From Bacillota bacterium (GTDB taxonomy: Bacteria > Sysuimicrobiota > Sysuimicrobiia > Sysuimicrobiales > Segetimicrobiaceae), in contig JAJPIA010000087.1 in NCBI GenBank assembly GCA_021324975.1, positions 1-52,726 of the forward strand: a DNA stretch of 52,726 nucleotides, in the 5' to 3' direction. Below, piece by piece: positions 1-52,726 of the stretch. The notes beneath the pieces were generated by a model, which saw nothing but the letters and a program-made list of their open reading frames with translations, was not told the origin of the DNA and ran no database searches. Within the stretch, counting starts at the first letter, position 1; each line of letters starts with the position of its first letter. Both the position numbers and the translations under genes were made by a program.

Positions 1-103
1 CCCCGTCCGCCGCCTGCTCGACCGTGAACCCCTCGCGCTGCAGGTACGAGCGCAGCAGGTCCGCGATCTGGGGCTCGTCGTCAACGACCAGGATCGTCGG
101 CAT
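1..103 (-). CDS. Response regulator receiver domain, N-terminal fragment
   Basis: Partial gene, cut by the window edge; only the first 34 codons are present. The visible residues begin MPTILVVDDEPQIADLL, the standard start of a CheY-like receiver domain: a hydrophobic first strand ending in the acidic pair DDE that binds the metal during phosphorylation. The phosphoacceptor Asp and any output domain lie outside. Such proteins are phosphorylated by a sensor kinase and usually act as DNA-binding regulators. It starts 7 bp after the stop of the SHOCT membrane protein, so the two are probably co-transcribed leftward. Confidence 0.85.
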   Translation of the reverse strand, partial: MPTILVVDDEPQIADLLRSYLQREGFTVEQAADG

Positions 104-110
104 GGCGGTC

Positions 111-458
111 TCAGGCAAGCGCGGCGAGCCGCTTGCGATACTCGTCGTCGCTGATCTCGCCGCGCGCGTATCGCTCGCGGAGCAGCTGCGTCGCCGGATC
201 TGGGCGCGTCCACACGGCGCGCGCGCCGATGACCTTCCAGGCCAGGACGATCAGGCTCACGACCAGGATCGCCCGCAGGAGCCCAAACAGTGCCGCGGCC
301 CAGAGGAATCGGACCCCGCCGGGGCCGGGATAGATGTACGGCCCGGGGCCCGGATGCAGCGGCATCCGAACCTGCGCGAGCGCGGGCGCGGTCGCTGCCG
401 CCACCAGGACGGCGACGCCCGCCAGCGCGTAGAGCCCGTATCCAACGCCTCTCCGCAT
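111..458 (-). CDS. SHOCT domain membrane protein
   Basis: A 115-residue protein. Residues 9-28 are a hydrophobic stretch ending ALA-Q, a possible signal peptide or membrane anchor. Residues about 50-72 form a clear transmembrane helix, and residues about 88-114 (PATQLLRERYARGEISDDEY) match the SHOCT short C-terminal domain, often found at the end of small membrane proteins. The ATG at 458 was chosen over an upstream in-frame start because GGGAGGGA lies just before it. A TACAAT -10-like box sits at 487-492 without an obvious -35. Its partner downstream is a response regulator, so it may belong to a two-component cluster. Its function is not known. Confidence 0.75.
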   Translation of the reverse strand: MRRGVGYGLYALAGVAVLVAAATAPALAQVRMPLHPGPGPYIYPGPGGVRFLWAAALFGLLRAILVVSLIVLAWKVIGARAVWTRPDPATQLLRERYARGEISDDEYRKRLAALA

Positions 459-642
459 ACACGTCCCTCCCGTCGAGCTACGTGGTATTGTACCGTGATT
501 CAGTGTATGGGGGGGCTTCGAAGAAGTTGTGAATGGCACATGAATTGGTCATGAAACGCGTGCGGGCGCCCGGCGAGACGGCGGCGCGAGCGTGGAGGCG
601 GTGCGGGGCCGATCCCGAGCACGCCCCGCGCGGGGGGAGGTG

Positions 643-833
643 CTACGGCGCGGGAGCGGCCGACCGACGGCGCGGCCGGCGGACGAGCTCGCCGCCGCAG
701 TTCGGGCGCACACGCTGTATCGCGGCGGCGCACGCCGGGCAAAACGTGCACTCGTAGCTACAGATCCAGGCGCCCGCGTCGTGAGGCAGCGGCGCCGCGC
801 AGCGCTCGCAGCGGCCGCGCATCTCCAGCGCCA

Positions 834-834
<1 letters not shown>
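643..834 (-). CDS. DUF1272 zinc-ribbon-like small protein
   Basis: A 63-residue protein rich in cysteines: CERC, then CSYECTFCPAC, then a later PNCGGELVRRP. This spacing and the closing motif are characteristic of the DUF1272 family, a small protein predicted to bind zinc; its role is unknown. Its ATG overlaps the TGA of carB (TGATG at 836-832), which implies translational coupling to the carbamoyl phosphate synthase operon. Canonical members read CPNCGGELVRRP; here the first Cys of that last pair is replaced (VRPNCGG), a small deviation that may alter one metal ligand. Confidence 0.85.
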
Positions 835-4038
<3,204 letters not shown>

Positions 4039-4046
<8 letters not shown>

Positions 4047-5154
4047 GGCCCCCGAGCGTCGCCACGGAATCCTCGTGCCGCGCGGGGGGGCCGACCGTCT
4101 CCAGCCACCGGTCGAACAGGTAGCTCGAATCCAGCGGGCCCGGCCGGCCTTCGGGATGATACTGGACCGAGACGATGGGCAATCTCTGGTGCCGGAGCCC
4201 TTCGACCGTGCCGTCGTTGAGGTTCCGGTGTGTCACCACCATCTCCGAGGCCTCGAGCGACGCCTCGTCCACCGCGTACCCGTGGTTTTGCGTGGTGACA
4301 CATACCCGGCCGCGCTCGAGATCCTTGACGGGATGATTGCCGCCGCGATGACCGTAGGGCAGCTTGAACGTGTCCGCGCCCGCGGCTCGGGCGATGATCT
4401 GGTGTCCGAGACAAATCCCGAACAGTGGCAGGCGCTCCCACAATGCCCGCACCTGCGCCGCCTGCGCCTCGAGCCGGCGCGGGTCGCCTGGGCCCGGCGA
4501 GAGCACCACGCCGGCCGGGTCGAGCGCCAGGACCTGCGCGGCCGTGGTCCGGTGCGGAAGCACCCAGACGTCGCAGCCCCGGCGGCGCAGCGCGTCCACG
4601 ATGCCCCGCTTAACCCCGCAGTCGATGACGGCCAGCCTGGCGCCGGCCCCCGGGTAGTGGATGGGCTGTTCCGTGGACACCTGCGCGACGAGGTCGAGGC
4701 TTTCGATCGGGGGGAGCGCGCGCGCCCGCTCGATCAGCGTTTCATCGGGCACATCCTCCGTCGAGATGATGCCGCGCTTGAGCCCGTGCGCCCGGAGGTG
4801 ACGGACGAGCTGCCGCGTGTCCACGTCGCCGATCCCGATGACCCCCCACTCCAGCAACGCCGCGCTGAGCGTCCGCTCCGCCTGCCAGTGATGGGGCAGA
4901 TCCGCGCACTCGCCGACCACAAACCCCGCGACCTGCGGTCGGGTCGATTCCCACGCCGCGCCGCTCACCCCGTAGTTCCCAATCAAGGGGTAGCTCATGG
5001 TCACGATCTGGCCGCGGTACGAGGGGTCCGACAACACTTCTTCGTACCCGGTCATGACCGTGGTAAACACGACCTCGCCCCCGACGGAACCGTCGGCTCC
5101 GATGGCCCGGCCCCTCAGGAGCGTTCCGTCCTCCAGCGCCAACCGCGCGCGCAT
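4039..5154 (-). CDS. carA: Carbamoyl phosphate synthase small subunit (glutaminase)
   Basis: The 371-residue protein hydrolyses glutamine and passes ammonia to CarB. The N-terminal CPSase domain includes [11 protein letters not shown] and [15 protein letters not shown]. The C-terminal class I glutamine amidotransferase has the nucleophile Cys248 in GICLGHQI and the His-Glu pair in [10 protein letters not shown] longer open frame exists upstream, but the ATG at 5154 matches the family start and has GGGAGGGAC directly before it. The leader holds two candidate promoters, a possible leader peptide and an intrinsic terminator, so expression is probably tuned by attenuation. The stop overlaps the carB start. 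Confidence 0.98.
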
Positions 5155-5182
5155 CCCGTCCCTCCCGCGATGACTATGCATA

Positions 5183-5212
5183 ATTATACATATAGCATTA
5201 ATAAAAATGCAA
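5183..5212 (-). promoter_or_regulatory. Candidate proximal promoter of carA (P2)
   Basis: On the minus strand TTGCAT (5212-5207) is followed 18 bp later by a perfect TATAAT (5188-5183). Transcription would start about 20 bases before the carA ribosome binding site. The segment is strikingly AT-rich compared with its surroundings. It would bypass the attenuator-like elements located upstream. Confidence 0.5.
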
Positions 5213-5384
5213 CGGCTGCGGCGCCGGCGCCTCGCCGGCGCCGGCCGCGGACCAGGTGCCCGGATCGGGCGCAGGCACGTGGCATAGACCGAGGCAGCAC
5301 GTGCGCGGCAACGCGAGTCGACATGAAAAAAGGAGTCCCCGCGGGACTCCGCACGCACACGATCATCAATGACCGGCGCACCAT
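5184..5384 (-). CDS. Possible carA leader peptide ORF
   Basis: An ATG at 5384 with a strong ribosome binding site (GGGAGGGG, spacing 3) opens a 66-codon frame beginning MVRRSLMIVCVRSPAGTPFF. Codons 12-20 overlap the intrinsic terminator, so a ribosome moving through it would prevent the hairpin from forming. Codons 3 and 4 are both arginine, and arginine is an end product of the carbamoyl phosphate pathway, so stalling there could sense charged tRNA-Arg. The frame resembles no known protein. The evidence is position, the ribosome binding site and overlap with the terminator; peptide function is inference. Confidence 0.4.
   Translation of the reverse strand: MVRRSLMIVCVRSPAGTPFFMSTRVAAHVLPRSMPRACARSGHLVRGRRRRGAGAAAVAFLLMLYV
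5219..5243 (-). other. 11-bp GC-rich hairpin in the carA leader
   Basis: Perfect inverted repeat: arms 5219-5229 and 5233-5243 around the three bases CCT. On the minus strand it is followed nine bases later by a T-rich stretch. That spacing is too long for a standard intrinsic terminator, so it may be a pause site or a second regulatory hairpin. Confidence 0.4.
5326..5350 (-). terminator. Intrinsic terminator inside the carA leader (candidate attenuator)
   Basis: Arms 5350-5343 and 5339-5332 (GGAGTCCC/GGGACTCC) form a perfect 8-bp stem with a CGC loop, followed on the minus strand by six T residues (5331-5326). This is a textbook rho-independent terminator. It lies between the upstream promoter (5427-5455) and carA, inside a short reading frame, which is the layout of a transcription attenuator. 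Confidence 0.75.
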
Positions 5385-5426
5385 CGACCCCTCCCGGAGA
5401 TCGTTAATGGTCCGCGACCCGGGATT

Positions 5427-5455
5427 AGTATAGGGCCAGGGGCATGCCGTGGCAA
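5427..5455 (-). promoter_or_regulatory. Distal promoter of the carAB operon (P1)
   Basis: On the minus strand TTGCCA (5455-5450) and TATACT (5432-5427) are separated by exactly 17 bp, a good sigma-70 type match. Transcription would begin near 5420 and give a leader of about 265 bases containing the leader peptide, the terminator and the second hairpin before carA. Confidence 0.7.
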
Positions 5456-5720
5456 GGCCTGTTCCCCATAGCCCCATAGTCCCCACCCATGGCAACCGAT
5501 CCGTGTCACGCATCCGCCCTTAGGCCATCCCCACCAGTTGGCGGAGCCGCCGCACGTACCTTTGGACGGGCGCGCGCCTGTCCATCCGGGCGACGCTTGC
5601 TTCCGCTGGATGCGCCATACTAGCCACAGCCAGAAACACGCGGGAGGCCTTGTGCTCATCGACCGCGGGCGCGGCCAGCACGAGCAGCACCTGCCCGAGC
5701 TAGAAAGAGGAGATCAAACC
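5456..5720. other. Intergenic, no gene seen
   Basis: This is the space between the divergent carA promoter and the Tat-exported hydrolase. No ribosome binding site with a credible reading frame, repeat or RNA motif was recognised. The promoter of the rightward hydrolase is presumably here but no convincing -35/-10 pair was found. Confidence 0.4.
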
Positions 5721-7007
5721 ATGAGCCCCACGATGAGTCGACGCTCGCTCTTGTCCGGATTCGGTGCCGCTCTCGGCACAATGGCCATGGGCGCGCACCC
5801 GGCTCCGGCCCGCGCGGCAACTCCGCCGTTTCAGGCGTCATCGCCCACCCAGCAAGTCAACCTTTCCGTGCCCTTTGGCGCGGGAGGACTGATGGGCGGC
5901 GATTCAGAGGGGGGCCAGGCCTACGTCGAGCGACTGATCAAGACCGCCCTAGTGCCGCCGCTCTCCGACGTCGGCATCTACGCGCACGGCTGGCTCACCG
6001 ATCAGGACGACCTGATGGTGATCTACGACACCATGACCGAGGGCTTTAATCTCGAGCTCCGCACCCTCGACAGCGGCCTCCAGGCGAGCGCGACCCGAGC
6101 GCCCATGACGGCGCCACAGCTTTCGTTACCGACCTCGATGCTGATGCTCACGACGCATTGGCCTGCCCGGCAACGCGGCGAGGGCCCGATCGGCCTCGCC
6201 GACCTCGCGACGTTTTCCAAAATGGAGGCTCGAGCCAACCTCGTGGGACGCGTGGGGATGGCCCGGTTGATCGGCCTCATCTGGGAGCGCCTGCTGGCGG
6301 AGCCGGCGCTGGCCTCGACCCGACTCACCCTGGTCGGGCACAGCTTCGGCGCCCGCGTGTTTGCCAGTGCGCTCAGCGCGCTAGCGGTCCAGGCACCGGA
6401 CGCCTTTGCGGCGATCCAGCCACGCAACCCCATCGACTTGGTCATGCTTCAGCCCGCGATGCCGGCCGACGCGCTCGAGCCCAACGATCTCACCCAGGCG
6501 CACCCCTTCGCGCAGCTGGTCAATTACCGCAACCTCCGGATCCTCTCGACGATGTCGCGATGGGACATCCCGCTTCGCCGGTTCTACCCGGCGAACGAGG
6601 CGCAGCAGCCCAGCGATGCCGTCTACGCGCGTGCCGCCGCCGCGGGGCGGGAGCAGGTTCCCGCGCTCGGCGCGGCCGGCCCGAGCGAGGCAACCTGGAG
6701 GGCGTTCAACGGCGAGCTGCCCCGGGCCAATATCCCGGTCGACCGGGGGTTTCGGTACGCCGACGTGTTTCCGTACGCTGATGGGCGCCTCGTAGTCGCC
6801 GATTTGACACCACTCCATGCGGCGCATCACCGCGAAGATGCGCTACGGCCGCCCGGCCAGTTGCCCCCGTTTGGCCGGCCCGACAGGCGGTCGCTCGGCC
6901 TCTCCGGGTATCACACGGACATCTACAGCCGGGAAGTCTACCAGCTCGTCATCGGGTTCGCGCTGGCGCGTGCGGCGACATTGCGCGCGCCAACGATTCG
7001 CCTGTGA
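5721..7007 (+). CDS. Tat-exported alpha/beta-hydrolase-like protein
   Basis: A 428-residue protein. The N-terminus has a twin-arginine signal (MSRRSLLSGFGAALG, then a hydrophobic stretch to about residue 33 ending ARAA), so it is exported folded. Residues 88-91 (AHGW) could form the oxyanion strand and residues 206-210 (GHSFG) match the GxSxG nucleophile elbow with Ser208. A late GYHTDIY could supply the catalytic His. This points to an alpha/beta hydrolase, perhaps a lipase or esterase; the substrate is unknown. The ATG at 5721 is preceded by AGAGGAG; the frame is open further upstream but lacks a ribosome binding site there. It stands alone, diverging from carA. Confidence 0.7.
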   Translation: MSPTMSRRSLLSGFGAALGTMAMGAHPAPARAATPPFQASSPTQQVNLSVPFGAGGLMGGDSEGGQAYVERLIKTALVPPLSDVGIYAHGWLTDQDDLMVIYDTMTEGFNLELRTLDSGLQASATRAPMTAPQLSLPTSMLMLTTHWPARQRGEGPIGLADLATFSKMEARANLVGRVGMARLIGLIWERLLAEPALASTRLTLVGHSFGARVFASALSALAVQAPDAFAAIQPRNPIDLVMLQPAMPADALEPNDLTQAHPFAQLVNYRNLRILSTMSRWDIPLRRFYPANEAQQPSDAVYARAAAAGREQVPALGAAGPSEATWRAFNGELPRANIPVDRGFRYADVFPYADGRLVVADLTPLHAAHHREDALRPPGQLPPFGRPDRRSLGLSGYHTDIYSREVYQLVIGFALARAATLRAPTIRL

Positions 7008-7080
7008 ACCGCGGGGCGCTTGTGGCCGCGGTCTCCCGCCAATGACGAGCCAAACTACGACAATTGCTACCAATCTAAAT

Positions 7081-7304
7081 GGGGTCCTCGCGGAAAGCCT
7101 TTCCCTGCGGCCGAGACTAAGTCTCGGCCGACCCCTGTTGCGGGGACACCCGCGGCGCCCGAGAGTGAGAGTGTGCAAGGGGCTTTTCGTGACGGGTCGA
7201 GGGCTGGGAGAGAGGCTCCCGTCGCTCGTCGCGGAGATCCGCGATGCCTAGAGACGCCGCTCGCACTCAGTCCGGTGCCAGCCGGACGAGACTCTACGAT
7301 GAAA
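7081..7304 (+). ncRNA. Structured RNA candidate, possibly HEARO/omega-RNA-like
   Basis: This gap between two genes contains an unusual density of nested complementary segments. They include GGGGTC 7081-7086 with GACCCC 7130-7135; GGAAA 7092-7096 with TTTCC 7100-7104; a perfect 10-bp hairpin 7108-7117/7121-7130; GCGGCG 7152-7157 with CGCCGC 7255-7260; TCGCGGA 7229-7235 with TCCGCGA 7238-7244; and GTCCGG 7270-7275 with CCGGAC 7282-7287. GAGTGAGAG (7163-7171) can pair with CTCGCACTC just 5' of the last hairpin. The segment ends in GAGACTCTACGATGAAATC-like sequence. Size, multi-hairpin layout and the terminal ATGA resemble HEARO RNAs, the guide RNAs of IscB nucleases, but no iscB lies nearby. The structure is seen directly; the family is a guess. 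Confidence 0.4.
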
Positions 7305-7329
7305 TCACTACCATTTCAGCATTCGGGAT

Positions 7330-8316
7330 TTAGCGGGCCGGTTCGAGCACCACGGCGCGCCACTCTCCGCTCCGCAACGTTCGCCGGCGTCGAAAGCCTC
7401 CCGCCCGGGCGGCGCGCAGCACGTCGCGCACGCGGCCCGCAACGATGCCGGACGCGATACAGGCCCCGCCCGGACGTAACCGTCGACGGGCGGCCGGCAG
7501 TAACCCGATCACGGTGTCGGCAACGATGTTCATGAGGATCACGTCCGCCTGCCCGCGCGCGGGGTCGAGTCCGTCTCCGCGTGCGACGCGAACGGCCTCC
7601 GCGACGCGGTTTCGCCGCACATTCCCGCGCGCGACCGCCACGGCGACGGGATCGTTGTCGACCGCCCAGACCCGTCCGGCGCCGAGTCGCGCCGCGGCGA
7701 TGGCCAGGATGCCAGAGCCGGTTCCGACGTCGTACACTACCGTCCGAGATCGCCGTGAGGGCGGCAGCGCACGTCCCGACCGCGAAGGGTTAGCGCGCGG
7801 CGAAAGCGCCTCGGGCAGCGCGCGCAGGCACAACTGTGTTGACGGGTGCAGGCCGGTGCCGAACGCCATCCCCGGGTCGATGTCCACAACGACGCTTCCG
7901 GCCGGCGGCCGAACGCGCACCCACGAGGGACGCACAAACACGGATCCCACGCGAACGGGCGGTACCTGCCGACGCCACGCCGTGGCCCACCGCCGGCCTC
8001 TCACGCGGCGGTGGGCCACCCTGACGCTGCCCGGATCCAGGCCGAACGCGCGGAGGCCGTGCACACGCGCTCGGATGGCGCGGAGCGTGGTAGACAGCAG
8101 CCGCGATGGCGGCAGATAGCACCGGAACCGGCAGCGGCCGCGCGGACGGCGCTCCTCCACGATCCCGCCGGACCGAAGCTCGTGCAGGATCGCGCTTGCC
8201 GCTTCGGAGACCTCCGCGGATGCCTCGACCGTCACCTCGACCCAGGACGGCCGTATCTCGACGGAGCCGGACGTGCGTCCCGCCTCGCTGCGGCGCTTAG
8301 AGTCCCGACGGGTCAC
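7330..8316 (-). CDS. prmA: Ribosomal protein L11 methyltransferase
   Basis: The 328-residue protein matches PrmA, which trimethylates ribosomal protein L11 using S-adenosylmethionine. The C-terminal methyltransferase domain is clear: DPGMAFGTGLHPST before the SAM site, DVGTGSGILAIAAARLGA as motif I, WAVDNDP as motif II and the catalytic-loop-like MNIVAD. The N-terminal substrate-recognition region is weakly conserved and rich in arginine. GTG at 8316 overlaps the dnaJ stop (GTGA), so translation is coupled. It is the third gene of the hrcA-dnaJ-prmA operon, an arrangement also known from Firmicutes. A short inserted Arg/Pro/Ser-rich segment lies between the LHPST motif and motif I. Confidence 0.93.
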   Translation of the reverse strand: MTRRDSKRRSEAGRTSGSVEIRPSWVEVTVEASAEVSEAASAILHELRSGGIVEERRPRGRCRFRCYLPPSRLLSTTLRAIRARVHGLRAFGLDPGSVRVAHRRVRGRRWATAWRRQVPPVRVGSVFVRPSWVRVRPPAGSVVVDIDPGMAFGTGLHPSTQLCLRALPEALSPRANPSRSGRALPPSRRSRTVVYDVGTGSGILAIAAARLGAGRVWAVDNDPVAVAVARGNVRRNRVAEAVRVARGDGLDPARGQADVILMNIVADTVIGLLPAARRRLRPGGACIASGIVAGRVRDVLRAARAGGFRRRRTLRSGEWRAVVLEPAR

Positions 8317-9404
8317 ACGAGGTACGCGCGCATCTTCTCAAGCAGGCTTTTTCGGGCCGGCTTGATCTGCTCTCCCCGGAGCTTCGCAAACTGCGCGAGC
8401 AGCTTCACCTGCTCCTTCGTAAGGTCTGCCGGAATCACAACCGACGCGTGCACCACCAGGTCGCCGTGCCCCCCGTGCATCCCCGACATACCCTTGCCCC
8501 TCAGCACGAGGGCGGCGCCGGGCTGGGCACCCGGGGGTACGGTCAGCGTGGCGGGGCCGTCGAGCGTCGGCACGTCGATCTCCGCGCCGAGCGCCGCCTG
8601 CGCCATTGAGATCTCGATCTGGCAGTGGAGATCTCGGCCCTCACGGGTGAAGACGGGGTGTGGGAGAATGCTCAGATCCACGTAGAGGTCGCCGCGCCCT
8701 CCGCCGCGCGCGCCGGCCTCGCCCTCGCCCTGCAGCCGAAGACGCGTACCGTCGTCGACGCCCGCCGGCACCTCCACGGTGATCTCCCGCTGGACCAGTG
8801 CTCGGCCGCTCCCCCGGCAGTCGCGGCAGGGGCGCCGGATGATGCGGCCCGCGCCGTGGCACTGCGGGCAGGTCGTGATCTGCGCGAACTGGCCGAACGC
8901 CGTGCGCCGGCTGAACCGAACTTGGCCGGTGCCCTGGCACGCCGAGCACGTCTCCGGAGCGCTCCCCTTCTCCGCACCGGTGCCGAAGCACGCGGGGCAC
9001 GTCTCCTCGCGCGTGATCGTCATCCGCTTCTCGGCCCCGCGCGCCGCCTCTTCGAGGGTGATCTTGAGTGTGGCGCGCAGGTCGCTCCCGCGCTCGGGGC
9101 TGGGGTCCCGGTCCCGAGGGCGCTGCTGTCCGAAGAACATGTCGAAGATATCGTCGAACGGCGTGCCTCCGAACGGCGCAAAGGCTCCACCGTTCACGCC
9201 GCGGCGATCGTACTGCGCGCGACGCTCCGCGTCGCCGAGCACCTGATACGCCTCGTTGATCAGCTTGAAGCGTTCGGCGGCCTGTGGGTCGCGGTTGACG
9301 TCGGGATGATGCTCGCGCGCCAGTTGCCGGAATGCGCGCTTGATCTCCTCCTGAGTCGCAGTACGAGGAATACCGAGAACCTCATAGTAATCGGGACGCG
9401 GCAT
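8313..9404 (-). CDS. dnaJ: Chaperone protein DnaJ
   Basis: A 363-residue type I DnaJ co-chaperone that stimulates the ATPase of DnaK and delivers unfolded proteins. The domains are in canonical order: J domain 1-70 with the HPD motif at 33-35; a short Gly/Phe-rich linker (GGAFAPFGGTPFDDIFDMFFG); a zinc domain with all four CxxCxGxG repeats (CPACFGTG, CSACQGTG, CPQCHGAG, CRDCRGSG); then the C-terminal substrate-binding domain. The start is 7 bp after the hrcA stop. DnaK and GrpE, the usual partners, are not in this operon or elsewhere in the window. Confidence 0.97.
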   Translation of the reverse strand: MPRPDYYEVLGIPRTATQEEIKRAFRQLAREHHPDVNRDPQAAERFKLINEAYQVLGDAERRAQYDRRGVNGGAFAPFGGTPFDDIFDMFFGQQRPRDRDPSPERGSDLRATLKITLEEAARGAEKRMTITREETCPACFGTGAEKGSAPETCSACQGTGQVRFSRRTAFGQFAQITTCPQCHGAGRIIRRPCRDCRGSGRALVQREITVEVPAGVDDGTRLRLQGEGEAGARGGGRGDLYVDLSILPHPVFTREGRDLHCQIEISMAQAALGAEIDVPTLDGPATLTVPPGAQPGAALVLRGKGMSGMHGGHGDLVVHASVVIPADLTKEQVKLLAQFAKLRGEQIKPARKSLLEKMRAYLV

Positions 9405-9411
9405 CGGGCGG

Positions 9412-10437
9412 TTACAGTTGCTCCAACGTATCGCCGAGGCTCTCGGCGAGGAACCGCACGAGGCCGATCACGCGCCCGTATCGCATGCGCGTCGGCCCCA
9501 CGACGCCGATCGTGCCGGCGGCCCGGCCGGCGACGTGGTACGTGGCGGTCACCACGGTGCAGTCGCGGAGTTCCCCCAGGACGTTTTCTGAGCCGATCCG
9601 AACCCGCACCTCGCGCGAGGTGCTGCCGTCCTCGCCGAGCAACGCGGTCACGGCCTCGACCTGCTCGAGCGCCGACAGCACCGGTTGGGCCCGCCGGGCG
9701 TCCTGAAACTCGGGTTGCTTGAGAATATTCGCCTGTCCCTCCGTACGGACGCGGCCGGGCAGCCTCCGAAACCGCTCGCGCAGGAGCCGGCCGATCTGAT
9801 CGAGCACCCGCTGATGATGCGCGGCCTGCCCGATCACGGTGGCGAGCTCCCGGTCCGTGAGGTCGATGAGCGGCCGGCCGGCGATCCGGCGGCTGATCTC
9901 CTGGGACAACCGATCACATTCCTCCGAGGTGATCGGCTGCTCGAACTCCACGGTCTTGCCTTCCACGACCTCGGCGTCTGTCACGATTACGGCGATGGCG
10001 TGCCTCGGCCCCAGCGGGATCAGGTGGAGGTGCCTGACGACCTGCTGCGCCAACTGCGGCGTGGTCGCGACGGACGCGCACTCGGTGATGACGGCAAGCG
10101 CCCGCGCTGCCTGCTCCACCGCCTCATCGAATTCCGTCGCCGTGAGGGTGCGCCGGATCCTGAGTCGCTCCGTCGGCGGCACCTGTTCTTCCGTCACCAG
10201 GCTGTCCACATAGACTCGATACCCATGGTCGGTCGGGACCCTGCCGGCGGAGTGGTGCGGCTGCTGGAGATACCCAAGTTCTTCGAGCGCGGCCATTTCG
10301 CTCCGCACGGTCGCGGAGCTGATGTCGAGCCCATGGCGCTGCCGGGCCGCCTCGCTCCCGACCGGCTCGGCCGTCACGATGTAGTCGTCGATCACAACCC
10401 TCAGGATCTGGCGTCGCCGGCCTTCGAGCTCGACCAT
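9412..10437 (-). CDS. hrcA: Heat-inducible transcription repressor HrcA
   Basis: A 341-residue repressor. The N-terminal winged-helix region (RRRQILRVVIDDYI, then SSATVRSEMAALEELGYL) is followed by the HrcA-specific HHSAGRVPTDHGYR and the GAF-like core with VKVVGPTRMRYGR-type C-terminal motif (GVVGPTRMRYGRVIGLVRFLAE). HrcA binds CIRCE operators and is released on heat shock, when GroEL cannot keep it active. A perfect CIRCE element lies 15 bp upstream of the ATG, so the operon represses itself. AGGAGACC precedes the ATG at 10437. Confidence 0.97.
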   Translation of the reverse strand: MVELEGRRRQILRVVIDDYIVTAEPVGSEAARQRHGLDISSATVRSEMAALEELGYLQQPHHSAGRVPTDHGYRVYVDSLVTEEQVPPTERLRIRRTLTATEFDEAVEQAARALAVITECASVATTPQLAQQVVRHLHLIPLGPRHAIAVIVTDAEVVEGKTVEFEQPITSEECDRLSQEISRRIAGRPLIDLTDRELATVIGQAAHHQRVLDQIGRLLRERFRRLPGRVRTEGQANILKQPEFQDARRAQPVLSALEQVEAVTALLGEDGSTSREVRVRIGSENVLGELRDCTVVTATYHVAGRAAGTIGVVGPTRMRYGRVIGLVRFLAESLGDTLEQL

Positions 10438-10452
10438 GCCGAAGGTCTCCTG

Positions 10453-10479
10453 TTAGCACTCTCATCCATCGAGTGCTAA
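10453..10479 (-). promoter_or_regulatory. CIRCE operator of hrcA-dnaJ-prmA
   Basis: TTAGCACTC, nine spacer bases, GAGTGCTAA: a perfect 9-N9-9 CIRCE inverted repeat, the known HrcA binding site. It lies in the leader between a weak promoter candidate (CTGCAA and TATACC with 16 bp spacing, ending about 10508 on the minus strand) and the hrcA start. Confidence 0.96.
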
Positions 10480-10682
10480 CCCCTCCAAAAAGCTCAACAT
10501 GCGTTCGGTATAGAAGACAAGCGCTCCTTTGCAGGGGTCGATGGACGCAAGCGCCGCGGGCGCGCGTTCGCGCTTGTCCCGCGCCCGCATTTCGGTCCGG
10601 TGGAGCCCCCTACAGATGGGCGAACGCCGGCGGGCCGCCGGACCATGCCCGTTGCCGCACCCCACGACATGAACCCGGCGCC

Positions 10683-12293
10683 TCACGCGCGGCCGAAAAC
10701 CCGGAGCAGCGACAACTCTTGGACGCCGAGCGCCGCGCACGCGGCGAGATATACCGCTCCCCCCGCCACCAGCGCCGCTCCGAGGTCGATCGCCGCGCCA
10801 ACGAGATGCTCGGGCCCCGCCACACCGCCCAGCAGCCGGAGCGTGGCGAGCATCGCCGCGGCCAGCGCAGCGGAGGCCACCGCCGTACGGCCCGCGGTGG
10901 CGACGAGACGGCCCCCGTCCAACCCGTGAAGCCGCCGGCGCAGGATCCACACCAACGCGCTGACGTTCACCGCCGCGACGAGCGCCGTGGACAACGCGAT
11001 GCCGGCAAAGCCCATCCACCGCATCAGCACGACGTCGCCGGCCGCGTTGAGCCCGATCATGAAGAGACCCACGCGCACGGGCGTCCGCGTGTCGTGCAGC
11101 GCGTAGTAGGTGCGGGTCACGATAAAGTAGGCCGCGTACGGCACCGTGCCGACGGCAAACGCCACGAGGGCGGCCGCCACGGTCTCGGTGGCGGCCGCCT
11201 GAAACATCCCGCGCTGGAACAGTACCCGGACGATCAACCGGCTGGCGACGAAGATCGCGGTCATCACCGGCATCATGGTGAAGAACACCCCCCGCAGCCC
11301 GAGCGAGGTCGTGTCCCGCAACTGGTCGTGGCCGCTGCCCGCCGCGTGCCGGGCCATCGTGGGAAAGAGCGCCGTGGCCAAGGACAGGGCAAAGATCGCG
11401 ACCGGGGCCTGGATGAGCTGGAACGCGTAGTCGAGGACCGCCACGTAGTCCGCGCCCTGCGGCCCGCGCAGGAACGAGGCGAAGAATCGGTCCACGTTGG
11501 CGTTGATCTCGATCACGGCCAGCCCGAGCATCGCCGGCACGGCGATCCGCCCCATCTCGCGCACGACCGGATGCTCAAGGTCGAGCCGCGGCGTCCACCG
11601 GAGTCCCGCGGTCCGCGCGGCCGGCAACTGCACGACGAACTGCGCCAGCCAACCGGCCAGGAAGCTGACCGCAATGCCCAGCACACCGATCCGCGGGCCG
11701 AGGACCAGAACGCCGCCGATGATGACGACGTTGAACACCGTCGGCGCCAGCGCCGGCACGGTGAACTGCCGGTGCGCATTGAGATAGCCGGTCGCAAACG
11801 CGGACAGCGCCAGGAACACCATGGAGACAAACATCACGCGGGTCAACCCGATCGCCTGCGCGAGCACCGCGGGGTTGCGCGCCAGGTACCCTGGCGCCGC
11901 GATGGGCACGAGCACGGGCGCGGCGAGAATGCCCAGGGCGGCCATGACCAGCCCGATCACGATGACAAGGTTGAGCGTCGTCGTGACGACGCGCTCCGTC
12001 TCATCCGCGTCGCCGCGCATCAGCACTCTCGTGATCGTGGGGATGAAGACGATGCTGAGCGTGCCGCCGAGAAACAGGCGCTGCACGAAAAACGGGAGTG
12101 AGTACGCGATCACGAACGCGGATTTCGCGGTTGTGGCGCCGAACATCGCAGCGATGACCACATCGCGAACCAGACCGAGGACACGACTCGCGATCGTCCC
12201 GACCGCGATCAGGCTCGCCGCCCGAGCCAGCCCACCCCCTGAGGTAGCGACCGCGGGGCCGGCCGGCGTGAGGTCGGCTTCACCGCTCGACAT
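10683..12293 (-). CDS. murJ: Lipid II flippase MurJ
   Basis: The product of about 536 residues is a polytopic membrane protein of the MOP superfamily that flips lipid II to the outer face for peptidoglycan synthesis. Family signs include GLARAASLIAVGTIASRVLGLVRD near the N-terminus, RLFLGGTLSIVFIPTI, GYLNAHRQFTVPALAP and many hydrophobic helices, consistent with 14 membrane segments. An extended -10 (TGCTATAAT, TATAAT at 12308-12303) would place the transcript start near 12296, only three bases before the ATG at 12293, so the message may be leaderless; GTG at 12302 is then upstream of the transcript. This start was chosen for that reason. Confidence 0.95.
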   Translation of the reverse strand: MSSGEADLTPAGPAVATSGGGLARAASLIAVGTIASRVLGLVRDVVIAAMFGATTAKSAFVIAYSLPFFVQRLFLGGTLSIVFIPTITRVLMRGDADETERVVTTTLNLVIVIGLVMAALGILAAPVLVPIAAPGYLARNPAVLAQAIGLTRVMFVSMVFLALSAFATGYLNAHRQFTVPALAPTVFNVVIIGGVLVLGPRIGVLGIAVSFLAGWLAQFVVQLPAARTAGLRWTPRLDLEHPVVREMGRIAVPAMLGLAVIEINANVDRFFASFLRGPQGADYVAVLDYAFQLIQAPVAIFALSLATALFPTMARHAAGSGHDQLRDTTSLGLRGVFFTMMPVMTAIFVASRLIVRVLFQRGMFQAAATETVAAALVAFAVGTVPYAAYFIVTRTYYALHDTRTPVRVGLFMIGLNAAGDVVLMRWMGFAGIALSTALVAAVNVSALVWILRRRLHGLDGGRLVATAGRTAVASAALAAAMLATLRLLGGVAGPEHLVGAAIDLGAALVAGGAVYLAACAALGVQELSLLRVFGRA

Positions 12294-12302
12294 GTCGCGC
12301 AC

Positions 12303-12311
12303 ATTATAGCA
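12303..12311 (-). promoter_or_regulatory. Extended -10 promoter of murJ
   Basis: On the minus strand TGCTATAAT gives TGn plus a perfect TATAAT (12308-12303). No -35 match is visible. Predicted +1 is at about 12296, next to the murJ ATG at 12293. Confidence 0.55.
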
Positions 12312-12407
12312 CAGGCCCCCGGCCGCACCGGGCGCACGTCATCACGAAACCGGGGCGCTGACCACACAGGCACGGGAAACAGGCCCCGCGGTGGGAACGC
12401 GGCCGGC

Positions 12408-13028
12408 TCAAGGGAACGTGGCCGGAACGGAAAACGGCTTGGTCGCGTCGACTACGAACATCACGAAAGCGAGGAGATCCGTCGAGCCGCAGCTGGAGAC
12501 CTGCGACGGAACATAGGGACCGGCGGCGGATTCGGCTCGACCAGCGGAGACGTGAATCATGCCGCGCGGAGTCCGCATGCACCACTCCCCCGTAAGCACA
12601 TAGGCCGCTTCGGTTCCCGGATGAATGTGCACGATCGTCCTGCTGCCCGGAGGGCCACTCGCTTCGTTGATCCGAAGGAGATACTCCGGGGCAGTGACCG
12701 GCGGGAGAGGGCCAACCTCAACCACCTTAGTGGCGCCCGCGGAAGACCCGCCCTTAGGCCCCAGCGTAAAGAGCCAAGCCCTACCGGCGGATTCAACGGC
12801 CAATCCTGTAGAGCCGGCGGCCGCCTGCGCTTGAGCAAGACTCGGGAAGCTCTCTAGCCGCCAATAAAGCCGCGGCCTCCCCACCGGCAAAGCCGACACC
12901 TTCTTGTCCGTCAGCACTTTGATCGCAAGAGATCCTGGTGGCAGAGTCTGCTGCGCGGTCGCTGTTGACGACGCCAGGAATGCCGCCAAGGCCAAGATTG
13001 CGACGCCCAGACCGAGACGCCTTGCCAT
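12408..13028 (-). CDS. Secreted cupin-domain protein
   Basis: The 206-residue product has a clear signal peptide (MARRLGLGVAILALAAFLASSTATA, cleaved before QQ). A cupin-like core follows at about 115-175: VHIHPGTEAAYVLTGEWCMRTPRGMIHVSAG, where the two His and the Glu fit a metal-binding HxHx3-4E motif. The later GPYVPSQVSSCGSTDLLAFVMFV fits the second cupin strand pair. Such proteins bind a metal or a small ligand; no substrate can be named. GGAGGG precedes the ATG. It has no evident operon partners. Confidence 0.7.
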   Translation of the reverse strand: MARRLGLGVAILALAAFLASSTATAQQTLPPGSLAIKVLTDKKVSALPVGRPRLYWRLESFPSLAQAQAAAGSTGLAVESAGRAWLFTLGPKGGSSAGATKVVEVGPLPPVTAPEYLLRINEASGPPGSRTIVHIHPGTEAAYVLTGEWCMRTPRGMIHVSAGRAESAAGPYVPSQVSSCGSTDLLAFVMFVVDATKPFSVPATFP

Positions 13029-13393
13029 TGACGGGACCCTCCTCCCGAGGCACTGGGCTCTCTCGAAAACAGTGGAAATGCGGGCCCTCAGTTGCGCCGC
13101 CTATTCACGGTACACTCTCATTATGCGCCCCAGGCGGACCAGTGCCATCCGACAAAGGACCTAAGTACCGGCAGTCGTCGTAGCGATCCTGCTTCGGCGT
13201 GGGCACTGCCGGCAGAAACGTTGCGATGCCGCTTGCCCCCGCCCATGGCGACTTCTCCTGAATCGCGAACATGGTATGGCCGCCTGACGTGGAGAGATTT
13301 CCGCCTTTTGCTCCTGAACGCCTCTCCAATGATGCTCGATGAGCGCGGAGGCATGACGCAACTCCTCCCCCGACCAACCACCGCACCCGCCGA
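13029..13393. other. Intergenic, no gene seen
   Basis: This space separates the cupin gene from the rpsT promoter. A 55-codon minus-strand frame beginning at about 13272 lacks a convincing ribosome binding site and looks like chance. No repeat or RNA motif was recognised. Confidence 0.4.
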
Positions 13394-13423
13394 TTGAAGA
13401 GCGCGCGCGGCGTGTGTTAGAAT
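13394..13423 (+). promoter_or_regulatory. Promoter of rpsT
   Basis: TTGAAG (13394-13399) and TAGAAT (13418-13423) are 18 bp apart, a good sigma-70 type match. The transcript would have a leader of roughly 78 bases, room for feedback control by S20. Confidence 0.65.
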
Positions 13424-13507
13424 GGGCGTCGTTGCCGGTAGACCTGCGGCGCGCGGTCGTCCACCGCGCGGCGCGTCGCCCCCGGCGGCGCACGCGGAGG
13501 TGTGGGT

Positions 13508-13768
13508 GTGGCAAAGCGAACCAAGTCCGGCCTGAAGCGAATGCGTCAAGCCGTGAAGCGGACAGCCAGAAACCTGGCCGTCCGCTCCTCCCTCAAGACG
13601 CTCGGCAAGAAGGCGCGCGAGGCGGGTGCTACGAGCCCGGATGCCCTCCAGGCCGCGATTCGGGCGCTCGATTCTGCGGCGCGCAAGGGGATCATCCATC
13701 GCAACGCGGCCGCGCGCAGGAAGTCCCGCCTGATGAAGCGCGTGGCCCGCGCCGGTACCACCGCCTAG
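13508..13768 (+). CDS. rpsT: Small ribosomal subunit protein bS20
   Basis: An 86-residue basic protein of the 30S subunit. The sequence (AKRTKSGLKRMRQAVKRTARN..., then GIIHRNAAARRKSRLMKRV) matches S20 in length, helical Lys/Arg-rich content and the conserved HxNxAARxKSRL motif near the C-terminus. GTG at 13508 was chosen because GGAGG at 13496-13500 is 7 bp away and the protein then begins MAKRTKSG; a GTG two codons earlier is too close to the site. It ends 6 bp from the end of the convergent holA. Confidence 0.96.
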   Translation: MAKRTKSGLKRMRQAVKRTARNLAVRSSLKTLGKKAREAGATSPDALQAAIRALDSAARKGIIHRNAAARRKSRLMKRVARAGTTA

Positions 13769-13774
13769 GTTTCG

Positions 13775-14878
13775 CTAAGGTCCGTCCCGGCGCGCCTCGG
13801 CCGCCGGCGCATCCACCGTCGCGGATCCGGGGGTGCAGAGGCGCACGATCAGCGTCTCCAGCGCGAGGCGCGGCGCCATGACGCCGGTCTTGATCGCGGC
13901 GTCCGTCTCGAGCAGGAGTGCGAGCATCCCCGCGGGGTCGAGGCTGCCAAAGGCCGCGACCTGCTCCTGGTAGCGCTCATACAACCACGCCCGGTTGCCG
14001 AGGACGTCCCGCTGCTCGGCACGGCCCGCGCGCCGGCGCACCAGCGCCGCCGTGCGGAGCAGCATTCGCAGCTGGTCCTCCAGCATGTAGAGCACCCGCA
14101 CCGGCGGCTCCCCCATGGTGAGCACGGTCTGCAGCAACCGGAGCGCCCGGCCCGCGCGCCGGCGCCCGACCGCGTCCATGAGCTCGAAGACCGTGGCTTC
14201 CGCCACGTGGCTCGCGATCGCCTCGACGTCTTCCGTGGTGATCTCCCGCCGGTCGCCCGCGTACGCCGCCAGCTTCGCGATCTCCAACCCGAGCTCGCGG
14301 AGGCCGCCGCCGACGAGCAGCGCGAGGCGCCGCGCGGCCTCGGGACCGATCGTTTTGCGCTCGGCCTGCGCGCGCGCGCGAATCCACCCGGGCAGCGCCG
14401 CGGGGTCGAGCCGGCCGCACGGGATCACGCGCCCGGTTCGCTGTACCACGGCATAGAGGCGCCGCCGGCGGTCCAGCGTCTCCGCCACGAGCGCCGTGGT
14501 GGACGGGGGCGGCGCCGGCTCCAGGTAGGACGCCAGCGCGTCCTGATCGGCGGCGCGCAGCGCCTCCGCCCGGCGCACGACCACGACGCGGCGCGGCCCC
14601 AGGAACGGCAACGTCTCGCACCGCGTGATGATGTCGCGCACCGGCGTCTCGGCCGCATCCACCACGTCCACATTGAGCGCGCGCCACTCGGCCGGCACGA
14701 GGTCCTCGAGCAGCGCGCGCAGCGCCTCCTCGGCGCGGACGTCTTCCTCGCCGAGCAGCAGATAGCAGTGCGGCTCGCCCCCGCCGCCGGTCCCAGATGC
14801 CGGCGCACGGGTGGCGTCGCGGTCCCGGGGTGCCGGGCCCCGCGGGCCGGCGGATCGAGGGGGGACGCGACGCGCCAC
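13775..14878 (-). CDS. holA: DNA polymerase III delta subunit
   Basis: About 367 residues. Delta opens the beta clamp as part of the clamp loader. The family signs are the start PHCYLLLGEEDVRAEEALRAL (usual LxGEDxxL), FLGPRRVVVVRRAE, PGWIRARAQAERKTIGPEAARRL and the C-terminal RVLYMLEDQLRMLLRTAAL region. GTG at 14878 is the first plausible start after thrS (stop at 14890) and leaves 11 bp between them. It gives an N-terminal extension of about 35 Arg/Pro-rich residues before the family start, so the true start may be later. It is convergent with rpsT, a common neighbour of holA in other bacteria. Confidence 0.9.
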   Translation of the reverse strand: MARRVPPRSAGPRGPAPRDRDATRAPASGTGGGGEPHCYLLLGEEDVRAEEALRALLEDLVPAEWRALNVDVVDAAETPVRDIITRCETLPFLGPRRVVVVRRAEALRAADQDALASYLEPAPPPSTTALVAETLDRRRRLYAVVQRTGRVIPCGRLDPAALPGWIRARAQAERKTIGPEAARRLALLVGGGLRELGLEIAKLAAYAGDRREITTEDVEAIASHVAEATVFELMDAVGRRRAGRALRLLQTVLTMGEPPVRVLYMLEDQLRMLLRTAALVRRRAGRAEQRDVLGNRAWLYERYQEQVAAFGSLDPAGMLALLLETDAAIKTGVMAPRLALETLIVRLCTPGSATVDAPAAEARRDGP

Positions 14879-14889
14879 GGGCTTCCCGC

Positions 14890-16833
14890 CTACGGCGCCG
14901 ACGGCGCGTCGTCGTGCCGGCGCGACGCCGCCTCGTCGACCACGCGTGCGACAAACGCGGCCAGCGCGTAACTGCCTTCGTCGCCACGGGACCGGCTGCG
15001 CACGGAGACGGTGCCTTCCCGCGCCTCGCGGTCCCCGACGACCAGCATGTAGGGGATCTTCATGAGCTGCGCAGCGCGGATCTTGTGCCCGGTGCGCTCG
15101 CTGCTCGCATCCACCTCCACGCGCATCCCGCGGGCCGCGAGCTCGCTCCGCACGCGGTGGGCGTAGCCGACATGGCGATCGGCGATCGGAAGCACGCGCA
15201 CCTGCTCCGGCGCGAGCCACAGCGGAAACGCGCCCGCGTACTGCTCGATCAGGAACGCCATCATGCGCTCCAACGTGCTGATCACCCCGCGGTGGATCAT
15301 CACGGGCCGGCGCGGTTGGCTGTCCTCTCCGATGTACTCCAAGCCGAACCGCTCCGGCAGATAGAAGTCGATCTGCACCGTGGAGATCGTCTCATCCTTG
15401 CCGAGCACGTTCGGGACCTGCACGTCCAGCTTGGGACCGTAGAACGACGCCTCGCCCGGGGCCTCCTCGTAGTCCAGCTCGAGCCGCCGCATCGCCTCGC
15501 GCAGCTGCGCCTCGGCGAGCGACCACATCGCGTCGTTCTGCACAAACTTCGTGCGATCGCGCGGGTCCCGCAGCGAGAGCCGGTACCAGAACCCGCGCAG
15601 TCCCAGATCCCGGTAGGCCTGCTGGATCAGGCGCACGACCCCCACAAACTCATCGGTCAACTGGTCGGGACGGCAGAAGATGTGCGCATCGTTCAGCGTC
15701 ATCGCGCGCACCCGCGCCAGCCCCGACAACACGCCGGAGCGCTCGTAGCGGTACATCGTCCCGAGCTCGGCGATCCGCACGGGGAGCTCGCGGTAGCTGT
15801 GCTGGCGGTGCTTGTAGATCATGATGTGATGCGGGCAGTTCATGGGGCGCAGCACCAGCTCCTCACCGTCGACCCGCATCGGCGGATACATGTTGTCGCG
15901 GTAGTGGTCCCAGTGCCCGCTGATCTTGTAGAGCTCCACGCTCGCCAGGTCCGGCGTGTGCACGTGCTCGTAGCCCAGGGAGCCCTCGAGGTCCGTGATG
16001 TAGCGATCGAGCAACCGGCGCACCGTGGCGCCGCGCGGCAGCCACAGCGGCAGACCCTGGCCGACTTCCTCCACGGAGGCGAAGAGCTCGAGATCGCGGC
16101 CGACCTTGCGATGATCCCGGCGCTTCGCCTCCTCGATCCGCGCCAGGTGCGCGTCGAGCGCGGCCTGGGCCGGAAAGGAGATCCCGTAGATGCGCTGCAG
16201 CATCTCCCGCCGTTCATCGCCGCGCCAGTACGCGCCGGACGTGCTGAGCAGCTTGATCGCCCTGATCGGGCCCGTGGACGCGAGGTGCGGTCCGCGGCAC
16301 ATGTCCTGAAAGCCGTCCTGGCGATAAAAGCTCACCGGATCGTCCGCGATGCCCTCGAGCAGCTCGGCCTTGTAGCGCTCACCCGCCGCGGCGAACGCCC
16401 GTTGCGCCTCGGCGCGCGGAACCGCGATCCGCTCGATGCGCTCGTCGCGCGCGGCCAGTTCGAGCATCCGGGCCTCGATCCGTGCCAAATCCTCCGGTCC
16501 AAACGGCCGGCCGATGTCGAAGTCGTAGTAGAAACCGTCGTCGATGGCCGGACCGATCGCCAGCTTGGCCTGAGGAAACAGCTCCCGCACCGCCTGCGCC
16601 AGGAGATGGGCGCTGCTGTGCCAGAACACCGCGCGTCCGGCCGGGTCGGCAAACGAGAGCCACTCCACCGCGGCGTCACGCTCGAGCGGCGTCGCGAGGT
16701 CTCGCTCAACGCCGTCCACGCGGGCGGCCAGCGCATCCCCGGCACCACGATCCCGCGCGACGGCGGCGAGCTGCGTCCCCCGCGGATACGCGGCCGAGCT
16801 CCCGTCGGCAAATCGCACCGTGACCTGATCCAT
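14890..16833 (-). CDS. thrS: Threonyl-tRNA synthetase
   Basis: A 647-residue class II synthetase that charges tRNA-Thr. The domains are a TGS-like N-terminus (VTVRFADGSSAAYPRGTQ), an editing domain with HSSAHLLAQAV and the later CRGPH, the catalytic core with motif 2 (GTMYRYERSGVLSGLARVR), the zinc ligand Cys in RPMNCPHH, motif 3 (VMIHRGVISTLERM), and an anticodon-binding domain from about residue 540. GGGAGGGA precedes the ATG at 16833. A T-box riboswitch with a threonine specifier lies upstream, so expression responds to uncharged tRNA-Thr. holA follows closely and may be co-transcribed. Confidence 0.98.
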   Translation of the reverse strand: MDQVTVRFADGSSAAYPRGTQLAAVARDRGAGDALAARVDGVERDLATPLERDAAVEWLSFADPAGRAVFWHSSAHLLAQAVRELFPQAKLAIGPAIDDGFYYDFDIGRPFGPEDLARIEARMLELAARDERIERIAVPRAEAQRAFAAAGERYKAELLEGIADDPVSFYRQDGFQDMCRGPHLASTGPIRAIKLLSTSGAYWRGDERREMLQRIYGISFPAQAALDAHLARIEEAKRRDHRKVGRDLELFASVEEVGQGLPLWLPRGATVRRLLDRYITDLEGSLGYEHVHTPDLASVELYKISGHWDHYRDNMYPPMRVDGEELVLRPMNCPHHIMIYKHRQHSYRELPVRIAELGTMYRYERSGVLSGLARVRAMTLNDAHIFCRPDQLTDEFVGVVRLIQQAYRDLGLRGFWYRLSLRDPRDRTKFVQNDAMWSLAEAQLREAMRRLELDYEEAPGEASFYGPKLDVQVPNVLGKDETISTVQIDFYLPERFGLEYIGEDSQPRRPVMIHRGVISTLERMMAFLIEQYAGAFPLWLAPEQVRVLPIADRHVGYAHRVRSELAARGMRVEVDASSERTGHKIRAAQLMKIPYMLVVGDREAREGTVSVRSRSRGDEGSYALAAFVARVVDEAASRRHDDAPSAP

Positions 16834-16898
16834 GCACGATCCCTCCCGAGCGCCGTAAACTGTGCGCGACCCCTGAACCGGCCGCGAAGCGGGTATAG

Positions 16899-17198
16899 AA
16901 AAACGCCCCCGTCCGTTGGGACGGAGGCGATTCCGCGGTTCCACCCACGCTTCTCCGAGGCGGGCGCCACGCATCGTGCGAAGTAACGCCTTCCCGGAGC
17001 TCTCGCTCGCGCGATCACGGGCGCACCCGGCGGGCTTCGCGGCCAACGCTTCGCCCGCGGCTCCGGGGAGGTGTTCCGCCCGCCCGCCGAACGGGGCTCG
17101 CAGCCCGGGGCCCCGTCTCTCTTGCGGCCGCTGCCAGGCGTACTCGTTCCCGTCATCGCCGCCCCGCCGGCCTGCGTCCGGCGGGTTTGTGCCCTGCT
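16899..17198 (-). promoter_or_regulatory. T-box riboswitch of thrS
   Basis: The invariant T-box bulge sequence GGGTGGAACCGCGG occurs at 16946-16933 on the minus strand. It is followed by a terminator stem (CGCCTCCGTCC/GGACGGGGGCG, 16929-16904) and five T residues. Upstream, ATGACGGGAACGAGTA resembles the stem I K-turn region and AAGAGA the AG bulge. On the 3' side GGAACACC offers ACC (17072-17070) as the specifier, a threonine codon, which agrees with the downstream gene. Uncharged tRNA-Thr would stabilise the antiterminator. Confidence 0.93.
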
Positions 17199-17204
17199 GC
17201 GGCC

Positions 17205-17213
17205 ATTATACCA
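17205..17213 (-). promoter_or_regulatory. Extended -10 promoter of the thrS T-box transcript
   Basis: TGGTATAAT on the minus strand gives TGn plus a perfect TATAAT (17210-17205); no good -35 is visible. The start site would be near 17198, at the base of stem I. Confidence 0.6.
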
Positions 17214-17432
17214 CGGAGCGGTCGCGCGTTCCCCGCTTAACAACTTCGTCACAAACAGACGCCCACCGGCGCTACGGCGCTGGCGCGGGTTCGCCGCGCG
17301 ATGGCCCGCGCATGGGGCAAAGGACTGCCGCCGGGGCCGCCGAATAAGGCTCCAGCCTAGCGTCCCGGATCTTATTAGTAGATGGTGCCAGGTTCTAACG
17401 GATCGTGCCAGGCCGACAAAGGGGGGGACCGT

Positions 17433-19031
17433 ATGGGGAACCGGCTCGCAGGCGTGCGTAGCCCGGTCGCCGCGCTCGTTGCCGCGGCGATGCTTGTCAT
17501 GGGAATCGTAGTGGTGCCCGGTTCGGTCACGGGATGGGCTGCTGGGCCGTCGACGTTCATCTGGGGCAAGTCCGGGGACGCCGACACCCTCGACAACCAG
17601 GTGAGTTCGAACGGCGAAACGTCCGAGGTCACGACCCAGATCTTCAATTTGCTCGTCCGCGCAAAGCCGGGTCAAACGGGGATCGAGCCGGACCTCGCCA
17701 CGAGCTGGTCGGCGTCGCCCGACGGGTTGGTGTGGACTTTCAAGCTGCGCCGGGGCGTGACGTTCCACGACGGGACGCCGTGGAACGCAGAGGCGGCCAA
17801 GTTCAACTTCGACCGCATGGCGGATCGCAACGGTCCCTACAGGGGGCCCAAGGACGCCGATTACTCGTACTGGGACGGCTTCATGGCGGACTACGTCAAG
17901 GAGGCCAAAGCCGTCGATCCCTATACACTGCAGCTGGTGATGAAGCAGCCCAACGCCCCCCTGCTCTACAACCTTTCGATCATGGCCTTTGAGTTCAATA
18001 GTCCAGCCTCGTTCAAGAAGTACGGCGGCACCGGCGTAGGCCTCCACCCGGTGGGCACCGGTCCCTTCAAGTTCGTGGAATGGGTGCGCGACGATCACGT
18101 GACGATGGTGGCCAATCCCAGCTTCTTCCGCAAAGGGCTGCCCAAGGTGCAGCGGCTCATCATGCGCGTGATCAAGGACAACGCTGCGCGGTTCCTTGCG
18201 CTCAAGTCGGGCGAGATCAACGCCATGGAAGCGCCGAACCCGGACGACGTCCGGGTCGCGCAGAGCGATCCGAACTTGAAGACCGTGTTCCGGCCGGCCT
18301 TCAACACCGGCTACATCCGGTTCAACATGAACGACCCGCTGTTTAAGGACAAGCGGATTCGCGAGGCGACGGCGCTCGCGATCAACCGGAAGGCGATCGT
18401 CGACGCGCTTTACGGTGGTTACGGCACGGTGGCGAACCAGCACATGCCTCCGACGATGTGGGGCCGTGCCGATGTACCGCCGATCCCCTATGATCCCGCC
18501 AAGGCCAAACAACTGCTGGCCGAGGCCAACTACCCGAACGGCTTCTCCGTCGACTTCTGGTACATCCCCGTGAGCCGCCCGTACTTTCCGAACGGCAAAG
18601 AAATCGGCACGGCGGTGGCGAGCGACTTGGCCAAGGTTGGCATCCGTGCCCACCTGATGACGGAAGACTGGGCGACGTACCTCAAGGACCGCAGCACCAA
18701 CAAGTTCCCGATGTACATGATCGGGTGGATCGGGGACAACGGCGATCCCGACGACTGGCTAGGCTACTTCTTCACGAAGTACGACCCGAACAATGCCTAC
18801 TACTCCTACAACAATCCGGCGGTGTTCGACCTGATCAACAAGGCAAAGCTCGTAAGCGACCAGGCGACACGGGCCAAGATGTACGCGCAGGCGGAATCGA
18901 TGATCATGGCTGATTACCGCGACGTGCCGCTTGCGCACGCCAGAGTGCCGCTCCTTGTCCGTAAGAACGTCGACGGGCTCATCGGTCAGCCGGACGCCAA
19001 CGAGTACATGGAACTCGTATCGGTGCACTAA
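17433..19031 (+). CDS. ABC transporter substrate-binding protein, peptide/nickel family
   Basis: The 532-residue secreted binding protein belongs to solute-binding family 5 (DppA/OppA-like). It has a signal peptide (residues 1-36, ending WAAG) and family motifs: DADTLDNQ, LATSWSASPDGLVWTFKLRRGVTFHDG, VGTGPFKFVEW, IREATALAINRKAIVDALYGG, and YDPAKAKQLLAEANYPNGF. No lipobox Cys is apparent, unusual for a Gram-positive-type cell. GGGGGG precedes the ATG at 17433. The gene is followed by two permeases in the same direction, forming an uptake operon for a peptide-like or other small solute that cannot be named from sequence. Confidence 0.93.
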   Translation: MGNRLAGVRSPVAALVAAAMLVMGIVVVPGSVTGWAAGPSTFIWGKSGDADTLDNQVSSNGETSEVTTQIFNLLVRAKPGQTGIEPDLATSWSASPDGLVWTFKLRRGVTFHDGTPWNAEAAKFNFDRMADRNGPYRGPKDADYSYWDGFMADYVKEAKAVDPYTLQLVMKQPNAPLLYNLSIMAFEFNSPASFKKYGGTGVGLHPVGTGPFKFVEWVRDDHVTMVANPSFFRKGLPKVQRLIMRVIKDNAARFLALKSGEINAMEAPNPDDVRVAQSDPNLKTVFRPAFNTGYIRFNMNDPLFKDKRIREATALAINRKAIVDALYGGYGTVANQHMPPTMWGRADVPPIPYDPAKAKQLLAEANYPNGFSVDFWYIPVSRPYFPNGKEIGTAVASDLAKVGIRAHLMTEDWATYLKDRSTNKFPMYMIGWIGDNGDPDDWLGYFFTKYDPNNAYYSYNNPAVFDLINKAKLVSDQATRAKMYAQAESMIMADYRDVPLAHARVPLLVRKNVDGLIGQPDANEYMELVSVH

Positions 19032-19047
19032 GGGAGATCGCGCAGGT

Positions 19048-19080
19048 GGGGGGCGTGTGATCGTGAGATTGCCGCCCCCC
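19048..19080 (+). other. Intercistronic hairpin between binding protein and permease
   Basis: GGGGGGCG (19048-19055) and CGCCCCCC (19073-19080) form a perfect 8-bp stem around 17 bases. There is no T-run, so it is more likely an mRNA-stabilising or partial-termination hairpin, which would leave the binding protein more abundant than the permeases. Confidence 0.5.
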
Positions 19081-19097
19081 GCCGTACAGTAGGTCGC

Positions 19098-20102
19098 ATG
19101 GCGCCCTATATTGCCCGCCGTGCCGTCGCGCTGCTTCCCATCCTGCTCTGGGTATCCGCGGCGGCATTCCTCATCATTCACCTCATTCCCGGCGATCCGG
19201 CGACCGTCTATCTCGGCGAGCACGCCACGCCCGACGCCGTGCGGCGCGTGCAGCACGAGTTTGGGCTGGACCGGCCGCTGCCCGTGCAGTACGGCATCTA
19301 CCTGTGGAACGTGGTGCACGGCAACTTCGGGGATTCGCTCGACACCCACCGCCCGGTGATTGACGAATTCATCCCACGATTCCCCGCGACGATAGAACTC
19401 ATGCTGGGATCGATGACGGTTGCGCTGGCCGTCGGGGTGCCGATCGGTATTGTCTCCGCCGCATTGCCGAATTCCGTGTTCGACCGGGTCGGCATGTTGC
19501 TCGCGCTGGCCGGCGTCTCCCTGCCGGTGTTTTGGCTTGGGTTGATGCTCGTCTATATCTTTAGCGTGTATCTGCACGTGCTGCCGACGGCCGGGCAGCT
19601 CAGCGTCGATTTCTCGATCGTGCCCATCACGCGGATCGACGTCTTGGACGGCCTGCTCACCGGCAATTGGCCGGCCGCGCTTGACGCCCTCCGGCACGTG
19701 GTCCTGCCGAGCATCACGCTGGGATCGATTCCGATGGCGATCATCGCGCGAATGACACGCGCGACGATGCTCGACGCGCTGCACCAGGATTACGTCCGAA
19801 CCGCCTACGCGAAGGGCCTGACCGGGCGCGCCGTCGTACTGGCCCACGGTCTCAGGAATGCCCTCCTGCCCGTCGTCACCGTGGTCGGGCTCCAGGTCGG
19901 CTTTCTCCTCGGCGGTGCCACGTTGACCGAGACGATTTTCTCGTGGCCCGGCGTGGGCCGGTATATGTATGACTCGATCACGTTCCGCGACTATCCCGTC
20001 GTGCTCGCGGGCATCCTGCTGTTTTCGCTGGTTTTTGTGCTGGTTAATCTCGCCGTCGATGTCCTCTACGCCTACCTTGACCCCCGCATCCGCTACGCCT
20101 GA
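19098..20102 (+). CDS. ABC transporter permease (DppB/OppB type)
   Basis: A 334-residue inner-membrane permease. The start IARRAVALLPILLWVSAAAFLIIHLIPGDPA is typical of DppB proteins, and the EAA loop (YVRTAYAKGLTGRAVVLAHGLRNALLPVVT) that contacts the ATPase is intact, as is ETIFSWPGVGRYMYDSI near the end. Six membrane segments are expected. It follows the binding protein by 66 bp and overlaps the next permease. No ATPase gene follows, so the transporter must borrow one from elsewhere. Confidence 0.94.
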   Translation: MAPYIARRAVALLPILLWVSAAAFLIIHLIPGDPATVYLGEHATPDAVRRVQHEFGLDRPLPVQYGIYLWNVVHGNFGDSLDTHRPVIDEFIPRFPATIELMLGSMTVALAVGVPIGIVSAALPNSVFDRVGMLLALAGVSLPVFWLGLMLVYIFSVYLHVLPTAGQLSVDFSIVPITRIDVLDGLLTGNWPAALDALRHVVLPSITLGSIPMAIIARMTRATMLDALHQDYVRTAYAKGLTGRAVVLAHGLRNALLPVVTVVGLQVGFLLGGATLTETIFSWPGVGRYMYDSITFRDYPVVLAGILLFSLVFVLVNLAVDVLYAYLDPRIRYA

Positions 20103-21003
20103 GCAGGCGCAGCCCCGCGCGCTGCCCGTCTCGTTCGCACCGGGGCGGCCGTCGGGACGTTCGGCGTTGCGCATGGCCGCCCGTCGATTTTGGCGCAACG
20201 GCAACGCGCGGGTGGGGCTCGGCATGATCATCTTCTTCGCGTTGATCGCGATCTTCGCAGGACAGATCGCGCCGCAGGGTCCGGATCAGGAGGATCTGCT
20301 CGACCGGCTCAAGCCGCCGTCGGCCCAGCACTGGATCGGCACGGACGAACTGGGCCGCGATGTGTTCGCCAGGGTGCTCCTCGGGGCCCGGATCTCAATG
20401 ACGGTCGGGCTCGTCGCGGTCTCCGGATCGCTGGTGATCGGGGCGTTGCTGGGGATCACGGCCGGTTACGCGGGAAGCCGGGTAGAGAGCATGATCATGC
20501 GGCTGATGGATGTCATGCTGGCGTTTCCGTCCATCATCCTGGCGATCGGCATCGTGGCGATGCGCGGCCCGGGTCTCAACAACACGATTCTGGCCGTCAG
20601 CGTCGTGAACATTCCCGTCTATGCGCGCGTGGCGCGTGGATCGACGCTGGCGATCAAGGAGTTTGAGTATGTGACGGCGGCCCGAGCCATGGGCGCCAGG
20701 CCGTGGCGGGTGCTGCTACGGTCGATTCTCCCCAATGCCGCGGCCCCGCTCGTCGTGCAGGCCACGCTCGGCGTCGCAACGGCGATCCTCGACGCGGCCG
20801 GACTGGGCTTCCTCGGGCTCGGCGCGCAACCGCCGACGCCGGAGTGGGGGGCAATGCTCGCGGACGCCTACAAGTACCTCCTGACGGCGTTTTGGGCCGC
20901 GCTGGCCCCCGGCGTCGCGATCGGCGCCGTCGTCCTCAGCTTCAACCTGGCCGGCGACGGCCTCCACGACGCGCTCGACCCGCGTCTATTGGCCGGCAGG
21001 TAA
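20059..21003 (+). CDS. ABC transporter permease (DppC/OppC type)
   Basis: A 314-residue permease partner of the preceding gene. Characteristic parts are a soluble N-terminal arm, FWRNGNARVGLGMIIFFALIAIFA as the first membrane segment, HWIGTDELGRDVFARVLLGAR, RLMDVMLAFPSIILAI and the EAA loop (YVTAARAMGARPWRVLLRSILPNAAAPLVV), ending LGLGAQPPTPEWGAML. ATG at 20059 overlaps the previous gene by 44 bases and has no clear ribosome binding site; ATG at 20173 is an alternative. The operon ends here without DppD/DppF-like ATPases. Confidence 0.93.
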   Translation: MSSTPTLTPASATPEQAQPRALPVSFAPGRPSGRSALRMAARRFWRNGNARVGLGMIIFFALIAIFAGQIAPQGPDQEDLLDRLKPPSAQHWIGTDELGRDVFARVLLGARISMTVGLVAVSGSLVIGALLGITAGYAGSRVESMIMRLMDVMLAFPSIILAIGIVAMRGPGLNNTILAVSVVNIPVYARVARGSTLAIKEFEYVTAARAMGARPWRVLLRSILPNAAAPLVVQATLGVATAILDAAGLGFLGLGAQPPTPEWGAMLADAYKYLLTAFWAALAPGVAIGAVVLSFNLAGDGLHDALDPRLLAGR

Positions 21004-21119
21004 CCGGGGTCGCGCTCGGGCGGCTGACCGCCCTCAGGACCGCCACCCGCGCCGCGGCATTGCGCGGCATCCATCGGTGCCGGCGGGTGTACGCACGCGC
21101 CAGCACGCCCGCCACCCTG

Positions 21120-22637
21120 TCAACGGTGAGCGCGTTCCGGGATGACGGCTGCCAGGACCCGCTCGGCCGCGTGCTCACCCGAGTGGATGCAGTCGGGGAT
21201 GCCGACACCATGATACGCGCCGCCGGCCACGGCGAAACCGGTGTGGTCGCGTGTGCGCGCCTCGATCCGCGCGACTCGGGCCCCGTGCCCGAGCAGGTAC
21301 TGCGGCATCGCCTCGGGATGGCGGTGGACGCACGTGAGATGCGGCCGGCCGCTGATGCCGAGGAGCGGCCGCAGCGCCGTTTCGGTCATGGCTGCGAGCG
21401 CATCGTCGTCCCGTGCCAGATCGTCTTGCCGCAGCGCGCCGCCGGCGAACGCCCGCAGCAACACCCGCTCCTCCGGCGCGCGCCCCGCAAACTTCACGCT
21501 GGAGAACGTGCACGCGAGCAGGGGCACGCGTTCGGCGCGCGGGACGACGAAGCCGAAGGCGTCGAGCGGATGCGCGATCTGCCGCCGCTCGTACCCCAGC
21601 GCGACGACCGCCGACGACGCATACGAGATGCCCCGGAGCAGGTCGGCGAGCCCGGGGTCGAGCCCGTCGACCAACGCCGCCGCCTCCGGCGCGCGGGCCG
21701 CGACCACGACGCCGTCCGCGGGCACCGCGGGGCCACCATCGACCACGACGCGATAGCGTGCCGGAGCCCCACCACCCGGGACGATGCCTCGCACGCGGGC
21801 GCCGAGGCGTAACGCACCGGCCGGCAGGCGCGCCGCAAGCGCACGGACGAGGAGGCCCATGCCGGCGTCCGGCGCCGCGAACAGGCCCCACCGCGGACCG
21901 CTCGATCCGCCGGGACCCGCTTGCGGCCCCACGCCGGGGCCGGCGGACCGCCCGCGCCGCAGCGCGAGGATCAGACTGCGGTGGCGCTGTTCTAGATCGA
22001 GAAACCGCGGCATCGTCGCCCGGAGGCTCAACGTCGCGGCATCCGCCGTGTAGATGCCGGCCACGAGGGGCTCCGCAACCCGCTCCAGCACCTCCCGGCC
22101 GAACCGCCTCGTGACGAACGCCCCCAGGCTCTCGTCGTCCCGGTTCGGACCGCGAGGCAGCACGAGATCGAGCGCCATGCGAGCCTTGCCTCGCCACGTG
22201 AACAGATCTGAACGCCACACCGAGCCGAACCGCGTAGGCGCCACGAGCGCAAACCCCTCCGGCAGCAGGCGCAACCGCCCCCCGTGGAGCACGTAGGTCC
22301 GGCGATGGCCGGCGCGGGTTCCGATCAGGCGATCGGCGAGCCCGAGCCGCTCACAGAGCGCGACCGCCCACGGCTTCTCCGTCAGGAACGCGTCGGGCCC
22401 CACCTCGATCACATAGCCGTCCCGATGCTCGGTCGCGATGGAACCGCCGGGCCGCGACGCGGCTTCATAGAGGGTCACTTCGAGCCCGGACGGGACCCCC
22501 GATGCCAGCTCGACGAGCCGATGCGCCGCCGCCAGCCCCGCGATGCCGCCGCCGATGACGGCGATCCGCGCGCGACGTCCGACCGGCCCGGCGGCGGCCG
22601 CGTCCGGCGTGCCCGATTCCCCGGGCCGCACGGTCAT
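21120..22637 (-). CDS. hemY: Protoporphyrinogen/coproporphyrinogen oxidase
   Basis: This 505-residue FAD enzyme oxidises a porphyrinogen to the porphyrin. It has the dinucleotide motif IAVIGGGIAGLAAAHRL at about residue 24, RPGGSIATEHRDGYVIEVGPDAFLT, LRATMPRFLDLEQRHRSLI, and the C-terminal FAD-contact region HTGFAVAGGAYHGVGIPDCI. ATG at 22637 overlaps the hemH stop (TGATG). The gene order hemE-hemH-hemY is that of Bacillus, where this enzyme makes coproporphyrin III in the coproporphyrin-dependent route; this function is inferred from order. A low-complexity Gly/Pro stretch (RSAGPGVGPQAGPGGSSGP) interrupts the middle. Confidence 0.93.
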   Translation of the reverse strand: MTVRPGESGTPDAAAAGPVGRRARIAVIGGGIAGLAAAHRLVELASGVPSGLEVTLYEAASRPGGSIATEHRDGYVIEVGPDAFLTEKPWAVALCERLGLADRLIGTRAGHRRTYVLHGGRLRLLPEGFALVAPTRFGSVWRSDLFTWRGKARMALDLVLPRGPNRDDESLGAFVTRRFGREVLERVAEPLVAGIYTADAATLSLRATMPRFLDLEQRHRSLILALRRGRSAGPGVGPQAGPGGSSGPRWGLFAAPDAGMGLLVRALAARLPAGALRLGARVRGIVPGGGAPARYRVVVDGGPAVPADGVVVAARAPEAAALVDGLDPGLADLLRGISYASSAVVALGYERRQIAHPLDAFGFVVPRAERVPLLACTFSSVKFAGRAPEERVLLRAFAGGALRQDDLARDDDALAAMTETALRPLLGISGRPHLTCVHRHPEAMPQYLLGHGARVARIEARTRDHTGFAVAGGAYHGVGIPDCIHSGEHAAERVLAAVIPERAHR

Positions 22638-23569
22638 CACCGCGCTCGCACGAGCTCCTCGATCCGACCCGCGAGCATCTCGATGAACGCCGGATGGTCC
22701 ATCACGGTCCCGGCGCGGTGAAACCCGACGCCGGCGCTCGAGGCCCCCGCGCGCGCTTCGGTGTCGAGGTCGTACAGCACCTCGATATGGTCGGAGACAA
22801 ACCCAACAGGCACCACAACAACGTCGCGGACGCCCGCCGCGGCGAGCTCGCGAATAACGCTGGTCACGTCCGGTTCGAGCCACGGCTCGCGCGGGTCCCC
22901 GCTCCGGCTCTGGTATGCGACGGACCACCGTGGGCAATTCACACGTGCGGCGACCAGGCGGGCCGACGTCGTGACCTGAGCCACGTACGGCGAGGCGTCC
23001 GCCATCCGCACCGGAATGCTGTGGGCCGTAAACACGAGGCGGGCCGCCGCCCGCCGGTCTGGCGGGATCGCGCCGAGCGCGTCCGCGACCCGCGCCGCCT
23101 GCGCCTCCACGAACCCCGGGGCGTCGAACCAGGGGGCGACGTACTCGACCTCCGGCGCGGCGGCGCCGACGTGAGCGCGCGCCTCCGCGACGTTCTCCTG
23201 ATACTGCTCCCAACTCGAGTAGCTCTGCTGGGGCGCCATGATCACGCCCGCGGCGCGCCGGACGCCGCGCGTTCGCATCTCGTCGAGCGCGTCGCGCAGG
23301 TAGGGCGTCCAGTTTCGCATTCCGACAAGCACCGGCAACGCGCGCCCTCGCCGCGACAGCGCCCGTTCGAGCGCGCCCGCCTGCCGGGCCGTCAACTCCG
23401 CCAGCGGCGAGTGCCCGCCGAACAGTTCGTAGTGGTGCGCGACCTCCTCGATGCGGGACGCCGGCACGTGCCGTCCCCGCAGCACGTTTGCGAGATACGG
23501 TCGGACGTCGGCCGGGGTGTGCGGCCCGCCGTAGGCGATGAGCAAGACGGCGCCGTATGGCCGTGTCAT
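22637..23569 (-). CDS. hemH: Ferrochelatase
   Basis: About 310 residues; inserts iron into the porphyrin ring. Family features are VLLIAYGGP near the start, LVGMRNWTPYLRDALDEM, the catalytic His in FTAHSIPVRM, VAYQSRSGDPREPWLEPD, and the conserved acidic SDHIEVLYDLD. GVGFHRAGTVMDHPAFI closes the protein. The start is uncertain: ATG 23569 fits the family but has no clear ribosome binding site; ATG 23587 and GTG 23617 (which would overlap hemE) are open alternatives. Translational coupling to both neighbours indicates one haem operon. In a Bacillus-type pathway it would act on coproporphyrin III. Confidence 0.93.
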   Translation of the reverse strand: MTRPYGAVLLIAYGGPHTPADVRPYLANVLRGRHVPASRIEEVAHHYELFGGHSPLAELTARQAGALERALSRRGRALPVLVGMRNWTPYLRDALDEMRTRGVRRAAGVIMAPQQSYSSWEQYQENVAEARAHVGAAAPEVEYVAPWFDAPGFVEAQAARVADALGAIPPDRRAAARLVFTAHSIPVRMADASPYVAQVTTSARLVAARVNCPRWSVAYQSRSGDPREPWLEPDVTSVIRELAAAGVRDVVVVPVGFVSDHIEVLYDLDTEARAGASSAGVGFHRAGTVMDHPAFIEMLAGRIEELVRAR

Positions 23570-23603
23570 GCGCGCGGCAGCCGGCATGCCCGGCGGCGCG
23601 CCA

Positions 23604-24677
23604 TCACGGGACGGCACGCGCGCTCAGCTCGTGCACGGCGTCCACCATCGCGCGCACGTGCTCCCAGGGCGTCTGGGGCAGCACGCCGTGCCCGAGGTTG
23701 AAGATGTGTCCGGGCCGGCCCGCGGCCGCGTCGAGCACCGCCTGCACGCCGCGCCGGATCTCCGCGGGCGGCGCGAGCAGGAGTGCCGGGTCGAGGTTGC
23801 CCTGCACCGCGATACCGTCGCCGAGCCGGCGCCACGCCGCGTCGAGCCCCACACGCCAGTCAAGCCCGATGACGTCCCCGCCCGCCTCCCGCATCAGCTC
23901 CAGCAGACCTGCCGTGCCGGTGCCGAAGTGGATCACGGGCGTACCCGGGGACAGCGCCGCGATGACCCGCCGCGAATGAGGCAACACGAAACGCCGATAG
24001 TCGTCCGGCGCGAGGCACCCGATCCAGCTGTCGAAGAGCTGCACCGCACCCGCGCCGGCCGCGATCTGCGCGTTGAGGTACCGCGCGGTGAGCACGGCCA
24101 ATCGCTCCATCAGCGCGTTCCACGTGCCTGGATCGGTATGCATCAGCCGCTTGGTCTCGAGAAACTCCCGGGACGGGGCGCCCTCGACCAGGTACGACGC
24201 CACCGTAAACGGCGCGCCGGCGAATCCGATCAGCGGCAGGCGATCCCGGAGTTCCTCGCGGGCGAGACGGATCGCTTCGAAGACGAACGGCACCGCCTCG
24301 GCGGGGTCGAGGTCCGGCAGGCGGCGCACGGCCTCCGCCGTGCGCACCGGCCGATGGATCACCGGTCCCTCGCCGCGCACAAACGAGAGTCCGACGCCGA
24401 GGGGCTCCGCGACGAGCAGGATGTCCGCGAAGATGATCGCCGCGTCGACCCCCAGGGTTTCCGCGGCCCGCACGGTGACCTCCGCCGCGGCCGACGGCGT
24501 CTTGCACAACTCGAGCAGGCTCAAGCGGGCGCGAACGCTCCGGTAGGAGGGAAGGTACCGGCCGATCTGCCGCATCGCCCACACCGGTGTATATGTAGCG
24601 GGCAACCGGCGGCACGCGCGCAGAAACGGGGAATTTGCCGGCACCGTCACATCGCCGCCGGGCGTCTCTCCGAACAC
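23604..24677 (-). CDS. hemE: Uroporphyrinogen decarboxylase
   Basis: The 357-residue enzyme decarboxylates uroporphyrinogen III to coproporphyrinogen III. It contains the signature TPVWAMRQIGRYLPSYR (residues 30-46), AIIFADILL with the catalytic Asp, LIGFAGAPFTVASYLVEG, QLFDSWIGCLAPDDYRRFVLP and the C-terminal FNLGHGVLPQTPWEHVRAMV. The GTG at 24677 coincides with the transcription start predicted from the extended -10 TGATACGAT, suggesting a leaderless message; GTG codons at 24650 and 24644 are alternatives. First gene of hemE-hemH-hemY. Confidence 0.95.
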   Translation of the reverse strand: MFGETPGGDVTVPANSPFLRACRRLPATYTPVWAMRQIGRYLPSYRSVRARLSLLELCKTPSAAAEVTVRAAETLGVDAAIIFADILLVAEPLGVGLSFVRGEGPVIHRPVRTAEAVRRLPDLDPAEAVPFVFEAIRLAREELRDRLPLIGFAGAPFTVASYLVEGAPSREFLETKRLMHTDPGTWNALMERLAVLTARYLNAQIAAGAGAVQLFDSWIGCLAPDDYRRFVLPHSRRVIAALSPGTPVIHFGTGTAGLLELMREAGGDVIGLDWRVGLDAAWRRLGDGIAVQGNLDPALLLAPPAEIRRGVQAVLDAAAGRPGHIFNLGHGVLPQTPWEHVRAMVDAVHELSARAVP

Positions 24678-24683
24678 GCCAGC

Positions 24684-24692
24684 ATCGTATCA
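24684..24692 (-). promoter_or_regulatory. Extended -10 promoter of hemE
   Basis: TGATACGAT on the minus strand (TACGAT at 24689-24684) with TGn. A weak CTGCAG lies 18 bp upstream. The predicted +1 is 24677, the first base of the hemE GTG. Confidence 0.4.
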
Positions 24693-24786
24693 CAGCGCGC
24701 GCCGGCGCTGCAGGGCTCGCCGCGCCGGCGCGCCGAAGTGCGCTCACGGGCCGGCCGCTCACCGGTCGCGCCCACGGTGGTGGATC

Positions 24787-25023
24787 ATGCGTTTCGTCGT
24801 ACACGTGGTGCCCAACGCGCGGGCGATCCGCGTGGAGCCGCAGGGTGACGGCAGCCTGCGTGTGGCCGTGACCGCGCCCGCACACGAGGGCCGGGCCAAC
24901 GCGGCGCTCCTGGCCGCCCTGGCGGATCACTTCCGCGTTCCCCGCACCGGGATCCGGATCGTCCACGGCGCGGCCGGCCGCCGCAAGCTCGTGGAGATCG
25001 CGGGATTCTCGGAGGGGCGATGA
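24787..25023 (+). CDS. DUF167 (YggU/UPF0235) family protein
   Basis: A 78-residue protein matching the UPF0235 family: VVHVVPNARAIRVE, LRVAVTAPAHEGRANAALLAALADHF, then GIRIVHGAAGRRKLVEIAG, the conserved RxKxVxI motif. The structure is known in the family but the cellular function is not; in many bacteria it sits near cell-division or proline-synthesis genes, which is not the case here. Its TGA overlaps the ATG of the exported lipase (ATGA at 25020), so the two are translationally coupled. It diverges from hemE. Confidence 0.92.
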   Translation: MRFVVHVVPNARAIRVEPQGDGSLRVAVTAPAHEGRANAALLAALADHFRVPRTGIRIVHGAAGRRKLVEIAGFSEGR

Positions 25024-26345
25024 CCTGCCGCGCGGCACAGACCATCGCGATATGCCTTGCCTTCTTCGTGTCGTCGGCCGGCGCTGCGGCGCCGGCACGC
25101 CCCGCCGTCAGCGTGGAGCCCGCCGGGATGGCCGACCCCCACACAATCCGCCTCGCGGTGAGTACCGCGGCGCGTGCGGACGCGGGGCCGCTCACCCTGA
25201 CCGTGGCCATGCCCCCGGGGACGGCCGTCGCCGAATTGCCGCTCGCACACATGCCGAACCGGTTCCCGATGCTGCTTGACCTCGCTCGCGGCGAGGTCTC
25301 TGTCGGCGGGGTTCGTATCGGCGCGTTTGCGCCGCTTCCGCCGCCGTCGGACAACATCCGGGTGGAGGTCGCGGTGACCGTGCGCGACAGGACCGGCACC
25401 GCAACGTCCCGCACCGCGGTCGACCTGCTGCTCCCTACCGTCATCGTGCCGGGCTACCGGAACGAGAGCACATATGTGCCGGACCCCATCCTCGCGGCCA
25501 TGGAGCGCGCGGGCTACAAGAGCACCGGACCTGCCCCTACCGTGTTCTGGGCCGCCTACGGATCGGCAACGCTCTCGGTCGGCGACGAGGCCGAGGAGAT
25601 CGGCCGATATCTCCGCCGCGTGGTCCGCCCTGCCGTGTACGCATCCCGCATCAATGTCATCGGCTACAGTGTCGGCGGCCTCGTCGCCCGCTGGGCCCTC
25701 GCCGAAGACGCGGCCGATTGGCGGGGCCTCGTCAACCGCCTGGTCCTCGTCGGTGTCCCGGACGAGGGCATCGTGATCGCCTATCTCGCGGACCGAATGC
25801 TGCCCGCAACGCCCCTGACGGGATGGGCCCACGGCCCGCTCGTCCGGGACCTCTACCCTACGTTCCCGTACTGGCGCGCTGGGCCCGGACAGCCTTGGAG
25901 CTTCCCGCCGGGCGGTGTCGGAATCACGCTAGCGCGGCTGCACCGCATCCCGCTGCCGGACTCCATTCGCGTCTACGTGATCTACGGCGACGACCCTCGG
26001 ACGAACGGCACGGGCTTTGACACGGTCGAGGGGATCACAGGGGGGGTGCGGGGCGGAGTCCTCTCACGGGGGCCCGGCGACGGGTTAGTGCTCGCCGCCA
26101 GCGCACAAGGTCTGCCCATTCACGGCGGCCCAGGCGACCCCGCGCTGGCGCACAACCTCGTCTGCCGGGTCGACGTGGGGCCCGTCTACCACACGCACCT
26201 GCTCCGCGCCGCCGTGCCCCGGATCGCCGGGATGCTGCGGGATCGATGGCAGCCGTTTGGACTTGGGACATCTGCATCGTCCGAAGACGGTCGTGGACGA
26301 TCGGTGGACCGAAGCGGGATCCCGGCCGGGGCGGGATGTCGCTAA
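25020..26345 (+). CDS. Exported lipase/esterase-like alpha/beta hydrolase
   Basis: A 441-residue protein with an N-terminal signal peptide (residues 1-23, AICLAFFVSSAGAAA). A beta-rich domain of about 110 residues precedes the hydrolase part, which opens with VIVPGY (oxyanion region, about 141). Ser217 in GYSVGG is the nucleophile elbow. Asp in PGDGLVL and His in VYHTHLL near the end are candidates for the rest of the triad. The arrangement resembles secreted lipases of the GDSL-unrelated, PGAP1/LCAT-like type; the substrate is unknown. Start overlaps DUF167. The final 25 residues are low-complexity. Confidence 0.75.
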   Translation: MTCRAAQTIAICLAFFVSSAGAAAPARPAVSVEPAGMADPHTIRLAVSTAARADAGPLTLTVAMPPGTAVAELPLAHMPNRFPMLLDLARGEVSVGGVRIGAFAPLPPPSDNIRVEVAVTVRDRTGTATSRTAVDLLLPTVIVPGYRNESTYVPDPILAAMERAGYKSTGPAPTVFWAAYGSATLSVGDEAEEIGRYLRRVVRPAVYASRINVIGYSVGGLVARWALAEDAADWRGLVNRLVLVGVPDEGIVIAYLADRMLPATPLTGWAHGPLVRDLYPTFPYWRAGPGQPWSFPPGGVGITLARLHRIPLPDSIRVYVIYGDDPRTNGTGFDTVEGITGGVRGGVLSRGPGDGLVLAASAQGLPIHGGPGDPALAHNLVCRVDVGPVYHTHLLRAAVPRIAGMLRDRWQPFGLGTSASSEDGRGRSVDRSGIPAGAGCR

Positions 26346-26775
26346 GGTGTCACCCCTAACTCCCCGGCAGGCTTAGCACGAGGCACCCCTAGTACGAGTC
26401 GACGGCCGCCGCCCACCACGGTATCGCCGCAGTAGGCCGTCGCAGCCGTCGATTTCGCCCGTCCTAGAGAAGTCGCCAAGTGCCGCGCGGGATGGAGCAT
26501 CCCGGCGTTCCGGCGACTCTCGATCGAGACGGTAGCTAGAATTTATGCCGCCCACGTCGTGATCGCTACCACCAAAGGCAGTTTCTTCCCGTATCAAAGG
26601 CAGGAGGCCCCCGCGGCTGTCCTGTGTGGCTATCGGGGGTGATGCTGCGAATCGGGCCGGCGGCGCCTCCGGGCGCACATCTGTCATCAAGCATCCACAG
26701 CGGCGCGCATAATAGATACTATTGCTGAATCATAATACTTGACAATATTATTGACAATGTATCGACCAGCATGGT
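26346..26775. other. Intergenic with AT-rich promoter-like island
   Basis: Between convergent genes. An AT-rich island (26708-26760) carries TTGACAAT twice in direct orientation on the plus strand. On the minus strand TTGTCA (26745-26740) and TAGTAT (26721-26716) are 18 bp apart, a fair sigma-70 promoter pointing left. A 105-codon minus-strand frame (26373-26690, TTG or ATG start) lies just downstream, without a strong ribosome binding site or recognisable domain; it could be a small hypothetical gene. Confidence 0.35.
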
Positions 26776-28533
26776 CTACGGGTGAGGCTCGCCCGCCTTC
26801 GCGGCTGCCTGCTCGGCCGCGCGCCTGGCCGCTTCCATGGCATCCTCTTCGGAGTTCTCGATGCCCCCACAGAGCCGCCGGCTCGCCTGTGGTCCGGCGG
26901 CCGCGGGGTACGTGACGAGCTCCCACATCCACAGTCCGGGAAACAGGTGCTTGTGGACCTTGGGAACCACGAGCCACTCGCTCTCCCGGTGGACGTCGCC
27001 GCCCTGTTCCTCGCCGTCCGGATCGGGCGCCGGCACGCGCGTCTCCGCCTGCCCGTCCGCGGTTTCCTCGACCCGCACGACCACCATCGCGGGCGTCGTG
27101 TTCGTAACGCGCGTCGTGAAGTGCTGGAGCGCGGAAAAGTTCAGGTCGGCCAGGGAGCCCGCCGTGACCGTGACGTCGATCATCGCGAGCCGGGGTACGT
27201 GCCACTGCGTGGCCAAGACCGCGCGCTCCACGTTGGGCAACTGCGACAGCGCCACCACGAAGCGCGCCGTGGTTTCGTCGGACGCTCCCTCCACCGCCAC
27301 CGTGCCGGTCATGTCCGTCGCGTGATCGATTGACCCGGCCTGCGTCGCGACATCTTCGGGTGCATCATGGGATTGCGCGCGGCCGTCCTGGAGGCTCGGC
27401 TCATCGTCCTCCATCCTGCCGCCCGCCTTGAGCGCCGCGAGCAGCCGCCGGAGTTTGGGGATCGCCTGGTCGCGCGCGTCGGCCTGTGCGCGGCCCACCG
27501 CTTCCACCGCAGCCGAGTACTCGTGCATCAGCCGCTCGAAGGCCCGCGCCAGCTCGTCCTGCTCCGGCAGGAGCCGTTCCAGCCGGGTAATCAGCCCGCC
27601 GACGTACTCTTCGGCCTGACCTGTGACCACATCGGCCTGCCGGCGAGCTTCCGCCAGCGCGAGCTGCGCTTCGGCGAGCGCTTCCGCAGCCTGCTCCTTG
27701 GCCGCCGCCACGTCCTCGTCGGCCTGCCGGCGCGCGGTCTCCAGTTCCGCCGCGGCCTCGTGCCGTGCCGTCGCTACGAGCGCCGTGGCTTGCCGGCGCG
27801 CATCTTCCAGTACCGCGTCCGCGCCCCGCTGCGCCTCAGCGGCCGTCTCCACGGCCTGCTCCTTGGCCGCCGCCACGTCCTCGTCGGCCTGCCGCCGCGC
27901 AGTCTCCAGTTCCGCCGCGGCCTCGTGCCGTGCCGTCGCTACGAGCGCCGTGGCTTGCCGGCGCGCATCTTCCAATACCGCCTGCGCACCCCGTTGCGCC
28001 TCATCGGCTATGTCCACGGCCTGCCGCTGCGCCGTAGCCACGGCCTCCGCGGCCTCACCGGCTTGGCGTCGAGCGCCATCGAGGATGAAGTCGGCCTCGT
28101 GGCGCACCTCGGCGAGTTTCTGCTCCGCCAACCGTTCGGCGGAGGCGACCGCGCTCTCGGCGCGCTCCTGGGCGTCCCGCAGCGTGGCGACCGCCGACGT
28201 CTTTGCATCCTCGCGCGCGCGCTCGGCCTCCGCTCGAGCCGCCGCGAGGGTCTCCTCGGCCGCGGCCCGGCCGGCGCCAAGGATCGCCCTGGCGCACGCG
28301 GTCGCGTTGGACACGAGCTGCTGCGCGGCCGCCGCCTCCGATCGATACGCCGCGAGCCATCGATCCCGGGCGGCATCAGCGTCCGCCTGCAGTGCCTCCA
28401 TGGCTTCGCCCGTCTGCCGGAGGGCGTCACGAAGCGCCGGCCACTCACCGAGCCGCGCCGCGATGTCGCCGTCTATCGCGTCGAGCGCCGCCGACGTTTC
28501 GTTGAGCCATCGAACCAACGCGTCGCGATCCAT
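26776..28533 (-). CDS. Long Ala-rich coiled-coil protein with internal tandem repeats
   Basis: A 585-residue protein. Residues about 30-370 are almost wholly helical, Ala/Glu/Gln/Arg-rich and free of proline, with an 11-residue periodicity. A 55-residue unit (5 x 11) containing ATALVATARHEAAAELETA and QADEDVAAAKEQA is present in two nearly identical copies, matching a 165-bp DNA repeat. Hendecad repeats of this kind occur in ATP synthase b-like stalks and apolipoprotein-like proteins. After an acidic linker, residues about 425-500 form a compact domain (RFVVALSQLPNVERAVLATQ) of unknown type. There is no signal peptide, so the protein is probably cytoplasmic. GAGG precedes the ATG at 28533. 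Function unknown; a scaffold or filament role is a guess. Confidence 0.75.
   Translation of the reverse strand: MDRDALVRWLNETSAALDAIDGDIAARLGEWPALRDALRQTGEAMEALQADADAARDRWLAAYRSEAAAAQQLVSNATACARAILGAGRAAAEETLAAARAEAERAREDAKTSAVATLRDAQERAESAVASAERLAEQKLAEVRHEADFILDGARRQAGEAAEAVATAQRQAVDIADEAQRGAQAVLEDARRQATALVATARHEAAAELETARRQADEDVAAAKEQAVETAAEAQRGADAVLEDARRQATALVATARHEAAAELETARRQADEDVAAAKEQAAEALAEAQLALAEARRQADVVTGQAEEYVGGLITRLERLLPEQDELARAFERLMHEYSAAVEAVGRAQADARDQAIPKLRRLLAALKAGGRMEDDEPSLQDGRAQSHDAPEDVATQAGSIDHATDMTGTVAVEGASDETTARFVVALSQLPNVERAVLATQWHVPRLAMIDVTVTAGSLADLNFSALQHFTTRVTNTTPAMVVVRVEETADGQAETRVPAPDPDGEEQGGDVHRESEWLVVPKVHKHLFPGLWMWELVTYPAAAGPQASRRLCGGIENSEEDAMEAARRAAEQAAAKAGEPHP
27689..28005. 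repeat. 165-bp tandem repeat inside the coiled-coil gene
   Basis: Two adjacent copies begin at 27689 and 27854 (offset 165 bp) and stay nearly identical for about 150 bases, with only scattered mismatches. The unit equals 55 codons, so copy-number change keeps the frame and the 11-residue phase. Confidence 0.9.
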
Positions 28534-28758
28534 GCAGATACCTCGCGGAAGGGTCTCTCGAAGGGTAGTTGTGCCCAAGATTCCGAACGACCGGACGCTG
28601 GGACACCGGGCGACCGTTGGACGGGCCAATTATCGGGATCGCTGGGGGCGCGGCGTCCATGCGTGCGCTGGCGCGGCGTCCTGGGGAACATCATGAGAGA
28701 GACGTGGCGCGGACGCTCTGGGCGCCACCGCCGGATGCGCCTTATGGAGGAGGCTCGC

Positions 28759-29976
28759 GTGGCCACGTGTTGCATCGCGGGTTGCGGCCCGGCGGGGGCC
28801 ATCCTTGGGCTCTTGCTGGCGCGCAGCGGGGTCGACGTCGTCGTGCTGGAGAAGCACGGTGACTTTTTGCGTGATTTTCGGGGTGACACGATCCATCCAT
28901 CGACCTTGGACATCTTGGACGATCTCGGTCTGGCCGAGCGTTTTCTGGCCCTGCCGCACAGTCGAGTCGAGCGGTTCACGTTGCGCACGACCGCGGGCGA
29001 GACGCTGTCGTTTGGCTTTGAGGGGTTGGCCGCAAAGTTTCCGTTCGTCGCGTTTGTCCCGCAGTGGGACTTCTTGAACTTCGTAACAGCGGAGGCACGC
29101 CGGTACCCCACGTTCGCCCTGCGCATGAACGCCGATGTCGTCGGGCTGATCGAGGAGGATGGCCGCGTCTGCGGCGTTCGCTACCGAACAGAGACGGGCG
29201 AAGGGAGCCTGCGAGCCGGCCTGACGGTGGGCGCGGACGGCCGCTCATCGAGGACCCGCGAGGCGGCCGCGCTCCCGCAAACCGCGACATCCCCGCCCAT
29301 GGACGTGCTTTGGTTTCGACTCCCGCGCAACGCAAACGATCCCGGCGATGCTCAGGGCATCGTCGGCCCGGGGCATTTCGTCGCCCTGTTCGACCGTGGC
29401 AAGTATTGGCAGATCGCCTACCTCATCTCCAAAGGCGGCCTGGATGCCGTGCGTGTCGCCGGCCTTCAGGAGTTTCAGGCATCGGTCGCCAGCCTGGTGC
29501 CGATGCTCGCCGACCGGGTGGGCGAACTCACGAATTGGGACCAGATCAAGCTGCTCACCGTGCGGTCCGATCGCCTCACGCGATGGTACCGGCCCGGGTA
29601 CCTCGCCATCGGCGACGCGGCACATGCGATGTCGCCCGTCGGCGGAGTGGGGATCAACGTGGCCATCCAGGACGCGGTTGCCGCCGCGAACGTGCTCTGG
29701 CGCCCGCTGCTCAATGGACCGGTCACGACCGCTGACCTTGCGGCTGTGCAGCGGCGGCGTGAGGTACCCGTACGGGTCACGCAGAGCCTGCAGGCGTTCA
29801 TGCAGCGGCAGTTGCTGGTGCCGGCACTCGCCCACGGCCGGCCCCCACGCATTTCGCCGGTGGCTCGCGCGGCGCTCGCGGCGCCCGGCCTTCGGACGCT
29901 GCTGCCGAGCCTCCTCGGCTTCGGCCTGTTCCGGCCTCACGTGGAGAGCCCTGCCCGCCTGGCGGCGGCGCCCTAG
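28759..29976 (+). CDS. FAD-dependent monooxygenase (PHBH/UbiH-like)
   Basis: The 405-residue flavoprotein has the N-terminal FAD motif CCIAGCGPAGAILGLLLARSG, an acidic strand end VVVLEK, LTVGADGRSSRTRE (the DG motif that binds FAD and NADPH) and PGYLAIGDAAHAMSPVGGVGINVAIQDA (the GD motif). This places it in the p-hydroxybenzoate hydroxylase class, which hydroxylates aromatic or similar substrates; the substrate is not predictable. GTG at 28759 was chosen because GGAGGAGG sits 5 bp upstream; the ATG at 28744 would lie before that site. It diverges from the coiled-coil gene and opens the accessory region. Confidence 0.9.
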   Translation: MATCCIAGCGPAGAILGLLLARSGVDVVVLEKHGDFLRDFRGDTIHPSTLDILDDLGLAERFLALPHSRVERFTLRTTAGETLSFGFEGLAAKFPFVAFVPQWDFLNFVTAEARRYPTFALRMNADVVGLIEEDGRVCGVRYRTETGEGSLRAGLTVGADGRSSRTREAAALPQTATSPPMDVLWFRLPRNANDPGDAQGIVGPGHFVALFDRGKYWQIAYLISKGGLDAVRVAGLQEFQASVASLVPMLADRVGELTNWDQIKLLTVRSDRLTRWYRPGYLAIGDAAHAMSPVGGVGINVAIQDAVAAANVLWRPLLNGPVTTADLAAVQRRREVPVRVTQSLQAFMQRQLLVPALAHGRPPRISPVARAALAAPGLRTLLPSLLGFGLFRPHVESPARLAAAP

Positions 29977-30130
29977 CCTCCGAGGGCCGCGTTCGTCTCG
30001 GAGCCGGCGTCCGGAGTCGATCCGCGCCGCCCGGGCGGGCGCGGATGCGCAGGCCGGACGAGGGCGGACCGTGAACTCTCACCACCGATTGCGCGAGGGC
30101 GCGCCGAGCGCTGTAACGTGACTGGCGCGC

Positions 30131-30688
30131 GTGGACACGGTCAAGATGCCGGACGTGAGCCCAGGGCTCGGGGTGAAGACGATGGTGCGACGGGATTTTG
30201 CCAAGGCGCTCGGAAACCGCGAGGAGATCTCGATCACCGTAACGGGCCGCCGCACCGGACGCAAAGTGCGGTTCCCGGTGTGGTTTGTGGTGGAGGGCGA
30301 GACGATGTGGCTCTTGCCGTTGCACGGATCGCGGACCCAATGGTACCGCAACATCCTTGCCCAACCGGTGATCACCGTGAGCGCCGGGCGGCAGCAGTTG
30401 GCTACCAGCGCGAAGTCCAGGGAGGGAAAGCAGACGGTGCAGCGGACGGTGGACCGGTTCCGCAAGAAATACACGGCCGCGCTCGTCGCCCGCTACTATG
30501 ACCACTCCGACGCTGTGGTCGAGGTCCCCATCGGATCCGATGCCCAGCAAGATGATCAGCGCCCGGCGCGCCGCAAAGGCGCGGGCGCCGCACCCCGGGG
30601 CCGCCGGACAGCGGCCCGGTCGGCTCGCCGACCGGTGCGCAAAGGGCGTGCCGCCAGTCCGAGACGATCCCGGCGAAGGGGAGCATGA
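30131..30688 (+). CDS. Nitroreductase-family protein (DUF385-like) with basic tail
   Basis: A 185-residue protein. Residues about 35-130 match the deazaflavin-dependent nitroreductase fold: ITVTGRRTGRKVRFPVWFVVEGETMWLLPLHGSRTQWYRNILAQPVITVSAG. These split-barrel proteins bind F420 or flavin. From about residue 145 a 40-residue tail made almost only of Arg, Lys, Ala, Pro and Gly follows (RRKGAGAAPRGRR and similar), reminiscent of nucleic-acid-binding tails. The start is uncertain: GTG 30131, ATG 30146 and ATG 30182 are all in frame without a strong ribosome binding site. Its stop lies just before the SDR remnant. Confidence 0.75.
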   Translation: MDTVKMPDVSPGLGVKTMVRRDFAKALGNREEISITVTGRRTGRKVRFPVWFVVEGETMWLLPLHGSRTQWYRNILAQPVITVSAGRQQLATSAKSREGKQTVQRTVDRFRKKYTAALVARYYDHSDAVVEVPIGSDAQQDDQRPARRKGAGAAPRGRRTAARSARRPVRKGRAASPRRSRRRGA

Positions 30689-30692
30689 TCTG

Positions 30693-31027
30693 ATGAACGG
30701 GGCTCGTGCGGGCGCCGTCGCCCTGGTGACGGGCGCGAATCGGGGCATCGGGCTCGAGGTCTGCCGGCAACTCGGCGAGCGTGGCTACGTTGTTGTCCTG
30801 AGCGCACGCGACGAGGTGAAAGCGCGGGCGGCGGCCGGGCCGCTTCAGCGACGTGGCCTGAGCATCCGCGTGCAGCGGTGTGCCCCGGATGGGTTGCAAC
30901 CGATATGGGCGGGCGCGGCGGGCGGCCGGTCAGCGACGGCGCCGCGGGCATCGTCTGGGCGGCGACGCTGCCGGACGACGGTCCGACCGGCGGTTCATTC
31001 AGGGACGGCAAGCCCGTTCCGTGGTGA
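30693..31027 (+). pseudogene. SDR oxidoreductase with large internal deletion
   Basis: The ATG at 30693 has an AAGGGGAG site and opens a clear short-chain dehydrogenase N-terminus: VALVTGANRGIGLEVCRQLGERGYVVVLSARD, with the TGxxxGIG cofactor motif. At about 30870-30880 the sequence switches, in a different frame, to a recognisable SDR C-terminus: VCPGWVATDMGG, then GAAGIVWAATLPDDGPTGG, FRDGKPVPW and a stop at 31025-31027. Roughly 130 residues including the catalytic Ser-Tyr-Lys are missing. Both ends match carbonyl-reductase-like SDRs about 235 residues long. It is therefore a non-functional remnant. Confidence 0.85.
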
Positions 31028-31056
31028 GCGGCTACTGCGCAACGGCGGTCCATCCC

Positions 31057-32670
31057 TCACCCGGCGAGCCAGGTTCGCTTGAGGAACATTCGGCGGCCGG
31101 TGAACGACTGCGCGTAGGCGCGATACTTAGACGACAGCGCCTCGATGTTGAGTTTCGCGTACCACCACCAGTTCGGCGCGTCCGCCAGCAGGGTGCGTTG
31201 GATCTCCACGTACAGGCTGCGGCGCTGGTCGTGGTTCGAGATCGAACGCGCCTGGACCATGAGGGGATCCAGCGCCGGATTGTTGTACCGCCCGATGTTG
31301 AACGATCCCGTCGGGTAGAAGAAAGGATAGATGTATCCGTCCGGTCCGGGCCGGAACGTGTAGGCGGTCGCGAAAATCTCCCCTCCCTGCTTCCCTCCGG
31401 TCTGAGCCGCCTGGGCCGTCGCCGCCGTGAACGCTCCCCACTCCATTTGGACGACGTTCACCGTCACGTTCAAGGTCTTGAGCGCCTGCTGGACGACGAG
31501 CGTGCTGGCCACGAACTCCGGATATTGGGGTGAGCACCTGATCTCAATCGAAAACCCGCCGTTGGGATACCCCGCGTCCGCCAGGAGCTTCTTGGCGCCC
31601 GCCACGTCGGGCGAGAGGTACGGCAACGAACGCGGCTCCAGCGCCCAGTCGCCGAACCCTGTCGTGATGGGTCCCGATGGCACGCCACCTCCGTATACCG
31701 ATTTCTCGATCACCTCACGAGTGTCGACGGCCATCCGAAGGGCGCGGCGCACTCGCGCGTCGTCCAACGGCTTCTGGCTGACGTTGAGCTCGTGCACGGC
31801 GCCCCACGCAAACGGCGCTTTCAACACGCGCACAGCGGTTCCACTTCCCAACTCCGTGGCGCCCTGCGTGCTCAGCACGGCATACTGGATCTGACCGGAT
31901 CGCAGAGCAGCGAGGCGGGCGTCCTCGTCGGTGAGGATCTTGAAGGTCATTGAGTCCAAGTACGGCAGGGGTTGGTCCCAGTAGTCCGGGTTGCGCGTGT
32001 ACGAGATATGGTCCTGGGGAACGTACTCCACCAACTTGAACGGTCCGGTCCCAACCGCCTTGATCTTGATGTTTTCCCGTTCGGCGAACCCCTTCGGAAC
32101 CACCGCAGAGGCCCGGAGCGCCGCAAACGCGCTCAGGAGATCGGGGTACGGGCTGCTCATGTTCATCTGCACCGTCAAGGGATCAATGACCCGGATCTCC
32201 TTGATCGAATCGAACCAACTGCGAAACGGCGCTGCGGTCTTTGGGTCGAGGACGCGTTCAATACTGTATTTGACATCCTCTGCCGTCATCGGCTGGCCAT
32301 TGTGGAATTTGACGTTGGGCCGGAGATGAAACACATAGGTCTTGCCGCCGCCCGAGATCTCCCATTTCTGCGCGAGCGCTGGGACGACGTTGGTCTTTTC
32401 GTCGTACGTCGTGAGACTCTCGTACACGTGCTCATAGCCCTGCAGCGCCGAAAAGTTGGCGTTGGCATGCGGGTCCAAGGTGAAAGGATCCACCTCTTGC
32501 GCGGCGATTAGCGCGCCGCCGCGTCTCGGAGTCTCGGCGGTGGCGGCGAGTGCCGCGGGGAGACGGCGTGATGTGCCCGCACGAAGCATCTCGCCGGCCA
32601 CGAGCATCCCGCCGGCCAAGAACGCACGACGACTCACCCTGCCGACAACGTGGCGCCGGAATGGCATCAT
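31057..32670 (-). CDS. Tat-exported ABC substrate-binding protein, family 5
   Basis: A 537-residue binding protein. The signal carries a twin-arginine motif (GRVSRRAFLAGGMLVAG), so it is exported folded, unlike the Sec-type protein at 17433. Family 5 motifs: DPFTLDPHANANF, YVFHLRPNVKFHNGQPMTAEDVKYSIERV, VGTGPFKLVEYVPQDHI, DDARVRRALRMAVDTREVI and GAKKLLADAGYPNGGFSIEI. ATG at 32670 follows GGGGGT; a second ATG is adjacent. No permease or ATPase is nearby. The SRPBCC gene lies 58 bp upstream in the same direction. Confidence 0.92.
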   Translation of the reverse strand: MMPFRRHVVGRVSRRAFLAGGMLVAGEMLRAGTSRRLPAALAATAETPRRGGALIAAQEVDPFTLDPHANANFSALQGYEHVYESLTTYDEKTNVVPALAQKWEISGGGKTYVFHLRPNVKFHNGQPMTAEDVKYSIERVLDPKTAAPFRSWFDSIKEIRVIDPLTVQMNMSSPYPDLLSAFAALRASAVVPKGFAERENIKIKAVGTGPFKLVEYVPQDHISYTRNPDYWDQPLPYLDSMTFKILTDEDARLAALRSGQIQYAVLSTQGATELGSGTAVRVLKAPFAWGAVHELNVSQKPLDDARVRRALRMAVDTREVIEKSVYGGGVPSGPITTGFGDWALEPRSLPYLSPDVAGAKKLLADAGYPNGGFSIEIRCSPQYPEFVASTLVVQQALKTLNVTVNVVQMEWGAFTAATAQAAQTGGKQGGEIFATAYTFRPGPDGYIYPFFYPTGSFNIGRYNNPALDPLMVQARSISNHDQRRSLYVEIQRTLLADAPNWWWYAKLNIEALSSKYRAYAQSFTGRRMFLKRTWLAG

Positions 32671-32728
32671 CGGTACACCCCCAGGTCCGAGGATCGGATC
32701 AATGAGTACCAGCACGCGGAATGGCCTC

Positions 32729-33208
32729 CTAGCGCTCGACGCTCTCCGAGGACGCTTCGAGGATCTCCTTGAGCTTGGCTAGTTCGACATCGATGAGCTT
32801 GATCTGCGCGTCGAAGAAATCGTCGGTGAAGCTCGCCGGTTGAAAGAAGGTCATCATGAACTCTGCGCCGTTCCCGTTGGGAATCACCCGGGCGTACACC
32901 GTCCAACTCGCCTGCGGATCGATGTAATCGTGATCGAGGATCCCATGGCGCGGGTCGGCCCGCAGCCGCAGCCGCGCGGCGCCATGGGGCGTGACCATGT
33001 CCCACCACTCCGGGTCCGCGGTGCGGCTCGTTGACTTGACGTTGACGATGGCCCAGCGCGGCCAATTACCCAGGTCGCACAAAAAGGCGTACGCGGCGCT
33101 CGGGTCGCAATCGATCCGCACAGTCTTGGTGATCGACCGCAGGGTGCCGTGTGCCTTGCGCGTCGCCTCCGCCCCATCGTGCCCATCGATTCTCACCGGG
33201 TTGTCCAT
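32729..33208 (-). CDS. SRPBCC (START-like) family protein
   Basis: The 159-residue protein fits the polyketide cyclase/SRPBCC fold: an early ITKTVRIDCDPSAAYAFLCDLGNWPRWA, mid-strand WWDMVTPHGAARLRL, LDHDYIDPQASWTVYARVIPNGNGAEFMMTFFQP and a long C-terminal helix. These proteins bind hydrophobic ligands in a deep cavity; the ligand is unknown. AAAGGAG precedes the ATG. It probably forms a two-gene unit with the binding protein downstream and diverges from the MFS exporter. Confidence 0.8.
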   Translation of the reverse strand: MDNPVRIDGHDGAEATRKAHGTLRSITKTVRIDCDPSAAYAFLCDLGNWPRWAIVNVKSTSRTADPEWWDMVTPHGAARLRLRADPRHGILDHDYIDPQASWTVYARVIPNGNGAEFMMTFFQPASFTDDFFDAQIKLIDVELAKLKEILEASSESVER

Positions 33209-33529
33209 GGCTCGCTCCTTTCGAGGCTTGCGGATCGGTCGCCCCAGTCAGCGAGACGATCGTGTCGATGACGTGATCTGTGGTCTTGATCACGGGTTGT
33301 TAGCTTCCTCCAATTGGGCGAAATGTGCTCGATACCTCGTCACCCGAGATGGCCGCGTGCCTCACCGGCTGGGACTCTCTACCCAGCCGGCGAATCCTGC
33401 AGTAACCGACGCAACCACCAGGCTCGCCGTGGAGGCCATCCGCTGCGCGACACCGAGAACGTTCCCGACGCGGGACGGCACGCTCCTTTTCGCACGTCGC
33501 CGACGGTCCGAACCGGCCGAGGGCCGGAC
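33209..33529. other. Divergent intergenic region with one hairpin
   Basis: It separates the leftward SRPBCC gene from the rightward MFS gene. A perfect 9-bp inverted repeat (CCGGCTGGG 33365-33373, CCCAGCCGG 33382-33390, loop 8) is the only structure noticed. It could be an operator or leader hairpin. No regulator gene and no clear promoter were seen. Confidence 0.4.
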
Positions 33530-34918
33530 GTGGATGTGGATCGCACTCAGCGACGCGTAGCGTTACTGGTCGCCGTTATGTCGTCGTTCGTCACCCCTTA
33601 CATGGCGACCGCGGTCAACGTCGCCCTGCCGGCCATCGGACACGACTTCGGATTCAACGCGTTTTCGCTGAGTTGGGTCACGACCGCGTATCTCCTTGCC
33701 GCGGCGGTCTCTCTCGTCCCCCTCGGCCGAATCGGCGACCTGCGCGGGCGGAAGCGGATGTTCGTCGGGTGCATGGCGCTGTACACGGTCGCGACGCTTC
33801 TGTGCGCGTACGCGCCCTCGGCGGCATTGCTGATCGTCTTTCGCGCTCTCCAAGGGATCGGGGGCGGCACAATCTGGGGGATGGGCGCGGCAATCGTCGT
33901 CGCCGTGTACCCTGAGGCGGAGCGCGGCCGTGCGCTGGGGATCATCATCGCGTGTGTCTACGCCTCGCAGTCCATCGGGCCGTGGCTCGGCGGTTTGCTG
34001 GCGGAACACCTCGGATGGCGTTCGATCTTCATCACAACGGTGCCGCTGGGCGCCGCGACGATCGCGCTGACCCTGTGGCGCCTCCGTGGGGAATGGGCCC
34101 TCGGCCGACCGGAACGGTTCGATCTCCCGGGCGCATGCCTCTACGGCGCAATGCTGGTGGCGTTGATGTACGGGCTCACCCTGCTCCCAGCGCGCGCCGG
34201 CGCCGTGTTGGTTGCGGTCGGATTGGCAGGATGCGCCGCCTTCGTCCGGTGGGAGAACGCGATCCCACACCCGGTCCTGAACGTCCGGCTCTTCCTGGAC
34301 AACCGCGTGTTCGCGTTCTCGAATCTGGCGGCCCTGCTGAACTACAGCGCCACATACGCGACGGCGTTCCTGCTGAGCCTCTATCTCCAGTACATCCGCG
34401 GCCTACCGGCGGATCGCGCGGGTGTGATCATCGTGGCCCAAGCCGTGGTGCAAAGCGCTTCGTCGCCGTTCGCGGGGCGGCTGTCGGACAATGTTGAGCC
34501 TCGTCTCCTCGCATCGGCGGGCATGGCGCTGACGGCGGCGGGGTTGTTTCTCCTGGGAACGATGCACGAGACCACCCGCATCTCGTTCATCTTGGGCAGC
34601 CTCGCCGTTGCCGGCCTGGGATTTGGGTTGTTCTCGTCGCCCAACACCAACGCCGTGATGAGCGCCGTTCCGGCGGAGATCTACGGCATCGCGTCCAACA
34701 CGCTCGCCACGATGCGGCTCCTCGGGCAGATGCTGAGCATGGGAGTCGTCACGCTCGTACTCAACGCCTATCTCGGCAGCGCGGCGATCACGCCGGCCCT
34801 CCGCGGCCCGTTCCTTGCGGCGACGCGAACATCGTTCATCGTGCTGGGTGCGCTCTGCGTGATCGGCCTCGTCGCATCGATGCTGCGCGGCGAGCGTCGC
34901 GAGGCCGGCGAGCGGTGA
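33530..34918 (+). CDS. MFS transporter, DHA2 (EmrB/QacA) type
   Basis: About 462 residues with 12-14 hydrophobic helices. It carries the MFS motif A GRIGDLRGRKRMF after helix 2, motif C-like QGIGGGTIWGMGAAIVVAVY and SQSIGPWLGGLLAEHLGWRSIF, typical of proton-driven drug exporters of the 14-helix group. The second half includes PHPVLNVRLFLDNRVF, another DHA2 trait. GTG at 33530 has GAGG 7 bp upstream; the reading frame extends further 5' without a ribosome binding site. The substrate is unknown. It is alone in its direction. Confidence 0.88.
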   Translation: MDVDRTQRRVALLVAVMSSFVTPYMATAVNVALPAIGHDFGFNAFSLSWVTTAYLLAAAVSLVPLGRIGDLRGRKRMFVGCMALYTVATLLCAYAPSAALLIVFRALQGIGGGTIWGMGAAIVVAVYPEAERGRALGIIIACVYASQSIGPWLGGLLAEHLGWRSIFITTVPLGAATIALTLWRLRGEWALGRPERFDLPGACLYGAMLVALMYGLTLLPARAGAVLVAVGLAGCAAFVRWENAIPHPVLNVRLFLDNRVFAFSNLAALLNYSATYATAFLLSLYLQYIRGLPADRAGVIIVAQAVVQSASSPFAGRLSDNVEPRLLASAGMALTAAGLFLLGTMHETTRISFILGSLAVAGLGFGLFSSPNTNAVMSAVPAEIYGIASNTLATMRLLGQMLSMGVVTLVLNAYLGSAAITPALRGPFLAATRTSFIVLGALCVIGLVASMLRGERREAGER

Positions 34919-35179
34919 ACCGCGACATCGCACGGCGCTGCGTACGAACCGCGACGGATCCGTCGCTTGGCCGGACAACCGAGGCCCAAACAGCGAAGGA
35001 GCAGCCCACCCGAGAGCATGGGCCGCTCGTTCGCTGCGGCATTGGTTCCACTCCGTGGTCCCCCGACGCCGCGCGAATGCCCAAGGCCAGAGGACTTTAC
35101 GAATAGTGCTGGAAGGTCAGGGTCAGCCGCTCGGGTCCACCCCTGGTCTTGCCATCTATTTCTTGTGGAGGTGTTGACC

Positions 35180-35512
35180 ATGCGCTACCTCGTGATCGGG
35201 AAAGCCACGAACTTCACACAAGGGATGCAGCCGCCGCAAGTCGCTCAGATGATCGACAAGCTCATCGTGCCGAGCTTGGAGACGCTGGTAAAGTGGGAAC
35301 GCGAAGGCCGCATCCATGGGGGAACGCTGGCAGGACGACGCGGCAATTGCATGATTATCGAAGCCGCCTCCAACGATGAACTCAACGAACTGCTGCCGAC
35401 GCTGCCGTTCTGGGGCCTGCTCGAATGGGAGATCACCCCACTCGCAGGTTTCGAGAACACCGTAAAGCGCACCCGAGGTATGAGCGAGCGGTTAAAGAAC
35501 CTTCAGCTGTAA
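35180..35512 (+). CDS. Muconolactone-isomerase/YCII-like small protein
   Basis: A 110-residue protein starting MRYLVIGKATNFTQG, with strand-helix-strand pattern ending in LPFWGLLEWEITPL. This resembles the ferredoxin-like dimeric alpha/beta barrel of muconolactone delta-isomerase and related YCII proteins. An enzymatic role is not established, because such domains often lack the isomerase residues. GGAGGTG lies before the ATG at 35180. Its last 21 bases overlap, tail to tail, with the PliI-like gene. Confidence 0.7.
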   Translation: MRYLVIGKATNFTQGMQPPQVAQMIDKLIVPSLETLVKWEREGRIHGGTLAGRRGNCMIIEAASNDELNELLPTLPFWGLLEWEITPLAGFENTVKRTRGMSERLKNLQL

Positions 35513-36151
35513 CGCGAACGCAGGGTCGGGGAGCGGGGTGTTCGACTGCTCCCCACTTTTATGGCCTACTCGACTTCCGCGATTAGATATACGGACGTCG
35601 TATAGTCGAGCGGTCCCCGACAGTATCCGCCAACGGTTTCGCACAAAGTCATACACCAGTCGCCGGATGCCACCCCTGGGGCAGCAGTTTGGATCCTTCG
35701 GTCCGTAGAGCGGGAACATCCGATAAATCTTCCCGCCCTCGACCGAATATTGATCATGCCCCATATACCCTCTCGCCGCATCTGGGGACAACCCGGCCAC
35801 CGCGTGACGACGAAGGGTTGTGCCTGTCCACTCGAGGATCAAGAGAGAACCGTACGCGCCACTGCCCCCCGACTGCGTCGCGACGATCACCTGCGGGTGA
35901 GAGCCGGCAGTCAAATCTGCTAACCAGGCGGCGACAACCCGGTTTGGCGCATCGTCGGAGACCGTGGCTCTATGCGCGCCAGACGCGCGCACAGTGACCG
36001 TGATCTTCTTCATCGGCGCGGGACCATCCCGCTGCGTCACCCGCGCCGTGATTCCAGACAACGATAGCGTCTTGTCGAAGAGTACCGTCCCCGCACTCGC
36101 AGCTACCGCCAGAAGTAGCGTGAACGCGAACGTCATCGATACCCGTCGCAC
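35492..36151 (-). CDS. Secreted PliI-like lysozyme inhibitor domain protein
   Basis: The 219-residue protein has a signal peptide (MTFAFTLLLAVAASAG). The core matches the PliI family, periplasmic inhibitors of invertebrate-type lysozyme: AAWLADLTAGSHPQVIVATQSGGSGAYGSLLILEW, then GYMGHDQYSVEGGKIYRMFPLYGPKDPNCCPRGGIRRLVYDF. The GHD, the YRxFPxY segment and the GGxRxxxYxF end are the recognisable parts. GTG at 36151 follows GGGAGGG at proper spacing. The last 35 residues are extra and unlike the family. A role in resisting lysozyme from hosts or grazers is inference. Confidence 0.7.
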   Translation of the reverse strand: MRRVSMTFAFTLLLAVAASAGTVLFDKTLSLSGITARVTQRDGPAPMKKITVTVRASGAHRATVSDDAPNRVVAAWLADLTAGSHPQVIVATQSGGSGAYGSLLILEWTGTTLRRHAVAGLSPDAARGYMGHDQYSVEGGKIYRMFPLYGPKDPNCCPRGGIRRLVYDFVRNRWRILSGTARLYDVRISNRGSRVGHKSGEQSNTPLPDPAFALQLKVL

Positions 36152-36237
36152 TGGTCCCTCCCGCTTTCTCCTGGCTGACCCCGCGCGCGCCCGCCGTTTG
36201 CCTCGGAACCTCCGGCGGGGTGGCGCCCGCCGCCGTG

Positions 36238-38605
36238 CTACTGCCGCGCCATGGCCAAGTGGAGGCGGTCCTCGGGTTTGATCAGGTGGTCGTGGACATC
36301 CGTCCCGGTGTCGATCCGCACCCAGTTGATCGTGCCGGTGAAGCTGCTGGTCTTCACGGCATAGTCGTCCGTCACCGGCGTCCCGGTATCCCGTCCCACG
36401 TCGGTCGTCTCATCGGCAGAAAACGCGAACGGGACCGTCCGTTCAACGCGCCCCATCCCGACCTTCTCGCCATCGTAGTAGAGGGAGAGGAGGCCACCCT
36501 TGGCCAATCCGCCCCCATCGTAGGCGAACTCTGCCCGGACTTGGTGCTTGCCGGCCGGAATTGCGCGGTCGGTCCCGATGTGGTAGGTCTCGAAGCCGCA
36601 GAGGTTATAGGCAAATTTCGCCTTGCCGCTCTTAACGTAGAAGCTCCAGCCGGCGAAGTACCCGCCTTGGTGGATGATGACGCCCTCCGCGCCGCCTTTC
36701 GGCACCACGATCTCGGCCGTGACGGAGAACGACTTGTTCTTGACGTTGACGACGCTGTTCTCAGACAGACGTCCCATCCCGCCGAACAGCAGTTGCGAGT
36801 TGCCCTTGACCAGCTGCGGACGGCCGGCGAGGTCGGCGTTTATACGCTCCGCCATTCGGTCGTCGAGCGGGATCACGTTGTACTTGGTCGCTTCGATGAG
36901 CCAGAGGCGCTGTAGCTCCCGGAGTTTCTCTGGAAACTGTTTTGAGACGTCGTTGGCCTGGGTCCAGTCCTTCGTGCCATCGTACAGTTCCCACACGTCC
37001 TCGTCGAAGGCGGGCAGTTGCACGGCACCAATGATCCAGGGCGTGCGGTGCTTGGTGACCGCCGACCAGCCCCGGAAGTAAATCCCACGGTTGCCAACCA
37101 TCTCGAAGTACTGGAGGTCGTGCCGCTCGGGGGGCCTTGGCGTCATCGAACGAGTACCGCATGCTGGTCCCCTCGAGCGGGCTCTGCAACACGCCGTTGA
37201 CCATCACCGGCTGGGGCAGCCCCGCCACGTCCAAGATGGTTGGCGCCACGTCGATCACGTGGCAAAACTGCGAGCGGATCTCGCCCTTCGCCTTGATCCC
37301 CTTGGGCCAGTGCACGATCGCGCCATTCCGGGTGCCGCCCCAGTGAGAAGCCACCTGTTTGGTCCACTGGTAGGGCGTGTCCATGGCGTGCGCCCAGCCC
37401 ACCGCGTAATGGTTGTACGCTTCCGGGGTGCCGAGTTTATCGACGCGGGCCAGCAGAAATTCGGGCGTCTCTACCCCGGGAACTTGCGCCAAAAACTCAT
37501 TGAAGGTGCCATTCAAGGTCCCTTCGGCTGAAGCGCCGTTATCACCAATGATCACGTAGATCAGCGTGTTCTCGAGGATCTCCAGGTCCTTGAGCGTAGC
37601 CAGCAGCCGGCCGACGTGGTGATCGGTGTGCTCGAGGAATCCGGCATAGACCTCCATCTCGCGCGCCAGCACCGGCTTGAGGGCGGCAGGCATCGCCTCC
37701 CAGGCGGGGATGTCCGTGGGGCGGGCGGTCAGCCGCGCATCCTGGGGGATCACGCCGAGTTCCTTCTGCCGCTTGAACGTGCGCTCCCTCAGCGCGTCCC
37801 ACCCGTCGTCGAACTTGCCCTTGTACTTGTCCGCCCACTCCTTCGGCACGTGGTGGGGAGCGTGGGTGGCGCCGGGCGCGAAGTACATGAAGAACGGCTT
37901 GTCCGGCATCAGCGCCTTCTGCTGGCGCACCCAGGCGATCGCTTTGTCGGTCATGTCCTCGGTGAAGTGGTAGCCCTCCTCCGCCGTCTTAGGCTGCTCG
38001 ACCGGCGTGGTGCCCTCGTAGATCGCGGGGTCATACTGGTTCGTCTCACCGCCGATGAAGCCGTAGAAGTACTCGAACCCGCCGCCGCCGGTCGGCCATT
38101 GGTCGAACGGGCCCATCGGGCTCGTCTGCCACACCGGCACCTCGTGGCACTTCCCGAACTGGGCGGTGGAGTATCCGTTCAGTTTGAGAGTGAGCGGGAG
38201 CGGGGCTTTGGTGTTCGGGATGAGTGAGTTGTTGCCCGGGGCGGACGTCGCCATCTCGGTAATGCCGCCGAAGCCGACCGAGTGGTGGTTGCGGCCGGTG
38301 AGGAGCGCGGCGCGGGTGGGCGAGCACAGCGCCGTCGTGTGGAACCGGTTGTACCGCAGGCCGTTCGCGGCGAGCCGCTCGAAGTTCGGCGTCCGGCATG
38401 GCCCGCCGAACGCGCTCGAGGCGCCAAACCCCACATCGTCCAGGAGGACGATGAGCACGTTGGGTGCCCCCTGCGGCGGCCGCAGCGGCTCGATGGGAGG
38501 GTATTTCGTGGCCGGATCCTTCGCGTCGTACGTGGTCAGCCCGACCTGCGGCCTGTCGGGGACCGGCAGGATCTCGCGCAATTGTACGTCGGGTCGTGTC
38601 GCCAT
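36238..38605 (-). pseudogene. Arylsulfatase, split by a single-base frameshift
   Basis: The first part (from ATG 38605, AGGAGGAA before it) contains the sulfatase metal site LLDDVGFG (Asp56, Asp57) and the formylglycine motif CSPTRAALLTGR with Cys94. It runs normally to YSFDDAKAP. There a run of six G on the plus strand (37129-37134) shifts the frame. The continuation (ERHDLQYFEMVGNRGIYF to 36238) is in another frame and supplies the rest of a normal 780-790-residue arylsulfatase. With five bases in the run the gene would be intact, so this may be a recent mutation, a phase-variable tract or a sequencing error. No formylglycine-generating enzyme is in the window. Confidence 0.9.
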
Positions 38606-39063
38606 GAGTTCCTCCTACGCAGGGATAGACGTCCACCCCGTGATGTCGGTGGGAAGGCTCTGCCACTGTCGGCTCGTGCCATCTGTACGCGGCGACCATG
38701 TATCTATCCTGCCGGGATCTGGGTATGTCTCCGATGCCGTACCGTTACTGAGCTTCTCGCTCGCGATGACCGACGCGCCGGAGGAGCTCGTCGTGGAGGT
38801 CGTCCACGTCGAGATGCCGCCACTCCATCAGGTGACCCCATCGCTTGAGCGCGCACAGCCGGCCCCCGAGCCGGCGGACGTGCGCGATGTCGGGCATGGC
38901 GTTCCATCTGGGCGCCACTGACTCAGAAGCTCGCGCCGTGAAGGTGCGGGCTCTCATATACCATCCGCTACCATCCGCGCCGTGCCGAGTCCGGCTCAAA
39001 CGCAGTCTCCTGGTTGCGCTGACGTCAGGATATTTCTGCGGGTGCCCGGTGCGGGAACGGATA
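38606..39063. other. Intergenic, no gene accepted
   Basis: Between the arylsulfatase start and the mscS remnant. A minus-strand frame ending at 38745 (PDIAHVRRLGGRLCALKRWG...) is open but has no ribosome binding site or recognisable domain. No promoter for the arylsulfatase was recognised. Confidence 0.35.
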
Positions 39064-39874
39064 TCAGAAGTTGCGCGACCGTGACGCCGGGCGCAGGTCG
39101 ACATCGTGCAACGCAATGCCGGTCTCGGATCGAAACCGTACCCCCTCCGCCTGGTACCGGGCGTGCACTCGTTTGATGAACTCGTGCTTGACTGTATCTT
39201 GGCTGCCGATGCTCTGTGCTTTGAGCACGACGGTGAAATCAATGCTCGCGTCCCCGAACGTGTGGTACCTAAGGACCGGCACGAATCCAGGCAGGCTTCC
39301 GGGCGCTGCCGCCAACGCCTCGCGCGCAACGTCGAGCGTGATACGCTCCACGGTCGCCAGGTCGCTCTCGTAGCTGACCCCCAGCCGAACGGGCACGACG
39401 ACCTCGCGCTCCGGCTCGTCGTAATTCGTAACCGTCGCAGAGGCTAGCTTGGCATTGGGGACGATGATCAGGTTGTTGAGGCCTTCGCGAAGTTTGGTGC
39501 TTCGCCAAGTGATGTCGATGACCGTTCCTTCCTCGCCCGTGGCGAGCTTCACGTAGTCGCCGGGGCCGGATGTGGCGGGCGGTGATGATGTAGAGCCCGG
39601 AGAACAGATTCGAAAGCGCCTCCTGCAGGGCCAGAGCCACCGCCAACCCGCCGACCCCGAGCGCGGTCAAGATCGGTGTGACTGCGATGCCCAGCGACTG
39701 GAGGCCGATGAGCGTTCCAACTAGAAAGACGAGCAACTGGCGGTCGGGATAGGCCTCCTGCAAGAACGCGATGAGATGTTCCGGACTACACAGCACAGCG
39801 CCCACAGATCCGACGAATTGGCGGCAAACCCGACGATCACACTCACCCACGCGCGAGGTGGGGTCCAGCAACAA
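39064..39874 (-). pseudogene. MscS-family mechanosensitive channel, frameshifted
   Basis: The upstream part (VFLVGTLIGLQSLGIAVTP, LTALGVGGLAVALALQEALSNLFSGLYIITARHIRP) is the pore-lining helix region of MscS. The downstream part (KLATGEEGTVIDITWRSTKLR, NLIIVPNAKLASATVTNYDEPE) is the beta domain, in a different frame. They join at a run of four G on the plus strand (39562-39565); removing one base gives the expected IRPGDYVKL. N-terminal helices before about 39874 are missing or lie in yet another frame, so more than one lesion is likely. The last residues run to 39064. Confidence 0.85.
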
Positions 39875-40088
39875 AGACTCGCGACGGCAAACGGGTTGCG
39901 CATGCGGAAGTCCCGCTCCGGCCGGCGCAGGCGGTGAGGATCGGTGAGGACCCGGAGGGTGGGCCGCGTGGGGGGCGGGCCCGCGGCGTGCGCGCGTCTC
40001 ACCCGGGGATCGGATCAGTGCACTCGCGCGTGGCGTCCCTGGGGCACAGCGGCCACCTCCCTCCCTAACAGGCCCCGTCGTGGCCCCG

Positions 40089-40108
40089 GTATGTTATACT
40101 TGACATAC
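40089..40108 (+). promoter_or_regulatory. Promoter/operator of the toxin-antitoxin pair
   Basis: TATACT (40095-40100) serves as a -10 and is embedded in an inverted repeat GTATGT (40089-40094)/ACATAC (40103-40108). A repeat over the promoter is the usual site where a ribbon-helix-helix antitoxin represses its own operon. Confidence 0.5.
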
Positions 40109-40131
40109 ATGTAAGACAAGGAGGGGCGTCG

Positions 40132-40419
40132 ATGTCGGTCCTCGTGTCGTTCCGCGTCCCGGACACCACCGCCCGGGCCCTGGATCAGGTGGCGCGCGCC
40201 ACCGCTCGCTCGCGCACGTATCTCCTGCTCCGTGCGCTCGACGCGTACTTGGACGAGCACGCGGACGCGCAAATCGCGCTCGACCGGCTGCGCGATCGCC
40301 AGGACCCGGTGATCGCGGCTGAGGCGGTCTGGGGACCGCGGCCAGCGCACCACCCCGCCGTGTCCCGGGCACCCCGAACCCACGTGGCGGCCCGGCGTCG
40401 CGCGCCTCGGCGGCGGTGA
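40132..40419 (+). CDS. Ribbon-helix-helix antitoxin (RelB/CopG-like)
   Basis: A 95-residue protein. Residues 1-50 (SVLVSFRVPDTTARALDQVARATARSRTYLLLRALDAYLDEH) match a ribbon-helix-helix DNA-binding domain, in which an N-terminal beta strand contacts DNA as a dimer. The tail after about residue 65 is Arg/Pro/Ala-rich and longer than usual; a frameshift there is possible. GGAGGGG precedes the ATG. It overlaps the toxin start (GTGA at 40416-40419), the coupled order of type II toxin-antitoxin operons. Confidence 0.8.
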   Translation: MSVLVSFRVPDTTARALDQVARATARSRTYLLLRALDAYLDEHADAQIALDRLRDRQDPVIAAEAVWGPRPAHHPAVSRAPRTHVAARRRAPRRR

Positions 40420-40667
40420 CGATTGTCTACAAAGCGTCCGTCCGAGGCGACCTAGCCCGGATTGATCCCGTACAGCGACAGCGCATCCGGGCAGGGATCG
40501 AGCGCGGGCTGCGGTCGGACGGGCACGATGGCGAAGCGCTCCGCGGACCGTTCGCGGGTCTGTACAGGCTCCGCGTCGGGGCGTATCGGGTGATCTACGC
40601 ACGGGTGAACACTGACTATCTCGTGTTGCGCATTGCGCACCGGCGGAACGTGTACCGCCGGCGCTAA
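40416..40667 (+). CDS. RelE/ParE-type toxin
   Basis: An 83-residue basic protein: IVYKASVRGDLARIDPVQRQRIRAGIERGL, ALRGPFAGLYRLRVGAYRVIYARV, then VLRIAHRRNVYRR. The G-x-YRLRVGxYRVIY core and the terminal HRRxVYRR are hallmarks of RelE-superfamily toxins, which either cleave ribosome-bound mRNA (RelE) or inhibit gyrase (ParE). The closing Arg-x-x-Tyr pattern favours a RelE-like nuclease, but this is not certain. GTG at 40416 overlaps the antitoxin TGA. Confidence 0.85.
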   Translation: MTIVYKASVRGDLARIDPVQRQRIRAGIERGLRSDGHDGEALRGPFAGLYRLRVGAYRVIYARVNTDYLVLRIAHRRNVYRRR

Positions 40668-40715
40668 GCATCTCCGGCGCACTGGTGCACGCCAATCACA
40701 AAAGGGGGACACACG

Positions 40716-41185
40716 ATACCAGGATCACTGCGGAAGCAGGACGGGCGGTGGGTGACCGTGATCGATGTGGGGCGGGATCCGGTGACGGGCCGGCGCCGCC
40801 AACACTGGCGCGCGCACCGCAGGCGGCAGGCCGCCGTGGCGCACCTCACGGCCACGGCTGGCGCGGTGCAGGCGGGCGCGTACGTGGCGCCGACCAAGCT
40901 CCGCACGGGCGAGTTCCTCGAGCGCTGGCTGCGCGATTATGCCGCGACCTGGAGTCCCACGACGCTCGACGGCCACCGGCGGGCCATTGCGCAGCGGCTC
41001 ATCCCGGCCCTCGGTTTGCCGGCGTGCCGCAGCGCGTCGCGCAGGAACGGCTCGGGCATAGCTCGGCTCGGATGACGCAGGAGGTCTATCAGCACGTCCT
41101 CGCAGGCCAGCACCGCCAAGTCGCGCTTCAGGTCGAGGAGGCGCTGTTCCAGGCCGCGGGCACGAGGAGCGCGCCGGTCTCGTAA
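40716..41185 (+). pseudogene. Tyrosine recombinase (integrase) with internal deletion
   Basis: A ribosome-site-like AAAGGGGG is followed by ATA at 40716 where an ATG would be expected, then SLRKQDGRWVTVIDVGRDPVTGRRRQ, an AP2-like arm-binding domain. The core-binding domain follows (GEFLERWLRDYAATWSPTTLDGHRRAI). At about 41020-41035 the frame changes and the sequence jumps to the C-terminus: VAQERLGHSSARMTQEVYQHVLAG, with the conserved LGHSS and the catalytic Tyr, ending at 41185. The Arg-His-Arg catalytic region, about 200 residues or more, is missing. It faces the 3' end of tRNA-Val at 41373, the typical position for a phage or island integrase. Confidence 0.85.
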
Positions 41186-41372
41186 CCCCTCGCCTCGCTC
41201 CGCCTCCGCGCGGCCGCTCAGGACCATCCCTGGGCGGCCGATTCGCGTTTGCTCGACGCTCTGTATCGTCGTGCTGTGTGAGAGGTGGGGCAGCTTGTGA
41301 GGTTTCTGTGAGGTGAAGACCGTCTGGCCGGCTATTGGGAAGATAGGATCGCGCTGAAGGCCTTGATTTACT

Positions 41373-41448
41373 TGGTGGGCGCGCGAGGACTTGAACCTCG
41401 GACCTCTTCCGTGTCAGGGAAGCGCTCTGACCCCTGAGCTACGCGCCC
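41373..41448 (-). tRNA. tRNA-Val (GAC)
   Basis: Cloverleaf with acceptor GGGCGCG (41448-41442) paired to CGCGCCC, D arm AGCTCAGGGGTCAGAGC, anticodon arm CTTCC-CTGACAC-GGAAG (anticodon GAC, Val), T arm with GGTTCAAGTCC, and an encoded CCA end at 41373-41375. Length is 76 bases. A decayed integrase lies beyond its 3' end. Confidence 0.95.
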
Positions 41449-41464
41449 GGCCCCGATGCCTCGC

Positions 41465-41493
41465 ATAATACGGAAACGCCCGAAAGGCGTCAA
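41465..41493 (-). promoter_or_regulatory. Promoter of tRNA-Val
   Basis: TTGACG (41493-41488) and TATTAT (41470-41465) with exactly 17 bp spacing on the minus strand. Transcription would start about 10 bases before the mature tRNA 5' end. Confidence 0.75.
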
Positions 41494-41914
41494 GGAAACC
41501 GTTTCGTGAGACGCGCGCTGTCCTCCTCGCCGTTGAGGTCGCAGACATCTACGCCGGAGACTTTCATCTCGTCGCGTGGGAAGGCGCGATCAATGCGTTT
41601 CTCCATATGATCCGCGTGGCATTTCGGCCTACGTCCCCTACGTCTCTGCTGCGCGTATGGCAGCATATGGCGATGAGGATCAAAGGCAAGGGTGCGTACG
41701 AGACGCCACTATGCGTGAACGACCTGCCGTAGCTCGGCCGAGGCAGCGGGATCTTTCGCGTGCAATCCGACATGATGAATCCCAATCTGATCGCGAGAAA
41801 ATGGGCGAGCTCGCCGGCCGTGCACGTTCCTGGTAACATGCTGAGGGAATCGGACGAAAGTCTTGCGGATGCTACGCGGGAAGCAGCCAGACGACGCAGG
41901 AGAAGGCGGGACGA
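41494..41914. other. Intergenic, no gene accepted
   Basis: Space between tRNA-Val and the PAP2 gene. Open frames exist on both strands here (for example plus-strand codons from about 41540 to 41730), but none has a ribosome binding site or a recognisable motif. The base composition is less GC-rich than the surroundings. Confidence 0.35.
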
Positions 41915-42475
41915 ATGGATCGCGCGCTATTTCTCACGCTCAACGGACTCGCGACAACCCCCTGGATCGGACGGGATGCTGCGTACGTAGCACAATACGG
42001 GATCGTGTTCTATCCGTTGCTGTTGCTGGGGCTGTGGATACGCGGTCGGGGCACTCCCGAGCCGCGACGACGGATACTCCTACGCGCGTTGTTCGCCGCG
42101 GTCTTTGCGTTGGGGGTCAACGTGCTCTTGAACGTCGCGTTCCCTCGCCCGCGCCCCTTCCTCGTGCTTCCCGCTCATGTCTTGGGCGCGCGTCCGCACG
42201 ACCCCTCGTTTCCGAGCGATCATGCGGCGTTTGCGTCGGCGATCGCCATCGTGCTGCTGATGTGGGGCGACAGGACGTGGGGCACGGCAAGTGCCATCGG
42301 TGCGCTGATTATCGGAGTGTCGCGAATCATTATTGGCGTTCACTATCCGACCGACATCCTCGGCGGCTTCCTCGTCGGGATGGTCTGCGCCGCCGTCACG
42401 TTCAGCGCCGCGGCCTTGCTCCGCCCGGTGCTGGACTTCGTCATCGCCGTCGCGCGGTGGGCGCACCTCACCTAA
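41915..42475 (+). CDS. PAP2-family phosphatase (undecaprenyl-diphosphatase-like)
   Basis: A 186-residue membrane protein with about five hydrophobic helices. All three PAP2 motifs are present: FPRPRPF (C1), FPSDHA (C2, catalytic His in PSxH form) and SRIIIGVHYPTDILGG (C3, catalytic His and Asp). Small PAP2 proteins of this size often recycle undecaprenyl pyrophosphate, the lipid carrier for cell-wall synthesis (BcrC-like), but could act on other lipid phosphates. The ATG at 41915 follows GGCGGGA. The neighbouring muramidase-like gene suggests a loose cell-wall context. Confidence 0.88.
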   Translation: MDRALFLTLNGLATTPWIGRDAAYVAQYGIVFYPLLLLGLWIRGRGTPEPRRRILLRALFAAVFALGVNVLLNVAFPRPRPFLVLPAHVLGARPHDPSFPSDHAAFASAIAIVLLMWGDRTWGTASAIGALIIGVSRIIIGVHYPTDILGGFLVGMVCAAVTFSAAALLRPVLDFVIAVARWAHLT

Positions 42476-42683
42476 ACCGTTGGCTGGAAGTCCGCGGTCG
42501 TGCAGGGCTGGGGACCGAAGCCCTCTACCCCGCGCACATCACCGAACGGGATGGCGGGCAGATCGTCAGCCACCGGCTATGCGGCCACTCGACGCGCGGC
42601 TTCGGCGTGGAGTGAAAGCGCTGGACTCGAGAAATCGCGCCGGACGCAAGGCATCGGCTCACGCGCGGCGAAGTAACCGTGCC

Positions 42684-43976
42684 GTGACACGGCGGTCAAA
42701 CGGCAAAACGGCCGCGCGCATCGCGGCGCTCCTCAAGGGCACGGCGGCAGTGCTTGTGGCCGTGTTCGTGGCGCCCGCCGCCGCTCCGCCTCGGTCCTAC
42801 GCCGTTACCAGCACACCGCTGGTGCGGACCGGGCTCGACGTGTTCCTCGAAAATCCTCCGGAAATCGTGCGCGGCAAGCGCGTGGGCCTGATCACAAACC
42901 CCAGCGGCGTCGATGAACAACTGCGCAGCACCGCGGACCTCCTGGCCGCGGATCATGATATTCGTCTCGTCGCGCTCTTTGGCCCGGAGCACGGTGTACG
43001 CGGAGATCAGAGCGCCGGGGCACCCGTCAGGAACAGCGTTGACGCGGAGACCGGCCTCCCCGTCCTCAGCCTGTACGGAGCCACGCGCAAGCCGACGCCC
43101 GCGATGCTCAAGGGCGTCGACGTCCTGGTCTTCGACATCCAAGATGTCGGCGCACGGTTCTACACCTACATGTCGACGCTGGCCTACGCGATGCAGGCCG
43201 CGGCCGCGCAAGGCATCCCTGTGGTCGTGCTGGACCGGCCCGATCCGCTGTCCGGTGACCTGGTCGCGGGACCCGTCCTGGAGTCCAAGTGGACCTCGTT
43301 TTTCGGCCTCTATCCCATGCCGATCCTGTATGGGATGACGATCGGCGAGCTGGCGCGGTTCTTCAACGGCGAATTTGGTATCGGCGCGAAGCTAACAGTC
43401 GTGCCGATGGACGGCTGGCGCCGCTCCATGTGGTTCGATCAAACAGGCCTGCCGTGGGTCATGACGTCCCCCGGCATCCCCCATTTCCGCACGGCCGTTC
43501 TGTATCCGGTGACCGGCCCGATCGGCGACACAAATCTCTCGGTGGGCGTGCTGACCACGGAGCCGTTTGAGCTCACGGGCGGCACGTTCATTCAACCGTG
43601 GCGTCTGCGCGCCGCCCTCGAGGCGCGGAAGCCGGGCGGCGTCGCATTTCGCGCGGCGTACTGGCGGGGCGAACCATGGACGGACACCGGGGGCCCCGAG
43701 TATGGCGGCGTCGAGATCCGCGTGACGGACCGCGCGGCGTACCGGCCCGTCGACCTCATGATCCAGATTCTCTACACGGTGCACCAGCTCTATCCCGGGC
43801 AGTTCCACTGGGGTGCATCCTCAGGCGGCACGTACACGTTCGACCTCGACATGGGGACGGATCAAGTGCGACTGAGCCTCGCGGCGGGCAAGACCCCGGA
43901 GCAGATCGAGGAACAGTGGGTCCCGGGGCTGGAGCGATTCCTCAAGATCAGGGAAAAGTATCTCCTTTATCACTGA
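42684..43976 (+). CDS. namZ: Exo-beta-N-acetylmuramidase NamZ family (DUF1343)
   Basis: About 430 residues. Residues about 50 onward match DUF1343/NamZ: GLDVFLENPPEIVRGKRVGLITNPSGVD, LVALFGPEHGVRGDQSAGA, LPVLSLYGATRKPTPAML, VLVFDIQDVGARFYTYMSTL, VVVLDRPDPLSG and FGLYPMPILYGMTIGELARFF. Characterised NamZ removes terminal MurNAc from peptidoglycan fragments, so the role is likely wall turnover. GTG at 42684 was chosen because it gives a clean signal peptide (Arg/Lys-rich start, ALLKGTAAVLVAVFVAPAAA); GTG 42612 is an alternative. Neither has a strong ribosome binding site. The protein would act outside the membrane. Confidence 0.88.
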   Translation: MTRRSNGKTAARIAALLKGTAAVLVAVFVAPAAAPPRSYAVTSTPLVRTGLDVFLENPPEIVRGKRVGLITNPSGVDEQLRSTADLLAADHDIRLVALFGPEHGVRGDQSAGAPVRNSVDAETGLPVLSLYGATRKPTPAMLKGVDVLVFDIQDVGARFYTYMSTLAYAMQAAAAQGIPVVVLDRPDPLSGDLVAGPVLESKWTSFFGLYPMPILYGMTIGELARFFNGEFGIGAKLTVVPMDGWRRSMWFDQTGLPWVMTSPGIPHFRTAVLYPVTGPIGDTNLSVGVLTTEPFELTGGTFIQPWRLRAALEARKPGGVAFRAAYWRGEPWTDTGGPEYGGVEIRVTDRAAYRPVDLMIQILYTVHQLYPGQFHWGASSGGTYTFDLDMGTDQVRLSLAAGKTPEQIEEQWVPGLERFLKIREKYLLYH

Positions 43977-44069
43977 CCCCTCTACACTCACGCCGGGCCC
44001 GGTCGGTCGCGGGCTCGAGATGCCACCCGCCCCAGCCGTGATCCCTCGTCAGCCATCGGAGACGCGCGT

Positions 44070-44094
44070 CGAGCCTCGTCACAGCCGAGGCTCG
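44070..44094. terminator. Possible bidirectional terminator hairpin
   Basis: CGAGCCTCG (44070-44078) and CGAGGCTCG (44086-44094) form a perfect 9-bp stem with a 7-base loop between the convergent namZ and DUF3303 genes; the DUF3303 stop codon lies in the loop. There is no T-run, so termination would need assistance. Confidence 0.35.
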
Positions 44095-44351
44095 ATGGCT
44101 GCGCGCACCTCTGTTGATGGCACGACGGGCACGATTTCAAACTCAATCAGGTCGCCCCACTCCAACACCCACTGCTGCAGCAGGCGGGCGTCGTCACACT
44201 CCATGATCTGAAAACACCGATCAAAGTTCGCCTCGATCCAGCTGCCCACGTAACGAAGCCCGTCCGGCATCGCCCGCCCGCGATCACGCAGGCGCCGGTA
44301 GACCGCGCGGGCGTCACGGTTTCGAAACCGCTCGATCACCATGAACTGCAT
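44079..44351 (-). CDS. DUF3303 family protein
   Basis: A 90-residue protein beginning MQFMVIERFRNRDARAVYRRL and containing GLRYVGSWIEANFDRCFQIMECDDARLLQQWV, then DLIEFEIVPVVPSTEV. This is the DUF3303 pattern, a small ferredoxin-like fold of unknown function. It begins 7 bp after the EF-G2-like gene and is presumably co-transcribed with it. Confidence 0.85.
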   Translation of the reverse strand: MQFMVIERFRNRDARAVYRRLRDRGRAMPDGLRYVGSWIEANFDRCFQIMECDDARLLQQWVLEWGDLIEFEIVPVVPSTEVRAAIEPRL

Positions 44352-44358
44352 CGTGCCG

Positions 44359-46443
44359 CTAGTGGGCCTCGACCGCTTCCTTTTGTTTGCGCGCCTCCGC
44401 GGTCACCTTGTCGGCGATGTGCGACGGCACCTCGGCGTAGTGCGAGAACTCGAGCTCAAACGTACCCCTCCCGCCCGTGAGCGAGCGGAGGTCCGACGCG
44501 TATCGCAGCATCTCCGCCATGGGAACCTGCGCCCGGACGGTCGTGGTGCCGTCGCCGGCGGATTCCATCCCCTGGATGTGCCCGCGCTTGGCGTTGAGGT
44601 CGCCGATGATGTCGCCCATCTGCTCCTCGGGCACGCTCACGGCGACGGTGGCGACCGGCTCCAGCAGCACGGGCTTGGCGTCCTGCATGGCCTTCTTGAA
44701 GGCCATCGAGCCCGCGATTTTGAACGCCATCTCGGAGGAGTCGACGTCGTGGTAAGAGCCGTCGACGAGGGTAATGCGCACGTCGACCACCTGGTATCCT
44801 GCGACCACGCCCTCGTCCATCGCCTCCTTGATGCCCTTCTCGACCGCCGGGATGTACTGCCGGGGGATGGCCCCGCCGAAGATCTTGTCCACGAACTCGT
44901 AGCCGCCGCCGCGAGGCTTGGGATCGAGCTCGATCCAACAATCGCCGTACTGCCCCCGCCCGCCGGTTTGCTTCTTGTACTTGCCCTGCACCCGCGCATG
45001 GGCCCGCACGGTCTCTCGATACGGAACGCGCGGCACGGAGAGCATGACGTCCACGCTGAACTTCCGCCGGAGTCGATCGGCCACGATCTCCAGGTGGGAC
45101 TCGCCCATGCCGGCGATCACGGTCTGGTGCATCTCGTTGGCGCGCTGCACGGTGAGGGTGTGGTCCTCCTCGATCAGGCGGCCCAGCGCCGTGCCGAGCT
45201 TGTCCTCGTCCGCCTTGCTCTTCGGTTGAATCGCCATCGAAATGGCCGGCCGGGGAAATTCGATCGGCGGCAGCGTCACCGCCTTGTCCTTGTCCGTGAG
45301 CGTGTCGCCGGTCGCGGTGTCCGCCAGCTTTGCCACGGCGGCGATGTCCCCCGCCGGCACCTCGGCGACGGGCTCCTGATGCTTGCCGCGGACCAGGAGC
45401 AACTGGCCGATCCGCTCCATCTTGCCCTTGGCCGCATTCCAGACCTGCGTGTCCGAGTGCAGCGTGCCTGAGACGACCCGCAGGTACGACAGCTTCCCCA
45501 CGTACGGGTCGGCCATCGTCTTCCACACCTGCGCGGCGAGCGGGCCGGCCTGATCCGGGCTGAGCGTCACTTCCGCGCCCTTCGCGTCCTTGGCCTTGAC
45601 CGGTTCCCGCTCGGGCGGCGCCGGGAGGAGCCTGACCAACTCGTCCAGGAGGGCCGCCACGCCGCGCCCGCGCGTGGCGGCAACGCACAGAACCGGCACC
45701 AGCGAACCGGCGCGGACGCCCGCGTGGAGGCCCCGCAGGAGCGCCTCCTCGGGAAGCGCGCCCTGCTCCAGATACGTCTCCGTGAGTGCCTCGTCGGTCT
45801 CCGCAACCGCTTCCGTGAGGCGCTCTTGGGCGGCCTTGGCCGCGGCGAGCACGTCGGTCGGGACCTTGTCGGCCGGCATCGGCCCGGCGTCGCCGTAGGC
45901 CTGCATCGTGAGCACGTCCACGACGCCCGCGAACGATGCTTCTGCGCCGATGGGCCACTGCAGCGCGACCACGTGGCGGCCAAATTTGGCCTGCAGCGCC
46001 TCGAGGGTTCCGGCGAACGTCGCGTTCTCCCGATCCATGCGCGTGATCGCGATGAGCCGGCTCAGGTGCGCGCGGGCGGCCAGCGCCCACACCTTTTCCG
46101 TCTGCACCTCGACACCGGCCAGCGCGTCGACGGCCACGAGCACGCCTTCCACGGCCGCCAGCGCGCCCGTCACCTCGCCGATGAAGTCGGGATAGCCGGG
46201 AGTGTCTATCAGATTCAGCTTGTGATCCTGCCACTCCAGCGGGGCCACCGAGGCGCTGATCGTGATCTTGCGGCGGACTTCCTCGGGGTCGAAATCCGTC
46301 GCGGTCGTGCCGTCCTCGACCCGACCCTGGCGGTCGATGGCTTTGGCGGCGAACAGCATCGCCTCCACGAGCGATGTCTTGCCGGTACCGCCATGACCGG
46401 CCACGGCAACGTTCCGAATGCGATCGTGTGTGTACGGCTTCAC
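44359..46443 (-). CDS. EF-G2-like translational GTPase paralogue
   Basis: A 694-residue protein with the domain order of elongation factor G. The P-loop is AGHGGTGKTSL, G3 is DTPGYPDF. Two key sites differ from true EF-G: the switch I region reads RRKITI instead of RGITI, and the G4 motif is TRMD instead of NKMD. These deviations, and the overall sequence (EEVRRKITISASVAPLEW), fit the EF-G2 group (as in mycobacteria), which binds GTP but has no proven translocase role. Domain IV retains GRGQYGDCWIELDP. GTG at 46443 follows GGGAGGG. The real fusA must be elsewhere in the genome. Confidence 0.9.
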   Translation of the reverse strand: MKPYTHDRIRNVAVAGHGGTGKTSLVEAMLFAAKAIDRQGRVEDGTTATDFDPEEVRRKITISASVAPLEWQDHKLNLIDTPGYPDFIGEVTGALAAVEGVLVAVDALAGVEVQTEKVWALAARAHLSRLIAITRMDRENATFAGTLEALQAKFGRHVVALQWPIGAEASFAGVVDVLTMQAYGDAGPMPADKVPTDVLAAAKAAQERLTEAVAETDEALTETYLEQGALPEEALLRGLHAGVRAGSLVPVLCVAATRGRGVAALLDELVRLLPAPPEREPVKAKDAKGAEVTLSPDQAGPLAAQVWKTMADPYVGKLSYLRVVSGTLHSDTQVWNAAKGKMERIGQLLLVRGKHQEPVAEVPAGDIAAVAKLADTATGDTLTDKDKAVTLPPIEFPRPAISMAIQPKSKADEDKLGTALGRLIEEDHTLTVQRANEMHQTVIAGMGESHLEIVADRLRRKFSVDVMLSVPRVPYRETVRAHARVQGKYKKQTGGRGQYGDCWIELDPKPRGGGYEFVDKIFGGAIPRQYIPAVEKGIKEAMDEGVVAGYQVVDVRITLVDGSYHDVDSSEMAFKIAGSMAFKKAMQDAKPVLLEPVATVAVSVPEEQMGDIIGDLNAKRGHIQGMESAGDGTTTVRAQVPMAEMLRYASDLRSLTGGRGTFELEFSHYAEVPSHIADKVTAEARKQKEAVEAH

Positions 46444-46567
46444 GGCGCGCCCTCCCGTTGGAGCGTCTCGGTCCGGCCCGAGAGATCGCCGCACGGCGTC
46501 CGCGTGCCCCGCGGCGTCCCCCACGATCGGGAAGCCGGCGGGCGCCGGCGACACCGCGACCGGACGG

Positions 46568-47542
46568 CTAGTATCCCAGAGCCGTGTTCACGACATTCCT
46601 CAGCGGTTGTCCGGCCAGGTAGCGCCGGAGATTGTCGCAAAAGAGGGCGACCATGTGATCTGTATACCCAGGGAACCCGCCGGAGACGTGCGGGGACACG
46701 ATCACCGTGGGGAGCGTCCACACCGGGCTCGTCGCGGGGAGCGGCTCTTCGACGAAGACATCCAGGCCGGCCCCGCCCAGGTGACCCTGCCGGAGGGCTT
46801 GGATCAACGCCGGTTCGTCGATGAGCTGGCCCCGGCCGATGTTCACCACAAACGCCCCGCGCGGGAGCAGCGCCAACTCGCGCGCCCCGAGCAATCCTCG
46901 TGTCTCCGGGGTCAGCGGCAGCGTCACGGCAAGCACGTCGGCAACGCGCAACACGTCGTCGAGCGCCTCAGGCGGGAACACGCGCTCCACCCCGTCGGGC
47001 GGCGGGCCCACGTGTCGCCGCGTGCCCCAGACGCGCATCCCGAACGCGGCCGCACGCCGTGCGACCGCACGCCCGATCGTCCCGAGGCCGAGCACTCCCA
47101 TCGTCGAGCCCGCGAGCAGCCGGACGGCGCGCAACTCACCGTGGCCCCACGCGCGACGCTGCTGGTACTCAAACAGCTCGCGCAAGCGGCGGGTGTGCGC
47201 CAGCGTGAGCGCAAGCACGTGCTCGGCGATCGTCTCGCCGTGAATGTGCGTGTTGGTGACAATGATCTCGGTGCCGGCGACGTCGGCCGTCAGATTTTCC
47301 ACGCCGGCGCCTCCCTGGTGCACCCACTTGAGGGCACGGGAGCGCGTGGCGCCGTCGCGCAGGGGCCGGAATCCCAAGATGACCTCTGCCTCGGGCGCCT
47401 CGTCGTGCCACGTGGCGCGGTCCCGGACCCGGAGGACCCGGACACGGGGATCCACCGCCTCGATCTCCTTGATGTACTGCGGGCCGAGGCTCTGCAGCAC
47501 GGCGACCACGCACGCGCGCGCCCCGGCGGTCTCAGGCGGCAT
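46568..47542 (-). CDS. D-2-hydroxyacid dehydrogenase
   Basis: The 324-residue NAD-dependent enzyme has the Rossmann motif GVLGLGTIGRAVARRA, followed by VWGTRR (Arg-rich end suggests NADP is possible). Catalytic-region signatures are LLPRGAFVVNIGRGQLIDEPALIQAL with the active-site Arg/Glu neighbourhood, GGAGLDVFVEEPLPATSP and SPHVSGGFPGY with the catalytic His. ALKWVHQGGAGVENL marks the substrate domain. The exact substrate is not predictable. ATG at 47542 overlaps the lysS stop by 11 bases and has GAGGTGG before it, so the gene is in the folD-folC-lysS operon. Confidence 0.9.
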   Translation of the reverse strand: MPPETAGARACVVAVLQSLGPQYIKEIEAVDPRVRVLRVRDRATWHDEAPEAEVILGFRPLRDGATRSRALKWVHQGGAGVENLTADVAGTEIIVTNTHIHGETIAEHVLALTLAHTRRLRELFEYQQRRAWGHGELRAVRLLAGSTMGVLGLGTIGRAVARRAAAFGMRVWGTRRHVGPPPDGVERVFPPEALDDVLRVADVLAVTLPLTPETRGLLGARELALLPRGAFVVNIGRGQLIDEPALIQALRQGHLGGAGLDVFVEEPLPATSPVWTLPTVIVSPHVSGGFPGYTDHMVALFCDNLRRYLAGQPLRNVVNTALGY

Positions 47543-49196
47543 CGCGCGCCACCTCGCGAAGACGGCCGACCACGAATTGCCCGTCGAGCGCCGCCAGCAG
47601 CCACCCGGCCTGGGGCCCCGAATCCTTGCCGAGAAAGGCTTGATAGATCGCGCCAAAGGCTTCGCGGGGCGGGAGCCCTATTTCGGCTCGAAGCTCGTGG
47701 AGCCGCGCGTGCAGTTCCTCGCCGGTCCACGACACGGAGCCGCCCGCGACGCGGCGACGCTCATCTCCTGGAACGCGCGCCGTATGCCCCGCGGGCGTTC
47801 CGCCATCCGGCGCCACGGGCACGGCGGCGCCCGGCCCCGCCTCCAGCGCGTCGGCCACCCGGGCGAGATAGCGGCGTTGCCCCGCGGTCAACAGGCGCGC
47901 GCCCTGCGGCACCGTGTCCCGCACCGCGAACTTGTAGTGCTCCGGCGCATACGTGGCCAGCCAGCGTCGGGCGTCGGTCATGCGATGGGTGAGCTCCTCC
48001 CGATCCGCGTCGGTCAGCGGCGATCCTTTATCGCGCGCGACCGCCCGCGCCGTCTCAACCGCCGGCATCTGGATGAGGTAGACGACTTTAATGAATCGCG
48101 GCCGGTAACACCGCGGCGGATCGGATTCGACGCGCGCGAAGTGAAACGTCCGCACGAGGTCGGGGTTTTCGGTCTCGCCGAAGTAGGCCGCAGCGGCCCG
48201 ATCGTACTCGTCATACAGATTAGGGATGGTGTCGCCCGCCGGGTCGAACTCCACCTGGCGGCGCGGTACCGGCCGCACGATCAGGAACCGCGCCAGTTCC
48301 GCGCGCAGCACCTGGAGGATCTCGGAGGCGGTGGCGCCCACGGCCTTGGACGTGCTCATCTTCTTGCCGCCGTACAGCAGAAACTCATACGCGAACGCAA
48401 ACGGCGCCGGCCGTCCGAACACCTGCGCGCTCACTGCCCGGGCAACGTCGTGCGTCCCGCCCCGCGTCATATGATCCTTGCCCGCCCCTTCCACCGTCAC
48501 GCCGAGGGCGGCCCACTTCGCCGGCCACTCCACGCGGTAGAGGAGCTTGGCCCCGCCGCCAAACGGCGACCGCTTGCCGCGATAGCCGCATCCCTGTGCC
48601 CATGCGACATGGTCGGGCGCACAGTAGTACTCCACCTCTCGTCCGTCCCAGGCCGTCACGGCGGTCGTCCCGATCCGGCCGCAGCGCTCGCACAGCACCT
48701 GCACGGGCCACCACTGGGCGCCGATCCGTTTGCTGTGCGTCACCTCTCGGTAGATCGTCCGGATCGCGTCCACCTGGTCCAGCGCCCGGCGGATCCCGTC
48801 GTCGAACCGTCCCGCACGATACATGTCCGACGTGCGGTAGATCGTCGGATGCGCGCCGAGGTGGTTGAACGCGTCGGCGAACTCCGCCGCGTAATAGTGG
48901 CCATAGCTCGGAGCCTGTCCGTCGGGGGACGGGATCATCGCAAACGGCATGCCCATGTACTGCGCGTAGTGCGGCAAGGCCGGAGGGAGGTCGTCCATCG
49001 GATCGTAGTCGTCGAACCCGTACAGGAACGTCGTGTCCGTCCCCGCTTCGCGCAACGCCCGCGCGACGCAGTCGTGCATGAGCACGCCGCGCAGGTGCGC
49101 GACCGGCACGTGGCCGGACGGCGTCTTGGAGTCGTTTACGACGTGCGGGCCGGATGACGACGCGAGCAGTTCCTCTGCCAGCAGATCAACCCACAT
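47532..49196 (-). CDS. lysS: Lysyl-tRNA synthetase, class I
   Basis: A 554-residue class I enzyme, a form common in archaea and found in a minority of bacteria. It has PSGHVPVAHLRG as the HIGH motif, FLLYGGKKMSTSKAVGATA as the KMSKS loop, and a zinc-like segment with CERCGR. YGHYYAAEFADAFNHLG and SKRIGAQWWPVQVLCERCG are further class I LysRS traits. GGAGAAGG precedes the ATG at 49196, 5 bp after the folC stop. The C-terminal stem-contact domain ends with FGAIYQAFLGKDSGPQAGWLLAAL. No class II lysS is in the window. Confidence 0.95.
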   Translation of the reverse strand: MWVDLLAEELLASSSGPHVVNDSKTPSGHVPVAHLRGVLMHDCVARALREAGTDTTFLYGFDDYDPMDDLPPALPHYAQYMGMPFAMIPSPDGQAPSYGHYYAAEFADAFNHLGAHPTIYRTSDMYRAGRFDDGIRRALDQVDAIRTIYREVTHSKRIGAQWWPVQVLCERCGRIGTTAVTAWDGREVEYYCAPDHVAWAQGCGYRGKRSPFGGGAKLLYRVEWPAKWAALGVTVEGAGKDHMTRGGTHDVARAVSAQVFGRPAPFAFAYEFLLYGGKKMSTSKAVGATASEILQVLRAELARFLIVRPVPRRQVEFDPAGDTIPNLYDEYDRAAAAYFGETENPDLVRTFHFARVESDPPRCYRPRFIKVVYLIQMPAVETARAVARDKGSPLTDADREELTHRMTDARRWLATYAPEHYKFAVRDTVPQGARLLTAGQRRYLARVADALEAGPGAAVPVAPDGGTPAGHTARVPGDERRRVAGGSVSWTGEELHARLHELRAEIGLPPREAFGAIYQAFLGKDSGPQAGWLLAALDGQFVVGRLREVARDAA

Positions 49197-49201
49197 CGCG
49201 T

Positions 49202-50533
49202 CTACCTTCTCGCCGGCGCCGCGGGCTTCCTCCGGAGCAGCTCTTCGCGCGCCTCGCCGACGAAGTAAAACGACCCCGTGATCACGAGCACGTCGTCCGG
49301 ACCGGTGCGGCGCTGCGCCTCGGCGAGCGCCGGGCGCCAATCGTCGATCGCCGCCACGTCGGCCGTGTACCGCCGCACTTCGTCCGCGAGGTCCGCGGCC
49401 GGCAGCGCGTGCGGGTTGTCCGGCCGCGTCGTCACCACCGCCGCCGCGAACGGCGCGATCAATGCGGTCACCGTCCGGAAATCTTTCGTCGCGAGCATCC
49501 CAAACAACAGCACGAGCCGCCGGCCCCCGAGGAGCTCCTGCAGCGTGTCCCGGAGCGCCGTCATGGACGCGGGATTGTGCCCCGCGTCCACGATGGTGTA
49601 CGGCCGTGTGCCCATGACCTCAACGCGCGCGGGCCAGCGCACGGCGCCGAGGCCGGTGCGGATCGCCTCGGCGGCCGCCGGGACGCCGACATCCGCCAGC
49701 GTTTCGATTGCCGCGACGGCGGTGGCGGCATTCTGTGCCTGATGGCGGCCGAGGAGCGGTACGCGCACCTCATACCGGCCGCGGCGGCCCTCGATCGCCG
49801 CCCGGATGCCGTGGAGCGAAGCTTCGTGCAGCGCGACGCGAACGTCGCGGCCGACGAGCACCAGGTCGGCCTGGGATGCGGCGCAGGTGTCCGCGATCAC
49901 CGCGCCCGCCTCGTCGGGCTGCGGCGCCGAGACGACGCGGCCGCGGGGCCGGATGATGCCGGCCTTCTCCCGCGCGATCGCGTCCAGCGTCGTGCCGAGC
50001 AGGTCGGTGTGATCGTAACTGATCGGCGTGATCACGGATACGATCGGCTCGAGGGTATTGGTCGCGTCGAGACGGCCGCCGATCCCGACCTCCACCACCG
50101 CGACATCGACATTGCGCCGGACGAAGTGCGTAAACGCCGCGGCCACGGTGACTTCCACGTAGGTCGCCAGCCCCCACGGCCCCCGGCTTCCCGCCTCCAC
50201 CGCGGGCCGGATCTCCGACAGCAACGCGGCCAGTTCGGGCTTCTCGATCATGCGGCCGTCGACCTGAATGCGCTCCCGGTAGTCCACGAGGTGCGGTTTC
50301 ACGGCCAGGCCGACGCGGTAGCCCGCCTGCTTCAAGATCTCCGCCATCATCACCGCGACGGAACCCTTGCCCTTGGTGCCGGCGATGAGCACGGCGCGCA
50401 ACCGCGCCTGCGGGTCCCCCAGGCGGGCGAGCAGATCGCGCATGCGGGCGAGCTTGACCTCGGTGTACGGCCGTCGGGGCCGGTCGGGCTGGATCAGCCC
50501 GTCGAGGTACCGAAGCGCGTCCTCGTAGGTCAC
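49202..50533 (-). CDS. folC: Folylpolyglutamate/dihydrofolate synthase
   Basis: A 443-residue Mur-ligase-type enzyme that adds glutamate to folates. The P-loop GTKGKGSVAVM is at about residue 52, followed by VGLAVKPHLVDYRERI, VEVGIGGRLDATN and ITPISYDHTDLLG; the second domain has VDAGHNPASM and LLFGMLATKDF. GTG at 50533 overlaps the folD stop (GTGA). It sits between folD and lysS in one leftward unit. KPHLVDYRER replaces the common SPHLxxxxER, a mild variation. Confidence 0.95.
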   Translation of the reverse strand: MTYEDALRYLDGLIQPDRPRRPYTEVKLARMRDLLARLGDPQARLRAVLIAGTKGKGSVAVMMAEILKQAGYRVGLAVKPHLVDYRERIQVDGRMIEKPELAALLSEIRPAVEAGSRGPWGLATYVEVTVAAAFTHFVRRNVDVAVVEVGIGGRLDATNTLEPIVSVITPISYDHTDLLGTTLDAIAREKAGIIRPRGRVVSAPQPDEAGAVIADTCAASQADLVLVGRDVRVALHEASLHGIRAAIEGRRGRYEVRVPLLGRHQAQNAATAVAAIETLADVGVPAAAEAIRTGLGAVRWPARVEVMGTRPYTIVDAGHNPASMTALRDTLQELLGGRRLVLLFGMLATKDFRTVTALIAPFAAAVVTTRPDNPHALPAADLADEVRRYTADVAAIDDWRPALAEAQRRTGPDDVLVITGSFYFVGEAREELLRRKPAAPARR

Positions 50534-51390
50534 GAGCGTTCCTCGAGTTGACGGCGCGCGGCGGCGACCGTGTTTTCAAGGAGCATGGCGCGCGTCATCG
50601 GCCCGGTGCCGCCGGGCATCGGCGTGATGGCACCGGCCACCTCGCGAACGCCGTCGAAGTCGACGTCACCGACGACGGCGCCGTTCACGCGACTCACCCC
50701 GACGTCGATGACGACGGCCCCCGGCTTGACCATCTCCCGCCGGATCAGGCGCGCCTGGCCGACCGCGCTCACGACGATGTCCGCCCGCCGGACATGGTGC
50801 GCCAGGTCGGCGGTGCGGGAGTGGCAGAGCGTCACGGTCGCGTGCCGCTGGAGCAGCAGCAGCGCCGTGGGCTTCCCGACGAGCGTACTGCGGCCGATGA
50901 CGACGGCGTCGCTCCCGGCGATGTCCACGCCCGCCGCGTCGATCAGCGCGAGCACGCCGAGCGGGGTGCAGGGCACGAGCCCGGCGCGGCCGCGCAGCAG
51001 GCGCCCAAGATTCGCCGGCGTCAGGCCGTCCACGTCCTTGTCGGGATCGATCCGCTCGAACACCGCTTCCGCGTCGATCTGCGGCGGCAGCGGGACCTGC
51101 TGGAGGATGCCGTGCACGTCCGGGCGTCCGTTGAGCTCGTCGATCAACGCCAGCAGCTCCGCGGTCGGCGTGGCCGCCGCAAGGTGGAACGTTTCAGAAC
51201 GGATGCCGATGCGGCCCGCGTCGCGGGCCTTGCTCCGCACGTACGAGTGGGACGCCGGGTCGTCGCCGACGAGGATCGCGGCGAGGCATGGCGCCACGCC
51301 GTGTCTCGTGGCAAACGCCTGCACCGCGGCTGCAAGCGCCGCCGTGCGGGTGCGTCTGAGCGCGTCGCCGTCGAGAATCTTGGCCGCCAC
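50530..51390 (-). CDS. folD: Methylenetetrahydrofolate dehydrogenase/cyclohydrolase
   Basis: A 286-residue bifunctional enzyme interconverting methylene-, methenyl- and formyl-tetrahydrofolate. The signatures are SYVRSKARDAGRIGI with the catalytic Lys, GILQQVPLPPQID, DVDGLTPANLGRLL, the NADP motif VVIGRSTLVGKPTALLLL and PMPGGTGPMTRAMLLENT. GTG at 51390 has GGAG 7 bp upstream and gives the family start (AAKILDGDAL); a longer frame to 51456 lacks support. folC overlaps its stop. Confidence 0.95.
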   Translation of the reverse strand: MAAKILDGDALRRTRTAALAAAVQAFATRHGVAPCLAAILVGDDPASHSYVRSKARDAGRIGIRSETFHLAAATPTAELLALIDELNGRPDVHGILQQVPLPPQIDAEAVFERIDPDKDVDGLTPANLGRLLRGRAGLVPCTPLGVLALIDAAGVDIAGSDAVVIGRSTLVGKPTALLLLQRHATVTLCHSRTADLAHHVRRADIVVSAVGQARLIRREMVKPGAVVIDVGVSRVNGAVVGDVDFDGVREVAGAITPMPGGTGPMTRAMLLENTVAAARRQLEERS

Positions 51391-51424
51391 AGGATCGCTC
51401 CGAGATTCCGTCGCTGAATGCGCG

Positions 51425-51447
51425 GGCGGGCCGTCGTGCGGCCCGCC
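51425..51447. other. 9-bp hairpin between HU and folD
   Basis: GGCGGGCCG (51425-51433) and CGGCCCGCC (51439-51447) form a perfect stem with a 5-base loop in the short gap after the HU gene. There is no T-run, so it may cause partial termination or mRNA stabilisation. Confidence 0.4.
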
Positions 51448-51472
51448 GCTTAACATGCGATCTTCCGCGGTG

Positions 51473-51745
51473 TCAGTTGACCTCGGCCTTGAGGTCTTTA
51501 CCCGCCGTGAACGACGCCACCTTTCTCGAAGGGATATGAATCCTGTCCCCGGTTTTGGGATTGCGGCCTTCGCGAGGCGCCCGAGCCTTCACTTGAAACG
51601 TTCCAAACCCGACCACGGTGACCTTCTCGCCTCGCCGCAAGGCGCCTGTGATACTGGCGAACACGGCGTCCACGGCGGCCATGGCCTGCTTTTTTGTCTG
51701 ACCCGTGCCTAGGGCCACCTGGTCGGCCAGTTCTTCCTTGTTCAT
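51473..51745 (-). CDS. HU-family DNA-binding protein
   Basis: A 90-residue histone-like protein that bends DNA as a dimer. It starts MNKEELADQVALGTGQTKKQA, then TVVGFGTFQVKARAPREGRNPKTGDRIHIP, the DNA-wrapping arm with the invariant GRNPxTG, and ends SRKVASFTAGKDLK. ATG 51745 is the family start. tRNA-Gly lies 119 bp upstream in the same direction, and no separate HU promoter was recognised, so they may share a transcript. Confidence 0.97.
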   Translation of the reverse strand: MNKEELADQVALGTGQTKKQAMAAVDAVFASITGALRRGEKVTVVGFGTFQVKARAPREGRNPKTGDRIHIPSRKVASFTAGKDLKAEVN

Positions 51746-51864
51746 TCCCCGGACGCCCCCTGCTGCGCCCTGTGGACGGCGCCTCGGACGGGATACACCC
51801 CTACTTCGCTGGACACACCGCCTGTCCCTGGGCCCGTCGGAACGCGCGCGGCGAAGCACGAACG

Positions 51865-51938
51865 TGGAGCGGGAGACGGGAATCGAACCCGCATCGCCAG
51901 CTTGGAAGGCTGGCACTCTACCATTGAGCTACTCCCGC
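51865..51938 (-). tRNA. tRNA-Gly (TCC)
   Basis: Acceptor GCGGGAG (51938-51932) pairs with CTCCCGC; D arm AGCTCAATGGTAGAGT, anticodon arm CCAGC-CTTCCAA-GCTGG (anticodon TCC, Gly), T arm GGTTCGATTCC, and an encoded CCA end at 51865-51867. Length is 74 bases. Confidence 0.95.
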
Positions 51939-52008
51939 CCGTCGCGACCCGCAGGGGCGGACCGCACGTACCACAGACGCCGCCGGATGAACCGCGCGGC
52001 TCGACCCT

Positions 52009-52017
52009 ACTATAACA
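52009..52017 (-). promoter_or_regulatory. Candidate promoter of tRNA-Gly
   Basis: TGTTATAGT on the minus strand gives an extended -10 (TATAGT at 52014-52009). The -35 is weak. The transcript would start near 52002 and could include tRNA-Gly and HU. Confidence 0.45.
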
Positions 52018-52193
52018 GATCGCCGCGGGGAGCTCACACTGAAGCCGCGCCACCGGAACAACGACTGACTGTTCGCCGAGGAGCGCACTGACATTTCTCA
52101 ATGACCTGACAGGCCCGCCAGGCCCGCGGTGCGCGGATCAGATCGCGAGATGCGTTGAGACGGTGGGCTGTCCTCTTCGGAGGAGGGATGGGA

Positions 52194-52469
52194 CTAGGAA
52201 GCGACCGTCAGCGACGACGGACGACGCAGCGGATCGATGATCTCGCCCTCGAACAGGGGTTCCCAGCGGCCACGTTCGGCCGCCGCGAACTGCTGGTAGT
52301 GCACCGGGCATACGTGAACAATACCCTGACGCATCGTCCCGGGCAGTTTCGAGGGGTCGAGGAAGTGCCAGCCGAGGTCGCCCCGCTGACGCTCACGCGT
52401 GCACTTGAAGCAACGAACCGCTTCGGGGTCCCGGGCAGGCGTTTTCGCGACGCTGAGAACGGTGGCCAC
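52194..52469 (-). CDS. Small hypothetical protein with Cys/His pairs
   Basis: A 91-residue protein starting at GTG 52469 after GAGGAGG. It contains RCFKCTRERQRGDLGWHFLD and later GIVHVCPVHYQQF; the CxxC and CxxH pairs could bind one zinc. No family was recognised. The strong ribosome binding site and codon pattern support a real gene. It lies between tRNA-Gly and tRNA-Tyr on the same strand. Confidence 0.6.
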   Translation of the reverse strand: MATVLSVAKTPARDPEAVRCFKCTRERQRGDLGWHFLDPSKLPGTMRQGIVHVCPVHYQQFAAAERGRWEPLFEGEIIDPLRRPSSLTVAS

Positions 52470-52619
52470 AAGCCTCCTCGCCCACGGTTTCTATTCCAGG
52501 CTTGTGCCCAGGGCGCGCGAGCGATAGACATGCGGTCACCGCCTACGCCATAGGTTTCAGAAAGCCTTGCAGGACGCCGCTTCCGGCAGCGTCCTGCAAT
52601 CTGATGCCGTATGGATCGA

Positions 52620-52706
52620 TGGTGGGGAGGGAAGGATTCGAACCTCCGAAGGCATTCCGCCAGCTGATCTACAGTCAGCCCCCTTTGGCCGCTTGGGTAC
52701 CTCCCC
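52620..52706 (-). tRNA. tRNA-Tyr (GTA)
   Basis: Type II tRNA of 87 bases with a long variable arm. Acceptor GGGGAGG (52706-52700) pairs with CCTCCCC; anticodon arm GCTGA-CTGTAGA-TCAGC (anticodon GTA, Tyr); T arm GGTTCGAATCC; encoded CCA at 52620-52622. Confidence 0.95.
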
Positions 52707-52726
52707 GGACCGTTGTTCCTGCGTGA

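Follow-up and report, generated by a model that had tools for sequence, protein, structure and literature searches.

Introduction

The carAB genes feed both pyrimidine and arginine synthesis, so their control must answer two signals. Here we ask which elements upstream of carA could read these signals in a member of an uncultured phylum, based on a window of DNA (the whole stretch analysed, 52,726 nucleotides in length) and on a comparison set of 60 related genomes, most of which contain carA. Among named records, the only close one is a MAG that carries the label Terrabacteria group bacterium ANGP1, and carB displays 78.5% identity to its counterpart in the related genome G006. A sequence-only reading of the window had described a promoter upstream of carA, a short frame with a strong ribosome binding site and consecutive Arg codons, an intrinsic terminator inside this frame, and a second promoter after the terminator. 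The sequence bears out all of these elements (Table 1). Absent from that reading were a conserved hairpin, which encloses the Shine-Dalgarno (SD) sequence and the AUG of the short frame, and a tandem ARG-box-like operator coinciding with the second promoter.

Results

Layout of the carA upstream region

The elements upstream of carA are arranged on the minus strand in the order P1, leader frame, terminator within the frame, and P2 (Table 1). The upstream neighbour, which starts at 5721, points away from carA, and the terminator is therefore not the end of an upstream gene. This divergent gene (5721-7007, plus strand) carries a twin-arginine-like signal and is located between carA and a prmA-like gene; in genome G002, unlike in the window, the end of the prmA-like gene directly precedes carA.

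Table 1. Elements of the carAB locus, listed in the direction of transcription.
Feature	Coordinates	Strand	Details and basis
Promoter P1, TTGCCA-17-TATACT	5427..5455	-	TTGCCA 5455-5450, TATACT 5432-5427
PyrR-loop-like hairpin	5378..5416	-	model R1, 62.7 bits; covariation; likeness to RF00515 consensus
Shine-Dalgarno sequence GGGAGGGG, within the hairpin	5388..5395	-	sequence
Leader frame, 66 codons, AUG in the lower stem, spans the terminator	5184..5384	-	ATG 5384-5382; stop ends at 5184 (66 aa)
Intrinsic terminator GGAGUCCC-GCG-GGGACUCC-UUUUUU	5326..5350	-	8 bp stem 5350-5332, loop of 3, TTTTTT 5331-5326; scan and counterparts in relatives
Promoter P2, TTGCAT-18-TATAAT	5183..5212	-	TTGCAT 5212-5207, TATAAT 5188-5183; sequence; retained in same-family relatives
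Tandem ARG-box-like operator	5177..5211	-	TGCATTTTTATTAA 5211-5198 and TGTATAATTATGCA 5190-5177, 21 bp apart
carA, first gene of carAB	4042..5154	-	ATG at 5154
carB	834..4046	-	reading frame as listed

P1 matches at 10 of 12 positions, and one such promoter was found compared to 0.2 expected from shuffles of 2 kb. Transcription from P1 would be expected to start near 5420, approximately 5 nt ahead of the base of the hairpin, and relatives of the same family carry a -10-like hexamer ahead of the element at a distance similar to that of P1.

A conserved hairpin encloses the start of the leader frame

The hairpin is composed of a lower stem (ACCAU/AUGGU), a UAA bulge, an upper stem (CGAUCUC/GGGGUCG), and a CGGGA loop, with the AUG of the leader frame placed in the lower stem and the SD sequence in the loop and on the 3' side. 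SD and AUG are invariant across the aligned elements, and GGGAGGG of the SD is kept in 18/18 aligned relatives (alignment A2). Pairing statistics were obtained from 18 aligned relatives, 13 of which are distinct: 97.4% of the cells in the hairpin alignment are paired, and covariation amounts to 0.232 versus 0.084 when shuffled (0/500 shuffles), falling to near zero with slid partners. Both sides of base-pairs change in the hairpin stems, and the two stems and the 5' UAA bulge are conserved by compensatory change. Pairing of the basal stem beats 291 of 300 shuffled partners, which is a modest outcome given that kinship is ignored in this comparison.

The anatomy of the hairpin resembles the consensus of the PyrR binding loop in Rfam (AaauCCUUuUAAaucAGUCCaGaGAGGCUgaaAAGGauua), though the Rfam model does not detect it: RF00515 returned no match to the window or to the carA leaders at the gathering threshold or at relaxed E-values, and an Rfam search of the leader with both settings revealed no known leader family. 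In other genomes, the same model does match four leaders of pyrR, with sub-threshold scores of 38.9-50.3 bits. The apical core CNGNGA, with its pyrimidine-C/GG closure, is present in families f2, f5, and f7, while the loop of the window and of families f1, f3, and f4 reads CGGGA and is one nucleotide shorter; this shorter loop and the silence of RF00515 count against PyrR as the ligand. When 1.09 Mb of loci were scanned for the classical loop, defined by a CNGNGA core, stems, and a UAA bulge, 44 matches were obtained compared to 0.5 in Markov controls. These comprise carA leaders of f2 as well as loops of classical appearance in Bacillota, Chloroflexota, and other groups. A loop in Limosilactobacillus (L110) shares the CCAT/ATGG lower stem.

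Within the order, the DNA upstream of carA is readable at 29 loci, and these were used to count conservation. The element, CCAT(T/G)AA-stem-loop-stem-ATGG, is located upstream of carA at 26 of them, and the three remaining loci are all from family f6. At these f6 loci (L014, L015, and L019), tandem ARG-like boxes are kept at carA, and PyrR is encoded in the respective genomes. A covariance model, R1, built from the aligned relatives, identifies one strong copy per genome at carA in the family of the window (f1) and weaker copies in f2. One strong copy per genome is the rule, and second strong copies were detected only in G004 and G007. Here, the AUG of the element is placed at the likely start of pyrF, which probably provides direct translational control. 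Just ahead of the pyrF elements (L219, G004:C151:17058-17096; L220, G007:C46:1983-2021), there is a promoter-like TATACT or TATAAT.

PyrR genes exceed the curated cut-off in 50 of the 61 genomes, among them the one studied here (G000:C30, 237 bits; cut-off 138), with PDB matches to 1non, 1a3c, and 1ufr, the solved PyrR 1a3c being matched at 3.9e-58. The four genomes of the order without PyrR above the cut-off (G020, G037, G041, and G042) contain no R1 match. A pattern search upstream of pyrR in relatives of the order revealed no PyrR loops except at a second pyrR copy in G040, and a loose loop pattern gave no match upstream of aspartate-carbamoyltransferase-family matches in the loci listed. 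In G000, the genome studied here, a contig end truncates the DNA ahead of pyrR. The second pyrR of G040 (L224, G040:C148) shares a short contig, which may be a contaminant, with a PyrR-like leader of classical appearance and a frame resembling aspartate carbamoyltransferase.

The position of the hairpin at carA throughout most of the order, its compensatory changes, the copies at pyrF, the classical-loop scan, and the presence of a PyrR gene together point to PyrR as the protein recognizing this element. PyrR control had been set aside in the sequence-only reading as the ordinary alternative to an attenuator with an Arg-containing leader peptide; the evidence now favours PyrR in combination with the leader frame.

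A terminator follows at a nearly fixed distance

In the window, the terminator is located 34-52 nt past the AUG. By scan alone it is insignificant (two found compared to 1.0 expected). A hairpin with a T-rich tail is present in 22 of the 26 element-bearing carA leaders. Counted from the A of the AUG, its 3' arm nearly always stops at a distance of 50-59 nt. No clear terminator was recognized in L016, L017, and L018, which belong to genus g17, and in L020; the g17 leaders perhaps employ Rho-dependent or purely translational control.

We judge it likely that PyrR closes the start of the leader, that the ribosome takes the role of the antiterminator, and that P2 is controlled by ArgR. The first ~40 nt of the leader RNA produced from P1 would fold into the PyrR-loop-like hairpin, holding the SD at its apex and the AUG in its lower stem. 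When UMP is plentiful, PyrR would bind and lock the hairpin, and ribosomes could not start; the leader would stay untranslated, the terminator would form, and expression of carAB from P1 would be switched off. With UMP scarce, PyrR would leave, and a ribosome would start and run through the terminator, allowing transcription to continue. P2 is located downstream of the terminator and would be repressed by arginine-loaded ArgR bound to the two ARG boxes.

The order of the elements, a PyrR-loop-like hairpin followed by a terminator, would also suit control as in Bacillus subtilis, in which PyrR stabilises an anti-antiterminator, an RNA antiterminator decides on termination, and the short frame would be incidental. 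In bare folding, the 5' arm of the terminator can indeed pair upstream before the 3' arm is made in most folded relatives. However, this arm pairs upstream at 0/8 bases in the window, families f3, f4, and f5 have not retained the terminator arms of the GGAG type that could base-pair with the SD, and an RNA antiterminator has no need of the invariant SD and AUG seen in the aligned elements. We consider this explanation unlikely. The B. subtilis pyr leaders (RF00515) likewise display a lower stem, a UAA bulge, an upper stem, and a GNGAGG-like loop, and their sites, similar to the element of the window, precede a terminator and pyrimidine genes. In contrast to RF00515, the lower stem of the window reads CCAU/AUGG rather than CCUU/AAGG, the loop is shortened, and no conserved antiterminator is seen.

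PyrR could also repress translation only, as proposed for mycobacteria, with the terminator being secondary or Rho acting on the untranslated leader. Such a scheme would fit the elements at the start of pyrF, the g17 leaders, and three further leaders (L026, L029, and L031) whose leader frame shares the reading frame of carA, but it does not explain why a terminator is found at almost the same spacing in most leaders, nor does it agree with carA of the window, which begins 230 nt past the leader AUG and has its own SD. We regard it as quite improbable. In L030, the leader frame ends as an ATGA overlap with carA.

Arg codons of the leader frame are not conserved outside one family

The leader frame is open across the terminator in 21 of the 22 leaders with a clear terminator. 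Given that a second frame is open in almost as many of them (20/22) in this GC-rich DNA, openness is weak evidence of translation, and we discarded it as uninformative in this respect. The predicted leader peptide shows no sequence conservation.

In Escherichia coli pyrBI, the leader frame pyrL runs through the attenuator. A mechanism of this type, with polymerase pausing sensing UTP and ribosome coupling deciding on termination, would require no PyrR and is consistent with a leader frame that spans the terminator, as is the case for pyrL. However, it would leave unexplained why a hairpin surrounding the start codon is conserved and covaries, and why it has a copy at pyrF; pyrBI control involves neither PyrR nor a hairpin around the start codon. 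We consider this origin of the leader very improbable.

The sequence-only reading had proposed that ribosomes stalling at the Arg codons sense arginine. Codons 3-4 are CGC CGG in the window as well as in most f1 leaders, yet Arg codons are missing from most leaders outside this family (MVAQST, MVAEGF, MAANTV, and MAGKPL), the frames of other families beginning with MVAQ, MVAE, MAAN, MEAR, MAGK, or MVSQ. In f1, CGC of codon 3 pairs with a GCG upstream of CCAT to form the base of the hairpin, which explains its presence; other families use different basal pairs, and the CGC/GCG pairing is kept in L011 despite a changed codon 2. In addition, arginine has its own candidate operator at P2. We rejected Arg-codon sensing following the comparison of the leaders and give it almost no chance of being correct. 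Alignment of carA upstream regions, by which that reading had expected its model to be judged, produced a divided outcome: the element with the AUG of the frame (26/29) and the terminator (22/26) recur, but the Arg codons are not conserved outside the family. A ribosome-dependent attenuator of carA remains our best model, albeit without arginine sensing through Arg codons.

P2 carries a candidate ArgR operator

The tandem boxes overlapping P2 match a TGNATNNNNATNCA-like box at 8/8 (box 2) and 7/8 (box 1) positions. A similar, less perfect ARG-like pair is present at the argC promoter of this genome and of seven relatives, and ArgR is encoded here (149.9 bits; cut-off 130.45). Given the overlap of the boxes with P2, the similar pair at argC, and the presence of ArgR, arginine probably acts at P2, through ArgR binding to the candidate ARG boxes. 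carAB would then probably be served by two promoters that respond separately to pyrimidine and arginine signals.

Several genomes of the same family contain carA, argC, argG, and argR in this order on one strand within 10 to 25 kb, and in G006, carB is followed by an argC promoter bearing its own ARG-like pair. In five f2 leaders, carA directly follows the terminator, and no convincing ARG-like boxes were found.

Discussion

The carAB switch described here appears to be a compact new version of known controls, rather than a device sensing arginine through Arg codons. We hold it somewhat more probable than its opposite that a single PyrR target containing SD and AUG gates translation and, by way of the in-frame terminator, also transcription, and that it is placed in series with an ArgR-controlled promoter. 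If true, carAB would in this way answer to both pyrimidines and arginine in a phylum that is uncultured.

The closest precedent is the pyr cluster of Thermus ZO5, for which Van de Casteele et al. reportedly proposed a ribosome-dependent PyrR attenuator in 1997. This system likewise combines PyrR, a leader frame, and a terminator that a translating ribosome would prevent from forming, with no antiterminator. In the window, in contrast, carAB rather than pyrRBC would be controlled, SD and AUG are located inside the hairpin, and an ArgR-type promoter follows. PyrR is also said to repress translation in Mycobacterium smegmatis, as described by Fields and Switzer in 2007. Similar to the window, the PyrR site of M. 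smegmatis is a hairpin covering the ribosome binding site; there, however, the first pyr gene is repressed, whereas the frame of the window is a leader spanning a terminator, the pyrF elements of two relatives being the exception. Comparison of the lower stems shows how replacement of CCUU/AAGG by CCAU/AUGG can shift a PyrR site to a start codon.

The carAB operon of E. coli is transcribed from tandem promoters, the downstream one overlapping two ARG boxes ~21 bp apart. The window shares this layout, with an upstream promoter for pyrimidine control and a downstream promoter carrying two ARG boxes. However, pyrimidine control in E. coli acts on initiation at P1 through PyrH, PepA, PurR, and others, whereas a PyrR leader is predicted here. 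The two-promoter layout was apparently reached with different parts in this lineage. Given that most f2 leaders lack ARG-like boxes and that three f6 loci lack the hairpin, our comparison suggests that the hairpin and ARG-box modules may be gained or lost separately.

The covariance model R1 is now available to search for elements that Rfam misses. Two pyrR loci of Chloroflexota (L065:61 and L086:55), inspected by eye, contain a PyrR-like loop with a lower stem that extends into the SD. The loop is followed by a short frame, which covers a terminator and stops where the next frame, apparently pyrR, begins. These leaders suggest that the scheme of loop, SD, frame, and terminator is more widespread than this order.

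Follow-up and report, generated by a model that had tools for sequence, protein, structure and literature searches.

What kind of RNA would be encoded by a strongly folded sequence that stands alone between two unrelated bacterial genes, and how would it have come to be there? The window (the whole 52,726-nucleotide stretch of contig JAJPIA010000087.1, Bacillota bacterium assembly GCA_021324975.1, forward strand) contains a gap that is bounded by a hydrolase reading frame ending at 7007 and by prmA, on the minus strand, ending at 7330. A first-pass annotation made from the letters alone had described this 320-bp gap as non-coding, strongly folded and rich in complementary segments. The fold is real: on the plus strand it reaches -154.8 kcal/mol (z = -3.3), a value equalled by 0 of 100 shuffles, and the minus-strand fold is unremarkable (z = -0.6). 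The complementary segments are also present, as 11 inverted-repeat pairs within the gap, and a perfect 11-bp hairpin lies at 7108-7130. The same annotation had proposed a HEARO/omega RNA separated from its IscB nuclease, pointing to an ATGA near the end of the segment. The 3' end of a HEARO RNA abuts an ATGA or GTGA integration site.

The covariance model for HEARO (RF02033) is silent here, both across 6800-7500, even at E <= 10, and genome-wide at E <= 1, in a search whose control matched only below the cut-off, in one named genome. The RRXRR domain found at the N-terminus of IscB has no match in the genome; the control for that search was likewise without any match. A sensitive blastn search against plasmids returned 93 records that match over window 7092-7308, and the best rows are 70-81% identical to it. 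The annotated bounds of the proposed RNA, 7081-7304, nearly coincide with this homologous block. Nearly all of the named plasmid records that match are from Alphaproteobacteria, and none of the phage records matches the element.

The plasmid matches sit directly upstream of, and reach into, ardC; in the annotated plasmid records the match stops just inside the gene for a zincin-like metallopeptidase, which is ArdC. This protein and its relatives have been discussed as being transferred with, or as protecting, incoming single-stranded DNA (PMC5512222). Translated in the ardC frame, the window reads MPRDAARTQSGASRTRLYDEIT before it continues into unrelated residues and a stop codon, which leaves about 22 ardC codons in place. 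An ArdC N-terminal profile compared with the six-frame translation of the window picks the frame of this remnant (E = 3.3e-6; next best 0.77), and the ATGA at 7299-7302 is therefore ardC coding sequence, part of the codons TAC GAT GAA ATC (YDEI). The ArdcN domain has no match in the window's genome. The ATGA reported by the annotation thus exists and is not a HEARO-type terminal motif, and homology runs across it to 7308 rather than ending at an integration site. Only part of the gap is non-coding: 7085-7243 is a leader, and a broken beginning of ardC occupies 7244-7333. The features of the leader and the remnant are as follows.

7085-7160, plus strand: upstream module U, three hairpins, conserved in 36 aligned leaders (alignment A2)
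7162-7171, plus strand: AGAGTGAGAG box, nearly invariant and unpaired in the consensus, with columns at or above 90% in alignment A1
7187-7196, plus strand: 5' strand of helix P1 (TCGTGACGGG), with pairs counted on alignment A1
7206-7220, plus strand: hairpin P2 (GGGAG-AGAGG-CTCCC), whose loop, AGwGG, is conserved
7225-7234, plus strand: 3' strand of helix P1 (CTCGTCGCGG), whose final two G also begin the GGAG
7233-7236, plus strand: Shine-Dalgarno sequence GGAG, 7 nt upstream of the ATG in the window
7244-7333, plus strand: broken ardC start, 29 codons (MPRDAARTQSGASRTRLYDEITTISAFGI) and a stop, with homology to about 7308

The segment 7085-7243 is probably the displaced, structured 5' mRNA leader of an ardC gene from a mobile element of alphaproteobacterial type, where it would act in translational control. 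The two parts of this reading differ in strength: its assignment as a leader is held with high confidence, and control of translation by the leader is predicted as likely.

When the plasmid copies were searched against the fetched loci, further copies were found before other genes of the same plasmids, and each copy closes at its 3' end with a GGAG that a short spacer separates from a start codon. A DNA pattern that included neither the Shine-Dalgarno sequence nor the start codon matched at least 120 genome stretches (among the matches listed, nearly all are labelled Alphaproteobacteria), as well as three contigs of a viral collection. The collection began with 27 copies; a profile search then gave 228 matches, of which 222 full-length copies were analysed. 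All but seven of these (215/222) open a reading frame of at least 60 amino acids or run off the contig, and the spacing from GGAG to the start codon is 7-9 nt in 211/222. The downstream genes cluster as ParB-like (95 copies), DUF932 (42), ArdC (40), a 185-aa family of unknown function (27) and RadC (3). Pfam searches of target representatives confirmed ParB_N, ArdcN with MPTase-PolyVal, and RadC; the DUF932 label is taken from the RefSeq annotation of one locus (L020), the representative tested having no Pfam match. Where a locus carries two or three copies (75 loci), these always share one strand. A fixed position before start codons, on the strand of the gene, is characteristic of a cis-regulatory leader. 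That the leader might itself be coding sequence was considered and rejected, because the copies differ by indels whose lengths are not divisible by three. Sampled evenly, the class to which one carrier belongs has the element in 20 of 289 genomes (about 7%), with more than one copy in 14 of the 20.

Two members of the collection deserve separate mention. The 185-aa family (L120:3020-3574, minus strand, and 26 relatives) is the fourth commonest gene behind the leader; its representative has no Pfam match, and the family is a candidate antidefence or establishment protein. A 6542-bp circular plasmid (L005, NZ_CP155764.1) carries a full leader and a DUF932-like gene without other targets.

These copies also settle the HEARO proposal, which was mistaken. 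A divergent HEARO/omega RNA, or another nuclease guide RNA whose protein has been lost, would share the size, the many stems and the terminal ATGA that the annotation had observed, and HEARO RNAs and the present element are alike in being compact, multi-stemmed and tied to mobile DNA. Against this stand the silence of RF02033, the location of the ATGA within ardC codons, and the genes downstream of the homologues (ardC, parB-like, DUF932 and radC, with no iscB or tnpB among them); moreover, the copies stop at start codons rather than at insertion targets. Unlike a HEARO RNA, the element is the leader of its target gene, and a guide RNA of any kind is now a highly improbable explanation.

The core common to all copies consists of an AGAGnnAGAG box, the 10-pair helix P1 and the hairpin P2 with its AGwGG loop. 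Among 46 diverse sequences, two-sided changes occur in 11 of 17 core pairs and in 5/5 pairs of P2, and 92.8% of cells are paired, compared with 88.3 +/- 0.5 in shuffled alignments and 41-55% when the structure is slid. The covariation score of the same sequences is 0.297 (shuffled, 0.210 +/- 0.009), and the prediction made by RNAalifold itself gives a nearly identical core. The inner six pairs of P1 are nearly invariant and therefore carry little information on pairing. Its two outermost pairs engage the G at positions one and two of the Shine-Dalgarno sequence, which over 59 copies are paired with mean probabilities of 0.91 and 0.82, and these last two pairs, which mask the ribosome site, fail in 2/46 and 9/46 sequences. 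Conserved secondary structure with compensatory changes is a further property of cis-regulatory leaders. Covariation among the homologues supports both P1 and P2.

The strand that folds bears on a different explanation, in which the element would be an Frpo-type promoter of single-stranded DNA: the incoming transferred strand would fold into a promoter-like duplex, so that transcription begins before second-strand synthesis. Such Frpo/ssi promoters have been described for plasmid leading regions (Samuel et al. 2024, PMC11541004), and the likeness is considerable: the genes downstream are of the leading-region type, the single-strand folding is strong, and folded copies are repeated before several antidefence genes on the same conjugative element, with a single orientation in each locus. 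An Frpo-type promoter, however, would need the template strand to fold, whereas, of 60 copies of the element, 57 fold better as the coding strand than as its complement (z of -3.5 vs -1.6). The wobble pairs are likewise the G.U pairs of the coding strand, the G.U:A.C counts on coding-strand helices being 239:12 for P1 and 179:51 for P2 (a count biased to the strand first drawn). The coding-strand fold and the G.U excess indicate RNA and argue against a template-strand promoter. The search for sigma-70-like promoters found 0 sites resembling -35/-10 hexamers in 6900-7400, where there is also no terminator-like site, and conservation extends to the Shine-Dalgarno sequence and the ATG, where the element ends; a promoter would have no need of either. 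A single-strand promoter is accordingly an unlikely reading of the element, and an mRNA leader is preferred.

Other structures accompany the core in some copies. A further hairpin, P0, formed around the AGAG box, was examined as a general feature and rejected; it is left outside the common structure because a copy's own arms do better than exchanged ones in only 82/156 comparisons. P0 is strong in part of the ParB-type copies: several of these (including L044, L070, L103, L135 and L138) have an extra hairpin of up to -26 kcal/mol with the first AGAG in its loop. Many ardC-type copies, and the window at 7229-7244, could instead form the hairpin CGCGG-AGAn-CCGCG, which would contain the whole Shine-Dalgarno sequence and compete with P1. 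It is found only in some ardC-type copies and is therefore perhaps a local switch.

Upstream of the core, U is an 80-nt module of ArdC-type leaders, that of the window among them, and of some DUF932-type leaders. In the window its hairpins include one at about 7137-7154 as well as the perfect inverted repeat 7108-7118/7120-7130, and in the second hairpin of the module both arms have changed together in three copies (L003, L014 and L109; compare L004). U is a separate element, because it is found without the P1/P2 core in five places. In two of them (L063:6265-6344, minus strand, and L087:2404-2485, plus strand) the coreless module (GGGGAAAGCCTTCCCC...GCGGGGAGACCCCGCAACGCCCC) precedes a gene beginning MRFLFPHSHAFRKGRV; in the other three (L143:2251-2337 and L077:5063-5145, both minus strand, and L137:870-950, plus strand) it precedes another conserved non-coding stretch.

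The arrangement of the core suggests how the leader may work. Closed P1 would partly mask the ribosome site, and a trans-acting factor could read the AGAGnnAGAG box, the AGwGG loop of P2, or both, its binding stabilising or opening P1. A factor shared in this way would place several unrelated genes of one element under one switch; on entry into a cell without this factor, antirestriction and establishment proteins would be made in a burst, followed by shut-off. Such a burst on entry would be the most economical biological role. A leader that constitutively enhances translation or stabilises the mRNA, rather than acting as a switch, is the less probable alternative, at perhaps one chance in five. 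The strong fixed fold, the good Shine-Dalgarno sequence and the lack of any second conformer conserved across all copies are in keeping with such an enhancer, whereas P1, lying over half of the Shine-Dalgarno sequence, should reduce initiation, and strictly conserved unpaired boxes suggest recognition by a factor. The most likely function is that of a cis-acting translational control element common to entry-phase genes of conjugative elements. A 5' UTR helix over the Shine-Dalgarno sequence is also seen in autogenous translational leaders (e.g., those of ribosomal proteins); unlike these, one type of leader here serves several unrelated mobile-element genes, and its regulator is putative.

The radC RNA motif (RF01754) comprises structured, presumed 5' UTRs of proteobacterial foreign-DNA genes, including radC and antirestriction genes. 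The present leaders resemble it as 5' UTR structures with similar targets, radC itself included, which raises the question of whether they form a divergent subtype of that motif, an idea compatible with a leader. In contrast to the motif, however, no locus or genome tested reaches the RF01754 gathering cut-off (40 bits), its weak matches do not coincide with the element, and the R1 model built for the leader finds nothing at the sites of those weak matches. Membership of the radC motif, which was listed in Weinberg et al. 2010 (PMC2864571), is thus improbable. Every other Rfam family is without a gathering-threshold match in the window (tRNA apart) or in 11 plasmid loci, and single copies matched no Rfam 15 family at E <= 10. 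The searched literature, which largely omits subscription journals, held no description of the element or of such a regulon. The element represents a new family within a known kind, the cis-regulatory leader, and its target genes make up an unusual and coherent set.

The copy in the window scores 74.5 bits with R1 (E 1.6e-16), having been one of the 46 sequences on which the model was trained. Among 43 genomes of the window's phylum there is one other R1 match, a marginal one of 23.7 bits, and among 385 further relatives none at E <= 0.001 (in both cases with part of the candidates scored). Further copies, which the annotation had suggested looking for, are absent from a DNA search of the genome itself and its relatives; a relative lacking the insertion, which it had suggested for comparison, does exist. 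In a same-genus genome (G002), prmA is followed by about 85 bp and then by sequence matching window 5461 and below, and blastn of the window against L153 and L154 shows homology ending at about 7336 and restarting at about 5461. Because G002 has only these 85 bp, one block is extra in the window:

5462-7335, strand not assigned: hydrolase reading frame, leader and ardC remnant, replacing about 85 bp in the same-genus relative

The hydrolase was considered as a co-traveller from the same plasmids, and this was rejected; it is probably native to the window's lineage, since it has homologues inside the window's own family and no plasmid match. On the minus strand at 5380-5470 lies a conserved short reading frame or attenuator-like leader (GGACCATTAACGATCTCCGGGAGG...ATGGTGCGCCGG) before carA, followed in relatives by a GC hairpin and a T run; it is present in L153, L154 and L159 as well. 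The leader in the window is a lone remnant of horizontal transfer, missing from the empty site in the same genus. The simplest history is that a mobile element was acquired and lost except for the leader and 22 codons, the fold being retained so far. With ardC cut after about 22 codons, the copy is probably a relic that has no remaining output. 'Orphan structured RNA' and 'remnant', two terms of the first-pass annotation, both proved apt.

Promoters, single-strand promoters included, are the usual explanation for how antirestriction and establishment genes come to be expressed as a conjugative element enters a cell. It is possible, if somewhat less than probable, that this one leader fold, which lies outside Rfam 15, constitutes an RNA-level genome-entry regulon with a common trans-acting factor and a burst at entry; so read, the regulon takes in the genes for ArdC, ParB-like, DUF932 and RadC proteins together with further establishment genes across alphaproteobacterial mobile elements. 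A common mRNA leader before several entry genes would point to a coordinated translational layer, which is directly testable, and the R1 model offers a handle for finding unrecognised antidefence genes, with the 185-aa family behind 27 copies as a candidate.
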